A stretch of 64,000 nt of DNA from NCBI RefSeq assembly GCF_004000435.1, contig NZ_RBVZ01000005.1:124001-188000 (forward strand), written 5' to 3'. The notes beneath the pieces are model-generated. The model saw only the letters and a program-made list of their open reading frames with translations. It was not told the DNA's origin and made no database searches. This document shows positions 1 through 64,000 of the stretch, piece by piece. The translations under genes and the position numbers were made by a program. How positions within the stretch are numbered: position 1 is the stretch's first letter; every line of letters starts with the position of its first letter. The DNA is from Alexandriicola marinus (GTDB lineage Bacteria > Pseudomonadota > Alphaproteobacteria > Rhodobacterales > Rhodobacteraceae).

Positions 1-34
1 CACACAGGCTGCGCGCCGCGATCCGGGGCCATGC

Positions 35-1510
35 ATGACGACCCGCGCCGCGCCCGAACCGCCAAAGCCGCAATCGCCCGACCGGCCCGACAAGATCCGC
101 TGCGATGCCTGCCCGGTGATGTGCTATATCGCCGAAGGCCGCGTCGGGGCCTGCGACCGATACGCCAACGAGGGCGGCCGCATCATCCGATGCGATCCGC
201 TGACGATCCTCGACCGCCGGATCACCAAGGGCGAGGCGGTCAAACCCTTCCTCGCCGCCGACTGGGACGGACGGGAGGCGTCGGGAGACGATGTCTTCGT
301 CTCGGCCATCGGCGCCGGCACCACCTATCCCGACTACAAGCCCGCCCCCTTCATCGTCAGCCGCGACATAGCGGGCGTCGATTGCGTGACGGTCGTGACC
401 GAGGCGATCTTTTCGTATTGCGGCGTCAAGGTGAAGATCGACACCGACCGCCATCTTGGCCCTGAGGCCGCGCCGGTGCGCGCGGACGGCGAGGTGGTGG
501 GCCATGTGATGACGGCGGAATACGGATCGCAGATGCTGAGCCTCGGCGGCGTCGATCACCTGACCGGCGGTTCGAAAGCCGAGGGCCGCAAGACCTGCGA
601 TACGCTTTTGCGGTTGTGCAACCGCGGGCCGGTGGACCTGACGATCGACGGGGGATCGAGTGTCGTCGTGCAGGCAGGCGCCGCCCCGATCGTCGACGGC
701 ACCCCGGAAGAGAGGATGCGTGTCGGCTGCGGATCGGCAGCGATCGGCATGTTCGCAACTCAGTGGCAGGGGCTGGTCGACGAGGTCGTCGTGGTCGACG
801 ACCACATCACCGGCGTCGTGTCGGAACATCAGGCCGGCAAGGTCATCGACTGGCCCGATACCGGCATCCGGATCAAGGGCCACCGCTCGACCCCGGGGCG
901 ATACTTCAAGGTCGCAAAGCCCGGGCAGGGCTGGGGCGGCACCGATATCGAGGATCCGCTGTCGATCCTCGGGCCGTGGCGGCCGGAAAAGGGCGCGCGG
1001 CCGGGATTATCGGTCCTGATGGTGTCGACCACGGGGGAGCATTCGGCCTATTTCGTCCTGAACGACGCGCTCGAGCCCGAGCCGCACCCGATGCCCGAGG
1101 CGCTTCGGCTTTCGGTCGACCTGATCGCCCGCAATTGCGAGCCGGCGCTCTGCACCGTGCTGTTCATGGGCGGCGCGGGCGGCTCGCTCAGGTCGGGCGT
1201 GACGCGCGATCCGATCGGGCTGACCCGTTCGGTTCATGCGGAACGCACCCGGGTCACGGTGGGCGGCGCGCCGGTCTATGTCTGGCCCGGAGGCGGGATC
1301 ACGGTAATGGTCGATGTGACACAGGTGCCTGAGGGCGCCTTCGGTTCGGTCCCGACGCCCGCGCTGGTCGCGCCGCTGGAATTCACCGTGCCGCGAGCGG
1401 AATACGAGGCCCTCGGCGGCCATGGCGGATCGATCCGCGATCTGGCCGATATCCTCGAGGCAGGCGGCGATTACGGGTCGGCTGCGCGCGTGATCGGGGG
1501 CCGGGAATGA
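35..1510 (+). CDS. 6-hydroxynicotinate reductase-like Fe-S protein
   Basis: The 491-residue protein begins with a cysteine cluster at C23, C26, C30 and C40 (RCDACPVMC then GACDRY), as expected for an N-terminal iron-sulfur site. The overall sequence resembles proteins annotated as 6-hydroxynicotinate reductase, which in nicotinate degraders reduces 6-hydroxynicotinate to a tetrahydro-oxo product. I infer a ring-reducing role on a related N-heterocycle or cyclic amide, not necessarily nicotinate. ATG at 35 is preferred over the out-of-frame ATG at 31, because a GGGG run lies upstream and it opens the frame with the cysteine cluster. The stop overlaps the next gene by 4 nt, so it starts or continues an operon. 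Upstream partners lie outside the window. Confidence 0.75.
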   Translation: MTTRAAPEPPKPQSPDRPDKIRCDACPVMCYIAEGRVGACDRYANEGGRIIRCDPLTILDRRITKGEAVKPFLAADWDGREASGDDVFVSAIGAGTTYPDYKPAPFIVSRDIAGVDCVTVVTEAIFSYCGVKVKIDTDRHLGPEAAPVRADGEVVGHVMTAEYGSQMLSLGGVDHLTGGSKAEGRKTCDTLLRLCNRGPVDLTIDGGSSVVVQAGAAPIVDGTPEERMRVGCGSAAIGMFATQWQGLVDEVVVVDDHITGVVSEHQAGKVIDWPDTGIRIKGHRSTPGRYFKVAKPGQGWGGTDIEDPLSILGPWRPEKGARPGLSVLMVSTTGEHSAYFVLNDALEPEPHPMPEALRLSVDLIARNCEPALCTVLFMGGAGGSLRSGVTRDPIGLTRSVHAERTRVTVGGAPVYVWPGGGITVMVDVTQVPEGAFGSVPTPALVAPLEFTVPRAEYEALGGHGGSIRDLADILEAGGDYGSAARVIGGRE

Positions 1511-2346
1511 GCGCGCGGGCACAGGCCGCGCTCCTGCCCGACGGGCGCAGGCTGCATCTTCATCACGGGCCCATCGATCTGATCATTGAGGTCGAAGGCC
1601 CCGACAGGACAGCGTGTTACCGGGCGGCCACCCGGAGGTTCGAGACGATCCTGGACGAGCTGGTCGCCGAACTGCCCGCCCTGCGCCGGCCCCTTGACGG
1701 GCATCGATTCCGGGGCGCGGTCGCCCGGCGGATGGCCCGGGCCGTGGCCCCCTTCGGCAATGTCTTCGTGACGCCGATGGCGGCTGTGGCCGGTGCTGTC
1801 GCCGATGAACTCCTCGCCGTGATCCGGGCCGCGGGCGATCCGGCCAAGGTTCACGTGAACAATGGCGGCGATATTGCCTTTCACCTTGGTCCGGGTCACA
1901 ATCTGCGCGGCATCGGCGCCTGCGGCGCCTTCGAGATCGACGCCAGATCGGCAGTGCGCGGCATCGCGACGTCGGGCTGGCAGGGGCGCAGCCACTCGCT
2001 GGGTATCGCCGACGCCGTCACCGTGATGGCGCGCAACGCGGCGCGCGCGGATGTGGCGGCCACGTTGATTGCCAATGCCATCGACCTGCCGGGCCATCCG
2101 GCGATCCGGCGCGCCCCCGCGACCGAGCTGTCGCCCGACAGCGATCTCGGCACGCGGCCTGTGACCGTGGCGGTCGGCCCGCTTTTGCCGACCGAGATCG
2201 AGGCCGCGCTTTCGAACGGCGAACGGGCCGCCCGTCGCTGGTGTGCGGCCGGTCTTTTCCATGACGCGGCGCTGATGCTGCAGGGGCGTCAGCGCGCCCT
2301 GTCGGATCGCGCCAGACCCCAAGAAGGACACCTGACCCATGCCTGA
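1507..2346 (+). CDS. UPF0280 family protein (ApbE-like)
   Basis: The 279-residue protein matches the UPF0280 family, whose fold is related to ApbE flavin transferases. Supporting stretches are the VHVNNGGDIAFHL segment in the middle and the later GIATSGWQGRSHSLGIADAV segment, which resembles the ApbE substrate-binding region. It starts with ATG inside the stop of the preceding Fe-S protein (ATGA overlap) and overlaps the following DUF1185 gene by 8 nt, so the three are almost certainly co-translated. Its molecular activity is unknown. By analogy with ApbE it could attach or handle a flavin for the reductase or the FAD enzyme of the cluster, but that is inference. Confidence 0.8.
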   Translation: MSARAQAALLPDGRRLHLHHGPIDLIIEVEGPDRTACYRAATRRFETILDELVAELPALRRPLDGHRFRGAVARRMARAVAPFGNVFVTPMAAVAGAVADELLAVIRAAGDPAKVHVNNGGDIAFHLGPGHNLRGIGACGAFEIDARSAVRGIATSGWQGRSHSLGIADAVTVMARNAARADVAATLIANAIDLPGHPAIRRAPATELSPDSDLGTRPVTVAVGPLLPTEIEAALSNGERAARRWCAAGLFHDAALMLQGRQRALSDRARPQEGHLTHA

Positions 2347-2920
2347 TTTTCCCGTCCGCAAGATGCAGCTTGTCATCGAGGAGGTGCGCCACGATGGCGG
2401 TCCCGCACCGGATGCGCCCCGGCGCCTTGGTGCGATCCTGGCCTGTGTCGCCAATCCCTTTGCCGGGCGCTACGAGCCCGATCTGCAACCCGCGATGGAG
2501 GACCTCAAGCCGCTGGGCCACGAGATGAGCGAACGGCTCATCGCGGCCCTTGGCGGCAAGGAGGGGATCGACGGCTATGGCAAGGGCGCGATCGTGGGCG
2601 AGGACGGAGAACTGGAACATGGCGCGCTGTGGCATGTGCCGGGGGGCTATGCGATGCGCGGGCTCCTGGGCGAATCGAACGCCATCGTGCCGTCGTGCAT
2701 GAAGCGCGGCGGGGTGGGCAGCGCGCTCGATATCCCGCTGGGCCATATCAACGCGGCCTATGTGCGCAGCCATTTCGACGGGATCGAGGTGCGTCTGCCC
2801 GACGGGCCGCGCGCGGGCGAGATCGTCTTTGCGCTGGCCATGTCGCGCGGCGGGCGTGTGCACAGCCGGATGGGCGGGCTCGAGGCCTGGGACGTGACCG
2901 GCACCGATGGCCTGCGCTGA
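2339..2920 (+). CDS. DUF1185 'amino acid synthesis' family protein
   Basis: The 193-residue protein matches the DUF1185/AA_synth family. It is glycine-rich, with conserved-looking stretches such as LGAILACVANPFAGRY near residue 30 and GGVGSALDIPLGHINAAYVR near residue 125. The family name rests on weak early genetics and the biochemical role is not established. The gene is translationally coupled to the UPF0280 gene. This pairing with a 6-hydroxynicotinate-reductase-like protein recurs, to my knowledge, in Rhodobacterales, which suggests a hydrolytic or isomerase step in the same catabolic route. That role is inference. Confidence 0.8.
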   Translation: MPDFPVRKMQLVIEEVRHDGGPAPDAPRRLGAILACVANPFAGRYEPDLQPAMEDLKPLGHEMSERLIAALGGKEGIDGYGKGAIVGEDGELEHGALWHVPGGYAMRGLLGESNAIVPSCMKRGGVGSALDIPLGHINAAYVRSHFDGIEVRLPDGPRAGEIVFALAMSRGGRVHSRMGGLEAWDVTGTDGLR

Positions 2921-2922
2921 CA

Positions 2923-2973
2923 AACAAACTTTGCAAAGTTTGTTCCGAGGCTCCAAATTTCGCGAAATTTGGA
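2923..2973 (+). repeat. two-palindrome intergenic element, copy 1
   Basis: Two perfect palindromes lie side by side. The first is at 2923-2944, with arms ACAAACTTTG and CAAAGTTTGT plus a flanking A/T pair. The second is at 2952-2973, with core CCAAATTTCG and CGAAATTTGG. They sit just after the DUF1185 stop and before the FAD oxidoreductase, inside an apparent operon. A second element of the same layout is at 31621-31666. There is no T-run, so an ordinary terminator is unlikely. Possible roles are an RNA processing site, a protein-binding site or a small mobile repeat. Confidence 0.75.
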
Positions 2974-3001
2974 CCGCGACCCTCTAACGTAAGGACACCA
3001 C

Positions 3002-4366
3002 ATGAATGTGATCACCGAACCCGCGCGCCAGACGCCGGTCATCCACCAAACTGACGTTCTGGTCGTAGGCTCGGGCCCCGGGGGCCTGTCGGCGGCACTG
3101 GCCGCCGCGCGCGCCGGGGCCGAGGTCTGCCTTGTCGAGCGGTTCGGCTGTTTCGGCGGCAATATCACCGTCGTCGGGGTCGAGGGCTTTGCCTGGTATC
3201 GCCACGAACAGACCGTCGAGGCCGGTGGCATCGGACGGGAATTCGAGGATCGCGCCCGCGAGGCGGGGGCGGCTGTCCCCGAAAGCCAGAGCCTGAGCTA
3301 CGAAATCGACAGCGAGGGTTTCAAGCTGGTGGCCGACCGGCTGGTCGAGGAGGCGGGTCTTCACGCCATGCTGCACCGTCACTTCGTGGCTCCCGTCGTC
3401 GACGGCGACCGCGTGACCGGCATCATCGTCGAATCGAAAGCCGGGCGCGAGGCGATCCTCGCGCGTGTCGTCATCGACGCCACGGGCGACGCGGACGTGG
3501 CTCACCGCGCCGGCGCCCTCATGACACAGCCTCCGCGCGAAGAGATGATGGCCGCCAGCGTGATGTTCCACCTCGCCGGTGTCGACAAGCGCGCCTTCAT
3601 GGACGAGGTCCGTGCCGATCCCCAGACCTACAAGGATTGGGGCGGTGGCGGCGAATGGAACATCGAGACCTCCGGCAAGGAGGATGACATGTTCTCCCCT
3701 TTCCTGAAGAAACCCTTCGCGAAGGCCATCGAAGACGGGCTGATCCCGCCGCATCTCAACACGATCGCGGGCACCTGGGGCGCGGTCCATGACACGGGCG
3801 AGCTGACCTACATGAACCTCGTTCATCTGGACGGGATCGACGGCACCGATCCCGACAGCCTGACAGCCGGTGAGATCGAGGGCCGCCGTCAGGCGATGCT
3901 CGCCATCGAGGCGCTGCGCCGCTACATGCCCGGCTGTTCGGGCGTCCGGCTGCGCAACTTCGGCATGTCGCTGGGCATTCGCGATACGCGCAAGCTGAAC
4001 GCCGTCTACAACATGACAGAGGTCGATGTGCGCGAGGAGGGCCGGTTCGAGGATTCGATCGGGATCTATCCCGAATTCATCGACGGCTACGGCATCCTGA
4101 TCCTGCCCACGACGGGGCGCTACATGCACATTCCCTACCGATCCATGCTGCCCCGGAACGTGAAGGGGCTTCTGGTCACGGGCCGGGCCACGGGTGGTGA
4201 CCGGATCGCGCATGCGGCCACGCGCAACATGTCGTGCTGCGCCGTGGCGGGTCAGGGCGCGGGAATCGCGGCGGCGCAGGCCGCGCGCTCGAATCGTGAC
4301 GTGGCCGAGGTGGACATGACGGCCGTGCAGGCCGAACTCGATCGGCAGGGCGTGCGCTGGCAGTAG
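3002..4366 (+). CDS. FAD-dependent oxidoreductase
   Basis: The 454-residue flavoprotein has the dinucleotide-binding motif GSGPGGLSAALAAARAGAEV at about residues 22-42, followed by an acidic residue-containing LVER strand. The C-terminal FAD-closing region is LLVTGRATGGDRIAHAATRN. It belongs to the FAD_oxidored family (PF12831 type), soluble with no signal peptide. It lies 81 nt downstream of the DUF1185 gene, separated by the two-palindrome element, and probably performs an oxidation or reduction in the same pathway. The gene ends 3 nt before the convergent selO stop. Confidence 0.8.
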   Translation: MNVITEPARQTPVIHQTDVLVVGSGPGGLSAALAAARAGAEVCLVERFGCFGGNITVVGVEGFAWYRHEQTVEAGGIGREFEDRAREAGAAVPESQSLSYEIDSEGFKLVADRLVEEAGLHAMLHRHFVAPVVDGDRVTGIIVESKAGREAILARVVIDATGDADVAHRAGALMTQPPREEMMAASVMFHLAGVDKRAFMDEVRADPQTYKDWGGGGEWNIETSGKEDDMFSPFLKKPFAKAIEDGLIPPHLNTIAGTWGAVHDTGELTYMNLVHLDGIDGTDPDSLTAGEIEGRRQAMLAIEALRRYMPGCSGVRLRNFGMSLGIRDTRKLNAVYNMTEVDVREEGRFEDSIGIYPEFIDGYGILILPTTGRYMHIPYRSMLPRNVKGLLVTGRATGGDRIAHAATRNMSCCAVAGQGAGIAAAQAARSNRDVAEVDMTAVQAELDRQGVRWQ

Positions 4367-4369
4367 CCT

Positions 4370-5836
4370 TCAGGTCCCGCAAAAGGTCGTGTAGGGGCCG
4401 AAGTCTTCGGGCGCGGGCAGGGCGAAGCGGTCCTTGCCCGGCTGCGCCTCGAAGGGCCGGGTGACGATCGAGAGCAGGTCTTCGAAGGGGGCGAAATCGG
4501 CATCGTTCGTCGCGGCCCCAAGCGCCTCTTCGACAAGGTGGTTGCGCGGAATGTAGAGCGGATTGACCCGGTCCATGGCATCGGCGGTCGCCCGCGCATC
4601 GCCCAGCCGGGCCATCCAGCGGGGCCGCCAGGCGTCAAGGGCCGTGCGGTCACTGAACAGGCTCGCGGTCAGATCGGTGCCGTTCCGCAGATCGGCCGCC
4701 AGAAACCGGAAGGTGCGGGTGAAATCCGCGCCCCCCGCCTCCATCGCCGCCAAGAGATCGGTGACAAGCGCCGCATCCTGCGCCGATGCCCCCTGAAGGC
4801 CGAGCTTGGCCGTGAAGACCTCCGAATAGGCGGCCTCGTAGGCCGGGCCATAGGCCTCGAGCTCGGGGGTGACCAGCGCGATGGCGTCATCGGGATCATC
4901 GGCCAGAAGCGGGAGCAGCGCCTCGGCCAGCCGGGCGAGGTTCCATTGCCCGATGCCGGGCTGGTTGCGATAGGCATAACGGCCCTGCCGGTCGATCGAA
5001 CTGAAGACCGAAGCCGCGCGATAGGTGTCGATAAAAGCGCAGGGGCCGTAGTCGATCGTCTCGCCCGAAATCGTCATGTTGTCGGTGTTCATCACGCCGT
5101 GAACAAAGCCTAGCCCCATCCATTGCGCGATCAGCCGGGCCTGCCGGTCTCGAACGGCGCGAAACAGCGACAGGGCAGGCGTGTCGCCGTGGGCAAGGTC
5201 GGGATAGTGGCGTGCCAGCGCATAGCCGGTCAGCTGGGCCAGCTTGTCGGTTTCCCGCCGCGCGGCGAAATATTCGAAAGTGCCGACCCTCAGATGGCTG
5301 GACGCCACGCGCGCCAGAACGGCACCGGGCAACATCGTCTCGCGCATCACCATCTCGCCGGTCAGAACGGCCCCCAGCGCCCGGGTCGAGGGCACGCCAA
5401 GGGCATGCATCGCCTCGCCCACGAGGTATTCGCGCAAGACCGGGCCGACGGCGGCCTTGCCGTCGCCGCCGCGCGAAAAAGGCGTCCTGCCGGAGCCCTT
5501 GAGGTGGATGTCGCGCCGCTGGCCGTTCCGGTCCAGCACTTCGCCCAGAAGAAGCGCACGGCCATCGCCCAGTTGCGGGGAAAAGCCGCCGAACTGGTGG
5601 CCGGCATAGGCCTGCGCCAGCGGCGTGGCCCCATCTGGTGCCTTGGCCCCCGCGAGGATCGCCGCGCCGTCTTCGGTCGCGAGGGCGTCGGGGTCGAGGC
5701 CCAGCTCTTGCGCGAGCCCGGTATTGAGCCGCACGATCCGGGGCGCGGGCGCGGCGGCCCCCTCCCACGGGACGTAGAACCCGTCGAGTTCACGGGCATA
5801 GCTGTTGTCGAAACGGAATGCGGTCAGGGCTGTCAT
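4370..5836 (-). CDS. selO: protein adenylyltransferase SelO (YdiU/UPF0061)
   Basis: The 488-residue pseudokinase-fold protein transfers AMP from ATP to serine, threonine or tyrosine residues on proteins, a role tied to redox homeostasis. Visible family motifs are YAGHQFGGFSPQLGDGRA near residue 78, HLKGSGRTPFSRGGDGKAA near residue 112, and HGVMNTDNMTISGETIDYGP near residue 245, which holds the metal and catalytic Asn/Asp residues. The C-terminus ends TTFCGT, with cysteine near the end where eukaryotic SelO carries selenocysteine. It is the last gene of an msrA-FAD/NAD-selO operon and overlaps the preceding gene by 4 nt. Confidence 0.93.
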   Translation of the reverse strand: MTALTAFRFDNSYARELDGFYVPWEGAAAPAPRIVRLNTGLAQELGLDPDALATEDGAAILAGAKAPDGATPLAQAYAGHQFGGFSPQLGDGRALLLGEVLDRNGQRRDIHLKGSGRTPFSRGGDGKAAVGPVLREYLVGEAMHALGVPSTRALGAVLTGEMVMRETMLPGAVLARVASSHLRVGTFEYFAARRETDKLAQLTGYALARHYPDLAHGDTPALSLFRAVRDRQARLIAQWMGLGFVHGVMNTDNMTISGETIDYGPCAFIDTYRAASVFSSIDRQGRYAYRNQPGIGQWNLARLAEALLPLLADDPDDAIALVTPELEAYGPAYEAAYSEVFTAKLGLQGASAQDAALVTDLLAAMEAGGADFTRTFRFLAADLRNGTDLTASLFSDRTALDAWRPRWMARLGDARATADAMDRVNPLYIPRNHLVEEALGAATNDADFAPFEDLLSIVTRPFEAQPGKDRFALPAPEDFGPYTTFCGT

Positions 5837-7218
5837 GCTGTCTCCGTCTGGGCGGCGGTCTGTGCAAGGCGGGCGAGGTCACAGACATCATAGAGGGGGA
5901 GAGGCAGGATCACATCTCCGATTTCTGAGACGGAGGGCGAGAGGTAGCGCAGGCCCGGCACGCGGGCCTCGAGGGCAGGGCCCACCGCGATGCCCGAGGG
6001 ATGCGCCTCGAGCCACCCCCTCGCCACAAGGTCTGCAGCCAGCGGATCGAGGTCGCCCGGTGCGGCGCCAGTGGCATCGATGACAAGATCGGCGGCGATT
6101 GTCTTGCCCCCGGTCCAAACCTGCCAACCTTCGCCGGTCTCTTCCACTCGGTTAGGCGCCGGGCCAAGGCGCAGGCGGTTATCTTGCCTGAGCCGTTCGA
6201 ACTCGACCATCGTTTCATGGCTGCCGACGCGCAGGATGCGGCCAAGGTCGGAAGGGAGCTTGCGGGCCTCCTCCTGATCTGGGACGAGCGTGGCGAGCGG
6301 ATGGCGGTCAAAGAAGGCCCGGTAGCCGGATCTAAGCTCCGCCATGACAGCGCCCGCGGCGCGGAACCCGGTGATCTCGGCCTGAAGGGCGGTGAGGAAC
6401 TCCTCCGCCGTCCCGAAGGGGCCGGCAATCCGCGGCGTGACAGGCGCGCGACGCGGGCGCTCCCAGACCAGAGGCTCGGGCAGCCGGCCCGAAAGGGTGA
6501 GAATCGTCAGGTCCACGTCATCGCGGCACAGCTTGCACCGGATCAGGCGGATCAGGTCGAGCATGGTCGCATTGGCGCCGATGCAGACGATCGGAGCGCC
6601 GGGGCGAAGACGGTCGAGGATCGCGTCCTCGTTGCCATGAAGCGCAAAGCCAAGCCGGCCGCCCTGCCTTGGTGCGCCCGTCGCAACGTCGACGCTGTCC
6701 GCCTCGATCTGCGCGCCGTCGGAGAGGGGAACGCGAAAGCCGGTTTCAGCCTGCTCGATCCCCGTTGCCCGTGTGCCGATCCGAGTCAGGATAACGCCAC
6801 GCGCTTCCTGTCTCTCAAGGCCTGCCTCGGCCCGTTCCACGAGAAAATCGCCGAAGATGCTGCGGGGCAAGAACATGGCCGCGATATCCATCGCCTGAAG
6901 ATGGCCCGTGTTCAACGCGACCCATCCCGGCACGGCGGATATCCGGGGGAAGATGCGGTCCCATCTTTCGCGGACCCAGGGAACGAAATCCGGCTCTACC
7001 GCTTCGGCGGGCGAATTCAGCAGATAGGCATCCCGCCAGAGGCAGCCGCGCCCGGGATCGGGATAGGCCAGTCCACGACCGAACTGCCCCGGCGCGGGGC
7101 CGGGGCCGATGATTGTGAGCCCGTCGCCGGGATCGAGCGGCACATGTGTCGCGAAGGCCGCCGCCGTTGCGCCATCTCCGATGATTGCATGGTGCCGGGG
7201 GCCGGCGCTGCGGGTCAT
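5833..7218 (-). CDS. FAD/NAD(P)-binding protein (YdhS-like)
   Basis: The 461-residue protein has an N-terminal dinucleotide-binding segment ([18 protein letters not shown]). A second such site near residue 190 reads [14 protein letters not shown], as in the NAD_binding_9/YdhS family of predicted flavoproteins. The conserved [16 protein letters not shown] region near residue 72 is also typical. No substrate is known for this family. The gene is coupled by 4-nt overlaps to both msrA upstream and selO downstream, so a role in the same oxidative-stress or sulfur-redox response is a reasonable inference. Confidence 0.75.
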
Positions 7219-7721
7219 TCCGCGGCGTTGCGGCGCGGCAGGACCCAGTTGGGGCGGACGAAATGGCAGGTATAGCCGTTGGGGATACGCTCCAGGTAAT
7301 CCTGGTGCTCGGGTTCGGCCTCCCAGAAATCGCCGGCCATCTTGACCTCAGTCACGACCTTGCCGGGCCAGATGCCGGACGCCTCGACATCGGCGATGGT
7401 GTCGAGTGCCGTTTGCCGCTGCTCTTCGGTCAGCCAGTAGATGCCCGACCGATAGGACATGCCGCGGTCGTTGCCTTGGCGGTTGAGCGTGGTCGGATCG
7501 TGGATCTGGAAGAAGAACTCGAGCAGCTGCCGGTAACTCAGAAGATCGGGGTCGAAGATGATCTCGATCCCTTCGGCATGGGTGCCATGATTGCGATAGG
7601 TCGCATTGGGAACATCGCCGCCTGTATACCCGACACGGGTGGAGATGACGCCGGGCATCTTGCGGATCAGATCCTGCATCCCCCAGAAACATCCGCCGGC
7701 CAGGATTGCTTTTTCGGTCAT
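7215..7721 (-). CDS. msrA: peptide-methionine (S)-S-oxide reductase MsrA
   Basis: The 168-residue cytosolic repair enzyme reduces methionine-S-sulfoxide in proteins. The catalytic motif GCFWG is at residues 10-14, with C11 as the nucleophile, followed by [12 protein letters not shown] and [17 protein letters not shown], all standard for MsrA. A further cysteine in NGYTCHFV near the C-terminus is a candidate resolving residue. It heads the minus-strand operon that continues into the FAD/NAD(P) protein and selO, and it is divergent from the CcdA-like gene. Confidence 0.95.
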
Positions 7722-7884
7722 GGCGTTCTCCTTCGATACGCGGTTGAACTTACCCTGTTATGTGGGGGCCAATCGGCCCGTGTCCACCCCGGGCCCTGCC
7801 TGCGTCACCATGTTACAGCCCGTGCACGCGAGAGTGACGGACAGGAGCCGTGACGCCGGGCAAAAACTTGCTTATGTCAAAACC

Positions 7885-8640
7885 ATGCTGTCCACCGAGA
7901 TCATATTCGACGCGACCTTGCTGCCCGCCATGGGCGTGGCCCTGATCGCGGGCCTTCTGTCGTTTCTCAGCCCCTGCGTTCTGCCGATCGTGCCGCCCTA
8001 CCTTGCCTATATGGGCGGGGTGTCGGTCCGCGAGATGGAGGCCGCGGCCGAGGCACGCCGCCGGGTGATCGTCTCGGCGCTGTTCTTCGTGATGGGCCTG
8101 TCGACGGTCTTTCTGTTGCTGGGGATCGCGTTTTCGGCGCTGGGCCGGGCGTTGTTGCAGTATCAGGACTGGTTCCTGATCTTCGCGGGCATCACGATCA
8201 TGATCTTCGGCGCGCATTTCGTGGGCGTGTTCCGGATCGGTTTCATGGATCGCGAGGCGCGGATCGATGCGGGCGAACAGGGCGGATCGGCCTTTGGCGC
8301 CTATCTGCTGGGCCTTGCCTTCGCATTCGGCTGGACACCCTGCCTCGGGCCCATTCTGGGCGCGATCCTCGGCCTTGCGGCCTCTGAGGCCGATGTGGGG
8401 CGGGGCACCGCGCTTCTGGCGACCTATGCGGTGGGGCTAGGTATCCCGTTCCTGCTGGTGGCTGCGTTCTTCCCGAGCCTGACCGGCGCCATGGCCTTCA
8501 TGAAACGGAACATGGAACGGATCGAGCGGGTTTCGGGCCTTCTTCTGTGGACGGTGGGCCTGATGATGCTGACCGGCTCCTTCGCCGATTTCAGCTTCTG
8601 GCTGCTTGAGGCCTTCCCCTGGCTTGCTACCCTCGGTTGA
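7885..8640 (+). CDS. ccdA: CcdA-type cytochrome c biogenesis / thiol-disulfide membrane protein
   Basis: The 251-residue integral membrane protein has about six hydrophobic segments. Helix-1 motif LSFLSPCVLPIVPPYLAYMGG near residue 24 and the later FGWTPCLGPILGAIL each hold one of the two redox cysteines of the DsbD/CcdA family. It moves reducing equivalents from cytoplasmic thioredoxin across the inner membrane, for example to apocytochrome c maturation. ATG at 7885 is chosen because longer upstream readings overlap the msrA promoter region and lack hydrophobic family sequence. Its proximity to msrA may be coincidental. Confidence 0.9.
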   Translation: MLSTEIIFDATLLPAMGVALIAGLLSFLSPCVLPIVPPYLAYMGGVSVREMEAAAEARRRVIVSALFFVMGLSTVFLLLGIAFSALGRALLQYQDWFLIFAGITIMIFGAHFVGVFRIGFMDREARIDAGEQGGSAFGAYLLGLAFAFGWTPCLGPILGAILGLAASEADVGRGTALLATYAVGLGIPFLLVAAFFPSLTGAMAFMKRNMERIERVSGLLLWTVGLMMLTGSFADFSFWLLEAFPWLATLG

Positions 8641-8727
8641 GGGCTTATTTCCGCCAGAATTTCGGAGTATCGTTTCGAAAACCGCGGGCATAGTCCGCCC
8701 CGAGACCGAGCGAGGCGACCGAGTGTG

Positions 8728-10023
8728 ATGAATGGCGAAACCGGCAATCCAGTCGCGCGCGGCACGCCGCGTGTTCGCAGGCGCAAGGTGTTCTACATCC
8801 CCGGCTACGATCCGATCCATCCACGTCGCTATCGTGAACTCTACCGCAAGGAGGGCGCCGCACAGGCCGAAATCTCGGGCTATGACATCGCGATCAGCCC
8901 CAAGGCCAAGGGCGGCGGCAAATACGGTTGGAAGGTGCGCGGCCAGATGGACGCGGCCGATGTCGAGGCCGATGTCGAGGTTCTCGTCTGGTCCGATATC
9001 GTGCGCGGCTCCATGAGCCATTCGATCCCCGCGACCTATATTCAGCTGGTCCGCACGGCGTGGATCTATATCGGGTCCGGCACGCTGCGTCGGCTCATGT
9101 GGCTGCGCAAGGGGCCGGTGATCGCGGCGCTCTACCCGGTCGGAATGCTTCTGCTGCAGCTTGTGCTGGCCCTTCTGGCCGGGCATCTGGCCGGGCGTCT
9201 CCTGTCCTGGCTGGTAAGCCTGATCCCCTTGGGGCAGGAGGGAACGGCCTTTGCCGCGCGGCTTATGGCGGAAAGCGTGGTCTATTGGGTGGCGCTTCTG
9301 GTCATCTCCACCCTGGGGCTGCGGTTCTTCAAGGTGCGCGACGGCAAGCTCTTTGCCTATTACCTGATGCATGACTACGCCTTTTCGGCGCGCTGGCGCG
9401 GCGCGAACCCGCCGGACCTCGAGGCGCGGATGGCCGAATTTGCCGAGATCATCGGACAGGCGCTGGCCCGTGACGAAGTGGACGAGGTGCTTGTCGTCGG
9501 CCATTCGTCGGGCGCGCATCTGGCGGTCTCGATCCTGGCTGATCTCGCGCGTCAGGGGCGCGTTCCGGCCAACGGCCCGGCGCTCGGTTTCCTGAGCCTC
9601 GGGCAGGTGGTGCCGATGGTGTCGTTCCTGCCCAAGGCGCGCCGATTGCGCGCCGATCTGGCGTTTCTCTCGGTGCAGGACGGGCTGACATGGGTCGATG
9701 TGACGGCCCCGGGCGACGGCTGCGCCTTCGCGCTATGCGATCCGGTCGCGGTGTCGGGCGTGGCCCCCGAGGGCAAACGCTGGCCCTTGGTCATCTCGGC
9801 CGCGTTCACCCAGACGCTGAGCCCCGAACGGTGGAAGGAACTGCGCTGGCGGTTCTTCCGGCTGCATTTCCAGTATCTTTGTGCCTTCGATCGGCCGGGA
9901 GATTACGATTACTTCAGGATCACGGCCGGCCCGCTGACGCTGGCCGAGCGATATGCGGATCGGGCGCCCTCGAAATCGCGGATCGATGTGGCGGCTTCGA
10001 AATATACCTCCATGGCGGCCTGA
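8728..10023 (+). CDS. alpha/beta hydrolase with membrane hairpin
   Basis: The protein is about 431 residues. The N-terminal KVFYIPGYDPIHPRRYRELYR resembles an oxyanion-hole region. The middle (about residues 130-200) contains two or more strongly hydrophobic segments (IAALYPVGMLLLQLVLALLA and YWVALLVISTLGLRFF), so it is likely membrane-anchored. The nucleophile elbow is GHSSG near residue 255. A GTG immediately upstream at 8725 is the alternative start. It is probably a lipase or esterase of unknown substrate. The stop is only 6 nt before the P450 start, so the two probably form an operon and may act on the same lipid-like substrate. Confidence 0.75.
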   Translation: MNGETGNPVARGTPRVRRRKVFYIPGYDPIHPRRYRELYRKEGAAQAEISGYDIAISPKAKGGGKYGWKVRGQMDAADVEADVEVLVWSDIVRGSMSHSIPATYIQLVRTAWIYIGSGTLRRLMWLRKGPVIAALYPVGMLLLQLVLALLAGHLAGRLLSWLVSLIPLGQEGTAFAARLMAESVVYWVALLVISTLGLRFFKVRDGKLFAYYLMHDYAFSARWRGANPPDLEARMAEFAEIIGQALARDEVDEVLVVGHSSGAHLAVSILADLARQGRVPANGPALGFLSLGQVVPMVSFLPKARRLRADLAFLSVQDGLTWVDVTAPGDGCAFALCDPVAVSGVAPEGKRWPLVISAAFTQTLSPERWKELRWRFFRLHFQYLCAFDRPGDYDYFRITAGPLTLAERYADRAPSKSRIDVAASKYTSMAA

Positions 10024-10029
10024 TCCGCC

Positions 10030-11391
10030 GTGACCGAGACGCCCCCGAAACCGGCCGCGCGCCCCGACAAGGTCTCGCTCTGGCGGTATCTCAAGCTGTT
10101 TCGCGAAGACATCCTGTCGGCGCAACCCGCGCGGCTGTATCGGGCGTGGATGGCGGAGTTCAGGACGCCGTTCTTTCGCAGCTACATGGCCAATGACCCC
10201 ACGATCATTACCAGCGTTCTCAAGGACAGGCCCGACGATTTCCCGAAATCCGATCGGGTGGGGGCGGGGCTTGCGCCGCTTCTGGGGCAATCGGTCTTCC
10301 TCACCAACGGCGATCTGTGGAAACGACAGCGGCGGATCATCGACCCGGCCTTCGAGGGTGGGCGCATCCGCGATACGTTTGACGCGATGTGGGGCGCGGC
10401 AGCGGCCACTGTCGCGCGGCTCGATGCCCGAACGGGTGAGGTCTTCGATATCGAGCCGGAAACCAGCCATGCCGCCGCCGACGTGATCTTTCGCACGCTG
10501 TTCTCGATCCCGATCGAGAATGAGCTGGCAGCCGAGGTCTTTGCCGAGTTTCAGGCCCATCAGCGCAGTCAGCCGATCCTGAACCTTGCGGCCTTTGTCC
10601 CCGGGCCGCGCTGGATGCCCCGGTTTTTCCGGTCCGAGACGCGCGCGACCGCCGAGCGAATACGCGGCCTGATCACGCGGCTGGTCGATGACAGGGCCGC
10701 GCTGATCGCGCGCGGCGCGGCGCCCGATGATCTGGCAACCAAGATCATGACGATGGCCGACCCCAAGACGGGCGAGACGTTCGACCCCGCCGAGATGGTC
10801 GATCAGGTCGCGATCTTCTTTCTTGCCGGCCACGAGACCAGCGCCTCGGCGCTTGCCTGGACGCTATACCTGCTGGCGACGCATCCCGAATGGCAAGAGA
10901 AAGTCGCGGAGGAGGCCGCCGATCTCGAGGCGGATTTCTCCCGGTTGTCGTCCCTCAGGGTCACCCGCGACGTCTTTCGCGAGGCGCTGAGGCTCTATCC
11001 CCCGGTGCCGATGATGGTGCGCGAGACCACCCGGCCCGAGACCTTTCGCAAACGCGCGATCCGCAAGGGCGCGCAGATCGTGCTGTCGCCCTGGCATCTG
11101 CACCGTCACGAACGGATGTGGGACAGGCCCGACGAGTTCGATCCGTCGCGCTGGCGGACAGAGGCGGGCAAGGCCTCGGCGCGCGAGGCCTATATGCCGT
11201 TTTCCACGGGGCCGCGGGTCTGCACGGGGGCGAGTTTCGCGATGGCCGAAGGAGTGATCCTGACCGCGCTGATCGTGCGGGCGTTCGGGATTTCCGCCTC
11301 ACCCGAGCATGTGCCGGTCCCCGTGGCGCATCTGACGGTCCGATCGCGCGACGGGATTTTCCTGAAACTTGTCCGTCGCGCGCCCCGCTGA
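10030..11391 (+). CDS. cytochrome P450
   Basis: The 453-residue monooxygenase has the heme-ligand loop FSTGPRVCTGASFAMAEG near residue 395, the I-helix oxygen motif FLAGHETSAS near residue 262 and the K-helix ExxR in FREALRLYP near residue 318. It has no obvious membrane anchor and so is a soluble bacterial type that needs ferredoxin or another redox partner, none of which is encoded nearby. The start is GTG at 10030, 6 nt after the hydrolase. Substrate unknown. Co-transcription with a membrane hydrolase hints at fatty acid or lipid hydroxylation, an inference only. Confidence 0.92.
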   Translation: MTETPPKPAARPDKVSLWRYLKLFREDILSAQPARLYRAWMAEFRTPFFRSYMANDPTIITSVLKDRPDDFPKSDRVGAGLAPLLGQSVFLTNGDLWKRQRRIIDPAFEGGRIRDTFDAMWGAAAATVARLDARTGEVFDIEPETSHAAADVIFRTLFSIPIENELAAEVFAEFQAHQRSQPILNLAAFVPGPRWMPRFFRSETRATAERIRGLITRLVDDRAALIARGAAPDDLATKIMTMADPKTGETFDPAEMVDQVAIFFLAGHETSASALAWTLYLLATHPEWQEKVAEEAADLEADFSRLSSLRVTRDVFREALRLYPPVPMMVRETTRPETFRKRAIRKGAQIVLSPWHLHRHERMWDRPDEFDPSRWRTEAGKASAREAYMPFSTGPRVCTGASFAMAEGVILTALIVRAFGISASPEHVPVPVAHLTVRSRDGIFLKLVRRAPR

Positions 11392-11657
11392 GGGCCGTTT
11401 TTCGACTCTGTCGTTTTCCGATCCGGGAACGGTTCGGAATAGTCCCACCAATTGTGTCGGAAAGGGCGACGCAACCAGGGCTGCGGATCGGGTGCGCAAG
11501 GGCTGGAAAAAGGGATATATTTTAGATGTTTAGGGATAATTAACGTTTCTCGTGTCAGACTTTTCGACATGAACTGGACAAATATTTGCCGTTCTTTCGA
11601 CCGAATGCGGCTATATTGACACGTATGGGGCACAACGGAATTCGGGAGCGTTTGTTA

Positions 11658-11912
11658 ATGTCGAAGAAGCAGTCATCGGGCATTTCGGGTCGTCTTGGCG
11701 GGACCTTGTCGCTGGCGATGTCGATCTTTCGCCCGACCCAGTCAGCCGATCATATGCGTGTGAAGCAGGGAGCGGCCTTTTCGAAGAACATGAACGGTGC
11801 GATGGCGCGCCCGGTCAGCGCGGCGCCGAAATGCCGTCCTCTGAATGCAGCCGAGATGAACGAGTTGGAGCGGCTGTCGTCGATGCGCGCGGCGCTTTAT
11901 CCCAAGGATTGA
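11658..11912 (+). CDS. small basic hypothetical protein
   Basis: The 84-residue protein is not a family I recognise. ATG at 11658 follows a GGGAG ribosome-binding site at 11644-11648 with about 9 nt spacing. The N-terminal half is basic and serine-rich (MSKKQSSGISGRLGG), and the C-terminal PLNAAEMNELERLSSMRAAL could form one helix. It is preceded by an AT-rich 266-nt gap and followed directly by a strong terminator, so it looks like an independent one-gene transcription unit. Codon use is similar to its neighbours. Function unknown. Confidence 0.6.
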   Translation: MSKKQSSGISGRLGGTLSLAMSIFRPTQSADHMRVKQGAAFSKNMNGAMARPVSAAPKCRPLNAAEMNELERLSSMRAALYPKD

Positions 11913-11936
11913 GGCCCGCGTCATACGACGACGGAT

Positions 11937-11960
11937 GGGCGCCCCCGGGGCGCCCTTTTT
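11937..11960 (+). terminator. rho-independent terminator
   Basis: A perfect 7-bp stem (GGGCGCC at 11937-11943 paired with GGCGCCC at 11949-11955), a five-base loop and a run of five T follow the 84-residue ORF by 25 nt. Confidence 0.85.
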
Positions 11961-11978
11961 GTTTGGATGGGCACGAGG

Positions 11979-12197
11979 TCAGTTGCCTGTCCTGACCTGA
12001 TCGAGGACCCAGACCCGGATCGCCGAGGCCAGCCCCACATCGCCACGCTCCGTGTCGATCCGGGCCGCGAGTTCGTTGATCGGGGTCCCTTCGCGGGCGG
12101 CAAGCCGTCTGAATTCTGTCCAGAACGCATCTTCGAGAGAGACGCTGGTGCGATGGCCGCGCAGCGTCAGTGACCGTTTGACCGGACGCCCGCTCAT
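11979..12197 (-). CDS. ribbon-helix-helix domain protein
   Basis: The 72-residue protein has a ribbon-helix-helix-like core (KRSLTLRGHRTSVSLEDAFWTEFRRLAAREG followed by the helix PINELAARIDTERG). It belongs to the RHH_4 type, sometimes mis-annotated as aryl-sulfate sulfotransferase. It probably binds DNA as a dimer, but its target is unknown. It overlaps the DUF4169 gene by 4 nt and follows fumC, an arrangement common in Rhodobacteraceae. It is the last gene of that operon. Confidence 0.8.
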   Translation of the reverse strand: MSGRPVKRSLTLRGHRTSVSLEDAFWTEFRRLAAREGTPINELAARIDTERGDVGLASAIRVWVLDQVRTGN

Positions 12198-12382
12198 GCT
12201 TGGGGATCATCGTCGCGCTTGTGCGCATCAAGCCGGGCGCGCGCCTTTCGGGCCTCGGCCGCCTCAAGCGATTTCTGCGCCCCGGTCCGGCCAAAGCGAA
12301 CGGCATTCTCATCGGCCGTCTTGCGGGTCGCCTCGCGGGCCTTTTGCTTGCGAAAGGTCTTGAGGTTGGTGACGCGGGCCAT
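12194..12382 (-). CDS. DUF4169 family protein
   Basis: The 62-residue, highly charged protein is rich in Lys, Arg and Ala (RKQKAREATRKTADENAVRFG), predicted to be almost entirely helical and typical of DUF4169. Function unknown. It starts 5 nt after fumC ends and overlaps the RHH gene, so it is translated from the fumC transcript. Confidence 0.85.
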   Translation of the reverse strand: MARVTNLKTFRKQKAREATRKTADENAVRFGRTGAQKSLEAAEARKARARLDAHKRDDDPQA

Positions 12383-12387
12383 GGCGG

Positions 12388-13779
12388 TTACTTCGGGCCG
12401 ATCATCGCTTCGGGACGGACGACGCGATCAAAGGTCTCCTCATCGACAAAACCCAGCTTCACCGCCTCTTCGCGCAAGGTGGTGCGGTTCTTGTGGGCCG
12501 TCTTCGCGACGGTCGTGGCATTGTCATAGCCGATTTCGGGGGCAAGCGCGGTGACCAGCATCAGGCTTTCGCGCATGAGCGCGTCGATCCGGTCGCGATC
12601 GGCGCGGATGCCTGCCACGCAATTGTCGGTGAAGGCCACGCAGGCATCGCCCAGAAGCTGCATGGATTGCAGCACGTTATAGGCCATCATCGGTTTCATC
12701 ACGTTAAGCTCGAAATGGCCCTGGCTGCCCGCAAAGCCCACCGCCGCGTCATTGCCCATCACATGGGCGCAGACCTGCGTGATCGCCTCGACCTGGGTCG
12801 GGTTCACCTTGCCCGGCATGATCGACGAGCCGGGCTCGTTCTCGGGCAACATCAACTCGCCCAGCCCGCAGCGGGGCCCGGAGCCCAGCATCCGGATATC
12901 GCAGGCGATCTTGTAAAGGCTGGCCGCCGCCGTCTTGAGCGCGCCCGACATCTCGACCAGCGCGTCATGGGCGGCCAGCGCCTCGAATTTATTGGGCGCG
13001 GTCACGAAGGGCAGGCCGGTGATCCGCGCCATGTTCGCGGCGACCGTCTCGCCCCAGCCCTTGGGCGCATTCAGGCCGGTGCCGACGGCGGTGCCGCCCT
13101 GTGCCAGCTGATAGATCGCGGGCAGGGCGCTTTCGACCCGGCGGATCGCCTGCGCCACCTGATGCACATAGCCTGAAAATTCCTGCCCCAGCGTCAGGGG
13201 CGTGGCATCCATCGTATGGGTCCGGCCGATCTTGATGATCTCGGCAAACTCTTCGGATTTGGTCAGAAGCGCCGAATGCAGCTTGGCCAGCCCCGGCAGC
13301 GTCACGTCCCGCGCGGTCATCGCCACGGCGATATGCATCGCGGTGGGGAAGGTGTCGTTCGAGGATTGCCCCATGTTCACATGGTCATTGGGGTGGACGG
13401 GGTCTTTCGACCCGATCTCGCCGCCGAGCATCTCAATCGCGCGGTTCGAAATGACCTCGTTGGCGTTCATGTTCGATTGCGTGCCCGATCCGGTCTGCCA
13501 GACGACAAGCGGGAAATGATCGTCCAGCTTGCCCTCGACCACCTCGGCGGCGGCGGCGATCATCGCATCGGCCATCGTCTCGGGCAGGGCGCCACGGGCC
13601 TTGTTGGCCTCAGCGCAGGCCTGTTTGACGACGCCAAGCGCGCGCACGATGGCGACGGGCTGGCGTTCCCAGCCGATGGGAAAGTTGATCAGGCTGCGTT
13701 GCGTCTGCGCGCCCCAGTAGCGATCGGCGGGAACCTCGAGGGGGCCGAAACTGTCGGATTCCGTGCGTGTGCTGGCCAT
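12388..13779 (-). CDS. fumC: class II fumarate hydratase
   Basis: The 463-residue TCA-cycle enzyme interconverts fumarate and malate. The superfamily signature [13 protein letters not shown] is near residue 317, together with [16 protein letters not shown] near residue 94 and [19 protein letters not shown] near residue 128, all class II fumarase active-site regions. Length is normal for the family, which is iron-independent. It heads the fumC-DUF4169-RHH operon and lies 54 nt downstream of sspB on the same strand. Confidence 0.97.
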
Positions 13780-13833
13780 GGTCTGCCTCCTTGCTGCGGG
13801 GTCTGGGCCTCGGGCGGGGTGGCGCGCCGGAGG

Positions 13834-14295
13834 CTACTTGCGAAACGAGTCGAGGCTGACGACGTCGGCGTCCTTTTTCTCGGGCGCCTCGTCTTCGGGT
13901 TCGACAAGCTCCGACATCGGCGCCTCTTCGGCCTCGTCCTCATCCTGCGATTCGAACCGGAGCCCGAACTCGACCGAGGGATCGACGAAGGTCCGGATCG
14001 CGTCATAGGGAATATAGAGGGCCTCCGGCTGGTCACCGAAATTCAGCGTCACCGAAAAGCCTTCGTCGGTGACGATCAGGCGGTCGAACCAGTGCTGCAA
14101 AACGATCGTCATCTCGTCGGGATAGCGATCCGACAGCCAATCCGCGATTTCCACATCGGGATGCATGGTGTCGAAGGTGATGAAGAAATGGTGCTCCCCG
14201 GGAAGACCGTCCCGCGACACGTCACCCAGAACCTGCTGGATCAGGCCGCGCATCGCGCGGTGCATCAGGTTGCCATAATCGATCGTCGACGCCAT
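13834..14295 (-). CDS. sspB: ClpXP adaptor SspB (alphaproteobacterial type)
   Basis: The 153-residue adaptor delivers ssrA-tagged polypeptides to ClpXP. It matches the alphaproteobacterial SspB/DUF2155-like form, with IDYGNLMHRAMRGLIQQVL at the start, FFITFDTMHPDVEIADWL, and MTIVLQHWFDRLIVTDEGF. The acidic tail (DEDEAEEAPMSELVEPEDEAPEKK in part) leads to a short C-terminal VVSLDSFRK that probably docks ClpX. The start is placed at the internal ATG 14295, where family similarity begins, rather than the longer reading to 14337. The cognate tmRNA is in this same window at about 54.8-55.1 kb. Confidence 0.88.
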   Translation of the reverse strand: MASTIDYGNLMHRAMRGLIQQVLGDVSRDGLPGEHHFFITFDTMHPDVEIADWLSDRYPDEMTIVLQHWFDRLIVTDEGFSVTLNFGDQPEALYIPYDAIRTFVDPSVEFGLRFESQDEDEAEEAPMSELVEPEDEAPEKKDADVVSLDSFRK

Positions 14296-14363
14296 CCCGA
14301 CCTCTGCTTGACTGGATTCCGTGTCAGCATACGCCAAATGCGGCCAGTGAAAAGGGGCCGCTC

Positions 14364-15332
14364 TCAGAGGTTGCGAGACGCGAGATAAGCGGCCGATCCC
14401 GTCAGCGCGGCATAATCGTCTTCGATCACCGCAACACCGAAATTATGCATGAAGCCCGCGAAGCGCCCCTTGTCGCGAAACGCGTCGGAAAAGCCGTGAT
14501 CCTTGAGGTAGGGGGCCACCGCGCGGGCCACGCCGCCGACAAGGTAGACGCCGCCGAAAGGCAGCGTGATCAGGGCAAGGTTTCCGGCAACCGCGCCCAG
14601 CATCCGCGAGAAGACCCGCACGGCCTCGTGCGCCGCCTCGTCATCACCCTTGGCGCAGGCGGCCATGATCTCGCTGGCCTTGGCCTCGCGCGGATGGCCC
14701 GAGCGTTCCCCGACCCAGCGATAGAGCCGCTCGATCCCGCGGCCCGACAGCACGTCCTCGACCGAGGGAAAACCATGCGCGGTCGAGACATAGCGGCTCA
14801 GCTCGATCTCTTCCTCGGTATGGGCGGGCAGGGTGGCATGGCCCGATTCCGCGGGCATCACCTCGCGCCCGGCGGCGAATTCATAGACCGGGGCCGAATT
14901 GAACCCGGTTCCCACGCCGATCACCAGTTTCGTGGCCGTGTCGGAAGCGTCGGGGAAGGGCAGGATCTCGGTGATCTGATCGGCCTCGATATGGCCGAGC
15001 GCATGGCCCTGCGCCTGAAGATCGTTGAGGATCGCCACGGTTTCGGCCCTGGTCGCGCGGGCAAGCGTGGTCTCGTCGATCGTCCAGTCGAGATTGGTCA
15101 TGTCGGCCTTGCCATCGCGCACCGGCCCCGCAACGGCGACGCAGGCTGAGGCGGGATCGACGGCCTCTTCCTCGATATAGCGGCTCAGCACCGATTCGAG
15201 GCCTGCGAAATCGGCATTGCGATAGCGTCGGATGCTGTCCGTCAGGACCCGGCGCCCATCGGCCAGAGCGACGCGCGTATTCGTGCCGCCGATATCGGAG
15301 ACGAGGGACAGGGTGTTGGGGGGATGGGCCAT
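14364..15332 (-). CDS. glk: glucokinase
   Basis: The 322-residue enzyme phosphorylates glucose to glucose 6-phosphate using ATP. N-terminal LVSDIGGTNTRVAL is the phosphate-binding motif of bacterial Glk, followed by VAGPVRDGKADMTNLDW and the IGVGTGFNSAPVY glucose/ATP region. The ATG at 15332 matches the family N-terminus. Upstream in-frame codons to 15392 lack similarity. It lies 64 nt downstream of aglR, facing away from aglEFGAK, and supplies the kinase needed for glucose released by AglA. Confidence 0.93.
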   Translation of the reverse strand: MAHPPNTLSLVSDIGGTNTRVALADGRRVLTDSIRRYRNADFAGLESVLSRYIEEEAVDPASACVAVAGPVRDGKADMTNLDWTIDETTLARATRAETVAILNDLQAQGHALGHIEADQITEILPFPDASDTATKLVIGVGTGFNSAPVYEFAAGREVMPAESGHATLPAHTEEEIELSRYVSTAHGFPSVEDVLSGRGIERLYRWVGERSGHPREAKASEIMAACAKGDDEAAHEAVRVFSRMLGAVAGNLALITLPFGGVYLVGGVARAVAPYLKDHGFSDAFRDKGRFAGFMHNFGVAVIEDDYAALTGSAAYLASRNL

Positions 15333-15396
15333 CGCAGGATCTCCGGATTGCTCGACGCTATGATGGACGCCTGATTGACCCGTTTCGATCAAAGCT

Positions 15397-16437
15397 TCAA
15401 GCGCTTCGCACCGCGAAGGGGACGGGCCCGGTCGATCGGCCGATCTTCAGTTCGGCCTCCAGCAGGCGTGTCTGTCGCGGCCCGCCGGGATTCGCGATCA
15501 GGTCGATAAGCATCTCAGCAAGCAGTCGGCCGGCCTCGCGGACCGAGGAATGCATGGCGGTAAAGATCGGCAGATCGGCCCCGTTGCGCAGGTAGGACAG
15601 ATCGTCGTCAAAGGTCATGACCGATAGATCGGCGCCCAGTCTCAGGCCGTTTTCCTCGGCCGCGCGGCGCACGCCGATCGCCGAGATCATCGACGACACG
15701 AGAAACGCCGTCGGCGGCCGGGGCAGGGCCAGCAGCTGCATGGCCGACCGGTATCCGAAGAATTCGGTCATCTCGTCGGCCAGCATCAGTTGCGGATCGG
15801 GCGGCACGCGCCGCGCGCTGAGCGCATCGAGATATCCCATCCGGCGCCGGTAGGCGAAATCCATCTCTTCGCGCCCGTTGATCAGCGCGATGCGGCGGTG
15901 CCCCAGATCGAGCAGGAATTCCGTCGCTGTCCGAAACGCCGAGCGGTTGTTGACGTCAAGCCAGCAATAGGGCTCTGGCCGGTCAGAGACGCGGCCGTGA
16001 ACGGCATAGGGCAGGCCCAGCTTTTCGATGAACGACAGGCGCTGATCATTCATCGCGGGCGCATGAACCAGAACCCCATCGACCGTCCCGCGCGCCTTGA
16101 GCTTGCGATAGACCTTTTCCTCGTCACCATCGAGCACGGTCGAAATCACCATCTCGTATCCGTGGCGGGCATAGGTCTGCGAGGCGCCGGCGGTGAAATC
16201 GGCGAAGATCGGGTTGACCATTTCATGGGTCGACGACGTCGGGACGACGTGGCCGATCGCCATGGATTGTCCAGTGGCAAGGCTCTTGGCCCGGCTGTTG
16301 GGGCTGTAATTATAGTGGCGCGCGGCATCGAGAACCCGCGCGCGCGTGGCTTCGCGGACCTCCGGGTAGCCGTTGAGCGCACGGCTTACAGTGGTCTGGC
16401 TCAACCCCAGTTTCTCGGACAGTTCCTTCAGGTTCAT
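15397..16437 (-). CDS. aglR: LacI-family repressor of the alpha-glucoside operon
   Basis: The 346-residue protein has an N-terminal LacI helix-turn-helix (LKELSEKLGLSQTTVSRALNGYPEV) and a periplasmic-binding-protein-like sugar domain. It is divergent from aglE, with two AAAGCGCTTT operators in the gap (16467-16476, close to its own start, and 16618-16631), so it probably represses both itself and aglEFGAK until an alpha-glucoside-derived inducer appears. The assignment to AglR rests on context. The family is certain. Confidence 0.88.
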   Translation of the reverse strand: MNLKELSEKLGLSQTTVSRALNGYPEVREATRARVLDAARHYNYSPNSRAKSLATGQSMAIGHVVPTSSTHEMVNPIFADFTAGASQTYARHGYEMVISTVLDGDEEKVYRKLKARGTVDGVLVHAPAMNDQRLSFIEKLGLPYAVHGRVSDRPEPYCWLDVNNRSAFRTATEFLLDLGHRRIALINGREEMDFAYRRRMGYLDALSARRVPPDPQLMLADEMTEFFGYRSAMQLLALPRPPTAFLVSSMISAIGVRRAAEENGLRLGADLSVMTFDDDLSYLRNGADLPIFTAMHSSVREAGRLLAEMLIDLIANPGGPRQTRLLEAELKIGRSTGPVPFAVRSA

Positions 16438-16466
16438 CGCGATCCATATCTTCAGGCGACGCTCTC

Positions 16467-16476
16467 AAAGCGCTTT
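16467..16476. promoter_or_regulatory. LacI-type operator upstream of aglR
   Basis: The palindrome AAAGCGCTTT, flanked by C on the left and C on the right, lies 30 nt upstream of the aglR start codon. It matches the core of LacI-family sugar operators and of the second site at 16618-16631, which suggests autoregulation of aglR. Confidence 0.7.
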
Positions 16477-16617
16477 CAAAATATTATCAGCAATTGACGT
16501 TGGGGGAAGGGCAAAGTTTCTCCATGTCCGTTTGCCGAAGGAAAGTGTATGGTGTTTTCGGGAGGAACACGTTTGGGCGTTGACACATGCTCTGACTTGA
16601 TGGACGTTGAAAAATAT

Positions 16618-16631
16618 CCAAAGCGCTTTGG
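16618..16631. promoter_or_regulatory. LacI-type operator upstream of aglE
   Basis: The perfect 14-bp palindrome CCAAAGCGCTTTGG lies 75 nt before the aglE start. A TTGACA that could be a -35 box is at 16580-16585. No convincing -10 box at standard spacing is seen. It is the most likely AglR binding site controlling the transport operon. Confidence 0.8.
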
Positions 16632-16705
16632 GACGATTCTGATCTCATGGGGCGCTAAGGTGATCGAACCCCGCAGCAACAGGTTGCGGAAACGGGAGGA
16701 TACAC

Positions 16706-18064
16706 ATGAACAAGACACTCTTTGGCGGCGTTGCCGCCATTGCGCTTTCTGCTGGCATGGCCCACGCGGACGCGCATCTTGCCTTCGGCATGGAAGGCGG
16801 GAACTTCAACTGGGACAGCTATGAGGAATTCGCCGCGAATGCGCCGGATCTGTCGGGCGAGACGCTGACCATCTTCGGCCCGTGGCTGTCGCCCGAGGCC
16901 GAGTATTTCTCGAACGTCTTGGCCTATTTCAACGAGGCCACCGGCGCCGAGGCCGTCTACACCGGCTCCGACGGGTTCGAGCAGCAGATCGTCATCGACG
17001 CCGAGGCCGGTTCGCCCCCGAACATCGCCGTGTTCCCGCAGCCCGGTCTGGCCGCGAACATGGCCGCACAGGGCCTTCTGTCGCCGCTCGAAGGCGGCAT
17101 GGCTGACTGGGTCGCGGAAAACTACGCCGCTGGTCCGTCGTGGGTTGATCTGGGCACCTATGCCGACGGCAACGGTGACGACCAGATGTTCGGCTTCTTC
17201 TACAATGTGAACGTGAAGTCGCTGGTCTGGTACAGCCCCGAGAACTTCGAGGATGCGGGCTATGAAGTGCCCGAAACCATGGAAGATCTGATCGCGCTGT
17301 CCGAGCAGATGATCGCCGATGGCGAAACCCCGTGGTGCATCGGTCTGGCGTCCGGTCCCGCGACGGGCTGGCCGGCAACCGACTGGGTCGAAGACATCAT
17401 GCTGCGCACGCAGCCGCCCGAAGTCTATGACCAGTGGGTCGCGAACGAGATCCCGTTCAACGATCCGCGCGTTCTTGAGGCGCTGGAAACCTTCGGCATG
17501 TTCGCCAAGAACGACGACATGGTCTCCGGCGGGGCCGGTGCGGTCGCCTCGACCGACTTCCGCGACAGCCCCACGGGCCTCTTCACCTCGCCGCCGCAGT
17601 GCTACATGCACCGCCAGGCGTCGTTCGCCACGGCCTTCTTCCCCGATGACGTGACGCCGGGCGAGGATGCGGATTTCTTCTACTTCCCGTCCTTCTCGGA
17701 AAAAGACCTGGGCAACCCGGTCCTGGGTGGCGGCACGCTGATGGCCGTGACCGATCAGAGCGCAGCCACGGATGCGTTCATGGAGTTCCTGAAGACGCCG
17801 ATCGCGCATGAGCTGATGATGGCGCAGACGGGCTTCCTGACGCCGCATTCCGGCGTGAATCTCGACGCCTATCGCGACGAGATCCTGCGTGGTCAGGGCG
17901 AAATCCTGCTCAACGCCACCACCTTCCGGTTCGACGCGTCGGACCTGATGCCCGGTGAGATCGGCGCGGGCTCCTTCTGGACGGGCATGGTCGATTTTGT
18001 CGGCGGTGCATCGGCCGAAGAGGTTGCCGGCGCGATCCAGGACAGCTGGGACGCCATCAAGTAA
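16706..18064 (+). CDS. aglE: alpha-glucoside ABC transporter, periplasmic binding protein
   Basis: The 452-residue protein carries a Sec signal peptide (MNKTLFGGVAAIALSAGMAHADA, cleavage near residue 22). The mature part is a family 1 solute-binding protein, with ETLTIFGPWLSPEAEYFSNVLAYF and the C-terminal FRFDASDLMPGEIGAGSFW typical of AglE. It binds alpha-glucosides such as sucrose, maltose or trehalose in the periplasm and delivers them to AglFG. It is the first gene of the aglEFGAK operon, with a strong GGGAGGA ribosome-binding site and a hairpin after its stop. Confidence 0.9.
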   Translation: MNKTLFGGVAAIALSAGMAHADAHLAFGMEGGNFNWDSYEEFAANAPDLSGETLTIFGPWLSPEAEYFSNVLAYFNEATGAEAVYTGSDGFEQQIVIDAEAGSPPNIAVFPQPGLAANMAAQGLLSPLEGGMADWVAENYAAGPSWVDLGTYADGNGDDQMFGFFYNVNVKSLVWYSPENFEDAGYEVPETMEDLIALSEQMIADGETPWCIGLASGPATGWPATDWVEDIMLRTQPPEVYDQWVANEIPFNDPRVLEALETFGMFAKNDDMVSGGAGAVASTDFRDSPTGLFTSPPQCYMHRQASFATAFFPDDVTPGEDADFFYFPSFSEKDLGNPVLGGGTLMAVTDQSAATDAFMEFLKTPIAHELMMAQTGFLTPHSGVNLDAYRDEILRGQGEILLNATTFRFDASDLMPGEIGAGSFWTGMVDFVGGASAEEVAGAIQDSWDAIK

Positions 18065-18101
18065 TCGGGTGATCCGATACGCCTGAGAAAAGACCGCTCT
18101 T

Positions 18102-18119
18102 CCGGCCCGTCCGGGCCGG
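18102..18119 (+). promoter_or_regulatory. intercistronic hairpin between aglE and aglF
   Basis: CCGGCCC (18102-18108) pairs with GGGCCGG (18113-18119) around a 4-nt loop, without a T-run. Hairpins placed between a binding-protein gene and its permease genes commonly raise expression of the first gene by protecting its mRNA or partly stopping readthrough. Confidence 0.55.
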
Positions 18120-18154
18120 GGGAGCATTCATAGAGCCGGCCAAGGGAGGGGCTG

Positions 18155-19387
18155 ATGAATCCTGCATTGCTGGGACTGCTCACGATCGTCATCGGTGTCG
18201 GTGGATGCGTGGGATATTTCTACTTCTCTAACGTATTCCTCGATAAAGTCCTGTTCCCCGCCTCCGGGCCGAATGCATCCAGAAACATCAACCGGGCCAA
18301 CAAGATACGGCCTTGGCTGTTTCTCGCTCCCGCGCTACTGGCGCTTGGGCTCTATCTTGCCTACCCGGTGTTCGAAACTCTCCGGCTGAGCTTTCTCGAA
18401 AGGCTCCCCGGTGGTCGGACCCAGTTTGTCGGCTTCGACAATTACACCCGCATGTTCGCCGAGCCGAAGTTCATGGAAGCTTTGCGCAACAACATGCTGT
18501 GGCTGATCGTGGTCCCTGCCGGATCGACGGCCTTCGGGCTTCTGGCGGCGCAGCTGACGGACCGGATCTCCTGGGGGTCGGTCGCCAAATCCCTGATCTT
18601 CATGCCGATGGCGATTTCCTTCGTCGGCGCCGCCGTCATCTTCAAGCTGGTCTACGAGACCCGCCCCGAGGATGCCCAGCAGATCGGCGTTCTCAACGCG
18701 CTCTGGCTGAGGTTCGATGGCGGGATCGGCTCCTTTATCTTTCTCAAGATCGTGCCGGCGATCCTGCTTCTGGGCTTCGCGGCCGCTCTGGCCTGGATTG
18801 TCTGGGTCACGATCCGGAAGATACGCGAACCGCGTCTTGCCTCGGGTCTCAAGATCGTCTTCGCGTTGCTCGCGCTTCTGATGGCCTATATCGCGGTCTC
18901 CTCGGTTCTGAACGCAGGCTCTGTGCTGACGGCCGAACTGGATTACGGCACGCCGATGACGTGGCTTACGATTCCGTTCTGGAACAACTTCTTCCTGATG
19001 ATCGTGCTGGTCTGGATCCAGACCGGGTTCGCCATGGTGATCCTGTCGGCCGCCCTGCGCGGCATCCCGGAGGAAACGATCGAAGCCGCGATCATCGACG
19101 GGGCGAACCCGTTCCAGATCTTCTTTTCGATCAAGGTTCCGCAGATCATGTCGACCATTGTGGTGGTCTGGACGACGATCACGATCGCCACCCTGAAGGT
19201 GTTCGACATCGTGTTCGCGATGACCAACGGTCAGTGGGAGACACAGGTTCTGGCAAATTACATGTATGACAAGCTGTTCCGTGCCAACGATTGGGGCGTG
19301 GGCTCTGCCTCGGCGATGATCATCATGTTGCTGGTGACGCCGATCCTCGTCTGGAACGTCTACAACGCCCGCAAGGAGATGCGCTGA
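18155..19387 (+). CDS. aglF: alpha-glucoside ABC transporter permease
   Basis: The 410-residue inner-membrane permease has about eight hydrophobic segments. The EAA loop is recognisable as IPEETIEAAIIDGANPFQIF near residue 305, where the ATPase AglK docks. It has the N-terminal extension usual for AglF (GLLTIVIGVGGCVGYFYFSN) and a long insert between early helices. It overlaps aglG by one nucleotide (TGATG junction), consistent with equal expression of the two permeases. Confidence 0.9.
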   Translation: MNPALLGLLTIVIGVGGCVGYFYFSNVFLDKVLFPASGPNASRNINRANKIRPWLFLAPALLALGLYLAYPVFETLRLSFLERLPGGRTQFVGFDNYTRMFAEPKFMEALRNNMLWLIVVPAGSTAFGLLAAQLTDRISWGSVAKSLIFMPMAISFVGAAVIFKLVYETRPEDAQQIGVLNALWLRFDGGIGSFIFLKIVPAILLLGFAAALAWIVWVTIRKIREPRLASGLKIVFALLALLMAYIAVSSVLNAGSVLTAELDYGTPMTWLTIPFWNNFFLMIVLVWIQTGFAMVILSAALRGIPEETIEAAIIDGANPFQIFFSIKVPQIMSTIVVVWTTITIATLKVFDIVFAMTNGQWETQVLANYMYDKLFRANDWGVGSASAMIIMLLVTPILVWNVYNARKEMR

Positions 19388-20541
19388 TGGACAATATCGC
19401 AGGTACCAAATCCACCCTCACATGGGCGGTGCATATCTCGGTTCTGGCGCTTGTCCTGCTATGGCTGTTTCCGACCATGGGCCTGTTCGTCTCGTCCTTC
19501 CGGACGGGCGACCAGATCACCCAGTCGGGTTGGTGGAAAGCCATGTTCCCGGCCGAGCTGACCGAGCAATTCCGGGCGGCCGACCCCGATGAGAACCGGA
19601 TCGAGACAGAGGCGGGCGTCTTTGTCGTGGAAGGCGATTTCCGGCAAGAGGGCCTCGGCGGCGAGATTTCGACCTGGGGCACCTCGTCGCGCGATCTGGC
19701 GGCCTATGCGCCGGGCGATACCGCCGATCTGGGCGAAGGCGAGACCTTTACCGTCAATGCCGACGGCACCTATGTCTGGCAGGGCAATGCCGACCAGATC
19801 GAGGGGCGCGGGCAACGCGTCTTCATCACGGCGCTCGAGCCGCCGGAATTCACGCTGGCGAACTACGATCAGGTTCTTCTCGATCCGCGCAATTCCGAAG
19901 GCATGGCCAAGGCGTTCTTCAACACGCTGACGGTCGTGATCCCGGCGACGATCATCCCGATCCTCGTTGCGGCCTTCGCGGCCTATGCGCTGGCGTGGAT
20001 GGATTTTCCGGGCCGGGCGCTGTTGATCGCGGCGGTCGTCGGGCTTTTGGTCGTGCCGCTTCAGCTTGCGCTGATCCCGCTTTTGAAACTGCATAACGAG
20101 ATCGGGATCGGGAAAGGGTATCTGGGTGTCTGGCTTGCCCATACCGGCTTCGGGATGCCTCTCGCCATCTATCTCTTACGCAATTACATGGTCGGCCTGC
20201 CGCGCGATATCATCGAAAACGCCAAGGTCGACGGGGCGACGGATTTCCAGATCTTTACCAAGATCATTCTGCCCCTGTCGTTCCCGGCGCTGGCCTCCTT
20301 TGCGATCTTCCAGTTCCTGTGGACATGGAATGACCTTCTGGTGGCCCTCGTCTTCCTGATCGACAGCTCCGGCGAGACGACCGTGATGACCAAGCAGATC
20401 GTGGAATTGCTCGGCACCCGGGGCGGTGACTGGGAAATCCTCGCAACCTCGGCCTTCGTGTCGATCGCGGTGCCGCTTGTCGTGTTCTTCGCGATGCAGC
20501 GGTTCCTGGTGCGCGGCCTGCTGGCCGGCTCCGTCAAGTAA
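19387..20541 (+). CDS. aglG: alpha-glucoside ABC transporter permease
   Basis: The 384-residue second permease of the AglEFGK importer starts at ATG 19387, overlapping the aglF stop. After the first transmembrane segment there is a periplasmic insert of roughly 120 residues (about 40-160) containing ETFTVNADGTYVWQGN, characteristic of AglG-type proteins. The EAA loop is LPRDIIENAKVDGATDFQIF near residue 275. Topology suggests about six helices. Confidence 0.9.
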   Translation: MDNIAGTKSTLTWAVHISVLALVLLWLFPTMGLFVSSFRTGDQITQSGWWKAMFPAELTEQFRAADPDENRIETEAGVFVVEGDFRQEGLGGEISTWGTSSRDLAAYAPGDTADLGEGETFTVNADGTYVWQGNADQIEGRGQRVFITALEPPEFTLANYDQVLLDPRNSEGMAKAFFNTLTVVIPATIIPILVAAFAAYALAWMDFPGRALLIAAVVGLLVVPLQLALIPLLKLHNEIGIGKGYLGVWLAHTGFGMPLAIYLLRNYMVGLPRDIIENAKVDGATDFQIFTKIILPLSFPALASFAIFQFLWTWNDLLVALVFLIDSSGETTVMTKQIVELLGTRGGDWEILATSAFVSIAVPLVVFFAMQRFLVRGLLAGSVK

Positions 20542-20565
20542 CATCGAACTTTGGATCGAACCCAG

Positions 20566-22221
<1,656 letters not shown>

Positions 22222-22245
22222 GGGATAAAGAGGGAGGAACGCGTC

Positions 22246-23334
22246 ATGGCTAATCTGAAGCTGACGAACGTGGCCAAGACATACGGGGGGACGGTTGATG
22301 TTCTCAAGAACATCGATCTTGATATCGAGCAGGGCGAGCTGATTGTCTTCGTGGGCCCCTCGGGTTGCGGGAAATCCACGCTTCTGCGGATGATCGCGGG
22401 CCTTGAAAGCATCACCGGCGGGACGCTGGAAATCGACGGGCAGGTCGTCAACGACGTGCCGCCGGCGCAGCGCGGCATCGCGATGGTGTTCCAGTCATAC
22501 GCGCTTTATCCCCACATGACGGTGCGCGATAACATGTCCTTCGCGCTGAAACTCGCCAAAAAGTCGCCCGAGGAAATCGACGCCGCCGTCGCCAAGGCCT
22601 CCCGTATCCTTCAGCTTGAACCCTATCTCGATCGTCTGCCAAAGGCGCTTTCGGGCGGGCAGCGTCAGCGGGTGGCCATCGGCCGGTCGATCGTGCGCGA
22701 GCCCAAGGTCTTTCTCTTCGACGAACCCCTGTCGAACCTTGACGCGGCCCTTCGCGTCGCGACCCGGATCGAGATCGCCCAGCTCAAGGAATCGATGCCC
22801 GACCGGACGATGATCTACGTCACCCACGACCAGGTCGAGGCGATGACGCTGGCCACCCGGATCGTTGTGCTGGCCAACAAGGGCATCGCGCAGGTGGGCA
22901 CGCCCCTCGAACTTTATGAGCGGCCCGAGAATGAATTCGTGGCGCAATTTATCGGCTCGCCCGCAATGAACCTTCTGCCCGGCGAGATCGTCGAGACCGG
23001 CGAAGAGACGGTGATCCGCCTCAATTCCGGGGGCATGGCACGGTCGGCCGTGCCGACACAGACGGCCGACAAGGGGCTGAAGGTGAATGTCGGCGTCCGG
23101 CCCGAGGATATGGTGGAGGCAACAGGTGACGCGCTGTTCGAAGGCGTCGTCGATTATACCGAGGCCCTCGGCGAAGTGACGATCCTCTATTTCGAGAAGA
23201 CGGGCGACGCCGATCAGTTCCTCGCCAAGCTGCCCGGCATTCACAACGAGATGCGCGGCAGGACCGTCCGGATGACGGCGGACCCGTCCAAGGTTCAGGT
23301 CTTTGCCAACGGCAAGTCGCTCTACTATCGCTAG
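22246..23334 (+). CDS. aglK: alpha-glucoside ABC transporter ATPase
   Basis: The 362-residue MalK/UgpC-type ATPase has the Walker A motif GPSGCGKST near residue 36, signature LSGGQRQRVAIGR near residue 134, Walker B VFLFDEPLSNLD and switch histidine in YVTHDQVEAMTL. The C-terminal third is a TOBE/OB-fold regulatory domain. It ends the aglEFGAK operon and is followed by a terminator. Such ATPases can serve several sugar importers. Confidence 0.93.
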   Translation: MANLKLTNVAKTYGGTVDVLKNIDLDIEQGELIVFVGPSGCGKSTLLRMIAGLESITGGTLEIDGQVVNDVPPAQRGIAMVFQSYALYPHMTVRDNMSFALKLAKKSPEEIDAAVAKASRILQLEPYLDRLPKALSGGQRQRVAIGRSIVREPKVFLFDEPLSNLDAALRVATRIEIAQLKESMPDRTMIYVTHDQVEAMTLATRIVVLANKGIAQVGTPLELYERPENEFVAQFIGSPAMNLLPGEIVETGEETVIRLNSGGMARSAVPTQTADKGLKVNVGVRPEDMVEATGDALFEGVVDYTEALGEVTILYFEKTGDADQFLAKLPGIHNEMRGRTVRMTADPSKVQVFANGKSLYYR

Positions 23335-23361
23335 AGGCCTGACATTCCGACCTGTCCGAAC

Positions 23362-23390
23362 GGGCCCTGCCAGAGATGGCGGGGCCCTTT
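23362..23390 (+). terminator. rho-independent terminator of the agl operon
   Basis: GGGCCCTGCC (23362-23371) pairs with GGCGGGGCCC (23378-23387) with one T-G wobble and a six-base loop, followed by TTT. It lies 27 nt after the aglK stop. Confidence 0.8.
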
Positions 23391-23403
23391 CGCGTTCACC
23401 ACG

Positions 23404-24264
23404 TTACCACTCGCCCGAGGCGCCGCCGCTTTTCGGTTTCTTGTCGTCGGACGACTTCTTGGCAGCCGGGGTCTTCTTCGAAATCGTGTAGGGCGAGGCA
23501 GCCACATGGCCGCAGGAGGGGCAGGTCAGCCGCGTCTCGCCCCGGCCTTCCGTCGTTTCTGTCGGTTCGCGCGTCACGACGTTTTCCTTCGTAAGCCCTG
23601 TCTTGCCGCAGGCGGCGCAGGGCGTGGCGGCAAGCTTGGCCTTGGCCCGTCTGCTGCTGACAACGCCCAGACCCACCAGCGCGGCGACGACCCCGCCGAT
23701 CCAGATCAGGATGTTCGAGCCTCCGCCTTCGCCAGTCTCGGCGGCTGGTGCGTTGGTCGGGGTGGACGCCACTTCGGCCGTGAGAATACGGGTCGCGACC
23801 GCATCGATGCCCATGCTGATGCCCGCGCCGAAATCATCCTCGCGAAAGGCCGGTAGGATCGTGTCCTGCACGATTTCGGGGGCCACGGTCTCGATGTCGA
23901 CGGGAAAATCCCCCGTTACCTCGAGCCGCAATTCCCGATCGTCGCGAAACACGAGGAGCATCACACTCCGCCCGCCCGTGGTATCGCCAAGGTTCCATTC
24001 CTCGATCAGGCCCTGCGCATAGACGTCGATATCGTCGCCCATGGTATAGAGCGCGGTCGAGGGCAGGGTCACGACCGCGATGTCGGTTCGGGTCTCCTGT
24101 TCAAGCGCGACCACCCGCTCGGCCAGCCGGGCCTCGTCGACCGGGTCGAGCACCTCTGCATCGTCGGTCACCGGGGTTTCGCTCTGGGTGGGATAGCTTT
24201 GTGAAAATGCGCAATTCCCTGCCAGCGCAAAGGCGCTGGCAAGGATCAAGGACTTGATCGTCAT
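23404..24264 (-). CDS. TPM-domain membrane protein with zinc ribbon
   Basis: The 286-residue protein has a signal peptide (MTIKSLILASAFALAGNCAFSQ), then a TPM domain (about residues 35-165; TDIAVVTLPSTALY, GRSVMLLVFRDDRELRLEV, IVQDTILPAFREDDFGAGI). One transmembrane helix follows near residue 185 (ILIWIGGVVAALVGLGVV), then a cytoplasmic four-cysteine zinc ribbon (PCAACGKTG and LTCPSCGHVA). The C-terminus is a lysine-serine tail. TPM proteins are linked to photosystem repair in plants and to membrane protein quality control in bacteria. The exact role here is unknown. Confidence 0.82.
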   Translation of the reverse strand: MTIKSLILASAFALAGNCAFSQSYPTQSETPVTDDAEVLDPVDEARLAERVVALEQETRTDIAVVTLPSTALYTMGDDIDVYAQGLIEEWNLGDTTGGRSVMLLVFRDDRELRLEVTGDFPVDIETVAPEIVQDTILPAFREDDFGAGISMGIDAVATRILTAEVASTPTNAPAAETGEGGGSNILIWIGGVVAALVGLGVVSSRRAKAKLAATPCAACGKTGLTKENVVTREPTETTEGRGETRLTCPSCGHVAASPYTISKKTPAAKKSSDDKKPKSGGASGEW

Positions 24265-24374
24265 CTAACTGTTCCTTCGAAATATCTTGCGCCAGTCTAG
24301 CGGCCCGGCGGATTCTGCCAAGAGGGGAGCGTGATCGCGCGCCCCCTAGGCTGAGCGGTCAATCTGCGCCGGGC

Positions 24375-25556
24375 TCAGCGGATGCGGCGGGCCGCGAAGT
24401 CCAGAAGCCGCGACAGGGCGTCTTCGTAGACATCGTCGGCCACCGTCATCGCCACCCGCACATGGCCCGCCGAGGCGGGGCCAAAGCTTTCGCCGGGCAT
24501 GATCGCGATGCCGGTTTCGTCCAGAAGCGCGTGGCCGAAGGCCTCGCCCGTCAGCCCGGTCGCGCGGATATCGAGAAGCGCATACATCGCGCCCTGAATG
24601 GGGGCCGCGTGAACGGCGTTCTGGCCCGCCAGCAGCCGTTCGGTGATCTCGCGCCTGCGGCGGAAGGGGGCGGCGATCTCTGCCTCGAATGCGGGCCCCA
24701 GCGACAGGGCATGATCGGCCGCCACCTGGACAAAGCCCGGAAGCCCGTAGGTCGTGTTGGTGGCAAGGTCCCCCATCGCGGCGATCGCGGCCTCGGGGCC
24801 ACAGACCCAGCCGATCCGGCTTCCGGTCATGGCGTGGCTTTTCGACATGGAGCCGATGACGAGGGTGTGTTCGGTCATGCCGGGCAGGCTCCGGGGGGAG
24901 ATATGCGCGCCTGACCAGACCTGCGTGTCATAGACCTCGTCCGAGATCAGCCACATGCCATGCTGGCGCACCACACCGGCAATGGCCTCGAGGGTTTCGC
25001 GAGAATAGACGGCGCCGGTCGGGTTGTTGGGGGTATTGATCAGCAGGGATCGCGCCTCGGGCCGCGTCTCGATGACTGCTTCGAGTGCGTGGGCACGCGG
25101 CTGAAACCCGTCCTCGGCCCGGGTCGGCACGGCAAAGGGCCGACCGCCGGCGGCGCGGATCGTGCCGGGGTAGGTCGCGTAATGCGGATCGAGGTAAAGC
25201 CCCGCATCGCCGGGATCGAGGGCCGCGTAATGGGCGTTGAACAGCCCGGCCTGACCGCCGGCCGTGACGATCACGTTCTCGGGCGTCGTGGGCACGCCGG
25301 TCCTCTCTGCAACGCGGTGCGCGATCCGGGCGCGCAATTCCGGCAGACCCTCGCCCGGCGTATAGCCGGTGTGCCCGGCGGCTGCGGCGTCGTGCATGGC
25401 GCGCAGGATGGTCGGGGACGTGGGGATATCATGCTCGCCGATGGTCAGCTCGATCACGGGCAGCCCGGCTTCGGCCATGGCCCGGGCCCGACGATAAAGC
25501 TCCCATCCGTCCGAGCCGCTGTCGTGAAGCGTTCTGATCCTCGAAGACAATGTCAT
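24375..25556 (-). CDS. class I/II PLP-dependent aminotransferase
   Basis: The 393-residue fold-type I aminotransferase has NTPNNPTGAVYSRETL near residue 163, DEVYDTQVW near residue 195 and the PLP-lysine motif SMSKSHAMTGSRIG near residue 225. The start at ATG 25556 gives the normal N-terminus. Amino acid substrate cannot be told from sequence. Aspartate- or aromatic-type enzymes look like this. It follows soxR downstream on the same strand with 36 nt between them. Confidence 0.88.
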   Translation of the reverse strand: MTLSSRIRTLHDSGSDGWELYRRARAMAEAGLPVIELTIGEHDIPTSPTILRAMHDAAAAGHTGYTPGEGLPELRARIAHRVAERTGVPTTPENVIVTAGGQAGLFNAHYAALDPGDAGLYLDPHYATYPGTIRAAGGRPFAVPTRAEDGFQPRAHALEAVIETRPEARSLLINTPNNPTGAVYSRETLEAIAGVVRQHGMWLISDEVYDTQVWSGAHISPRSLPGMTEHTLVIGSMSKSHAMTGSRIGWVCGPEAAIAAMGDLATNTTYGLPGFVQVAADHALSLGPAFEAEIAAPFRRRREITERLLAGQNAVHAAPIQGAMYALLDIRATGLTGEAFGHALLDETGIAIMPGESFGPASAGHVRVAMTVADDVYEDALSRLLDFAARRIR

Positions 25557-25592
25557 GGGGGCGAACCCACATGGCCGGGCGGCCAATGTCAA

Positions 25593-26054
25593 TCAGATGT
25601 CGGAGGCAGCATCGCCCATCAGGTAGCGCGGTCCCTTGCCGAGGGCCTGCGCGCGGTCGTCCGGATTGTAGAGCGCGCAGGTTTCCAGCGACAGGCAGCC
25701 GCAGCCGATGCATCCGTCGAGCTTGTCGCGCAGCTCGCCAAGCCGCCGGATACGGTTGTCGATTTCGTCGCGGAATTCGCCGGCCATCTCCGTCCAGTCG
25801 GCGCGGCTGGGCGCACGGTGGTCGGGCAGGGCGGCGAGGCGCGCGCCGATCTCCGACAGGGGAAACCCCAGCTGCTGCGCGATCATCGCAAAGGACAGGC
25901 GCCGGATATCGGCCCGGCCATAGCGCCTGTGCCCGCCCGCGTTGCGCACCGGCCGGACGATGCCGTGGGTTTCGTAGAACCGGATGGCAGAGACGGCGAG
26001 GCCGGTCCTGTCCGCCAGTTCCCCGATGGTGAGGCCTTGGCCAAGTCGTGTCAT
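25593..26054 (-). CDS. soxR: redox-sensitive transcriptional activator SoxR
   Basis: The 153-residue MerR-family regulator has an N-terminal helix-turn-helix (LTIGELADRTGLAVSAIRFYE), a dimerisation helix and the [2Fe-2S] motif CIGCGCLSLETC near residue 115, diagnostic for SoxR. It senses redox-cycling compounds and activates promoters with a 19-bp spacer. ATG 26054 fits the family. A SoxR box lies 13 nt upstream at 26067-26084, in a gap shared with a divergent small ORF and a VOC-protein gene, its likely targets. Confidence 0.95.
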   Translation of the reverse strand: MTRLGQGLTIGELADRTGLAVSAIRFYETHGIVRPVRNAGGHRRYGRADIRRLSFAMIAQQLGFPLSEIGARLAALPDHRAPSRADWTEMAGEFRDEIDNRIRRLGELRDKLDGCIGCGCLSLETCALYNPDDRAQALGKGPRYLMGDAASDI

Positions 26055-26066
26055 TTTTTCCCTTGA

Positions 26067-26084
26067 TCTAAAGTTAACTTGAGG
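26067..26084. promoter_or_regulatory. SoxR box
   Basis: The 18-mer is TCTAAAGTTAACTTGAGG, centred on the perfect palindrome AAGTTAACTT. It matches the E. coli soxS-type box CCTCAAGTTAACTTGAGG at 16 of 18 positions. On the plus strand TTGATC (26063-26068) and TAGGAC (26088-26093) are separated by 19 nt, the overlong spacing expected of a SoxR-activated promoter, pointing toward the 26129 ORF. Confidence 0.88.
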
Positions 26085-26128
26085 AATTAGGACAGAGTCG
26101 GTCAACGAAATCCAGAGGAGAACGACAT

Positions 26129-26308
26129 ATGATACGCAAAACGACACGCGCTTACTGCCTTGGGCCGAACGAGATTGCCGCGCTCAGGCGTGACGGGCTT
26201 GGCTGGGGTCATGACCTCGACTGCGGATGCCTTCGCGTCGTGACCGGGGAGGTGCCGGTCCGTCCGGGACTGTGGTCGCGGATCATCACGGGACGGGGGA
26301 CGCGCTGA
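26129..26308 (+). CDS. 59-residue protein divergent from soxR
   Basis: ATG 26129 is preceded by AGAGGAGA at 26114-26121. The product begins MIRKTTRAYCLGPNEIAALR and contains DLDCGCLRVVTGEVPVRPG, ending in an Arg-rich tail. It has three cysteines, two as CGC. I do not recognise the family. The stop overlaps the VOC gene start (TGATG), so the two are translationally coupled, and the SoxR-box promoter points into it. That context suggests a small redox- or metabolite-responsive protein. No function can be assigned. Confidence 0.6.
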   Translation: MIRKTTRAYCLGPNEIAALRRDGLGWGHDLDCGCLRVVTGEVPVRPGLWSRIITGRGTR

Positions 26309-26691
26309 TGGCACGGCTTGAACATGTGAACGTCACCGTGGCGAACCCGGAGCAGACCGCAGAGATGCTGATCGATCTGTTCGGCTGGCGCATCCGCTGG
26401 TCCGGAGGGGCGATCCACGGGGGCCGGACGCTCCACGTCGGAGGCGACGACGATTATGTCGCGGTCTATTCGGGCCCCGATGGCAGCCCGGTCGATCCCG
26501 CGGACAGCAGCTATGTCACGCGCGGCGGGCTGAACCATATCGGGGTGGTCGTCGATGACCTCGACGCTGTGGAGGCCAAGGTCAGGGGGCGGGGCTACGC
26601 GCCGCATTCCCACGCGGATTACGAGCCCGGGCGGCGGTTCTATTTCCACGAGGAAAACGGCGTCGAGATCGAGGTGATCAGCTACGCGTGA
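26308..26691 (+). CDS. VOC (glyoxalase/bleomycin-resistance fold) family protein
   Basis: The 127-residue protein has paired beta-alpha-beta modules. MARLEHVNVTVANPEQTAEML holds the first metal-ligand histidine (H6), GGLNHIGVVVDDLDAVEAKV the second-half histidine, and YFHEENGVEIEVISYA the terminal Glu-containing strand. It could be a glyoxalase-like isomerase, dioxygenase or resistance protein. Coupled to the 59-residue ORF and lying behind a SoxR box, a role in detoxifying redox-active compounds or reactive aldehydes is plausible. ATG 26308 is chosen because family similarity begins there. Confidence 0.82.
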   Translation: MARLEHVNVTVANPEQTAEMLIDLFGWRIRWSGGAIHGGRTLHVGGDDDYVAVYSGPDGSPVDPADSSYVTRGGLNHIGVVVDDLDAVEAKVRGRGYAPHSHADYEPGRRFYFHEENGVEIEVISYA

Positions 26692-26697
26692 TCCAGG

Positions 26698-26720
26698 GGG
26701 ACCGGTTCAGAGCCGGTCCC
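26698..26720 (+). terminator. hairpin after VOC gene, possible terminator
   Basis: GGGACCGG (26698-26705) pairs perfectly with CCGGTCCC (26713-26720) around a 7-nt loop, 6 nt after the VOC stop. No T-run follows, so termination is uncertain. Confidence 0.45.
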
Positions 26721-27301
26721 GCCCGAACATTCTGAGGTCGTCCGGTTGGCGGGGTCCGGAGTGAGTATTTGGACCAACGCGAAAGGGCGGGTCGCAGCGC
26801 CCCGCTGGTCCTGGGGCGCGAAAGTGAAGACGATTTCCGGGGCAGGACCGCCGGCAGGATGGCGTGCCGGCATCCGGGTCGCGACGGCGGGCCTGCGCGC
26901 TGGCCGCCGAGATAGGGTGGCGCGATGTGTGCCCGGCGATTGCGAGCGTCACCCTGTTGGTCCGGGCCGAGGCGACCGAGGCAGCGCCTTGGGAGGCGGT
27001 CCCGCTCCTTGCTCCGCCGCGCGCGCGGATCGTGGCGGAGCGCATGACCCTTGTCCTGACGGGCAGTGATATGACGGCCCGCAATCTCAACATGATCCGC
27101 AAACTCTCGGATCGGGCGCAGCCCGGACTGGACTGGGACGGGCGCACCTGCTAAGGCGCGTTCATGAAAAGTCATCGCCGCATCATTATCTGCTGCATTA
27201 TTCCCTGCTGACATACGTCGCGGGCCGCTTTTCACATCTTTCCATCCCAGGTGAAATCAGCCAAGCCCGCGGGTAAATACCCTCGAGCCGAAAGACGCCT
27301 G
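26721..27301. other. 580-nt gap with a possible gene remnant
   Basis: No confident gene lies between the VOC gene and cysS. An open frame at 26864-27154 on the plus strand ends with sequence that reads like real coding DNA (APPRARIVAERMTLVLTGSD then MTARNLNMIRKLSDRAQPG), with GC-rich third positions. It has no good start codon or ribosome-binding site and is closed upstream by a stop at 26825. A decayed or frameshifted gene is the simplest reading. I see no RNA gene, terminator or operator of note. Confidence 0.4.
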
Positions 27302-29035
27302 ATGATCCGCCTCTACAACACCAAGACCCGCCGCAAGGAAGAGTTCGAGCCTCTCGATCCCGACAACGTGCGGATGTATGTCTGCGGCCCCACGGTCTAT
27401 GACCGGGCGCATCTGGGCAATGCGCGGCCCGCGATCGTCTTTGACGTGCTGTTCCGGCTGTTGCGTCATGTCTATGGGCCCGATCACGTGACCTATGTGC
27501 GCAACTTCACCGACGTGGACGACAAGATCAACGCGCGCGCCGCCGAAACGGGCCGGCCGATCGGCGAGATCACGGCCGAGACGACGGGCTGGTATCTTGA
27601 TGACATGGCCGCGATCGGCGTGATGGAGCCCACGCACATGCCGCGCGCCACCGCGTGGATCGGTCCGATGGTGGCGATGATCGAGGACCTGATCGCCAAG
27701 GGCCATGCCTACGAGGCGGAGGGCCATGTCCTGTTCCGGGTCCGCTCCTATTCCGACTACGGCGCTCTGTCGGGCCGGTCGGTCGATGACATGCGCGCGG
27801 GCGCCCGAGTCGAGGTTGCCCCCTACAAGGAAGACCCGATGGATTTCGTGCTGTGGAAGCCATCGACGCCCGACCTGCCCGGATGGGAGAGCCCCTGGGG
27901 CCGGGGGCGGCCCGGCTGGCATATCGAATGCTCGGCCATGGCCTATGAGTTGCTGGGCGAAAGCTTCGACATCCACGGCGGCGGCAACGACCTGCAATTC
28001 CCGCATCATGAGAACGAGATCGCCCAGTCGAAATGCGCCCACCCCGAGGGCGATTTCGCGCGGGTCTGGATGCATAACGAGATGCTGCAGGTCGAGGGCA
28101 AGAAGATGTCCAAGTCCTTGGGCAACTTCTTTACCGTGCGGGATTTGCTCGATCAGGGCGTGCCGGGCGAGGTGATCCGGTTTGTCATGCTGAGCACGCA
28201 TTACCGCAAGCCGATGGACTGGACGGAGAAGAAGGCCGAGGAAGCGCAGGAGTTGCTTCATAACTGGCGATTGCTAACCGAGTTTGCTGAGCCCTCGCAG
28301 CCTTCGTCGAAGGTGATCGCTGCCCTCGCTGATGATCTGAATACGTGGGAAGCAATTGAAGAACTGAAGAAGTTAGCCGACCGAAAAGAAGCTGGTGCCC
28401 TCAAGGCATCAGGGAATTTGCTGGGGCTACTTTATGATCAACTCGGCGAGTGGAGCTGGAAAGAGCGCTCTGTCTCTGACTTGATGGAGGTTCCAGAATG
28501 GCATCCTGCGTCGCGGTGGTTGTCTGAGTCATTGGGTTTAGTTGTACAGAAGCTTAGTCAAATCAATGCCCCGCTATTTGAGCTTTCAAAGCAAGCAGTC
28601 AAGCAGATTGAAGTAGGAAGAGCGGTTGAAGGCAAAATTAGGATCTTTGCTCAGCAATATTCGAACATCGGCAAGCAGGCTGCAAAGGCGATATTGTCAA
28701 GTTCGGAGCCACCAATTGATGCTGCTCGAAGCCTCGCAAGTTTTTATGGTCGACTAAAGAGGGATTATGCAGCTGAAATCGATATGGTTGAAGGGACGAT
28801 ACCAATCTCAAAACTGACCATTGAGAACATGAACGCCATTAGAGCTGCCAATATTGTCGACAAGATCGAGAAACGTGCCGCCGCGAAGAAAGCAAAACAA
28901 TTCCAAGAAGCCGATCAGATACGGTCCAATTTGGAAGATTTGGGGATCATTCTGCACGACACTCCAGATGGAACAAAATGGACACTTTCTGAGGCTTTCG
29001 ATCCATCTAAACTGGAGGACTTGTCCGATGAGTGA
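27302..29035 (+). CDS. cysS: cysteinyl-tRNA synthetase, mosaic with enlarged C-terminal half
   Basis: The protein is 577 residues, about 100 longer than usual. Residues 1-320 are an ordinary class I CysRS: zinc ligand C28 in [14 protein letters not shown] (HIGH equivalent at 37-40), [22 protein letters not shown] and KMSKS near residue 268. From about nucleotide 28262 (residue 321) GC falls from about 60-68% to about 47% to the end of the gene. About 135 residues without family similarity lie between [11 protein letters not shown] (about 381) and the C-terminal [20 protein letters not shown] (about 518 on). The reading frame is intact and all catalytic motifs remain, so the enzyme is probably active. 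It overlaps no neighbour. Confidence 0.93.
28262..29035 (+). other. low-GC segment covering the 3' part of cysS
   Basis: Eight 60-nt lines between 28321 and 28920 (28321, 28381, 28501, 28561, 28681, 28741, 28801 and 28861) average about 46.5% GC by hand count, against 68% at 27901-27960 and 60% at 29221-29280. Codons such as TTA, AGA, ATA and AAA, rare in neighbouring genes, become frequent. The segment keeps the frame and restores a CysRS-like C-terminus ending FDPSKLEDL. There is no integrase, direct repeat or tRNA at its edges, so gene conversion or homologous replacement from a low-GC donor is more likely than a mobile element. Confidence 0.8.
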
Positions 29036-29191
29036 GGCGGCGATCCAACGAAAGCCCTCCCGGGGGGGAGGTGTCGCCATTGTCGCTTGGACCAATGGCG
29101 CGAAACGGCGACCTTGGCGCATCCGCCCCCGTTTCGCGGGGCGATCGATCACGCGCCCTTGCTCGAAAGAAGAAACGGAAAGGGCAGGGCG

Positions 29192-30814
29192 ATGACCGAA
29201 CGCCTTTATCTCTATGACACCACCTTGCGTGACGGGCAGCAGACCCAAGGCGTGCAATTCTCGACCGAGGACAAGATACGCATCTCCAAGGCGCTCGATG
29301 ATCTCGGCGTCGACTATATCGAAGGCGGCTGGCCCGGTGCGAACCCGACCGACAGCGCGTTCTTCGAGGCGGGGCTGAAGACGCGGGCCACCATGACGGC
29401 CTTTGGCATGACCAAGCGCGCGGGACGGTCGGCGGCCAATGACGATGTGCTGGCCGGCGTGATCAACGCGGGCACCCCGGCTGTCTGCCTTGTTGGGAAA
29501 TCGCATGATTTCCATGTGACGACGGCTCTTGGCATCACGCTTGAGGAAAACGTCGAGAATGTCCGCGCCTCGTTCGAGCATATCGTGGGTTTGGGGCGCG
29601 AGACTCTGTTCGACGCCGAGCATTTCTTTGACGGCTACAAGTCGAACCCGGATTACGCGCTCGAGGTGTTGCGTGCGGCTCATGAGGCCGGCTGTCGCTG
29701 GCTGGTTCTGTGCGACACCAATGGCGGCACGCTGCCCCACGAGGTGCGCGAGATCGTGGGCGCGGTGATCGCAGCCGGCATCCCGGGCGAACGGCTTGGC
29801 ATCCATACGCATGACGACACCGGCAATGCGGTCGCCAACACGCTGGCCGCCGTCGATGCCGGCGCGCGCCAGATACAGGGCACGCTCAATGGTCTGGGCG
29901 AGCGGTGCGGCAATGCCAACCTGACCACGCTGATCCCGACGCTTCTGCTGAAACAGCCCTATGCGGGCCGGTTCGAGACCGGGGTCAGTCATGCGGCGCT
30001 GCGCAATCTGCGCAAGGTGTCGGGCCTGCTGGACGAGATCCTGAACCGCGTGCCGTCGAAACAGGCGCCCTATGTGGGCACCTCGGCCTTCGCGCACAAG
30101 GCGGGACTGCATGCCAGCGCCATCGCCAAGGACCCGACGACCTATGAACATATCGACCCGGCAGTGGTCGGCAACAGCCGGATCGTGCCGATGTCGAATC
30201 AGGCGGGTCAGTCGAACCTGCGCCAGCGGCTGGTCGAAGCGGGGCTCGAGGTGGCGCCGGGTGATCCTGCGCTTGGCCGCATTCTCGATGCGATCAAGGA
30301 GCGCGAGGGCAAGGGCTATGCCTATGACACCGCGCAGGCGAGTTTCGAACTGCTGGCCCGGCGGGAGCTGGGCCTCTTGTCGAAATATTTCGATGTGGAA
30401 CGCTACCGGGTGATCTCGGAACGCAGGCGCAACGCCAAGGGCGAACTGGTGGTCGAGTCGGAGGCCGTGGTTACAGTCACGCTGCCGGACGGGTCGAAAC
30501 GGACGAGCTTCTACAAGAACGAGGGCGCGTCCGAGTGGCAGGATGCGGGTCCGGTCAATGCGCTCAGCCGGGCGCTGGCGCAGGATCTGGGCCCCTACCA
30601 GGGGATCATCGATGACCTGCGGCTGGTGGATTACAAGGTCCGCATCACAAATGGCGGGACCGAGGCGGTGACCCGCGTCATCATCGACAGCGAAGACAGC
30701 CAGGGCAGGCGCTGGTCGACGGTGGGGGTTTCGGCCAATATCGTCGAGGCCTCGTTCGAGGCACTGCTCGATGCGGTGATCTGGAAACTGGTGCGCGACG
30801 GGGCGCGGGCGTGA
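29192..30814 (+). CDS. cimA: citramalate synthase
   Basis: The 540-residue enzyme condenses pyruvate with acetyl-CoA to citramalate, feeding isoleucine biosynthesis. N-terminal YLYDTTLRDGQQTQGVQFS is the HMGL-like catalytic segment. GIHTHDDTGNAVANTL and QGTLNGLGERCGNANL are metal and substrate loops. The C-terminal part (about 390 on) is a LeuA-type allosteric domain. ATG 29192 gives the normal start. It is 156 nt after cysS and overlaps the next gene by 4 nt (GTGA). Confidence 0.92.
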   Translation: MTERLYLYDTTLRDGQQTQGVQFSTEDKIRISKALDDLGVDYIEGGWPGANPTDSAFFEAGLKTRATMTAFGMTKRAGRSAANDDVLAGVINAGTPAVCLVGKSHDFHVTTALGITLEENVENVRASFEHIVGLGRETLFDAEHFFDGYKSNPDYALEVLRAAHEAGCRWLVLCDTNGGTLPHEVREIVGAVIAAGIPGERLGIHTHDDTGNAVANTLAAVDAGARQIQGTLNGLGERCGNANLTTLIPTLLLKQPYAGRFETGVSHAALRNLRKVSGLLDEILNRVPSKQAPYVGTSAFAHKAGLHASAIAKDPTTYEHIDPAVVGNSRIVPMSNQAGQSNLRQRLVEAGLEVAPGDPALGRILDAIKEREGKGYAYDTAQASFELLARRELGLLSKYFDVERYRVISERRRNAKGELVVESEAVVTVTLPDGSKRTSFYKNEGASEWQDAGPVNALSRALAQDLGPYQGIIDDLRLVDYKVRITNGGTEAVTRVIIDSEDSQGRRWSTVGVSANIVEASFEALLDAVIWKLVRDGARA

Positions 30815-31599
30815 GCCTGCCCGATCTTCCGGCCGAGGAGATAAACGCCTGCGCTGAACTGGTGCGCCGGGGGGATCCCGACCGGTTCCTGATCGCCATG
30901 GCGGCGCCCCCGGCGCAGCGGGGGCCAATCCTGGTTCTTCTGGCAATGAACCTTGAAGTGGCGCGCGCGCCCTATCTGACGGCGGAGCCGATCATTGCGG
31001 AGATGCGTCTGCAATGGTGGCGCGATGCGGTGACCGAGGCCGTGGCGGGCAAGCCCGCCCGCGCCCACGAGGTCGCCGCCCCCCTGAGCCGCCTGATCAC
31101 GCAGGCGGGACTGCCGGACGCGCTGTTCCACAAGCTGATCGATGCGCGGCGCTGGGATATCGAGGCCGCGCCCTTTGAGGATGAGGCGGAGTTCCTTGAC
31201 CACATGGAGGCCACAGGCGGTGCGTTGATGACGCTGGCCACGCGCGCGGTCGGCGGTGCCTGCGAAGCGGCGGCAGGGGCGGCGGGCGTGGCGATGGGCA
31301 TCGCCAACTGGATGATCGCGATCCCCGAACTCGAGGCTCGTGGAAAGCGCCCCTTGCCGGACGGGCGGCCCGAAGCGGTCGGACGGCTGGCGGGCCTTGG
31401 CCTCGAGCGGCTGGCCGCGGCAAGATCGGCCCGGCCCGATCCCGCTCTGGCACCTGTCTTTCGGCTCTCGACATTCGCGGGGCCTGTTCTGACCCGGGCC
31501 AAGCGCGATCCCGGCTCGGTTTCAGCAGGCGCGGTCGGGTTGTCCGAATTCGGGAAACGGGCGCGCCTTCTGAGATTGTCACTGCTGGGCGGCTGGTAG
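30811..31599 (+). CDS. squalene/phytoene synthase-like protein
   Basis: The 262-residue helical protein of the isoprenoid-synthase fold (NDUFAF6-like branch) has EMRLQWWRDAV near residue 68 and RWDIEAAPFEDEAEFLDHME near residue 112, matching family segments. The aspartate-rich DxxxD metal motifs of true phytoene synthases are not seen, so head-to-head prenyl condensation is doubtful. A role in complex I assembly or lipid metabolism, as for NDUFAF6 homologues, is inference. It starts at GTG 30811, overlapping the cimA stop. Confidence 0.75.
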   Translation: MSLPDLPAEEINACAELVRRGDPDRFLIAMAAPPAQRGPILVLLAMNLEVARAPYLTAEPIIAEMRLQWWRDAVTEAVAGKPARAHEVAAPLSRLITQAGLPDALFHKLIDARRWDIEAAPFEDEAEFLDHMEATGGALMTLATRAVGGACEAAAGAAGVAMGIANWMIAIPELEARGKRPLPDGRPEAVGRLAGLGLERLAAARSARPDPALAPVFRLSTFAGPVLTRAKRDPGSVSAGAVGLSEFGKRARLLRLSLLGGW

Positions 31600-31620
31600 C
31601 GGTTCCTTTGCCGCAGGGTG

Positions 31621-31666
31621 CCGGAAACTTTGAAAGTTTCCGGATCGATTTCTTACAAAGAAATCG
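31621..31666 (+). repeat. two-palindrome intergenic element, copy 2
   Basis: The first palindrome is at 31621-31643 (CCGGAAACTTT, one central G, then AAAGTTTCCGG). The second is at 31646-31666 (CGATTTCTT, ACA, AAGAAATCG). The layout and cores (AAACTTTG/AAAGTTT then ATTTC/GAAAT) repeat those at 2923-2973. It lies between the convergent ends of the squalene-synthase-like gene and the MFS gene. Confidence 0.75.
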
Positions 31667-31689
31667 CGCCGCTTGGCGTACGTCCGGGC

Positions 31690-32922
31690 TCAGGCCCGAC
31701 CGTGGCGCCCGGAGAACCACAGAAGCGATCCACCGGCCAGCATAAGGAAGGGGATCATCGCGATGTTGACCGCGCTCCAGCCTTCGACGGGGGTGCTCCC
31801 CGAACAATTCAGAAGCCCGCCCGAGGCAAGGCTTGCCAGTGTGACGCAGCCGAAGACGATCATGTCGTTCAGTCCCTGAACGCGCCCTCTCTCCTCGGGG
31901 CGGTGTGCGGAGGCGAGCATTGTCGTGGCCCCGATGAAGCCGAAGTTCCAGCCGATGCCGAGCAAGACCAGCGCGACGAAGAAGTTGCCCAGTTCCACGC
32001 CCGCAAGCGCCGTCATGCCGGCCAGGGCGAGGATCACCAGCCCCGTTGCGATGATCGCAGAGGAGCCGAAGCGGTTGATCAGGTGCCCGGTGAAGAAGGA
32101 CGGCACGAACATCGCCAGCACATGGGCCGAGATCATGTCGTTGGCATTGTTGGTCGTGAATCCGCAGCCGACCGCCGCCAGTGGCGCGGAGGTCATCACG
32201 AGGTTCATCAGCGCATAGCTGACCATCCCGCAGATGATCGCGACCACGATCTTGGGGTCGGTCAGCAAATCCTTGCGGGACCGCGAGGTCGGGGCCGTGT
32301 GATCCACCGGCTGGCCACGCGTGCCGCCGGGCAGATCCAGTAGGAAGAACAGGAATACGCCCACCACGTTGATCGCGACGATCGCCACATAGGTGCCGAG
32401 AAACGGGATCACATAGGCATCCTGCACCAGCTTGTTGAGTTGCGGTCCGAAAATGGCGGACAAGAGGCCACCGGCCATCACGTATGAAATCGCTTTTGCC
32501 CGGTAGCTGTCCGATGCGGTATCGGTCGCCGCGAACCGGTAGAAGCCCTGCGCAGACATGTAGATGCCCGTGAGGTAGGACCCCAGCAGAAGAAGGATGA
32601 AGCTCCCGAAGAGAAGCCCGGAGGCCGAGATCGCCGCACCGATCCCGCCGGCAAGGGCCCCGATGAAGAAGCCGAACCGGCGCCCGCGCGATTGCATCAG
32701 AGGCGACAGCCAGGGCGCCGTGGTCATCGATCCGAAGACCATCATCGAGATGGGCAGCGTGGCGAGGCAGGCATTCCAGGCCAGCATGTTGCCGGCGAGG
32801 CTCCCCGACACGACGACCATCGACACTTGCGAGCCCAGCAGAGCCTGGGCGGCCACAAGCACCGCGACATTGCGTTTGGCGCGGCGGTCTTCGTCGTATT
32901 CGGGATTGGTGAGAGTGCTCAT
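31690..32922 (-). CDS. MFS transporter
   Basis: The 410-residue, 12-helix secondary transporter has conserved loops LMQSRGRRFGFFIGALAGGIG near residue 76 (helix 2-3 motif A position) and the second-half SAHRPEERGRVQGLNDMIV near residue 340. N-terminal MSTLTNPEYDEDRRAKRNV is cytoplasmic. Substrate cannot be inferred. No regulator or partner sits next to it. The gene stands alone between the two-palindrome element and cobB. Confidence 0.88.
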   Translation of the reverse strand: MSTLTNPEYDEDRRAKRNVAVLVAAQALLGSQVSMVVVSGSLAGNMLAWNACLATLPISMMVFGSMTTAPWLSPLMQSRGRRFGFFIGALAGGIGAAISASGLLFGSFILLLLGSYLTGIYMSAQGFYRFAATDTASDSYRAKAISYVMAGGLLSAIFGPQLNKLVQDAYVIPFLGTYVAIVAINVVGVFLFFLLDLPGGTRGQPVDHTAPTSRSRKDLLTDPKIVVAIICGMVSYALMNLVMTSAPLAAVGCGFTTNNANDMISAHVLAMFVPSFFTGHLINRFGSSAIIATGLVILALAGMTALAGVELGNFFVALVLLGIGWNFGFIGATTMLASAHRPEERGRVQGLNDMIVFGCVTLASLASGGLLNCSGSTPVEGWSAVNIAMIPFLMLAGGSLLWFSGRHGRA

Positions 32923-32968
32923 GCTTCACTCGTTAATCATGCAAATCCGTGAATGCAATGGGCCTCGG

Positions 32969-34234
32969 TCACCCCGCGCGATCAATCAGATGCGCGAAAG
33001 AGCCGCAGACATGCCCGGCGCGCAGGCCCATGGGCGCAAGCGCCGTTCCCTCGGCGTCGGTCACGGTGAAAAGGGGCTGGCCCTCGGCGCGCAGCGTGAC
33101 GGCGTAATGAAATTCGTGGCCATGCCATGTGCCGGCCATCGGCCCTGCTTCGACCCTCAGGCTGCGGTAGCCCAGATGCAGCTTTCGGGCGGCAAATGAT
33201 GTCTCGAGCGGCAATAGACCGGCCATCGGCCACCGCGTGCCTTCCGCATCTGTCAGGCCCTCGCCCAGGGTCATGTAGCCACCACATTCGCCATAGACGG
33301 GCACCCGGTCCGCGGCGCGGCGCAGGCTATCCAGAAACAGGGTTGCGTTGGACAGGGTTGCCCCGTGCAGTTCGGGATAGCCGCCGGGCAGAAAGACGAA
33401 ATCCGCCTCCGGGACCGGCTCATCGGCCAGCGGTGAGAACGGCAGGATCTCGGCCCCCGCGTCGTGAAAATCGGCAAGCATATGGGGATAGGCAAAACTG
33501 AACGCCGCATCGCGTGCGATCGCGATCCTTTGGGCCGGGGGGGCAAGGCGCGGGGTTGTCCGGGCCGGGGGCAGATCCTCCGCGAGGGAAAGGAGCCTGT
33601 CCACGTCGACATGCCGCGCGACCAGATCGGCCGCGGTATCGAGAAAATCAGCGAGGTCCGCGCGTTCGCCCGCCTGAACAAGGCCGAGGTGGCGCGAGGG
33701 GTGATGCAATCCGGGCGTCCGGGGCAGGGCGCCCAGAACCGGCGGCCCGGCCACCAGCGCACGGCGCAGCATCGCCTCGTGCCGGGGGGAGCCCACGTTG
33801 TTCAGGATCACACCTGCCACCCTGACCGCACGGTCATGGGCCGCAAATCCCGCGACCAGCGGCGCGACGGAGCCGGACATCCGGGCCGCATCGACGATCA
33901 GGATCACGGGCAGGCCGAGGATACGCGCCAGATCTGCCGTCGCGCCGCGATTGTCGGGGGGCGCGCCGTCGAACAGGCCCATCGCGCCTTCGACGATCAG
34001 CGTGCCGTCAGCGGCGGCGATCGCCGTGATCCGGTCGGGCGTCATCGCCCAGGCGTCGAGATTGGGGCAGGGCGCGCCGGTCGCGGCCTCGTGGAAGCGC
34101 GGGTCGATATAGTCGGGGCCTGACTTGGCCGAGCGCACGGCAACGCCGTCGCGCCGAAGGTGGCGCAAGAGGCCGAGCGTCACCGTTGTCTTGCCCGCCC
34201 CCGAGGCAGGCGCCGCGAGGATGAGGCCCTGCAT
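32969..34234 (-). CDS. cobB: cobyrinate a,c-diamide synthase
   Basis: The 421-residue, two-domain enzyme amidates the a and c side chains of (hydrogeno)byrinate in B12 biosynthesis. N-terminal dethiobiotin-synthetase-like P-loop ASGAGKTTVTLGLLRHLRR is at residues 10-28. The C-terminal glutamine amidotransferase domain shows FVFLPGGYPELHG, the catalytic-cysteine segment YGECGGYMTLGEG and HGHEFHY. ATG 34234 is 1 nt after the cobA stop, so cobA-cobB form an operon, divergent from cbiD-cobK. Confidence 0.92.
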   Translation of the reverse strand: MQGLILAAPASGAGKTTVTLGLLRHLRRDGVAVRSAKSGPDYIDPRFHEAATGAPCPNLDAWAMTPDRITAIAAADGTLIVEGAMGLFDGAPPDNRGATADLARILGLPVILIVDAARMSGSVAPLVAGFAAHDRAVRVAGVILNNVGSPRHEAMLRRALVAGPPVLGALPRTPGLHHPSRHLGLVQAGERADLADFLDTAADLVARHVDVDRLLSLAEDLPPARTTPRLAPPAQRIAIARDAAFSFAYPHMLADFHDAGAEILPFSPLADEPVPEADFVFLPGGYPELHGATLSNATLFLDSLRRAADRVPVYGECGGYMTLGEGLTDAEGTRWPMAGLLPLETSFAARKLHLGYRSLRVEAGPMAGTWHGHEFHYAVTLRAEGQPLFTVTDAEGTALAPMGLRAGHVCGSFAHLIDRAG

Positions 34235-34235
34235 C

Positions 34236-35084
34236 TCAGGCGCTGGCCGCTGCGTCGCCCCGGCCCAGCGGATCAAGGTTGCGCGGCGTCTCGCCGCGCG
34301 CAAGGGCCTGCCAGTCCAGCACCTGCCGCATCAGGACCGACCGGCCCACGCAGATGATCGCGGGCGGCTCAAGCGCCGACCGGGCCACATCCTCGACCGC
34401 GGTGCCCAGCGTCGTCTCCAGAACCTGCTGAGAGGCCGTGGTTGCGGTCGTCACAACGGCCACGGGTTCGGAGGCGGGGCGGCCGGCATCCATCAGCGCG
34501 CCCGTGATCTGGGCGATATGCTTCATCCCCATGTAGATGACGATGACCTGGCTGCCCCGGGCGATGGCCTCCCAATCCAGCGATCCGGGCGTCTGGCCCG
34601 ACTGGTCGTGCCCGGTGACGAAGGTCACCGACTGGTTCACATCACGATGGGTGACGGGGATGCCGGCGTAGGCCAGCCCGCCGATGCCGGCGCTGATACC
34701 GGGCACGATGCGCACCGGGATACCGTTCTGGATCAGCGTCTGCGCCTCTTCACCCCCGCGGCCGAACACGAACGGATCGCCCCCCTTGAGCCGCAGAACA
34801 CGCTTGCCCTCCCGCGCGAGGGCAACCAGCCTGAGCGAGATGTCACGCTGCAGGGGCGAGGGCTTGCCGCCGCGCTTGCCGGCATAGATCCGTTCGGCCT
34901 GCGGGGCCCAGTCGAGGATCTCCTCCTGCACGAGGGCGTCATAAACGACCACATCCGCCTGACCCAGCGCGTTGAGCGCATGCAGCGTCAGAAGCCCGGG
35001 ATCCCCCGGCCCCGCACCGCAGAGCCAGACCCATCCCTGTTCGAGCCGGGGCCAGTCCCCGTGCGGCAGAATATGTCGAGTCAT
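34236..35084 (-). CDS. cobA: uroporphyrinogen-III C-methyltransferase
   Basis: The 282-residue enzyme uses S-adenosylmethionine to methylate uroporphyrinogen III at C-2 and C-7, giving precorrin-2 for B12 and siroheme. Motifs are VWLCGAGPGDPGLLTLHAL at the start, VVYDALV, LRLKGGDPFVFGRGGEEAQ and VPGISAGIGGLAYAGIPVTHR. It is a stand-alone CobA without a CysG-type fusion. ATG 35084 matches the family start. It is the first gene of the leftward cobA-cobB operon. Confidence 0.93.
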   Translation of the reverse strand: MTRHILPHGDWPRLEQGWVWLCGAGPGDPGLLTLHALNALGQADVVVYDALVQEEILDWAPQAERIYAGKRGGKPSPLQRDISLRLVALAREGKRVLRLKGGDPFVFGRGGEEAQTLIQNGIPVRIVPGISAGIGGLAYAGIPVTHRDVNQSVTFVTGHDQSGQTPGSLDWEAIARGSQVIVIYMGMKHIAQITGALMDAGRPASEPVAVVTTATTASQQVLETTLGTAVEDVARSALEPPAIICVGRSVLMRQVLDWQALARGETPRNLDPLGRGDAAASA

Positions 35085-35181
35085 GCTCCCCTTATGGCGC
35101 TGTTCGCGCCCGCAAGAAAGAGGACATGCGACACGGATATGCGCATTGGCGGCAGAACGGCCCGCCCCTATAGTCCGCCCC

Positions 35182-36237
35182 GTGACACGCAAGCCCGAAA
35201 CAGAGCTGCGCCGCGGTTGGACGACCGGCGCCTGTGCGACCGCCGCCCTCAGGGCGGCGCTGGCGGGGCTGTGGGGCGGTACGGTCCCCGACAGGGTGAC
35301 GATCACCTTGCCGAAGGGCGAGACGCCGGTCTTCGACATCGTGGACCCGCATCTGGGCGTAGGCTGGGCCGAGGCCGGCGTGATCAAGGATGCGGGCGAC
35401 GACCCCGATGTCACCCATGGCGCCACGATCCGCGTGCGCGTGCGGCCCTCGGCCGGTGGTGTCGTCTTTCGGGCGGGCGAAGGTGTGGGCATGGTCACGA
35501 AACCGGGCCTGCCGATCCCGCCCGGAGAGCCCGCGATCAACCCCGTTCCCCGCGCCATGATGGACGAGGTCGTGGCCCAGATGGCGGGGGAATATGGCGT
35601 TGCCCCGGATGTGGAGATCACCATTTCCGTGCCGGGCGGGGCCGAGATCGCGAAAAAGACGTGGAATCCCCGGCTTGGCATCGAAGGAGGACTGTCGATC
35701 CTCGGCACGACCGGGATCGTACGGCCCTATTCCTGCGCGGCATGGATCGCCTCGATCCATCGCGGCATCGACGTGGCGCGCGCGGCGGGGCTGACCCATG
35801 TGGCGGGCTGCACGGGCGCGACTTCGGAGCGTGTGGTTCAGCAGCTGCACGGACTTCCCGATCACGCGATGCTCGATATGGGCGATTTCGCGGGTGGCAT
35901 GATCAAGTATCTGCGCCGCCATCCGATCGAACGACTGACCATCGGCGGCGGCATCGGCAAGCTGACCAAGCTGGCGCAGGGCGCGTCTGACCTGCATTCG
36001 GGGCGGAGCCAGGTCGATTTCGGGATACTGGCCGACTGGATGGATGACCCGCGGCTGTGCAACATGAATACCGCGCTGCAAGCCTATGAAGTTGCGGGAA
36101 ATCCCCTGGCGGATATGGTCGCGCAGAAGGCACTCGGTCGCACGCGCGCGATGTTCGAGGGCGGCACACCGCCGGCGCAGCTCGATATCGTGATCATCGA
36201 CCGTGCGGGCAATATCATCGCAAGGGCCGAGGGATGA
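35182..36237 (+). CDS. cbiD: cobalt-precorrin-5B (C1)-methyltransferase CbiD
   Basis: The 351-residue protein starts at GTG 35182 (ELRRGWTTGACATAALRAAL near the start, a CbiD hallmark) and contains VGMVTKPGLPIPPGEPAINP and TIGGGIGKLTKLAQGASDLHSG in part. CbiD methylates C-1 and belongs to the anaerobic-type branch, yet the next gene is CobK, an aerobic-pathway reductase name. In Rhodobacter relatives CbiD is thought to stand in for CobF. It overlaps cobK by 4 nt and is divergent from cobA. Confidence 0.92.
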   Translation: MTRKPETELRRGWTTGACATAALRAALAGLWGGTVPDRVTITLPKGETPVFDIVDPHLGVGWAEAGVIKDAGDDPDVTHGATIRVRVRPSAGGVVFRAGEGVGMVTKPGLPIPPGEPAINPVPRAMMDEVVAQMAGEYGVAPDVEITISVPGGAEIAKKTWNPRLGIEGGLSILGTTGIVRPYSCAAWIASIHRGIDVARAAGLTHVAGCTGATSERVVQQLHGLPDHAMLDMGDFAGGMIKYLRRHPIERLTIGGGIGKLTKLAQGASDLHSGRSQVDFGILADWMDDPRLCNMNTALQAYEVAGNPLADMVAQKALGRTRAMFEGGTPPAQLDIVIIDRAGNIIARAEG

Positions 36238-36968
36238 CGCTACTGTTGCTGGCGGGAACTGGCGAGGCGCGCGAGGTCGCGGCGGGCCTCGCCGAGGCTG
36301 GGATCGACGCCGTGGCCTCGCTCGCCGGGGCGACGCGAGCCCCGGCTGCCTTGCCGATCTCCACCCGGATCGGCGGGTTCGGCGGCGAAGACGGCTTTCG
36401 GGCCTATCTGGAGGACGCCGGGATCACCGCGATCCTAGATGCGACCCATCCTTTCGCGGCGCGCATCACAGCGCGCAGCGCGCGGGTCGCGGCCGAACTG
36501 GGCTTGCCCTTTCTCTGCCTTGCCCGGCCGGAATGGCGCCCCGGCCCCGAAGATCGCTGGACCGTCATCGGCTCAGAGGCAGAGGCAGCGGGCTATCTGC
36601 CGCCGAGGGCCACGGTTTTTCTCGCCACCGGGCGACAAACGTTGGAGCGCTTTGCCAACCTCGGCGACAGGCGCGTCTATTGCCGTCAGATCGATCCGCC
36701 CGAGGGTGATTTCCCCCTCAAGAACGGACGCTATGTGATTGGTCGACCACCATTTTCCAAAGAGGCGGAGGTGGCCCTGTTTCGCGAACTGAAGATCGAC
36801 GCCCTTGTCGTCAAGAACGCCGGCGGCGCGCAAAGCCGGTCCAAGCTGGATGCCGCGCGGGAACTGGGCTTGCCCGTCCTGATGATCGCGCGACCGGTCT
36901 TGCCGGACGTGCCGATCGTTCAGGACGTGGCCTCGGCGCTGGACTGGGCGCAGGCGCGATGCGGCTGA
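36234..36968 (+). CDS. cobK: precorrin-6A reductase
   Basis: The 244-residue NADPH-dependent reductase reduces precorrin-6A to the dihydro form. N-terminal LLLLAGTGEAREVAAGLAEAG, ILDATHPFAARITARSA near residue 67 and KNAGGAQSRSKLDAARELGLPVLMIARP in part near residue 200 are CobK/CbiJ motifs. It is translationally coupled to cbiD (ATGA) and overlaps the downstream DNA glycosylase by 10 nt, which therefore shares its transcript. Confidence 0.9.
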   Translation: MTLLLLAGTGEAREVAAGLAEAGIDAVASLAGATRAPAALPISTRIGGFGGEDGFRAYLEDAGITAILDATHPFAARITARSARVAAELGLPFLCLARPEWRPGPEDRWTVIGSEAEAAGYLPPRATVFLATGRQTLERFANLGDRRVYCRQIDPPEGDFPLKNGRYVIGRPPFSKEAEVALFRELKIDALVVKNAGGAQSRSKLDAARELGLPVLMIARPVLPDVPIVQDVASALDWAQARCG

Positions 36969-37582
36969 TCACGGGGCCGGACTGTGTGGCCGAGGGGGCC
37001 GAGTGGCTCGGAGCCCGGGTGCCGGAATTCGCCCATGCGCTTGACCTGACAGGCCCCTTGCCCCTGAGGCTGAGGCCCGATGGCTTTGCTCAGCTTGCCT
37101 CGGCCATCGTGAGCCAGCAGGTCAGCACCGCGTCGGCCGCCGCGATCTGGGACAGGGTTCAGGCGGCGGGATACGTCACGCCCGACGCCATTCACGCGGC
37201 AAGCGATGCGGATCTGGCCACGGTGGGCCTCTCGCGGCCGAAAATCCGGTATTTCCGGGCACTTGCCGATGCCGGGATCGACTTTGACGCGCTGCGAGAC
37301 GCGCCCAGTGACGCGGTGATCGACAGGCTCACCTCCGTCACCGGGATCGGGCGCTGGACGGCAGAGGTCTACGCCATGTTCAGCCTTGGCCATGCCGATG
37401 TATTCGCCGCCGGCGATCTGGCCTTGCAGGAATCGGCGCGGATGCTTTTTGCGCTCGAGGCCCGCCCGACGGAAAGGGCCCTCCGTGACATGGCGCAGGA
37501 TTGGCGGCCCTGGCGGTCGGTCGCGGCGCGGATCCTCTGGGCCTATTACCGGGTCGACAAGGGCAGTGAGGGCATCCGCTGA
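36959..37582 (+). CDS. DNA-3-methyladenine glycosylase (AlkA-like, HhH-GPD)
   Basis: The 207-residue base-excision glycosylase removes alkylated purines. It shows FAQLASAIVSQQVSTASAAAIW near residue 43, the helix-hairpin-helix VTGIGRWTAEVYAMFSLGHA and the catalytic Asp in VFAAGDLALQ. It is a compact form without the AlkA N-terminal domain. Odd context: it overlaps cobK by 10 nt and so is driven by the B12 operon promoter, probably a chance linkage. Confidence 0.88.
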   Translation: MRLITGPDCVAEGAEWLGARVPEFAHALDLTGPLPLRLRPDGFAQLASAIVSQQVSTASAAAIWDRVQAAGYVTPDAIHAASDADLATVGLSRPKIRYFRALADAGIDFDALRDAPSDAVIDRLTSVTGIGRWTAEVYAMFSLGHADVFAAGDLALQESARMLFALEARPTERALRDMAQDWRPWRSVAARILWAYYRVDKGSEGIR

Positions 37583-37664
37583 CCCGGCCTGCCTGACGGG
37601 CCTGTTGCCGCAAGTGCCGTGGCGGGATAGACCGCTGGGGAATTCTGACCCTGCGGAGCCCATC

Positions 37665-38330
37665 ATGACCAGAGCCCTGACGACTGACCGCCGAGCCCCC
37701 CTGAGCGGAGATCTGCGATCGGCGGTAATCTTTCTTCACGGCTATGGCGCCAATGGGGCCGACCTGATGGGATTGGCCGACCCACTGGCTGAACACATGC
37801 CCGATACGATGTTCCTTGCCCCCGATGCGCCCGAGGCCTGCCCGGGCTCTCCCATGGGGTATCAATGGTTTCCGATCCCGTGGATCGACGGATCGTCGGA
37901 AGAGGAATCGCACCAGAGCATGTTGCGCGCCGCCGATGACCTGAATGCCTTTCTCGATGGGATCATGGTCGACGAGGATCTCTTGCCGGAACAGGTGATG
38001 CTGTTCGGGTTCAGCCAGGGCACGATGATGTCGCTGCATGTGGCCCCGCGTCGCGAAGATGCGGTGGCCGGGATCGCGGCCTTTTCGGGGCGGCTGATGG
38101 CGCCTGAATTGCTGGCAGACGAGGTTCAGTGCCGTCCGCCTGTCCTGCTTGTCCACGGGGACGAGGACGAGGTCGTTCCGGTGCAAAGCCTGCCTCAGGC
38201 GGCCGAGGCCCTGCAGGAGGCCGGCTGGAAGGAAGTCTATGCGCATGTCATGAAGGGCACCGGCCACGGCATCGCGCCCGACGGTCTTTCGGTCGCGTTG
38301 GCCTTCATGCGGGAGCGTCTGGGCTACTGA
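37665..38330 (+). CDS. phospholipase/carboxylesterase family hydrolase
   Basis: The 221-residue alpha/beta hydrolase has the oxyanion segment VIFLHGYGANGADLMGL near residue 22, nucleophile elbow FGFSQGTMMSLH near residue 118, the acid loop VHGDEDEVVPVQ and the catalytic His in GTGHGIAPDGL. It matches the soluble carboxylesterase/lysophospholipase family (EstB-like). ATG 37665 is the family-consistent start, 82 nt after the glycosylase. Confidence 0.88.
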   Translation: MTRALTTDRRAPLSGDLRSAVIFLHGYGANGADLMGLADPLAEHMPDTMFLAPDAPEACPGSPMGYQWFPIPWIDGSSEEESHQSMLRAADDLNAFLDGIMVDEDLLPEQVMLFGFSQGTMMSLHVAPRREDAVAGIAAFSGRLMAPELLADEVQCRPPVLLVHGDEDEVVPVQSLPQAAEALQEAGWKEVYAHVMKGTGHGIAPDGLSVALAFMRERLGY

Positions 38331-38412
38331 CGCCCCACAGGCCGCTGCTAACCAAATCTTCATCCGATTGAAGCACTGTCCGGTTTGGTGTTCGGGCTGA
38401 AGGGCAGGGTTG

Positions 38413-39165
38413 GTGCAGGACAGGATCGCAAGCCTTGCGCCCCGAACCTTGCGATCGATGATCGCGGCGTTTGTCGGGATCGAGATCATGGTCGTGGTCA
38501 TGGTCTATGTCGTCGTGCTTCTGCTGTTTCCCGACCCCTGGGCCGTGATGCACCTTTGTATCATCAGTGGTCTGGTCATCTCGGCCCCGGTCGTGGGGCT
38601 ACTGCTGGCGATCCTGCGAAACCAGAGTGCCCTTCAGGACAAGCTGGCCGAGATCGCGACGACGGATATGCTGACCGGATTGCCGAACCGGCGCGCCTTT
38701 CTGTCGGCGGTTGCGCCTGACGGGCATTTCGCGCGGGCCGGGATTCTCGTTCTGGCGGATGCGGACCATTTCAAGCGTATCAACGATACCTATGGCCATG
38801 ATGTCGGCGATGCCTGTCTGCGCGCCATCGCCGAGGCCCTGCGCAAGACGCTCTCCGATGTCGATATCGCGGCGCGATACGGCGGAGAGGAATTCGTCAT
38901 GTTCTATGACGGGGCCGACGCGACCCGGCTGGATCAGCTGGCCCGGACGATCTGCGCCCCGATCAGGATTGCGGATGCGGGCCTGCCAGAGGGGCTCTCT
39001 CTGACATTGTCGGCGGGGGCGCTGATCACCGATGCCGGCCAGCCCACGATTTCCGCTTACCGTGATGCCGATCGGGCGCTCTATCGGGCCAAGTCCGAGG
39101 GACGCGCGCGAATGGTCGCCGCCTCGGCGTTGCAAGTCTGCGAGCCCGTTCCCGCGCAGGCCTGA
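38413..39165 (+). CDS. membrane-anchored diguanylate cyclase
   Basis: The protein has about 250 residues. Two transmembrane helices (about residues 17-40 and 46-67) form a minimal anchor without a sensor domain. The GGDEF domain follows with the active-site motif RYGGEEF near residue 155 and preceding LVLADADHFKRINDTYGHDVGD in part, so it should make cyclic di-GMP from GTP. The product-inhibition RxxD site is absent (SDVD at that place). GTG 38413 follows an AGGG-rich ribosome-binding site. TTG at 38410 is an alternative. Confidence 0.9.
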   Translation: MQDRIASLAPRTLRSMIAAFVGIEIMVVVMVYVVVLLLFPDPWAVMHLCIISGLVISAPVVGLLLAILRNQSALQDKLAEIATTDMLTGLPNRRAFLSAVAPDGHFARAGILVLADADHFKRINDTYGHDVGDACLRAIAEALRKTLSDVDIAARYGGEEFVMFYDGADATRLDQLARTICAPIRIADAGLPEGLSLTLSAGALITDAGQPTISAYRDADRALYRAKSEGRARMVAASALQVCEPVPAQA

Positions 39166-39314
39166 TGCGCCGCGATCTTAGCGCGCGGGCGGAGCTTCGC
39201 CCGGCTCTCGCTGTTCAGGTGGGCAAAAGCGCGTCATATGGGGACGCCATTTGTCACGAAACTGTCGTCTTGCCGGGGCAAACGGTCTTCGACATCTTGT
39301 GGGCATCTGCGCGC

Positions 39315-39342
39315 TTGCCAGAGGTGATCCACGAGATATAGT
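39315..39342 (+). promoter_or_regulatory. sigma-70-like promoter for the HNH gene
   Basis: TTGCCA (39315-39320) and TATAGT (39337-39342) are separated by 16 nt, about 75 nt before the HNH start. The other part of the 251-nt gap 39166-39416 shows nothing clear. Confidence 0.6.
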
Positions 39343-39416
39343 CACATAAAAGCGTTCGGGGCGGGTCCCCCCGCTCTGGCGCCAGTTGCGGCGGGCAGGC
39401 GAGGGTGGAGTCACTT

Positions 39417-40001
39417 ATGGACGGCGATTTCAGGACAGAATTCACGAGGGCACCCAGTGGGTTGCGAACAAATCCCGCGCTTGTTCTGAATGCGGATTAC
39501 AGGCCGCTGTCCTATTATCCGCTATCGCTCTGGCCCTGGCAGGAGGCGATCAAGGCGGTCTGGCTGGATCGGGTCAATATCGTCGCGGAATATGACGAAT
39601 GCGTGCACAGTCCCAGCACCAGCATCCGCATCCCCTCGGTCGTTGTTCTCAAGGATTACGTCAAACCGCAGAAGCGCGTGGCCTTTACCCGGTTCAACCT
39701 GTTTCTGCGCGATGAATTCAGGTGTCAGTATTGCGGCGACAAGGGGGACCTGACCTTCGATCACGTGGTCCCGCGGGCGCGGGGCGGGGTGACGAGCTGG
39801 GAAAACGTCGTGGCGGCCTGTTCGCGCTGCAACCTCAAGAAAGGTAGCAAGTCGCTGCGTCAGTCGGGGATGGCCCTGCGCAAGCCGCCGCGTCAGCCCG
39901 GATCGGAGGAGCTGCGCAACATGGGCCGACGCTTCCCGCCGAATTACCTTCACGAGACGTGGTTCGACTTCCTCTATTGGGACAGTGAACTCGAGGCCTG
40001 A
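39417..40001 (+). CDS. HNH endonuclease domain protein
   Basis: The protein has about 194 residues. The zinc-bound HNH motif is CQYCGDKGDLTFDHVVPRA near residue 102, followed by NVVAACSRCNLKKGS. The N-terminal LNADYRPLSYYPLSLWPWQE and KAVWLDRVNIV are typical of a chromosomal HNH family widespread in alphaproteobacteria and cyanobacteria, not a homing enzyme. Biological role unknown. ATG 39417 is chosen because GGAG lies 6 nt upstream. Own promoter is likely. Confidence 0.85.
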   Translation: MDGDFRTEFTRAPSGLRTNPALVLNADYRPLSYYPLSLWPWQEAIKAVWLDRVNIVAEYDECVHSPSTSIRIPSVVVLKDYVKPQKRVAFTRFNLFLRDEFRCQYCGDKGDLTFDHVVPRARGGVTSWENVVAACSRCNLKKGSKSLRQSGMALRKPPRQPGSEELRNMGRRFPPNYLHETWFDFLYWDSELEA

Positions 40002-40114
40002 GGCGCTTTTAGGCCCGGTCCTTTGGCGCGCTGCCGGTCGCGAATGCCAGCCGATGGTATTGAGTCCCGGGGTTTTGCTGGAACAGCAGCGCCGTTCCGG
40101 TCTAGCGTCCGGGG

Positions 40115-41305
40115 ATGACCACGCCCGACGACATCTTGCCCGATCATTTGCGCGACAGCGACCGGCATGCCGGCTTCGACCTCACGGCGGAATTCGAACC
40201 CTTCGACCAGATGAACGATATCTTCACCCGGGCGTTCTGGGACGAAAAGGTCCGGTCGAAAGAGACCGATGCCTTCTTCGCCTCCTACCGGATGGAGGCC
40301 GCCCCGCGCCGTGGCGACGGGTTCACCCAGCGCGATTTCGCCCTGCGCAATGCATCGTGGCTGATCTCTGACGTGATTTCGAACCGCGCGGCGCAAGACG
40401 GTGTCCGTGAGGGGTTCCAGGGGTGGATTCGCAACGACACGCCGGTCGCGCCGGATCGGGCCACGCTGCGATCTCCCGCCGAAGAGGCGCGCGGGATCAA
40501 GGAAATCGCCCGGTTCTTCGGTGCCGATCTGTGCGGTATCACCCATATCGACCCGCGCTGGCATTATGCGCGTATCCCCGACACGCGCACGATGACGCCG
40601 CGTGACAATGACCTGCCCGACGGGCTGACCCATGTGATCGTGATGGGCCACGAGATGGATGCGGGCCTTGTCGAGACCTATCCCAGCGCGCTGGCAGGGG
40701 CGGCGACGGGCCGCGAGTACAGCCATGAAGCGGCCATCGTGATGCAGCTTGCCGCCTATATTCGCAACCTTGGCTACAACGCGGTCGCGAGCATGAACGA
40801 CACGGCGCTTGTGATCCCCTATGCGATCAAGGCGGGGCTTGGCGAATATGGACGGAACCAGATGGTCCTGACCCCGGAATTCGGGCCTCGGGTCCGGTTT
40901 TCCAAGGTCTTTACGGACATGCCTCTGGAGGTTGATGCGCCGCGTAAGCTTGGGCTTGCATGCTATTGTCAGAATTGCACGATTTGCGCACAGGCCTGCC
41001 CCGTCAAGGCGCTGCCCGAAGGGCCGCCCGATCTGGGCAGGGGCAGCCCGTCGACGATCCGGGGCGTGCGCAAATGGTCGGCCGATTGCGAGGCCTGCTT
41101 TGGCTATTGGGCCAAACTCAAGACGGATTGCGCAATCTGCATGCGGGTCTGTCCGTTCAACCGGTACCCCGACGGCACGCTCTGGCATCGGCTTGCCACC
41201 CATCCGCGCTGGCGCGGGCTGGCGAAATGGTGGCTGGAGCGTCGGCGCCCGCCCGCCCGGCTGAAACCCGCGGAGTGGTGGAAGATCGGGGGGACTTCGC
41301 GCTAG
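40115..41305 (+). CDS. reductive dehalogenase-like corrinoid/Fe-S protein
   Basis: The 396-residue soluble protein has no Tat signal. The segment IKEIARFFGADLCGITHIDPRWHYAR (residues about 127-153, in part) matches the corrinoid-binding reductive dehalogenase fold. Two ferredoxin-type [4Fe-4S] motifs follow: C285, C288, C291, C295 (after C283) and C325, C328, C339, C342, C346. It lacks the flavin reductase tail of NpRdhA/BhbA-type catabolic enzymes. QueG epoxyqueuosine reductase is a distant relative but the second motif favours RdhA. It might dehalogenate a marine organohalide or reduce another substrate. B12 genes are 3-8 kb upstream. Confidence 0.75.
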   Translation: MTTPDDILPDHLRDSDRHAGFDLTAEFEPFDQMNDIFTRAFWDEKVRSKETDAFFASYRMEAAPRRGDGFTQRDFALRNASWLISDVISNRAAQDGVREGFQGWIRNDTPVAPDRATLRSPAEEARGIKEIARFFGADLCGITHIDPRWHYARIPDTRTMTPRDNDLPDGLTHVIVMGHEMDAGLVETYPSALAGAATGREYSHEAAIVMQLAAYIRNLGYNAVASMNDTALVIPYAIKAGLGEYGRNQMVLTPEFGPRVRFSKVFTDMPLEVDAPRKLGLACYCQNCTICAQACPVKALPEGPPDLGRGSPSTIRGVRKWSADCEACFGYWAKLKTDCAICMRVCPFNRYPDGTLWHRLATHPRWRGLAKWWLERRRPPARLKPAEWWKIGGTSR

Positions 41306-41337
41306 ACTTCGGGTAGCGGAGGAGATACCCAGCCGCC

Positions 41338-41349
41338 GTTAGCGCTAAC
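41338..41349. promoter_or_regulatory. LacI-family-type operator upstream of zwf
   Basis: The perfect palindrome GTTAGCGCTAAC lies 31 nt before the zwf start. It resembles gluconate/glucose LacI-family operators and is distinct from the AAAGCGCTTT sites near aglR. The regulator is not encoded next to it. Confidence 0.65.
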
Positions 41350-41380
41350 AAGCTGCGGCGCCTTCAACGAGGAGAATGGT

Positions 41381-42835
41381 ATGGTCTCTCGCGTCATTCC
41401 GGTCGACACGTTCGACCTCGTGATTTTCGGCGGAACCGGCGATCTGGCCCGCAGGAAGATCCTGCCCGGCCTGTTTCGGCGCTTCATCGCGGGGCAGATG
41501 CCCGGCGACTCGCGAGTGATCGGCGCGGCCCGCTCCGATATGGGCGATGACGACTATCGCCAGTTGGTCCGCGAGGCGATCAGCGAATTCGGCGGGCAGG
41601 AAAAATCTGATACCGCCAATCTCGATGCCTTCCTCGGGCAGCTGCACTATGTGCAAGTCGATGCGACCGGGGACGGGGGCTGGTCGGACCTGTCCGACCT
41701 GATGCGCCCCGATGTGGTGCGCGCGTTCTATTTCTCGGTCGCCCCGTCGCTGTTCGGCGCGCTGGCCGAACGGCTTCATAATCACGGGATCGCCGACCGG
41801 CACAGCCGGATCGTGGTGGAAAAACCCTTGGGTCGTGATCTGGACGGGGCGCGGGCCCTGAACCAGACGCTGGCCGAGCATTTCCACGAAGGCCAGATCT
41901 ACCGGATCGATCATTACCTCGGGAAAGAGACGGTTCAGAACCTGATGGCCGTCCGGTTCGGCAATGTCCTGTTCGAGCCGCTGTGGAACAACCACTACGT
42001 CGATCACATCCAGATCACCGTGGCCGAGACGGTGGGTGTCGGCGGGCGCGGGGCCTATTACGACAAGTCTGGCGCCATGCGGGACATGGTCCAGAATCAC
42101 CTCATGCAGCTGGTCTGCCTGATCGCGATGGAGCCGCCCGGCCAGTTCGAGGCCGACGCGGTGCGTGACGAAAAGCTCAAGGTGATCCGCGCGCTGCAAT
42201 CGGTGCCGGCCCATCACATCGTGCGTGGCCAGTACGAGGCGACCGAGACAGAGCCAAGCTATCGCGAGGATGCCGACAATCCGCGCAGCTTCACGGAAAG
42301 CTTCATCGCGATGCGGTGCGAAATCGCGAACTGGCGGTGGGCGGGGGTTCCGTTCTACCTGCGCACCGGCAAGAAGATGCGGGCCAGATCGTCCGAGATC
42401 GCCGTCGTGTTCAAGGATCTGGGGCATTCGATCTTCGAAGGCGACGTGGCGCGCCACCGCAACATCCTGTCGATCCGGCTTCAGCCGAACGAGGGGATCG
42501 ATCTTCAGGTCACCATCAAGGAACCGGGGCCGGGCGGGATGCGGCTTGTCGACGTGCCGCTGGACCTGACCTTTGCCGAGGCGCTTGGCGAAGATGCCGA
42601 GGAGGTGCCCGACGCCTATGAGCGGCTGATCATGGACGTGATCCGGGGCAACCAGACGCTGTTCATGCGCGGCGACGAGGTCGAGGCCGCCTGGGCCTGG
42701 ACCGATCCGATCATCAACGCGTGGGAAGAACGGTCCGACGTGCCAAAGCTCTATGAGCCGGGATCGACCGGGCCGGAGGATTCGCAGATGCTTCTTCATC
42801 GCGAAGGCCGTCGATGGCGTGATATCAAGGCCTGA
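41381..42835 (+). CDS. zwf: glucose-6-phosphate 1-dehydrogenase
   Basis: The 484-residue enzyme oxidises glucose 6-phosphate with NADP+ (or NAD+) to 6-phosphogluconolactone. The Rossmann motif LVIFGGTGDLARRKILPGL is near residue 13, and the active-site motif RIDHYLGKETVQNLM near residue 175 holds the catalytic His. Length is normal. First gene of zwf-pgl-pgi, entry to the Entner-Doudoroff and pentose phosphate routes, under a LacI-type operator. It has a clear GAGGA ribosome-binding site. Confidence 0.97.
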   Translation: MVSRVIPVDTFDLVIFGGTGDLARRKILPGLFRRFIAGQMPGDSRVIGAARSDMGDDDYRQLVREAISEFGGQEKSDTANLDAFLGQLHYVQVDATGDGGWSDLSDLMRPDVVRAFYFSVAPSLFGALAERLHNHGIADRHSRIVVEKPLGRDLDGARALNQTLAEHFHEGQIYRIDHYLGKETVQNLMAVRFGNVLFEPLWNNHYVDHIQITVAETVGVGGRGAYYDKSGAMRDMVQNHLMQLVCLIAMEPPGQFEADAVRDEKLKVIRALQSVPAHHIVRGQYEATETEPSYREDADNPRSFTESFIAMRCEIANWRWAGVPFYLRTGKKMRARSSEIAVVFKDLGHSIFEGDVARHRNILSIRLQPNEGIDLQVTIKEPGPGGMRLVDVPLDLTFAEALGEDAEEVPDAYERLIMDVIRGNQTLFMRGDEVEAAWAWTDPIINAWEERSDVPKLYEPGSTGPEDSQMLLHREGRRWRDIKA

Positions 42836-42874
42836 GCCGCCAGAACTGCTGACCGGGGAAGAAAGGCCAATCCG

Positions 42875-43546
42875 ATGAACCTGATCGAATATCCCGACAT
42901 CGACATGTTGATGATCAACCTTGCCAACCGACTGGCGGGGGAACTGCGGCAGGCGCTGTCGCATGAAGACAGGGTCAGTCTCGCGGTGCCGGGTGGCACC
43001 ACGCCGGGGCCGATGTTCGACGATCTGTGTGCCGCCGATCTGGACTGGTCCCGCGTCGATGTCATGCTGACCGACGAACGCTGGGTGCCCGAGACGTCCG
43101 ATCGCTCGAACACCCGGCTGATCCGAGAACGGCTCCTGACCGACCGCGCATCCGCTGCCCGGTATCTGCCGCTCTACAACGGGGCCGAGACGCCGGAAGA
43201 CGGGCTTGCCGGGATCGAGGCGGGCCTTGCGCCGTCGCTGCCGATCGATGTTCTGCTGCTGGGGATGGGCACGGACATGCACACCGCGTCGATCTTTCCG
43301 GGGGCGGATCGGTTGCACGACGCGCTTCACGGCGATGCGATCCTTGTCCCGATGCGGGCGCCGGGCGCGCCCGAGCCGCGGGTGACGCTGTCGGCCCGGG
43401 TGCTGCGCGACGCGATGTCGACGCATATCCTGATCACCGGGGCCGAAAAACGCGCCGCGATCGAACGGGCGCGCGATCTGAGCCCCGAAGAGGCGCCCGT
43501 GTCCGTCGTCTTGAGAAATGCCACGATTCACTGGGTAGAGGGTTGA
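42875..43546 (+). CDS. pgl: 6-phosphogluconolactonase
   Basis: The 223-residue DevB/NagB-fold enzyme hydrolyses 6-phosphogluconolactone. Visible motifs are [18 protein letters not shown] near residue 35, [19 protein letters not shown] near residue 66 and the [18 protein letters not shown] segment near residue 128. It lies 39 nt after zwf and 4 nt before pgi, co-transcribed with both. Confidence 0.94.
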
Positions 43547-43550
43547 TCTG

Positions 43551-45152
43551 ATGTGGAAAGACTTGAAATCGCACCACGCGCAGGTCGCCGACCGGCGCTT
43601 CGAGACGATCTGCGACGCCGCCCGGGCCGAGGCGTTCTCGGTGCGCATGGGCCACATGCTGTTCGATTATTCCAAGACCAATATCGACGAGACGGCCCGC
43701 GACATGCTGATCGGGCTTCTGGACAGCACGGGCGTCGCGGCAAAGCGCGAGGCGATGTTTTCGGGCGCGGCGATCAACGAGACCGAGGGCAGGGCGGTTC
43801 TGCACACCGCGCTGCGCAACCTCGATGGCGATCCGGTGCTGGTGGGCGGTCACGACGTGATGCCCGGCGTGCTCGGAACGCTGTCGCGGATGGAGGATTT
43901 TGCTGCCGACGTCCGGTCTGGCGCCTTCGCGGGGGCCGGCGGCCAGATCACCGATGTGGTCAATATCGGGATCGGGGGGTCGGATCTGGGCCCCGCGATG
44001 GCCGTTCGCGCGCTCAGCCCCTATCATGACGGGCCGCGCTGTCATTTCGTGTCGAACGTGGATCCGGCCGATATCGCCGACACGCTGGCCGGGCTCGATC
44101 CGGCGACGACGCTGGTGATCGTGGCCTCCAAGACCTTCACCACGATCGAGACGATGACCAACGCCCGAACCGCCAAGGCCTGGATGAGCGACAAGGTCGC
44201 CGATCCGGCGGCGCAATTCGCGGCGCTGTCCTCGGCGCTCGACAAGACCGAGGGTTTCGGGATCGCGGCGGATCGCGTCTTCGGGTTCGAGGATTGGGTC
44301 GGCGGGCGCTATTCCATGTGGGGCCCGATCGGGCTGAGCCTGATGATCGCCATCGGCCCCGAGGCCTTCCGCGCCTTCCTGCGCGGCGGGCAGGATATGG
44401 ATCGCCATTTCCGCGTTGCCGACTGGTCCGAGAACATGCCGGCCCTGCTGGCGCTGGTGGGCCTGTGGCACAATCAGGTCTGCGGTTATGCGACCCGCGC
44501 GGTCCTGCCCTATGACAACCGGCTGGCCCGATTGCCCGCCTATCTTCAGCAGCTGGAGATGGAATCGAACGGCAAACGTGTCAGCATGGATGGCGCCGAT
44601 CTGCCCTTCGACAGCGGCCCCGTCGTCTGGGGGGAGCCGGGGACGAATGGCCAGCATGCCTTCTACCAGCTGATCCATCAGGGCACGCGCGTGGTGCCTT
44701 GCGAATTCCTCGTGGCGGCCGAGGGGCAGGAGCCGGACCTGCACCATCAGCACCAGCTATTGGTCGCCAATTGCCTCGCGCAATCCGAGGCGCTGATGCG
44801 CGGACGCAGCCTTGACGAGGCGCGCGCGATCATGGCCGCGAAGGGGCTTGAGGGGGCCGAGCTGGACCGGCAGGCCCGCCATCGCGTGTTCCCCGGCAAC
44901 CGCCCCTCCACGACGCTGGCCTATCCCAAGCTTGATCCCGCGACGCTTGGCCGGATCATCGCGCTTTACGAACACCGGGTGTTCGTCGAAGGCGTGGTGC
45001 TGGGGATCAACTCCTACGATCAATGGGGGGTCGAACTGGGCAAGGAACTGGCAACCGCCTTGCAGCCGGTCGTCGAAGGCACGGCCGGGGCAGAGGACAA
45101 GGACGGCTCGACGGCGCAGTTGGTGGGCTTCCTTCGGGCCCACGGTCTTTGA
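43551..45152 (+). CDS. pgi: glucose-6-phosphate isomerase
   Basis: The 533-residue enzyme interconverts glucose 6-phosphate and fructose 6-phosphate. Signatures are [19 protein letters not shown] near residue 140, [17 protein letters not shown] in part near residue 190, and [20 protein letters not shown] near residue 362. The catalytic lysine region near the C-terminus is [14 protein letters not shown]. It ends the zwf-pgl-pgi operon and lets fructose 6-phosphate re-enter the oxidative route. Confidence 0.97.
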
Positions 45153-45192
45153 TCCGGGCGGGGGGCGGCGGGTCACGTCCCGCCACCCAGCG

Positions 45193-46176
45193 CTATTCGG
45201 CCGGGATCGCGGCGGTTCCGCGCTCTTTCGGGAACGGCACCAGCCGTCCGGCCTCTTCGTCCCAGAGCTTGAGGCTGAAGCTGCGGATCGCCTCGGGCCA
45301 TTCGATCGTCGGCAGATCGAAGACTTCGCGCGCATCGCGGTGACACCGGCGCAGACGATAGGACGGGATGCGCGGATTGTCGTGATGCAGGTCGTGGTAC
45401 GCGATGTTGCCGGTCGCCAGATCGAACCACCAGCCCAGATCCAGCGCGGATGAGCCCTGTATCACGGCATCCTTGAGCCGGTGATCGGGCTTCCTGTCCC
45501 AGTAGGTGTCTTCGAAATTGTGCTGAAGATAGACGAGGAACACCCCCACGCAGGCCGCCACGACCACGGTCGCGCCATAGACCCAGAGCCCGACGGGGCC
45601 GGCCATCGCCCAGATCAGCCATATCCACACCGCCAGCGCCAGATTCTGCGCCATGACGCCCGCGACGCCCACGCGCAGAGTGCTTTTGGGCCAGCGATAG
45701 CGCAGCACATAGGTGAAGATGCCGCCCACCGGGATCAGGAACAGCGGGTTGCGATAGATCCGGTACCAGAGCCGCCGGTAAAAGCTCGCCTCCTCCCATT
45801 CGCGCAGCGTCATGGTGTGGATCTCGCCCGACCGGCGCTCGTCCAGATCGCCCACATGCTGATGGTGGACGTTGTGGTTGTATTGCATGGCGCGATAGGG
45901 CGTGAGCGTGAAGGTCGACAGGCCAAAACCCGCCAGATCGTTCATCCACCGCGCCGAGAACAGCGAATTGTGCCCGCAATCGTGCTGCAGCACGTAGAGC
46001 CTGACGCCGGACAGAGCGTTGACTACGATCAGCGGGGCGGCCAGCCACCACGTGTCAGCGACCGCGATGGCCGCCCAAAGCGTCGTGAAATAGAAAATGA
46101 ACGTCCCGAAATAACTCAATGACGCGAGACGGTCGTCCTTGGTCGTGTAAGCGGATGTAAACTCCCGGATCGTCAT
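45193..46176 (-). CDS. membrane fatty acid desaturase
   Basis: The 327-residue integral membrane di-iron enzyme has the three histidine boxes HDCGH near residue 64, HNVHH near residue 100 and HDLHH near residue 260, with about four transmembrane helices. It introduces a double bond into an acyl chain. Regiospecificity cannot be read from the motifs, though this type in Rhodobacterales acts on phospholipid or carotenoid-like substrates. It is convergent with pgi, with a 40-nt gap holding a 6-bp GC hairpin. Confidence 0.85.
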   Translation of the reverse strand: MTIREFTSAYTTKDDRLASLSYFGTFIFYFTTLWAAIAVADTWWLAAPLIVVNALSGVRLYVLQHDCGHNSLFSARWMNDLAGFGLSTFTLTPYRAMQYNHNVHHQHVGDLDERRSGEIHTMTLREWEEASFYRRLWYRIYRNPLFLIPVGGIFTYVLRYRWPKSTLRVGVAGVMAQNLALAVWIWLIWAMAGPVGLWVYGATVVVAACVGVFLVYLQHNFEDTYWDRKPDHRLKDAVIQGSSALDLGWWFDLATGNIAYHDLHHDNPRIPSYRLRRCHRDAREVFDLPTIEWPEAIRSFSLKLWDEEAGRLVPFPKERGTAAIPAE

Positions 46177-46289
46177 GGTCGCCAGCCCTCGTTCCCAGTC
46201 GTTAACCCGATATTTGGCGCGTTTTCGACGGATCTCAAGTATCCGTGAACGCCGTATCGCGCGGTTTTCGGCCGAATTCTCGTGGAGAG

Positions 46290-46363
46290 TGGAGCGGGTA
46301 ACGGGAATCGAACCCGTAACTTAAGCTTGGGAAGCTCGCGTGATACCTTTTCACCATACCCGC
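46290..46363 (-). tRNA. tRNA-Gly(CCC)
   Basis: The 74-nt tRNA is on the minus strand and ends in an encoded CCA. Acceptor arm GCGGGTA pairs with TACCCGC, the T-arm reads ACGGG TTCGATT CCCGT, and the anticodon loop TTCCCAA places CCC at 34-36. The outermost pair of the anticodon stem is a C-A mismatch. Confidence 0.93.
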
Positions 46364-46491
46364 GCTCTGATCCGTCAGGTAGGCGATCCGCAGGGCGCGG
46401 TCAAGCGGACGCGGTGGGCGGAGGCTCACTCTGCCGCGGCGCCAGCCTGCGGACGGCTGTGGCGATCCCGCCTGCCCGGGTCGGATGGGGA

Positions 46492-48540
46492 TCAGGCACG
46501 CCTGCGCCTGCGCCGCCCGCCTGCGGCATCCGACCCGCCTGAGGAGCCTGCGTTGAAGCTGACATCGGGCAGGGGCGTGTGGCTGAGCAGTTCGGGGAAG
46601 GGGTCGGTCGCATGGGGGATGGCGTTGGCGTTGACGAAATGCTCCTGGAACCGGGGCTCGATCGCGGTTTCGACCTTTGTGATCTCGCGCACGGTTTGTT
46701 CGATTTCGGCGCGCGCGGCGACCGAGCAGAGCGCGATACGCGCGCCGGTGCCGGCTGCATTGCCCGCCGATGTCACCTTGTCGAGCGGCGCGTCGGGGAT
46801 CATGCCCAGAACCATCGCGTGTTTTGGCGAGATATGGGCTCCGAAGGCCCCGGCGAGCACGACGCGGTCGACCTTGTCGACGCCGCGTTCGTCCATCAGC
46901 AGGCGCGCCCCGGCATAAAGTGCGGATTTTGCAAGCTGGATCGCCCGGATGTCGCCTTGGGTGACGGTGATGCGCGGCCCCCCATCGGCTGTACCGTCGT
47001 GGATCAGGTAGGAATGGGTCCGGCCCTCGGCCACCATGCGCGGGGTGCCGGTCTGTTCGGCCGATCCCAGTAGGCCGCGGGCATCCATCAGGCCGGCGAT
47101 GCGCAGCTCGGCCACCGCCTCGATGATGCCCGACCCGCAGATGCCGGTGATCCCGCTCGCGGCGGTGGCCGCGTCAAAGCCCGGATCGTCGGACCACAGG
47201 TCGCAGCCGATCACGCGGAAGCGGGGTTCCTTGCTCGTCGGATCGATCTCGATCTTCTCGATTGCGCCGGGCGCGGCGCGCTGACCGGAGGAGATCTGCG
47301 CGCCTTCGAAGGCGGGCCCGGTGGGGGAGGAGCAGGCCAGAACGCGGGAGCGGTCGCCCAGAAGGATCTCGGCATTTGTGCCCACATCCACCACGAGGAC
47401 AAGATCGTCCGATTTCCCCGGCTGTTCCGACAGCGCGACGGCGGCGGCATCGGCGCCCACATGGCCCGCGATGCAGGGCAGCACGAAAACGCGGGCCCGG
47501 TCGTTCATGCCGTGCAGGCCCAGTTCGGTGGCATCCACGCTGACCGAGCGCGAGGTGGCCAGCGCAAAGGGCGCCTGACCCAGCTCGACCGGGTCGATCC
47601 CCAGCAAGAGGTGATGCATGACCGGATTGCAGACAAAGACCGCCTCGAGGATCTGCGCAGGCGAGATCCCGGCCTCCTGCGCCAGTTCGACGGTCAGCCC
47701 GTCGATGGCCTCGCGCACGGCGCGGGTCATCTCGAGGTCGCCGCCGGGGTTCATCATCGCATAGGACACACGCGACATCAGGTCTTCGCCAAAGCGGATC
47801 TGCGGGTTCATGACGCCGGCACTGGCCGCGACGGTTCCGTTGCGCAGATCGGTCAGATGGGCCGCGATGGTGGTGGAGCCCAGATCGATCGCCAGCCCGA
47901 AGATCCGATCTTCGTGAAAGCCGGGCCAGATCTCCATGATCCGTGCCGCGCTGTCGTCATGACCCCGGTGAACCGCGACTGTCACGGCCCATTCGCCCTT
48001 GCGCAGCGCCTTTTGCAGCTTTGACAGGATCGACAGGGGCGCCGTGACCTCCTCGATTTCCCACTGGGTGCGCAGGGCCGCGCGCAGGCGTTCGAAATCG
48101 CCCAGCGGCTCGTGCATGTCGGGTTCCGGGACGGTCACATAGTAAAGCTTTGTCGCCGGGTCCATGACGATCACCCGGTCGGACGCCGCCTTCCGGACGA
48201 CCTGCCGGTGAACCTGGCTTTCGGCGGGCACGTCGATCACGATGTCGCTCTGGATCGTGGCCTGGCAGCCAAGGCGGCGGCCTTCCTTCAGGCCACGGAC
48301 GCGGTCATAGCGGGCCTCGACCTCGTTCCATTCCGACAGGGCGTCGTCGGCCACGGTCACGCCATGCTTGGAGAACTCGCCATAAGACGGGCTGACCTGG
48401 CACTTGGAGCAGATGCCGCGCCCGCCGCAGACCGAATCGAGATCGACGCCCAGCTGGCGCGCGGCGGTCAGCACCGGGGTGCCGACCGGGAAATGACCGC
48501 GCTTGCCCGAGGGCGTGAAGATGACGAGGGGATCTGACAT
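46492..48540 (-). CDS. ASKHA-domain corrinoid activation protein with 2Fe-2S domain (DUF4445)
   Basis: The 682-residue protein has an N-terminal ferredoxin-like domain with C38, C44, C47 (CGGRGICSKC) and a fourth Cys in RLGCQAT near residue 100. An ASKHA ATPase domain follows (GLAIDLGSTTIAAHLTDLR near residue 217, LVVDVGTNAEILLGDR, ITGICGSGIIEAVAEL). Homologues such as RamA and RACo use ATP to re-reduce cob(II)alamin in corrinoid-dependent methyl transfer. No methyltransferase or corrinoid protein is adjacent, so its partner lies elsewhere. The C-terminus ends in a Gly/Arg-rich tail (GGRRRRRRA). Divergent from guaB. Confidence 0.85.
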   Translation of the reverse strand: MSDPLVIFTPSGKRGHFPVGTPVLTAARQLGVDLDSVCGGRGICSKCQVSPSYGEFSKHGVTVADDALSEWNEVEARYDRVRGLKEGRRLGCQATIQSDIVIDVPAESQVHRQVVRKAASDRVIVMDPATKLYYVTVPEPDMHEPLGDFERLRAALRTQWEIEEVTAPLSILSKLQKALRKGEWAVTVAVHRGHDDSAARIMEIWPGFHEDRIFGLAIDLGSTTIAAHLTDLRNGTVAASAGVMNPQIRFGEDLMSRVSYAMMNPGGDLEMTRAVREAIDGLTVELAQEAGISPAQILEAVFVCNPVMHHLLLGIDPVELGQAPFALATSRSVSVDATELGLHGMNDRARVFVLPCIAGHVGADAAAVALSEQPGKSDDLVLVVDVGTNAEILLGDRSRVLACSSPTGPAFEGAQISSGQRAAPGAIEKIEIDPTSKEPRFRVIGCDLWSDDPGFDAATAASGITGICGSGIIEAVAELRIAGLMDARGLLGSAEQTGTPRMVAEGRTHSYLIHDGTADGGPRITVTQGDIRAIQLAKSALYAGARLLMDERGVDKVDRVVLAGAFGAHISPKHAMVLGMIPDAPLDKVTSAGNAAGTGARIALCSVAARAEIEQTVREITKVETAIEPRFQEHFVNANAIPHATDPFPELLSHTPLPDVSFNAGSSGGSDAAGGRRRRRRA

Positions 48541-48737
48541 GCCTGTTCCTTGGTGCCGGTTTGGCGCGAACATAGGGCGGGGTCGCGGTAATGTAAGGTC
48601 CGTTCGCGTCATGATCTTTATGAAAGCGTCATGACTGCGGGGACGAAGGTCTTCGGCGGGGCGCGCGCGACATATTGCGTGATGGGGACAATCAGACGCC
48701 CTTTGTGGGTTTCACCTTCTCCGGTTCCATGCGATAG

Positions 48738-50222
<1,485 letters not shown>

Positions 50223-50225
50223 CCG

Positions 50226-51395
50226 GTGACGCCCGGCGCGCGGGTTCAGGCCGCGATCGAGATCCTCGATGCGATCCTCGGCGGTGCCCCGGCGGAAAAG
50301 GCCCTGACAGGCTGGGCCCGGAAAAGCCGTTTTGCCGGGTCGAAGGATCGCGCCGCGGTCCGTGATCATGTGTATGACGCGCTGCGCAAGCGCCGGTCTG
50401 CGGCCGCCTGTGGCGGGGCGCTGACGGGGCGGGCGCTGATGCTCGGCCTGATGCGGCTTGACGGTGGCGATCCCGCGACACGTTTCGACGGGGCCGGGCA
50501 TGCGCCCGAACCGCTTACACCGGGGGAAGGCGGCATCGCGCCCTCCGACCTCTCGCCCGGGGAGCTGGCCGATCTGCCCGATTGGGTTCAGGACAGGTTT
50601 CATACCGACCTGGGGCCAGAGGCCACGGCGGTGATGCTCACCCTGCGGGACCGGGCGCCGGTTTTCCTCAGGGTCAACCTGCTTCGGGGCGATCGTGACG
50701 CGGCCATCGCCGCGCTGGCCGATGACGGGATCGGGGCCGAGGCCCATCCTCATGTCGCAACGGCCTTGCGCGTCACCGATGGTGCCCGCCGGCTGCGCGC
50801 ATCACACGCGTTCGAAACCGGTCTGGTCGAGCTGCAGGATGCAAGCTCCCAGGCTGCGGTGGCTGCACTGCCATCGGTAGACGGGGCCCGGGTGCTGGAT
50901 TTCTGCGCGGGCGGCGGGGGCAAGGCCCTTGCCTTGGCGGCGGCCGGCGCGGCCGAGGTCGTGGCTCATGACATCGAGGCGCGGCGGATGTCTGATCTGC
51001 CCAACCGCGCCGCGCGGGCCGGGGCGCAGATCGAGGTCCGGACCGGCATCAGCCCCGAAACAGATGGCACCTTCGATCTGGTTCTGATCGATGCCCCTTG
51101 TTCGGGCAGCGGCACGTGGCGCCGTGATCCGGAGGGCAAATGGCGGCTGACGCCCGCGGCGCTGGATGATCTTGTCGCCCTTCAGTCCCGCATCCTGCGC
51201 GATGCCGCTGATTTCGTGGCGCCGGGCGGGACCCTGGCCTATGCGACCTGTTCCATATTCGAGGCCGAGAACCGGTCTGTGATCGAGGCCTGCGTCGCTG
51301 AAAGACGCGAGCTTGATCTTGTGTCGTTGCGCCGCTGGTTGCCCGATGAATGGGGAGATGGTTTTCATCTTGGGATAATGCGGCGTGCACTTTAA
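50226..51395 (+). CDS. RsmB-type rRNA cytosine-C5 methyltransferase
   Basis: The 389-residue RsmB/NOP-family enzyme uses S-adenosylmethionine to methylate cytosine in rRNA. The SAM site is VLDFCAGGGGKALALAAAG near residue 222, with the first catalytic Cys in LIDAPCSGSGTWRRDPEGKW and the second in LAYATCSIFEAENRSVIEA in part. The N-terminal NusB-like RNA-binding part is degenerate. It starts with GTG 50226, 3 nt after guaB. The exact rRNA position is not established by sequence. Confidence 0.88.
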   Translation: MTPGARVQAAIEILDAILGGAPAEKALTGWARKSRFAGSKDRAAVRDHVYDALRKRRSAAACGGALTGRALMLGLMRLDGGDPATRFDGAGHAPEPLTPGEGGIAPSDLSPGELADLPDWVQDRFHTDLGPEATAVMLTLRDRAPVFLRVNLLRGDRDAAIAALADDGIGAEAHPHVATALRVTDGARRLRASHAFETGLVELQDASSQAAVAALPSVDGARVLDFCAGGGGKALALAAAGAAEVVAHDIEARRMSDLPNRAARAGAQIEVRTGISPETDGTFDLVLIDAPCSGSGTWRRDPEGKWRLTPAALDDLVALQSRILRDAADFVAPGGTLAYATCSIFEAENRSVIEACVAERRELDLVSLRRWLPDEWGDGFHLGIMRRAL

Positions 51396-51506
51396 TCTCC
51401 TTTTAGTTGAATTCTCTGCGCCTGGCGGCTAGCATCCAATCACGGTTTACGTCGCTTTAGGACTCCACTGGTCAACTCGAGCGAATAGAATCGTGGAGGG
51501 TTGCTG

Positions 51507-53894
51507 GTGTCTCAGGCCGAAATGGGTGCTCCGCCTCCTGCGGAGGTCGGCATGGATCGTGAGGTTGGCGGAGCTGCCGACCAATCCTTGCGGCTTTCGC
51601 TTGGTCTGTTTGTCTCAGCGACCATCTGCCTGACCGCGGGCCTGCTAAGCGCGATACCCGTTGTCGCGACGCTGCTCACGATCGCCGGGTCGATCCTCTT
51701 CCTGATCGCGTCCTGGCGGAGTTTCCTGTCGATCAGCCGGGGGCGGGCCGATCAGCAGTTGCTGGAAACCGCCGCCCAGATCATCGCGAACGAAACCTGG
51801 GCCAGCTTTCTGACCAATGGAAGCGGGCGTATTCTGCACCGAAATGGCGTAGCGCAAACGAGGTTCACCGGACGAACCACAGACACTCTGGACGAGGTGA
51901 TGCGCGATATCGTCGCCGGTCCAGCGCCGATGCTCCAGCGGCTGGAACGAAAGGCCCGTGCCTACGGCCATTCCAGCGAGGATATCGCGACCCGCCGTGG
52001 CCATGTGCGGCTTTCGGCGCAGGAGATCGGGCGGGGCGCGATGATCTGGCGGCTTGAGCAGGGCGCCGAGAGGATGGGTGGCACCCGTGGCGCAGATTCG
52101 ATGAGCCTTCCGATGCTGACCTCGGGTCCATCTGGCACGGTCCTGTTCATGAATGAGGCCTTCAAGCGGCTGACAGGCGGCCGGGCGCGGATGCTCGACA
52201 AGGTCTTTCATGATCTGCCCCTCAAATCCGGTGCCCTGCACATCGTCGAAGGGGTCGACGGTCCGGTCGAAAGCCTCGTGGCTCTCGTTCCGGCCAGTGG
52301 CGGGCGACAGGAAATCTATCTTCTCCCGGCCGGAGCCGCGGGCCGTGGCGAGCATGGCCCCGCGACCGATTGGGACGCGATCGAGGATCTGCCCGTCCCG
52401 CTCCTGAAGGTTGCGCCAAGCGGCGAGATACTGGCGTCGAACAAGGAGGCACGAACGCTCTTGCCGATGCCGTTGGGCGGGCAAACCCGCCTGTGGGAGC
52501 TTCTCGAAGGGTTGGGCCGTCCGATCGGCGACTGGCTGCGCGAAACGGCTGAAGGGCGCGGCGCGGCCGGGCCGCAGTTTCTGCGCGGCACAGGCCCCCA
52601 TCGCGATACGTTCGTGCAGGTGTCGCTGAACACGACCGGCGATCGGGAAACGCCACATCTGATCGCTGTTCTCAACGATGTGACCGAACTCAAGAGCCTC
52701 GAGGCGCAATTCGTCCAGAGCCAGAAAATGCAGGCGATCGGGCAACTGGCGGGGGGGGTGGCGCATGATTTCAACAACCTGCTGACCGCGATTTCGGGCC
52801 ATTGCGACCTGCTGTTGCTGCGCCATGACGAGGGTGATCCCGATTTCGGCGATCTGACGCAGATCCGTCAGAACGTGAACCGCGCAGCCAGCCTTGTTCG
52901 GCAACTGCTGGCCTTTTCGCGCAAGCAGAACCTGATGCCCGAGATCGTCGATCTTCGCGACACGCTGTCCGAACTGACCCACCTGTTGAACCGTCTGGTC
53001 GGCGAGAAGGTCACGCTGACAGTGGAACATGACCCGGATCTGTCCTGCATCCGGGCGGACAAGCGGCAGTTGGAACAGGTCTTCATGAACCTTGTCGTGA
53101 ATTCCCGCGATGCCATGCCCGAAGGCGGGATGATCCGGATCGAAACCGATGACATCCTCCTGACGTCCCCGCTCGAGCGCGACCGGGCGACGGTGCCCGC
53201 GGGCCGATATGTGGTGGCACGGGTGCGCGATGAGGGGACGGGCATCCCGGTCGACAAATTGAACAAGATTTTCGAACCTTTCTACAGCACCAAGCGCCCG
53301 GGCGAAGGCACGGGTCTTGGCCTGTCAACGGCCTACGGCATCGTGAAGCAGACCGGCGGCTTCATCTTTGCGGACAGTGTCGTCGGGCAGGGCAGCGTCT
53401 TTACCCTGTATTTCCCCGCAGTGGCGCCCGGTGTGGAACCGTTGGCGCCGGAACCACCGCCACAGGAGAATAGCGAGCATGTCAGCAGTGATGCGGCGAT
53501 CCTGCTGGTCGAGGACGAGGCACCGGTGCGGGCCTTTGCATCCCGGGCATTGCGGCTCAAGGGATATACCGTTCTCGAGGCGGACAGCGCCGAAGCCGCG
53601 TTGAAAATCCTCGACGATCCGGGCCTTGTGATCGACATTTTCGTGACGGATGTGATCATGCCCGGCCTCGATGGTCCGTCATGGGTGCGCGAGGCCCTGA
53701 TTGCGCGACCCGAGACGCGCGTCGTTTTCGTATCGGGCTATGCGGAGGATGCGTTTTCGGAACACAAGGCCTTGATCCCGAACTCGGTCTTCCTGCCGAA
53801 GCCCTTCTCTCTGACCGAGCTTGCCGCCACGGTTCAGGCCCAGATCGAGGCCGGGGCGGCGCAGGCAGGTGACGAGGCGCCACGGCCTGAATGA
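51507..53894 (+). CDS. cckA: hybrid sensor histidine kinase CckA
   Basis: The 795-residue inner-membrane kinase-phosphatase governs the alphaproteobacterial CckA-ChpT-CtrA phosphorelay. Two transmembrane helices (about residues 28-70) are followed by PAS-like modules, the phospho-acceptor motif GGVAHDFNNLLTAISGHCDLL with H420, an ATPase domain (VVNSRDAM N-box, EGTGLGLSTAYG G2 box) and a C-terminal receiver with probable D715 in FVTDVIMPGLDGP. GTG 51507 is favoured by GGAGG 7 nt upstream. In Rhodobacterales the relay usually controls motility and gene-transfer agents, not viability. Confidence 0.93.
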   Translation: MSQAEMGAPPPAEVGMDREVGGAADQSLRLSLGLFVSATICLTAGLLSAIPVVATLLTIAGSILFLIASWRSFLSISRGRADQQLLETAAQIIANETWASFLTNGSGRILHRNGVAQTRFTGRTTDTLDEVMRDIVAGPAPMLQRLERKARAYGHSSEDIATRRGHVRLSAQEIGRGAMIWRLEQGAERMGGTRGADSMSLPMLTSGPSGTVLFMNEAFKRLTGGRARMLDKVFHDLPLKSGALHIVEGVDGPVESLVALVPASGGRQEIYLLPAGAAGRGEHGPATDWDAIEDLPVPLLKVAPSGEILASNKEARTLLPMPLGGQTRLWELLEGLGRPIGDWLRETAEGRGAAGPQFLRGTGPHRDTFVQVSLNTTGDRETPHLIAVLNDVTELKSLEAQFVQSQKMQAIGQLAGGVAHDFNNLLTAISGHCDLLLLRHDEGDPDFGDLTQIRQNVNRAASLVRQLLAFSRKQNLMPEIVDLRDTLSELTHLLNRLVGEKVTLTVEHDPDLSCIRADKRQLEQVFMNLVVNSRDAMPEGGMIRIETDDILLTSPLERDRATVPAGRYVVARVRDEGTGIPVDKLNKIFEPFYSTKRPGEGTGLGLSTAYGIVKQTGGFIFADSVVGQGSVFTLYFPAVAPGVEPLAPEPPPQENSEHVSSDAAILLVEDEAPVRAFASRALRLKGYTVLEADSAEAALKILDDPGLVIDIFVTDVIMPGLDGPSWVREALIARPETRVVFVSGYAEDAFSEHKALIPNSVFLPKPFSLTELAATVQAQIEAGAAQAGDEAPRPE

Positions 53895-54059
53895 TGCTGG
53901 TACCGGATCAACGGATACCCGAGGACATGGTGGTCTGAGGGCGAAAGCGCATATCCATCGTCCGGCCGAGCCGTCCCGCGCAAAGGCAAGGACCGATCCA
54001 ATCGTATGGCGCAGGCGCAGGACGCGGCTCGGGCGGCGGGGTCCGATGGGCGATCCGGA

Positions 54060-54725
54060 TCACCCGACGACGCGGCTGACCTCGCGCAGGATCTTGATCC
54101 GGATCGCCCTCGGATAATCCCGGTGCCCGCGGGCGGTGATGACGAAACCGTCACGGGTCACCAGCGCGCGCCTGTAGAACCCCGAGATCGCCACGCCCAT
54201 CGATTCGATCGCGATGCCGTTGATCGTGACACCCGCTCGCTCTGCCTCCTGGCTGGCGCCGCGCGTGTCGGAGCCGGAATTGGGCGTGCCGTCGCCCGAG
54301 ACGTCGATGATATGACGGGCGCAATCCTCGACCTCGTCGAACTGACGCAGCGCAAAGCGGATCGCCTCCGCCGGCGCGGTATCGGACAGGACAAAGGCGC
54401 GCTCCAGCGCGCGGGCGTCCTGGGAAAAGCGGATGACATCCGCCTTGGTCAGCATCTGCCGCCATGGCAGCGACATCACCTGCCGCTCGACCCCCGACCA
54501 TTGCATGACCGAAAGTGTGACCCGGCCTTCCGTCAACGCCAGCACGATCTCCGGATCGAGCAGCGCATCGGCCATCCCGTCGATCTGAAGCCGGTACTCT
54601 GCCTCGTCGACGGAATTCGACACATCGACCGCAAGGAGCAGGGCCGTGTCGCAGGCCCGGGCGGTGCCACCGGCGACGAACAGGGCGGCGGCGAACAGGG
54701 CGATCATGCGGCGAGGTACGATCAT
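54060..54725 (-). CDS. DUF1194 secreted von Willebrand A-like protein
   Basis: The 221-residue protein has a signal peptide (MIVPRRMIALFAAALFVAGGTARA). The mature part starts CDTALLLAVDVSNSVDEAEY, where DVSNS is a MIDAS-like DxSxS metal site, and continues with HIIDVSGDGTPNSGSDT. It matches DUF1194, a periplasmic VWA-fold family of unknown role, possibly a binding or assembly factor. Downstream of ssrA on the same strand, but probably transcribed separately. Confidence 0.88.
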   Translation of the reverse strand: MIVPRRMIALFAAALFVAGGTARACDTALLLAVDVSNSVDEAEYRLQIDGMADALLDPEIVLALTEGRVTLSVMQWSGVERQVMSLPWRQMLTKADVIRFSQDARALERAFVLSDTAPAEAIRFALRQFDEVEDCARHIIDVSGDGTPNSGSDTRGASQEAERAGVTINGIAIESMGVAISGFYRRALVTRDGFVITARGHRDYPRAIRIKILREVSRVVG

Positions 54726-54811
54726 GGAGCGGATCTTGCGACAGCGTCGCGCAGCGCATCAACGTTTTTCATGCCCGACCGGCACACAGATCCGTGAAAA
54801 AGGGAGAAAAT

Positions 54812-54837
54812 GCAGGTTTCTGTTGCCAGGTACCTGC
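54812..54837 (-). terminator. terminator of ssrA
   Basis: On the minus strand GCAGGT and ACCTGC (54837-54832 and 54817-54812) form a 6-bp stem with a 14-nt loop, and T-rich sequence follows. It lies just beyond the coding piece of the permuted tmRNA. Confidence 0.6.
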
Positions 54838-54839
54838 GA

Positions 54840-55122
54840 ACCCCGCCTCACGCTGCTAGGCGAGAGGGCTTAAGTTTCGGCAACTCGGACTGCTTAAGCA
54901 GCCAGAGCCATAGCCGGAGCACGGTTGTCGTTGGCAACTGTACATATCGGACCGATAACGGTGGTACCTCACCGGGACAAAGCATAACCCCTTTAGACGT
55001 TCGTCGATCCTGTTTCGGCCCCATCTGCCCCCAACGAGGGTGGTTTGGTGGAGCCGCCGGGTACCGCCCCCGGGTCCGATCCGCTTATTACGAGCGCGTT
55101 TATGTCCATAGTCCCGAAGGAC
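54840..55122 (-). ncRNA. ssrA: two-piece (circularly permuted) tmRNA
   Basis: On the minus strand, the acceptor piece (about 55122-55046) ends CGGCGGCTCCACCA. After a 23-nt spacer (55045-55023) the coding piece begins at 55022 with GGGGCCGAAACAGGATCGAC, the classic tmRNA 5' end. GGGGCCG pairs with CGGCTCC as acceptor stem (one G-T pair). The tag frame at 54935-54894 reads ANDNRAPAMALAA then TAA. tmRNA with SmpB frees stalled ribosomes and tags nascent proteins for ClpXP. The SspB adaptor is encoded at 13.8 kb. Outer ends are approximate. Confidence 0.96.
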
Positions 55123-55128
55123 AGGATG

Positions 55129-55157
55129 AACATAGGGGGGCGGGGGCGCCGTTGCAA
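55129..55157 (-). promoter_or_regulatory. promoter of ssrA
   Basis: On the minus strand TTGCAA (55157-55152) and TATGTT (55134-55129) are separated by 17 nt, placing transcription start near 55122. The sequence between is GC-rich. It fits a strong housekeeping-type promoter for a stable RNA. Confidence 0.75.
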
Positions 55158-55271
55158 GATGCGCAGGTCAGGAGGACCGGACTTGTCGGAGCCGCATCCG
55201 CGCGCCTAGTCTGGGCCACGGGCCCCGCAGGGGAGCGCCGGCAGATAATCGACAAACGGGAGGGTATCAGG

Positions 55272-56234
55272 ATGATCACGCGCAACGGGTTCATTTTCAC
55301 GGCAGCTGGATTGGGGTTCGCGGCCCTTGGCCAGGGAGCAGTGGCGCAGGAGGCCTGCAGCACGGCTCCGATGCAGGATTACCCCTTCGAATGTCTGTGC
55401 GCGGGCGGCGATACCGGCGGTGCGGTCTGGGGCAGCAATCCCTATACCTCCGACAGTGATTTCTGCACCGCCGCAACGCACGCAGGCGTCAACGGGGACA
55501 TGGGGGGCATCGTGCGCATCGTGCCGATGGACGGGCAGGACAGCTATCCCGGCTCGACCGCAAACGGCGTGACGACCCGCGACTGGGGGTCCTATGGCAG
55601 TTCGTTCACCTTTGCGGGCACGATCGACAACGACATCGCGATGGGCGCGGAATGCGGACCCTATCCGGTGGGACAGGCGGAATATTCCTGCACCTGCCCG
55701 CCCTTTGACGGGACGGGTGCGGTCTGGGGCAGCGATCCTTATACCGCCGACAGCTCGATCTGCCTCGCCGCGATCCATGCGGGCGTGATCGGCGGCGATG
55801 GCGGCGATGTCTGGGTGCGCGAGGTCGAGGGTCAGGACAGTTATGACGGGACCTTCAACAACGGGGTCGAGACGCGCAGCTGGGGATCATATGGGGCGAG
55901 CTTTACCTTCCAGCCGGAATCGCCCTTTGTGCTTCAGGCCGACAACGCGGCGGCCGAGGGGGCCTGCTCCGTGTTTCCGTCGGGGGCCGCGATCTATAGC
56001 TGCACCTGCGGTCCAGGGCCCTATTCGGGCGTTGTCTGGGGCAATGGGCCGTACACATCCGACAGCGACCTGTGCACAGCCGCGCGTCATTCGGGTGTGA
56101 TCGGCGATGGCGGCGGGCTGATCACCGTTCTCGGGATGACCGGGCTCGATCGCTATTCCGGGACCAGCTACAACGGAGTCACCACCCGCGACTGGGACAG
56201 CTATGTAGAAAGCATCATGTTCGACCGCAACTGA
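55272..56234 (+). CDS. secreted protein with three LCCL domains
   Basis: The 320-residue protein has a signal peptide (about residues 1-26, ending GAVAQ). Three tandem LCCL modules sit at about 38-113, 138-215 and 240-320. Each contains CxC or C, then VWGSxPYTxDSxxCxAAxHAGV, then an aromatic GxDSYxGTxxNGVxTRxW motif. LCCL domains are known in vertebrate and apicomplexan secreted proteins and appear in some bacteria. They may bind carbohydrate or lipid. ATG 55272 follows GGAGGG. Divergent from ssrA, no operon partner. Confidence 0.85.
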   Translation: MITRNGFIFTAAGLGFAALGQGAVAQEACSTAPMQDYPFECLCAGGDTGGAVWGSNPYTSDSDFCTAATHAGVNGDMGGIVRIVPMDGQDSYPGSTANGVTTRDWGSYGSSFTFAGTIDNDIAMGAECGPYPVGQAEYSCTCPPFDGTGAVWGSDPYTADSSICLAAIHAGVIGGDGGDVWVREVEGQDSYDGTFNNGVETRSWGSYGASFTFQPESPFVLQADNAAAEGACSVFPSGAAIYSCTCGPGPYSGVVWGNGPYTSDSDLCTAARHSGVIGDGGGLITVLGMTGLDRYSGTSYNGVTTRDWDSYVESIMFDRN

Positions 56235-56253
56235 CCGCACGGGATGTGTCCAG

Positions 56254-56285
56254 AAAAAAAGGGCGGCCCGCGACGGCCGCCCTTT
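56254..56285. terminator. bidirectional terminator between LCCL and PotD-like genes
   Basis: GGGCGGCC (56261-56268) pairs with GGCCGCCC (56275-56282) around six bases. Seven A at 56254-56260 give a T-run for the minus-strand transcript, and TTT follows on the plus strand. Convergent genes flank it. Confidence 0.85.
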
Positions 56286-56305
56286 CTCGGTCTTGAAGGA
56301 ACCGA

Positions 56306-57349
56306 TCAGAAACCGGATTTGATCAGTTCGAACGTTTCGGCCTGCATTTCGCGCTGCTCGATCGAGATCGGCAGCTGCGCCAGAACCGGGACGTCGATCG
56401 GCCCGAGGCCCGCGGCCTCCAGCGCTTCGGCTCCCATGTCGCTCATGCCGACGGTGTTGGCGTGGCCATAGCCGGCTTCAAGCAGGGGGGCGGTCGTGAC
56501 CGGGTCGAGCATCGCGTTGATGAAATCGTAGGCCTTGTCTTCGGACCCGCCGCCATCGGCGAGGTTCACATAGCCGCAAAGCCACAGCGAAGAGCCTTCG
56601 ACGGTCTCGCGCTGATAGGCGATCGGGCGGCCTTCATCGACCATGGTGGGCAGGGTTTCGTTCCACGCCCAGGAGATCAGGACCTCGCCCGTGGCCATCA
56701 GCTGGGTCAGTTCGGCGGGGTCGGCCCAATAGGTGCGGATGTTCGGGTGAACCTCGCGCAGCCAGTTCGAGGCGGCCTCGAACTCGGCATCGGTCACGTC
56801 CGACCAGTTGGTGACGCCGGTTGCCAGATAGGCCAGCGCATAGGCGTCATCGGTATTGTCGGGCATGGTGATGCGCCCGGCATATTTCGGGTTGGTGAAT
56901 ACGTCGAGCGAGGCCACGTCTTCGGCGGGGACTTCCTCGGGATTATAGGCGACCGCGGTGGCGCCGAAATTGTGCGGCAGGAAGTAGACGTCACCGATGC
57001 CTTCGGTCACGTCGCGCCCGGTCAGGTCGGCATCAAGATCGTCGTAGGCCGGGATGCGGGAGATATCCCAAGGCTCGATGATCCCGGATTCCACCCACTT
57101 GGTGACAGAGCCCGCGCAGATCTGGCTGATGTCGGCGTTGAAGCCGGCCACGACCTTCTGGAAGGCCTCTTCTTCATCCGAGAAGAAGGAATAAGCCGGA
57201 CTGTCGCCATAGGTCTCGATATAGGCGGGGTGATACTCGGGCAGTTCGAAACCGGCATAGTCCAGCACGGTCAAGTCGTCATCCTGGGCCATGGCGAGCG
57301 AGGAGACGAGGCAGACCGAGACAGAGCCGAGGAGGGTCGAAAGTCTCAT
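56306..57349 (-). CDS. PotD-like extracellular solute-binding protein
   Basis: The 347-residue periplasmic protein has a signal peptide (MRLSTLLGSVSVCLVSSLAMA, cleavage near 21-22). The mature fold is PotD/PotF-like, with FFSDEEEAFQKVVAGFNADIS, DVYFLPHNFGATAVAYNPEEV and WLREVHPNIRTYW typical of spermidine/putrescine binders. No permease or ATPase gene flanks it, so it is an orphan binding protein or is paired with a transporter elsewhere. Ligand specificity is not assignable from sequence alone. Transcribed away from the DinB gene. Confidence 0.85.
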   Translation of the reverse strand: MRLSTLLGSVSVCLVSSLAMAQDDDLTVLDYAGFELPEYHPAYIETYGDSPAYSFFSDEEEAFQKVVAGFNADISQICAGSVTKWVESGIIEPWDISRIPAYDDLDADLTGRDVTEGIGDVYFLPHNFGATAVAYNPEEVPAEDVASLDVFTNPKYAGRITMPDNTDDAYALAYLATGVTNWSDVTDAEFEAASNWLREVHPNIRTYWADPAELTQLMATGEVLISWAWNETLPTMVDEGRPIAYQRETVEGSSLWLCGYVNLADGGGSEDKAYDFINAMLDPVTTAPLLEAGYGHANTVGMSDMGAEALEAAGLGPIDVPVLAQLPISIEQREMQAETFELIKSGF

Positions 57350-57526
57350 GGGCAGGTTCCCTTTTGAGTGGGTTGGGACAAGTCACGGTGGAAGAAACTA
57401 ACAGAGCGCCGCGCGGCGGCAAGGAAGAGTTTCAGCTGCTTGATCAGACCGGGCCGAGGCGGCAGGATCATCCTTGTAAGCGCTGCCGGCGGACCCGGGG
57501 CGCTGGGCCGGAACAAGGAGTGAGCC

Positions 57527-58036
57527 GTGCACATAACGCCCGAATACTGCCGCATGATGGCACGCTACAACCGCTGGCAGAACACCGGTCTGCGCAAGAT
57601 CACCGAGACGATGGAGCCCGAGGCTCTGGATCGCGATCACGGGGCGTTCTTCGGGTCGATCCGGGCGACGCTGAACCACCTTCTCTGGGCCGACCGGCTC
57701 TGGATGCACCGGATCGCGGGGATGACCGATCCGGGCCTTGGCATCGCGCAAAGCATCGAGAGCACCGGAAGTATCGCTGAATGGGCGACCGAGCGGTTCC
57801 GCCTTGATGGGCGGATTGTCGTCTGGGCCGACGACTTGCGCGCCGTCGATCTGGCGGGCGAGGTGCGGTTTACCTCGAGGAGCCTCGGCGGCGAGGTCAG
57901 CCGCCCGATCCAGCCGCTGATCGTGCATATCTTCAATCACCAGACCCATCACCGCGGGCAGGTCCATGCTATGCTGACGGCCGAAGGGATATCTCCGCCG
58001 CCGACCGACCTGCTCTATATGCCTGCGGGCGGCTGA
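57527..58036 (+). CDS. DinB family protein
   Basis: The 169-residue DinB/YfiT-like four-helix metal-binding protein starts with YCRMMARYNRWQNTGL near residue 7. Its histidines lie in ATLNHLLWADRLWM (first metal His) and NHQTHHRGQVHAMLT (second and third His) near residue 140. Members include thiol-dependent transferases, but this one is unassigned. GTG 57527 follows AAGGAG 6 nt upstream. Transcribed divergently from the PotD-like gene. Confidence 0.88.
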   Translation: MHITPEYCRMMARYNRWQNTGLRKITETMEPEALDRDHGAFFGSIRATLNHLLWADRLWMHRIAGMTDPGLGIAQSIESTGSIAEWATERFRLDGRIVVWADDLRAVDLAGEVRFTSRSLGGEVSRPIQPLIVHIFNHQTHHRGQVHAMLTAEGISPPPTDLLYMPAGG

Positions 58037-58049
58037 TAATCGGCCTTCG

Positions 58050-58075
58050 ATGTCGAAAAACGACATTTGATGTCG
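58050..58075. promoter_or_regulatory. triple ATGTCG operator-like site upstream of uspA
   Basis: ATGTCG (58050-58055), five A, CGACAT (58061-58066), three bases and a further ATGTCG (58070-58075) give one perfect inverted pair plus a third half-site, about 145 nt before uspA. Its binding protein is unknown. Confidence 0.5.
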
Positions 58076-58219
58076 CATCTGTTTTTCATCCGCCGGTCAG
58101 GATGATAGCCTCGGATTCGGGAACTCGCCTGAAGGGGGCGACACTTCTCCAATGAAACTGGCGAGGGCACCGGTCAGCCAGCCGGACATTTCGCGCCCTC
58201 GTCGTGACAGGAGGGACCG

Positions 58220-58636
58220 ATGTTCAAGACTATCATGGTGCCCGTCGATCTCGCTCATGCCGATAAGCTGAGCGATGCAATCGGCGTTGCCCGGGACCTT
58301 GCGACGCAATACGGATCGAAGCTTGTCTTCGTTGCCGTGACGGCGTCGACACCCGGGCCGGTTGCGCACAACCCCGAGGAGTTCGGGCGCAAGCTCGAAG
58401 CCTTTGCCAAGGAGGCGGGCGGCGATGCTGCTGCGACCTCTCATGTGATCGTGAGCCACGATCCGACCGCCGACATGGATGACAAGCTTGTCGATGCGAT
58501 CTCCGAGATCGGTGCCGATCTCGTCGTGATGGCGACCCATGTGCCCGGCATGGCCGACATGCTGGTGCCAAGCCATGGCGGGTCGCTTGCGCGGCATGCC
58601 GGCATTTCCGTGTTCCTCGTTCGCAGCGCCGGCTAG
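58220..58636 (+). CDS. universal stress protein (UspA family)
   Basis: The 138-residue protein has a Rossmann-like alpha/beta fold. N-terminal MFKTIMVPVDLAHADKLSDAI and the nucleotide-binding loop ATHVPGMADMLVPSHGGSLARHAGISVFLVR are seen, the latter close to the GxxG-9x-GS ATP pattern of UspA proteins with some deviation. It lies 33 nt before the BCCT carrier gene and is probably co-transcribed, like TeaD beside an ectoine transporter. Role in controlling uptake is inference. Confidence 0.88.
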   Translation: MFKTIMVPVDLAHADKLSDAIGVARDLATQYGSKLVFVAVTASTPGPVAHNPEEFGRKLEAFAKEAGGDAAATSHVIVSHDPTADMDDKLVDAISEIGADLVVMATHVPGMADMLVPSHGGSLARHAGISVFLVRSAG

Positions 58637-58669
58637 GCGCGCAACTCCCACAGACTTCAAGGAGGCCAT

Positions 58670-60412
58670 ATGGCTGACGAAACCGTGGATATCGGTATTC
58701 CCGAGCCCGAAGGCTCGGCGGATATCATCGAGACCGATTACCAGATCGGTCAGGACAATTTCGAAACCCAGGTCGGGCCGTTCCGGTTCGACTTCCACAA
58801 TCCCGTTTTTGTAATTTCAGGCGTGCTGATCGTCATTTTCACGGCGATCGCCCTGATCTGGCCGGAAGGGTCTCGCGACCTGTTCCTGTCGATCCGCGAC
58901 TATGTGAAGAGCAGCTTTGACTGGTTCTTCCTGATGTCGGCAAACCTGTTCGTCGTCTTTTCGCTTCTGCTGATCGTGTCGCCCTGGGGATCGGTCCGGC
59001 TGGGCGGGTCGGAGGCTACGCCCGATTACAGCTATCCGGCATGGTTCGCGATGCTGTTCGCGGCCGGGATGGGCATCGGCCTGATGTTCTTTGGCGTTCT
59101 CGAGCCGGTCTATTACTTTGGCACGCCATGGGGCGATCAGCCGTTGGGCGGCGAGATCGGGATCGTGGATGGTGTTGTCGCGAGCGAGGCGACAACGGCC
59201 GCCGCGCGCGAGATGGCGATGGCGGCGACGATCTTTCACTGGGGTCTTCACCCTTGGGCGATCTACGCGATCGTCGCGTTGGCGCTGGCCTTGTTCAGCT
59301 ACAACAAGGGTCTGCCGCTGACGATCCGTTCGGCGTTCTACCCGATTCTGGGCGAACGGGTCTGGGGCGGATGGGGCAATGCGATCGACACGATCGCGGC
59401 CTTTGCCACGCTCTTTGGTCTGGCCACGTCGCTGGGCATCGGGGCGACGCAGGTGGCCTCGGGTCTGACCGAGGTCTTCGGGTCCGGGGCGGGCGCCGAA
59501 GGCACCCGGAATTTCATGGGCTTCCTGTGGGGCAATCCGGTTCCCGAAGGCCAGAGCGACCCGAACAGCTCGGTCCTGCTGGTGCTGATCATCGGCTTCA
59601 TCACCGCGATTGCGCTGGTATCGGTGATGCGGGGCCTCGATGGCGGGGTGAAGGTCCTGTCCGAGATCAACATGGGGCTCGCCGCGCTTTTGCTGGCCTT
59701 CGTGTTCTTCGTGGGCCCGACCGCGGCGATCCTCGGTGATTTCTTCGGCGGGCTCTGGGCCTACGCCAAGAACATTGTGCCGCTGTCCAACCCCGTCGGG
59801 CGCGAGGATACCGGGTTCCTGCATGGCTGGACCACGTTCTACTGGGCGTGGTGGATTTCCTGGTCACCCTTTGTCGGCATGTTCATCGCGCGCGTGTCGC
59901 GGGGCCGCACGGTGCGGGAATTTATCACCTGTGTTCTGCTGATCCCGAGCCTTGTCTGCGTCTTCTGGATGGCGACCTTCGGCGGCACGGCGATCAGCCA
60001 GGTCATCGCGGGGGCCACGGAAAGCGGGGTGTTCCAGAACGTGATCGCCTCCTACCGGCCCGAAATCTCGCTGTTCTCGATGCTGGGCGAGCTTCCGCTG
60101 GCCTCGATCACCTCGACGCTTGCGGTGCTGCTGGTGATCATCTTCTTCGTCACCTCGTCCGACTCGGGCAGCCTCGTGATCGATACGATCACGGCCGGAG
60201 GCAAGGTCGATGCGCCGGTCATCCAGCGGGTGTTCTGGTGCATCTTCGAAGGGGCGGTGGCCGCCGTGCTTCTGGTGGGGGCTGCAGGGACCGCGGGTCT
60301 CGACAGTTTGCAGGCCATGGTGATCTCGACCGGGTTGCTGTTCACCGTCGTTCTGCTGGTGATGTGCTGGTCGATCCTGATGGGCCTGATCTCGGAGCGT
60401 CGGAACACCTGA
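58670..60412 (+). CDS. BCCT-family (betaine/choline/carnitine) transporter
   Basis: The 580-residue secondary carrier has about 12 transmembrane helices. The family signature is WAWWISWSPFVGMFIARVSR near residue 400, and the glycine-rich helix AAGMGIGLMFFGVLEPVYYF is near residue 130. It imports quaternary ammonium compounds or other osmolytes, probably coupled to sodium. The long charged N-terminus (about 45 residues, DETVDIGIPEPEG) may sense osmotic state. It follows uspA and is closed by a strong terminator. Confidence 0.93.
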   Translation: MADETVDIGIPEPEGSADIIETDYQIGQDNFETQVGPFRFDFHNPVFVISGVLIVIFTAIALIWPEGSRDLFLSIRDYVKSSFDWFFLMSANLFVVFSLLLIVSPWGSVRLGGSEATPDYSYPAWFAMLFAAGMGIGLMFFGVLEPVYYFGTPWGDQPLGGEIGIVDGVVASEATTAAAREMAMAATIFHWGLHPWAIYAIVALALALFSYNKGLPLTIRSAFYPILGERVWGGWGNAIDTIAAFATLFGLATSLGIGATQVASGLTEVFGSGAGAEGTRNFMGFLWGNPVPEGQSDPNSSVLLVLIIGFITAIALVSVMRGLDGGVKVLSEINMGLAALLLAFVFFVGPTAAILGDFFGGLWAYAKNIVPLSNPVGREDTGFLHGWTTFYWAWWISWSPFVGMFIARVSRGRTVREFITCVLLIPSLVCVFWMATFGGTAISQVIAGATESGVFQNVIASYRPEISLFSMLGELPLASITSTLAVLLVIIFFVTSSDSGSLVIDTITAGGKVDAPVIQRVFWCIFEGAVAAVLLVGAAGTAGLDSLQAMVISTGLLFTVVLLVMCWSILMGLISERRNT

Positions 60413-60435
60413 CGTTCCGACCCATGACACAGGAC

Positions 60436-60467
60436 AAGGCCCCGGTGCGCGTCGCCGGGGCCTTTTT
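60436..60467 (+). terminator. rho-independent terminator of the BCCT gene
   Basis: AAGGCCCCGG (60436-60445) pairs with CCGGGGCCTT (60455-60464) around nine bases, followed by TTT. It lies 24 nt after the stop. Confidence 0.88.
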
Positions 60468-60499
60468 CGTGGTGGTTGACCATTCCGGGGCCCGGGGGC

Positions 60500-61732
60500 A
60501 TGTCATGGCGCATGACACTCGATCTTGAATGGGTGCGGGCCCAGTTTCCCGCCTTCGCCGACCCCACGCTTGATGGCTGGTCACATTTCGAAGCGGCCGG
60601 CGGCAGCTTTGCCTGCCGCCAGGTGATCGACCGGCTGACCCGGTTCTATACCCAGCGCAAGGTGCAGCCCTATGCGGCCTATCCGGCCTCCGCGCTGGGC
60701 GGGATGGAGATGGACGAGGCGCGCTTGCGGCTGGCGGCGATGCTTGGGGTCGAGACGCACGAGCTGTCCTTCGGGCCCTCGACAACGCAGAACACCTATG
60801 TTCTGGCGCAGGCCGCGCGCGGCTGGATGAAGCGGGGCGAGGCGATCATCGTCACCAATCAGGACCACGAGGCGAATTCCGGCCCGTGGCGCCGGCTCGA
60901 GGAAGACGGGATCGAGATCCGCGAATGGCGGATCGACCCCGAGACGGGGCACCTTGATCCCGAGGGGCTGGTGGCGCTGCTCGATGCCAATGTCCGGCTC
61001 GTGTGTTTTCCCCATTGTTCGAACGTGGTGGGCGAGATCAACGACGTGGCAGCCATCACGAGGATCGCCCATGACGCGGGCGCACGGGTCTGTGTCGACG
61101 GGGTGTCCTATGCGCCGCATGGGTTCCCGGACGTCGGTGCGCTGGGCTGCGACGTCTATCTGTTCTCGGCCTACAAGACCTATGGCCCGCATCAGGGGAT
61201 CATGGTCATCCGCGAGGAGTTCGGCTTTGACCTGCCGAACCAGGGGCATCATTTCAACGGCGACGTGCTCTACAAGAGGTTCACGCCCGCAGGCCCCGAT
61301 CACGCGCAGGTCGCGGCAAGCGCGGGCATCGCCGATTATATGGAGGCCCTGTCGGCCCACCATGGCGGGCCGACGGATGCTGCTGGCGCCGCGCGCCATG
61401 CCCATTCGGTGATGCGCGACGCCGAAAAGGCGCGTCTGCAACCGCTTCTGGATTTCGTGGCGTCGAAGAATTCTGTCCGGCTGATCGGGCCCGCAGATGC
61501 CGACCGTCGTGCCCCGACCGTCGCCATGGCACTGGAGGAGCGGGGGGCCGATGTGGCCCAGCGGCTGATCCCGCATCGCATCATGGCCGACGGGGGCGAT
61601 TTCTACGCCCAGCGGCCGCTGGCCGCGATGGGCGTCGATCTCGACAGGGGCGTGTTGCGGGCCTCGTTCACGCATTACACCTCCGCCGAGGATGTTGACC
61701 GGCTGATCGACGCGCTAGATCAGGCTCTGTGA
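60500..61732 (+). CDS. class V aminotransferase (NifS/cysteine desulfurase-like)
   Basis: The 410-residue fold-type I PLP enzyme has the PLP-lysine motif VYLFSAYKTYGPHQGIM near residue 225 and preceding VCVDGVSYAPHGFPDV. The start region FPAFADPTLDGWSHFEAAGGS resembles selenocysteine lyase/NifS proteins. No catalytic Cys loop of a true desulfurase is visible near the expected place, so activity may be an aminotransferase or lyase. ATG 60500 sits after a GGGGG stretch. ATG 60512 is an alternative. Own transcription unit, shared with phrB 34 nt downstream. Confidence 0.82.
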   Translation: MSWRMTLDLEWVRAQFPAFADPTLDGWSHFEAAGGSFACRQVIDRLTRFYTQRKVQPYAAYPASALGGMEMDEARLRLAAMLGVETHELSFGPSTTQNTYVLAQAARGWMKRGEAIIVTNQDHEANSGPWRRLEEDGIEIREWRIDPETGHLDPEGLVALLDANVRLVCFPHCSNVVGEINDVAAITRIAHDAGARVCVDGVSYAPHGFPDVGALGCDVYLFSAYKTYGPHQGIMVIREEFGFDLPNQGHHFNGDVLYKRFTPAGPDHAQVAASAGIADYMEALSAHHGGPTDAAGAARHAHSVMRDAEKARLQPLLDFVASKNSVRLIGPADADRRAPTVAMALEERGADVAQRLIPHRIMADGGDFYAQRPLAAMGVDLDRGVLRASFTHYTSAEDVDRLIDALDQAL

Positions 61733-61766
61733 CCGGGGCCTTTGACCCCGGAACAAAGGGCAGGAC

Positions 61767-63188
61767 ATGAGCGACAAGACACCGATCCTTCTGTGGTTCC
61801 GGCGCGATCTGCGTCTGGGCGATCATCCCGCGCTGAACGAGGCCTCGGCCGCGGGGCGGCCGGTGATCCCGGTCTTCATCCATGACGAGGTGGTCGAGAC
61901 CCATGGCGCCGCGCCGAAATTCCGGCTGGGCCTGTCGGTCGGGTCGCTGGCCCGCGATCTTGAGGCGAAGGGCAGCCGTCTGATCCTGCGGCGCGGCAAG
62001 GCGCTCGACTGCCTGCAGGCGCTGATTGCGGAAACGGGGGCAGGGGCCGTGTGGTGGACGCGCGCCTATGATCCCGATGCCCGCGCCCGTGACGAGGCCG
62101 TGAAGGCCACGCTCAAGGACGATGGGATCGACGCGCGCAGCTTTGGCGGTCACCTGCTGTTCGAACCCTGGACGGTGCAGACCCAGACGGGGGGCTTCTA
62201 CAAGGTCTATTCGCCGATGTGGAAAGCGGTCCGGGACCGCGACGTCGAAGAGCCATTGCCCGAGCCGGGGCGTATCCCCGCGCCGGAAAGCTGGCCCGAG
62301 AGCGACAGGCTTGACCATTGGGCGATGGATGCCGCGATGAAACGAGGCCGCGATATCGTTCTTGGCCATGTCTGCGTGGGCGAGGCCGCGGCGCAGGACA
62401 GGCTCGGGAGGTTCATCGATGAGAAGGTCGCCAGCTACAAGGCCGACCGCGACCTGCCTGGCCTCGACGCCACGTCGAACCTGTCGGAAAACCTGACCTA
62501 TGGGGAGATTTCGCCCCACAGGCTCTGGCATGCGGGCCAGCGCGCGATGGGAGAGGGCAAGGCAGGCGCCGAGCATTTCCTGAGGGAAGTGGTCTGGCGC
62601 GAATTCGCCTATCACCTTGTTCATCACACCCCGCATATCACCAGCGGCAACTGGCGCGAAGAATGGGATGCCTTCCCGTGGAACGAGGATGAGCGCCTGA
62701 AAGAGGTTCACGCCTGGAAACGGGGGCGCACGGGCATCCGGTTCGTCGATGCCGGCATGCGCGAGATGTATGTGACGGGCCGGATGCACAACCGGGCGCG
62801 GATGATCGTCGCGTCCTACCTGACGAAACACCTGATGACCCATTGGAAAGTGGGGCTGAACTGGTTCGAGGATTGCTTGATCGATTGGGATCCGGCCGCG
62901 AACTCCATGGGTTGGCAATGGGCGGCAGGGTCCGGCCCGGATGCCGCCCCCTATTTCCGGGTGTTCAACCCGGTGACCCAGCTGGACAAGTTCGATGCCG
63001 ACCGCACCTATCAGCGCGCATGGATCGCTGAAGGTACTCCGAGGCCTACCGCAACGGCATTGAGCTATTTCGACGCGATCCCCGAAAGCTGGGGCCTGTC
63101 GGCCGGGGATCGCTATCCCGAGCCCGTCGTTGATGCAACCGAAGGTCGAAAACGTGCGCTCAGCGCCTATGAGGCGCGGGATTTTTGA
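61767..63188 (+). CDS. phrB: deoxyribodipyrimidine photo-lyase (class I)
   Basis: The 473-residue flavoenzyme splits UV-induced cyclobutane pyrimidine dimers using blue light. N-terminal LLWFRRDLRLGDHPALNEA is the antenna-domain start, and WWTRAYDPDARARDEAV is close behind. FAD-domain motifs are TGIRFVDAGMREMYVTGRMH in part and ASYLTKHLMTHWKVGLNWFE. Length is normal for a class I photolyase. It probably shares a transcript with the upstream aminotransferase. Confidence 0.92.
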   Translation: MSDKTPILLWFRRDLRLGDHPALNEASAAGRPVIPVFIHDEVVETHGAAPKFRLGLSVGSLARDLEAKGSRLILRRGKALDCLQALIAETGAGAVWWTRAYDPDARARDEAVKATLKDDGIDARSFGGHLLFEPWTVQTQTGGFYKVYSPMWKAVRDRDVEEPLPEPGRIPAPESWPESDRLDHWAMDAAMKRGRDIVLGHVCVGEAAAQDRLGRFIDEKVASYKADRDLPGLDATSNLSENLTYGEISPHRLWHAGQRAMGEGKAGAEHFLREVVWREFAYHLVHHTPHITSGNWREEWDAFPWNEDERLKEVHAWKRGRTGIRFVDAGMREMYVTGRMHNRARMIVASYLTKHLMTHWKVGLNWFEDCLIDWDPAANSMGWQWAAGSGPDAAPYFRVFNPVTQLDKFDADRTYQRAWIAEGTPRPTATALSYFDAIPESWGLSAGDRYPEPVVDATEGRKRALSAYEARDF

Positions 63189-63336
63189 CGTTGGGTCAAT
63201 CGCAAAAGCGGGGATTGTTCAATCGATACCGTGACTTCGCCATGACATCGCGCTATTTCAATCCCGATGCGCGGCTTGGACGTGTCGCGCGACAAATGGC
63301 CCAGCCCAATGAGGCCAGTGAAACAGGGGGATGCGG

Positions 63337-64000
63337 ATGATCCTGACGACGACGAAAGGGCAGACGGGACTGCCACGTTATTTCGCGCCTGTATTCGCGA
63401 AAATCGAGAACATGAAGAGGGGTCGGCTCGATGTCGTGCTCCCCGACGGACGGCGGTTTCGGGCCGAAGGCTCCGAACCGGGATTCGTGGCCGAGATGGA
63501 GGTCAAGAACCCCGATCTCTTTGCCCGGCTGGTGCGCGAGGGCGATCTGGGGTTTTCGGAGGCCTATCTCGAGGGCTGGTGGACAACGCCGGACCTGATG
63601 GCGTTCATGGATCTGGTCCACGACCAGGCAGAGGATGTCTATGATGGCTTCCCGGGGCAATATTTTGTCCGGGCGCTGGAAAAGCTGCGGTTCTGGCTTC
63701 AGTCGAACACCAAGCGGCAGGCCCGGAAGAACATCTCCTACCATTATGATCTGGGCAACAAGTTCTACGGGCTGTGGCTCGACGACACGATGACCTATTC
63801 CTCTGCCAAGTTCGAGACGGATCAGGAAAGCCTCGAGAAGGCGCAAACCCAGAAATATGCCTCCATGATCGACGAGATGGGCGCGCAGCCGGGCGACCAT
63901 GTCCTTGAAATCGGCTGCGGGTGGGGCGGCTTTGCCGAATATGCGGCCAAGGAACGCGGGCTGCGGGTGACCGGTCTCACGATCAGCCAGGAACAGTTTA
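63337..64000 (+). CDS. cfa: cyclopropane-fatty-acyl-phospholipid synthase, N-terminal part (runs off the window)
   Basis: The open frame runs beyond the window end, giving at least 221 residues. The N-terminal DUF-like domain is followed by ISYHYDLGNKFYGLWLDDTM and TYSSAKFETDQESLEKAQ, then the SAM-binding loop VLEIGCGWGGFAEYAAKERG. It methylenates unsaturated acyl chains in membrane phospholipids using S-adenosylmethionine. ATG 63337 has GGGG 6 nt upstream. ATG 63331 is directly against it. A fatty acid desaturase elsewhere in the window may supply its substrate double bonds. Confidence 0.92.
   Translation, partial: MILTTTKGQTGLPRYFAPVFAKIENMKRGRLDVVLPDGRRFRAEGSEPGFVAEMEVKNPDLFARLVREGDLGFSEAYLEGWWTTPDLMAFMDLVHDQAEDVYDGFPGQYFVRALEKLRFWLQSNTKRQARKNISYHYDLGNKFYGLWLDDTMTYSSAKFETDQESLEKAQTQKYASMIDEMGAQPGDHVLEIGCGWGGFAEYAAKERGLRVTGLTISQEQF

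What the first reader, a model, noticed from the sequence alone, without database searches (positions are those of the whole stretch)
27302..29035. Mosaic cysS: native catalytic domain joined to a low-GC, enlarged C-terminal half
The GC content drops from about 60-68% to about 47% near 28262, inside an unbroken CysRS frame. The protein is about 577 residues, with some 135 extra residues between the normal C-terminal elements. Catalytic motifs (HLGN, zinc ligands, KMSKS) are in the native-GC part, while the C-terminus ends FDPSKLEDL, as in related CysRS. This points to allele replacement from a lower-GC donor, perhaps with a new RNA-binding or regulatory insert.
Basis: partly seen in the sequence, partly recalled or inferred. 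Interest (0 to 1): 0.72.

Follow-up and report, generated by a model that had tools for sequence, protein, structure and literature searches.

The report
Repeatedly swapped tail of an essential enzyme
The gene for an essential protein-making enzyme (cysteinyl-tRNA synthetase) has had its second half replaced by foreign-looking, AT-rich DNA, and many related bacterial genera show the same kind of tail swap, a behaviour otherwise described for bacterial toxin genes.

Summary
The window's cysS (27302-29035, 577 aa) joins a native-GC catalytic half (GC3 0.85) near codon 315 to a low-GC 3' half (GC3 0.49), about 124 residues longer than usual.

It is not a single event. Among 164 cysS genes of the family, residues up to about 315 are conserved and the rest hypervariable; 63 have a 3' half with GC3 lower by more than 0.15, none higher by that much. 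A control family shows 1 of 30, other genes in the same loci 0 of 150. cimA lies just downstream in 158 of 164. Low-GC 3' halves do not track their flanks. In two relatives a remnant of another 3' half lies between the complete cysS and cimA.

Best reading: recurrent C-terminal displacement, as described for rhs toxin genes, in an essential housekeeping gene. Carrier and selective cause are unknown; an arms race on the tRNA-binding domain is conjecture. The window's insert was seen in no other genome searched; its function is unknown. Exchange between particular genera is not proven.

The parts
27302..28246 (+). cysS 5' part: catalytic domain with HLGN and KMSKS, native GC
   Evidence: Pfam tRNA-synt_1e at residues 15-316; GC3 0.85; 78-86% identical to 31 family relatives at residues 2-310
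28214..28276 (+). junction zone, about codons 305-325 ([21 protein letters not shown])
   Evidence: identity falls from 0.74 to 0.42 at residue 316; GC3 of the low-GC group falls at codons 310-330
28262..29035 (+). low-GC 3' half (foreign-looking tip) with stop codon
   Evidence: GC3 0.49; only 33% identical to the tip of its closest genus in the flank tree (L255), whose N part is 86% identical
28310..28456 (+). DALR-like stretch, residues 337-385
   Evidence: weak DALR_2 match, 15.3 bits against cut-off 22, at residues 17-39 of the 3' half; aligns with relatives
28466..28864 (+). extra stretch, about residues 389-521, seen in no other genome searched
   Evidence: no counterpart in the alignments, in the listed matches of 394 family genomes or as a near relative in genome contigs; predicted helical at pLDDT about 30
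28874..28981 (+). C-terminal anticodon-binding domain, residues 525-560
   Evidence: PF23493 at 22.8 bits, cut-off 23; phmmer match to CysRS 1li5, E 1.2e-4
28997..29023 (+). family tail FDPSKLEDL
   Evidence: tail pattern in 124 of 164 family CysRS and 0 of 30 control CysRS
29036..29191 (+). gap between cysS and cimA; no remnant of another 3' half found
   Evidence: searches of the gaps with C-terminal parts gave no hit here
29192..30814 (+). cimA (citramalate synthase), native flank
   Evidence: frame; best match in all 295 family genomes by this protein's first 266 residues; annotated so beside cysS in Paracoccus ferrooxidans

Best explanation
The window carries one product of a process that recurs in this alphaproteobacterial family: C-terminal displacement of cysS. 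Incoming DNA with a different 3' half of a CysRS gene recombines through the strongly conserved end of the catalytic domain (about codons 305-325), supplies a new DALR and anticodon-binding part up to its own stop codon, and pushes the old 3' half downstream, where it usually decays before cimA. Shown: the sharp junction, the low GC, recurrence across the family, lack of correlation with both flanks, and two remnants of another 3' half behind a complete cysS. Inferred: the order of events, the recombination route (homology on one side, little or none on the other), the vehicle, and the selective cause, for which I favour diversifying selection on the tRNA-binding domain.
For: 164 family cysS: 63 with GC3 drop over 0.15, 86 within -0.1 or above, 0 with a rise over 0.15, two peaks. 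Control family: 1 of 30, and C identity 0.69 at N identity 0.80-0.85 against 0.40 here. Other genes of 300 aa or more in 20 loci: 0 of 150, against 12 of 19 cysS. Distance correlations over 137 genes: N-cimA 0.37, N-C -0.13; low-GC group (53) N-C -0.09, C-cimA 0.10, N-cimA 0.35; native group (71) 0.29, 0.26, 0.29. Sister pairs such as L142/L262: N 0.91, cimA 0.80, C 0.36. Low-GC halves fall into 48 clusters from 63 at 50% identity, native ones into 8 from 86. Remnants: L274, a 71-aa ORF matching PF23493 at 33.4 bits (cut-off 23), 57 nt after the stop, GC3 0.70 against 0.54 in the attached half; L273, another 3' half in a 486-bp gap, 58% identical to native-type L100 over 88 residues and 38% over 66 to the attached half. 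A cimA start in the held downstream stretch of 158 of 164.
Against: AU tests reject none of five pairs with similar C halves as sisters by their flanks (p 0.33-0.73; for two pairs the constrained tree was even better), so exchange between sampled genera is not proven. Mean C distance in the low-GC group is 0.68, where saturation could hide vertical signal. The remnants are two of 141 gaps, one of them (L274) fetched because one search had shown it, and none is in the window. The L273 remnant has the same GC3 (0.67) as the attached half, so GC does not tell there which is newer. Some native-GC sister pairs are also dissimilar (L100/L163: N 0.90, C 0.42). No carrier was found. No two species of one genus could be compared. 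Why the pool stays AT-rich is unexplained.
Confidence: 0.75

Rival explanations
1. Ordinary two-sided homologous recombination between relatives, for instance through gene transfer agents, exchanges whole old alleles of the 3' half; the diversity is ancient and nothing is being displaced.
For: The flanks (5' cysS, cimA) are conserved in order and could serve as homology on both sides; 40 of 63 low-GC halves carry the family tail, absent in 30 of 30 control proteins.
Against: It does not explain remnants of another 3' half behind a complete cysS, or why 63 halves are AT-rich and none GC-richer.
Confidence: 0.13
2. The 3' half evolves by very fast vertical divergence with an AT-biased mutation load, not by replacement.
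For: C distances are near saturation (0.68 in the low-GC group), AU tests do not reject vertical descent for five pairs, and low-GC state is somewhat clustered on the flank tree (38 changes against 45.7, sd 2.9, for shuffled labels).
Against: A GC3 fall of up to 0.40 with a sharp start and an end at about the stop codon; remnants that differ strongly from the attached half of the same gene; sisters with N 0.91 and C 0.36.
Confidence: 0.06
3. A prophage or other integrative element used cysS as its attachment site, brought its own 3' half and was later lost.
For: The junction falls in a narrow zone, and codons 304, 309 and 310 are more uniform in the low-GC group than in the native group (0.89, 0.87, 0.93 against 0.60, 0.65, 0.52). 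Precedents of elements that restore a gene's 3' end are recalled, not looked up.
Against: cimA follows within 600 bp in 139 of 144, so no element was seen in place; the zone does not stand out among conserved windows; no viral contig or phage record carries such a half. Integrase genes were not searched for.
Confidence: 0.06

Closest known systems
rhs genes, C-terminal displacement (Jackson et al. 2009, PMC2935791; abstract and section 10 read)
   Same: GC-rich conserved core and AT-rich exchangeable C-terminus (67.7% against 46.4% GC in the Serratia example), core and tip decoupled, old tips displaced downstream
   Different: rhs genes often have arrays of dissociated tips with partial cores; here the gene is a single-copy aminoacyl-tRNA synthetase, the tips are tRNA-binding domains, and at most one remnant per locus was seen, without core
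T6SS effector-immunity displacement in Vibrio cholerae (Kirchberger et al. 2017, PMC5361080; passages read)
   Same: anchor in a conserved upstream part, new module inserted, old downstream part left behind; homology-facilitated illegitimate recombination proposed there
   Different: there immunity genes are retained as arrays; here the product is a housekeeping enzyme and no partner gene is evident
Bacterial CysRS (TIGR00435; PF23493; structure 1li5)
   Same: catalytic domain, motifs and C-terminal domain
   Different: a stretch of about 124 residues, seen in no other genome searched, between the DALR part and the C-terminal domain

Membership tests
Cysteine--tRNA ligase (TIGR00435) | score above the model's cut-off | tested here: met
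   459 bits against 340
Cysteine--tRNA ligase (TIGR00435) | HIGH-type and KMSKS motifs | tested here: met
   HLGN and KMSKS in the translation; their roles are recalled
Cysteine--tRNA ligase (TIGR00435) | C-terminal anticodon-binding domain PF23493 | tested here: inconclusive
   22.8 bits, cut-off 23; 21.3 in the whole protein
Cysteine--tRNA ligase (TIGR00435) | DALR domain | tested here: inconclusive
   DALR_2 at 15.3 bits, cut-off 22
Cysteine--tRNA ligase (TIGR00435) | charges tRNA-Cys | not testable with these tools
   only full CysRS found in the genome; needs an assay
rhs-type C-terminal displacement (process) | conserved core and exchangeable C-terminus decoupled | tested here: met
   N-C correlation -0.13, N-cimA 0.37; saturation is a caveat
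rhs-type C-terminal displacement (process) | GC drop from core to tip | tested here: met
   63 of 164 drop by more than 0.15 GC3; window 0.85 to 0.49
rhs-type C-terminal displacement (process) | displaced tips downstream | tested here: inconclusive
   two of 141 gaps, both in relatives, none in the window
rhs-type C-terminal displacement (process) | same tip shared by distant lineages | tested here: inconclusive
   16 pairs of low-GC halves at 50-61% identity, but AU tests on five pairs do not reject vertical descent
rhs gene family | Rhs core protein | tested here: not met
   the Pfam scan shows aminoacyl-tRNA synthetase families only
Integrative element with attachment site in cysS | element between cysS and cimA | tested here: not met
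   cimA within 600 bp in 139 of 144
Integrative element with attachment site in cysS | conserved DNA core at the junction | tested here: inconclusive
   three codons more uniform in the low-GC group, but the zone does not stand out among windows
Integrative element with attachment site in cysS | integrase gene nearby | not tested
   no integrase search was made in the fetched loci

The most novel reading that the evidence does not exclude
The anticodon-binding half of an essential aminoacyl-tRNA synthetase is in an arms race in this family: toxins or phage proteins that attack CysRS or tRNA-Cys select for ever new tRNA-binding tips, which circulate as an AT-rich pool and are installed by rhs-like C-terminal displacement.
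Probability: 0.25. Interest if true: 0.92.

Novelty: new variant of a known kind. Interest (0 to 1): 0.77.

Why it matters
Core translation genes are usually taken to be inherited whole or replaced whole. Here half of one essential gene appears to be exchanged again and again across a family, by a pattern known from toxin genes. That makes the cause testable (what attacks CysRS or tRNA-Cys?), warns against cysS as a marker gene in this group, and offers a natural library of alternative anticodon-binding domains on one catalytic core.

Tried and rejected
Donors: P0002 in genome contigs gave 4 loci, CysRS of Nitrosopumilus and a Marine Group I thaumarchaeote, which share only general CysRS parts and not the extra stretch. 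Phages: two weak hits for P0002 (E 0.3 and 0.7), 14 unannotated records at 30-36% identity for L075's C-terminal part, not followed up, none for a tail consensus. Plasmids: one weak hit, 69 records below 60% identity of which 20 were listed, many of them annotated cysS or very large replicons, five Paracoccus replicons for the tail consensus. Viral contigs: none for three C-terminal queries, 5 CysRS loci for the whole protein.

Interrupted cysS: 16 genomes with odd or no match were searched again: 14 had a match, mostly partial, some at contig starts or split, and one a divergent CysRS. Weak hits in four gaps were too short to count as remnants. Genus-level turnover: the genera of G000, G218 and G005 hold one genome each. 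tRNA-Cys co-variation: my pattern found no tRNA-Cys in G000; not pursued. Structure: P0001 with 6 rows pLDDT 59.9 and the extra stretch about 30; P0002 alone 42.4; no fold search was run on these.

Literature: in ten searches I saw no title or abstract that describes this; only the listed rows were seen. Cysteinyl-tRNA synthetase with Rhodobacteraceae gave one unrelated paper.

Sampling: most cysS were taken by score rank, but those were picked for long frames and most of those for odd C-termini, so 63 of 164 may be somewhat high; the loci, several of them low-GC, are not among the 164. One search counted 128 of 144 (16 lacked the exact motif). One search used 137 of 144 (no cimA found or its piece too short). 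One search used 155 of 164 for the tree and labelled 140 of those (intermediate GC3 differences left out). The background control uses stop-to-stop frames, which tends to raise the difference (16 of 150 above +0.15).

Full report
Observation. The frame 27302-29035 encodes a 577-residue CysRS, the only full one found in the genome. GC falls from 0.63-0.67 to 0.46-0.50 inside the frame and is 0.62 again behind it. GC3 is 0.85 before 28262 and 0.49 after, lower than in every other ORF picked in the window. Pfam sees the catalytic domain and, just below or below cut-off, the C-terminal and DALR domains, with about 124 more residues than the usual form between them.

Host group. The window's N part is 81% identical to that of Paracoccus denitrificans, and the order cysS-cimA is that annotated in Paracoccus ferrooxidans, so the group is Rhodobacterales (inference). 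The window's genus holds one genome.

Family survey. A CysRS match was found in 288 of 295 family genomes, one per genus, and in 362 of 394 at E <= 1e-150. From these I assembled 144, later 164 cysS genes. Mean pairwise identity per 15 residues is 0.59-0.96 up to residue 315 and 0.26-0.54 from 316 on. 63 of 164 have a 3' part with GC3 lower by more than 0.15, none higher by that much, and the distribution has two peaks. The window's difference (-0.37) is the second strongest of 128.

Controls. In another alphaproteobacterial family (30 loci returned, of 59 genomes with a match among 61), 1 of 30 shows such a drop, the length is nearly constant, and C identity follows N identity (0.69 at N 0.80-0.85, 0.84 at 0.90-0.95); in the window's family these bins give 0.40 and 0.34. 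Among 150 other genes of at least 300 aa in the 20 long loci none shows a drop; 12 of 19 cysS there do, but those loci were partly picked for odd cysS.

Decoupling. Over 137 genes, distances of the N part correlate with those of the downstream cimA (0.37) but not with those of the C part (-0.13). Native-GC C parts (71) follow their hosts (0.29 with N, 0.26 with cimA); low-GC ones (53) do not (-0.09, 0.10). The three sister pairs with N 0.91 have C 0.36-0.49. The low-GC state changes at least 38 times on an approximate N+cimA tree of 140 labelled genomes, against 45.7 (sd 2.9, minimum 34) for shuffled labels: scattered, with some clustering. Against the reading, AU tests reject none of five pairs with similar C parts as sisters, C distances approach saturation, and some native-GC sisters are dissimilar too (L100/L163).

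Remnants. If new 3' halves are set in front of old ones, leftovers should lie between the stop and cimA. Of 141 gaps longer than 50 bp (from the 164 genes and the loci), two hold them. In L274, found through, a 71-residue ORF 57 nt behind the stop is a CysRS C-terminal domain (PF23493, 33.4 bits), with GC3 0.70 against 0.54 in the attached half and 44% identity to it over only 34 residues. In L273 a longer remnant is 58% identical to the native-type L100 but 38% to the attached half; its GC3 (0.67) equals that of the attached half. These remnants are the strongest evidence for displacement rather than fast divergence.

Mechanism. The 5' boundary lies in the last strongly conserved block; by eye it differs by some codons between genomes. 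The 3' boundary is at about the stop codon, for the gaps have the same GC in both groups (0.68 and 0.67). cimA starts within 600 bp in 139 of 144 and was found in the held stretch of 158 of 164. No carrier was found, and no attachment core stands out (three more uniform codons). This fits recombination with homology on one side only, as proposed for V. cholerae T6SS modules (PMC5361080, passages), or through circles as proposed for rhs (PMC2935791, abstract and one section). The Serratia rhs gene shown there has core 67.7% and tip 46.4% GC, close to the window's cysS. Gene transfer agents, which move random 4.5-kb fragments in Rhodobacter capsulatus (PMC9690577, start of the abstract in the listing), could spread tips once made; this is inference.

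The extra stretch. None of the listed best matches in 394 family genomes covers it, and genome contigs gave no near relative of it. It is predicted helical at pLDDT about 30, which says little. I treat it as part of this tip; other tips have their own extra stretches and extensions.

Why. The tips are tRNA-binding domains, so selection by agents that attack CysRS or tRNA-Cys is the most interesting cause, but nothing here tests it. The family tail in 40 of 63 low-GC tips and in 0 of 30 control proteins suggests that the pool belongs to this family; why it stays AT-rich is open.

Verdict. The new point is rhs-like tip displacement in an essential housekeeping gene; ten paper searches showed no title or abstract that reports it.

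Noticed in passing
L010, between cysS stop and cimA (596 bp): A low-GC (0.49) open frame matching DUF6680 (PF20385, E 2.1e-41) lies between a native-type cysS and cimA, so this site also received another foreign-looking gene.
   Followed up: partly
L275, L276, L277: Three family genomes (G056, G139, G083) carry a second CysRS (frames of 447 residues), 57-59% identical to the window's N part and without a GC break.
   Followed up: partly
L285 and L286 (G072): This 99% complete genome gave only a divergent CysRS-like gene (about 40% identical) on one contig, and no CysRS in the stretch before its cimA on another: possible whole-gene replacement.
   Followed up: partly
G118, G155, G181, G232, G272: The cysS match ends at query residue 36-147 and cimA gives only weak matches (E about 1e-30 to 1e-33) in these assemblies, perhaps because contigs break at a variable locus.
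   Followed up: no
L082, L124, L136: cimA is missing behind cysS although more than 1.2 kb of downstream sequence is held.
   Followed up: no
L219-L223: Five IMG/VR contigs encode CysRS relatives, two of them on contigs over 500 kb.
   Followed up: no
L062 and L074: Two cysS tips share a C-terminal extension (DELD..., AWRSKP...).
   Followed up: no
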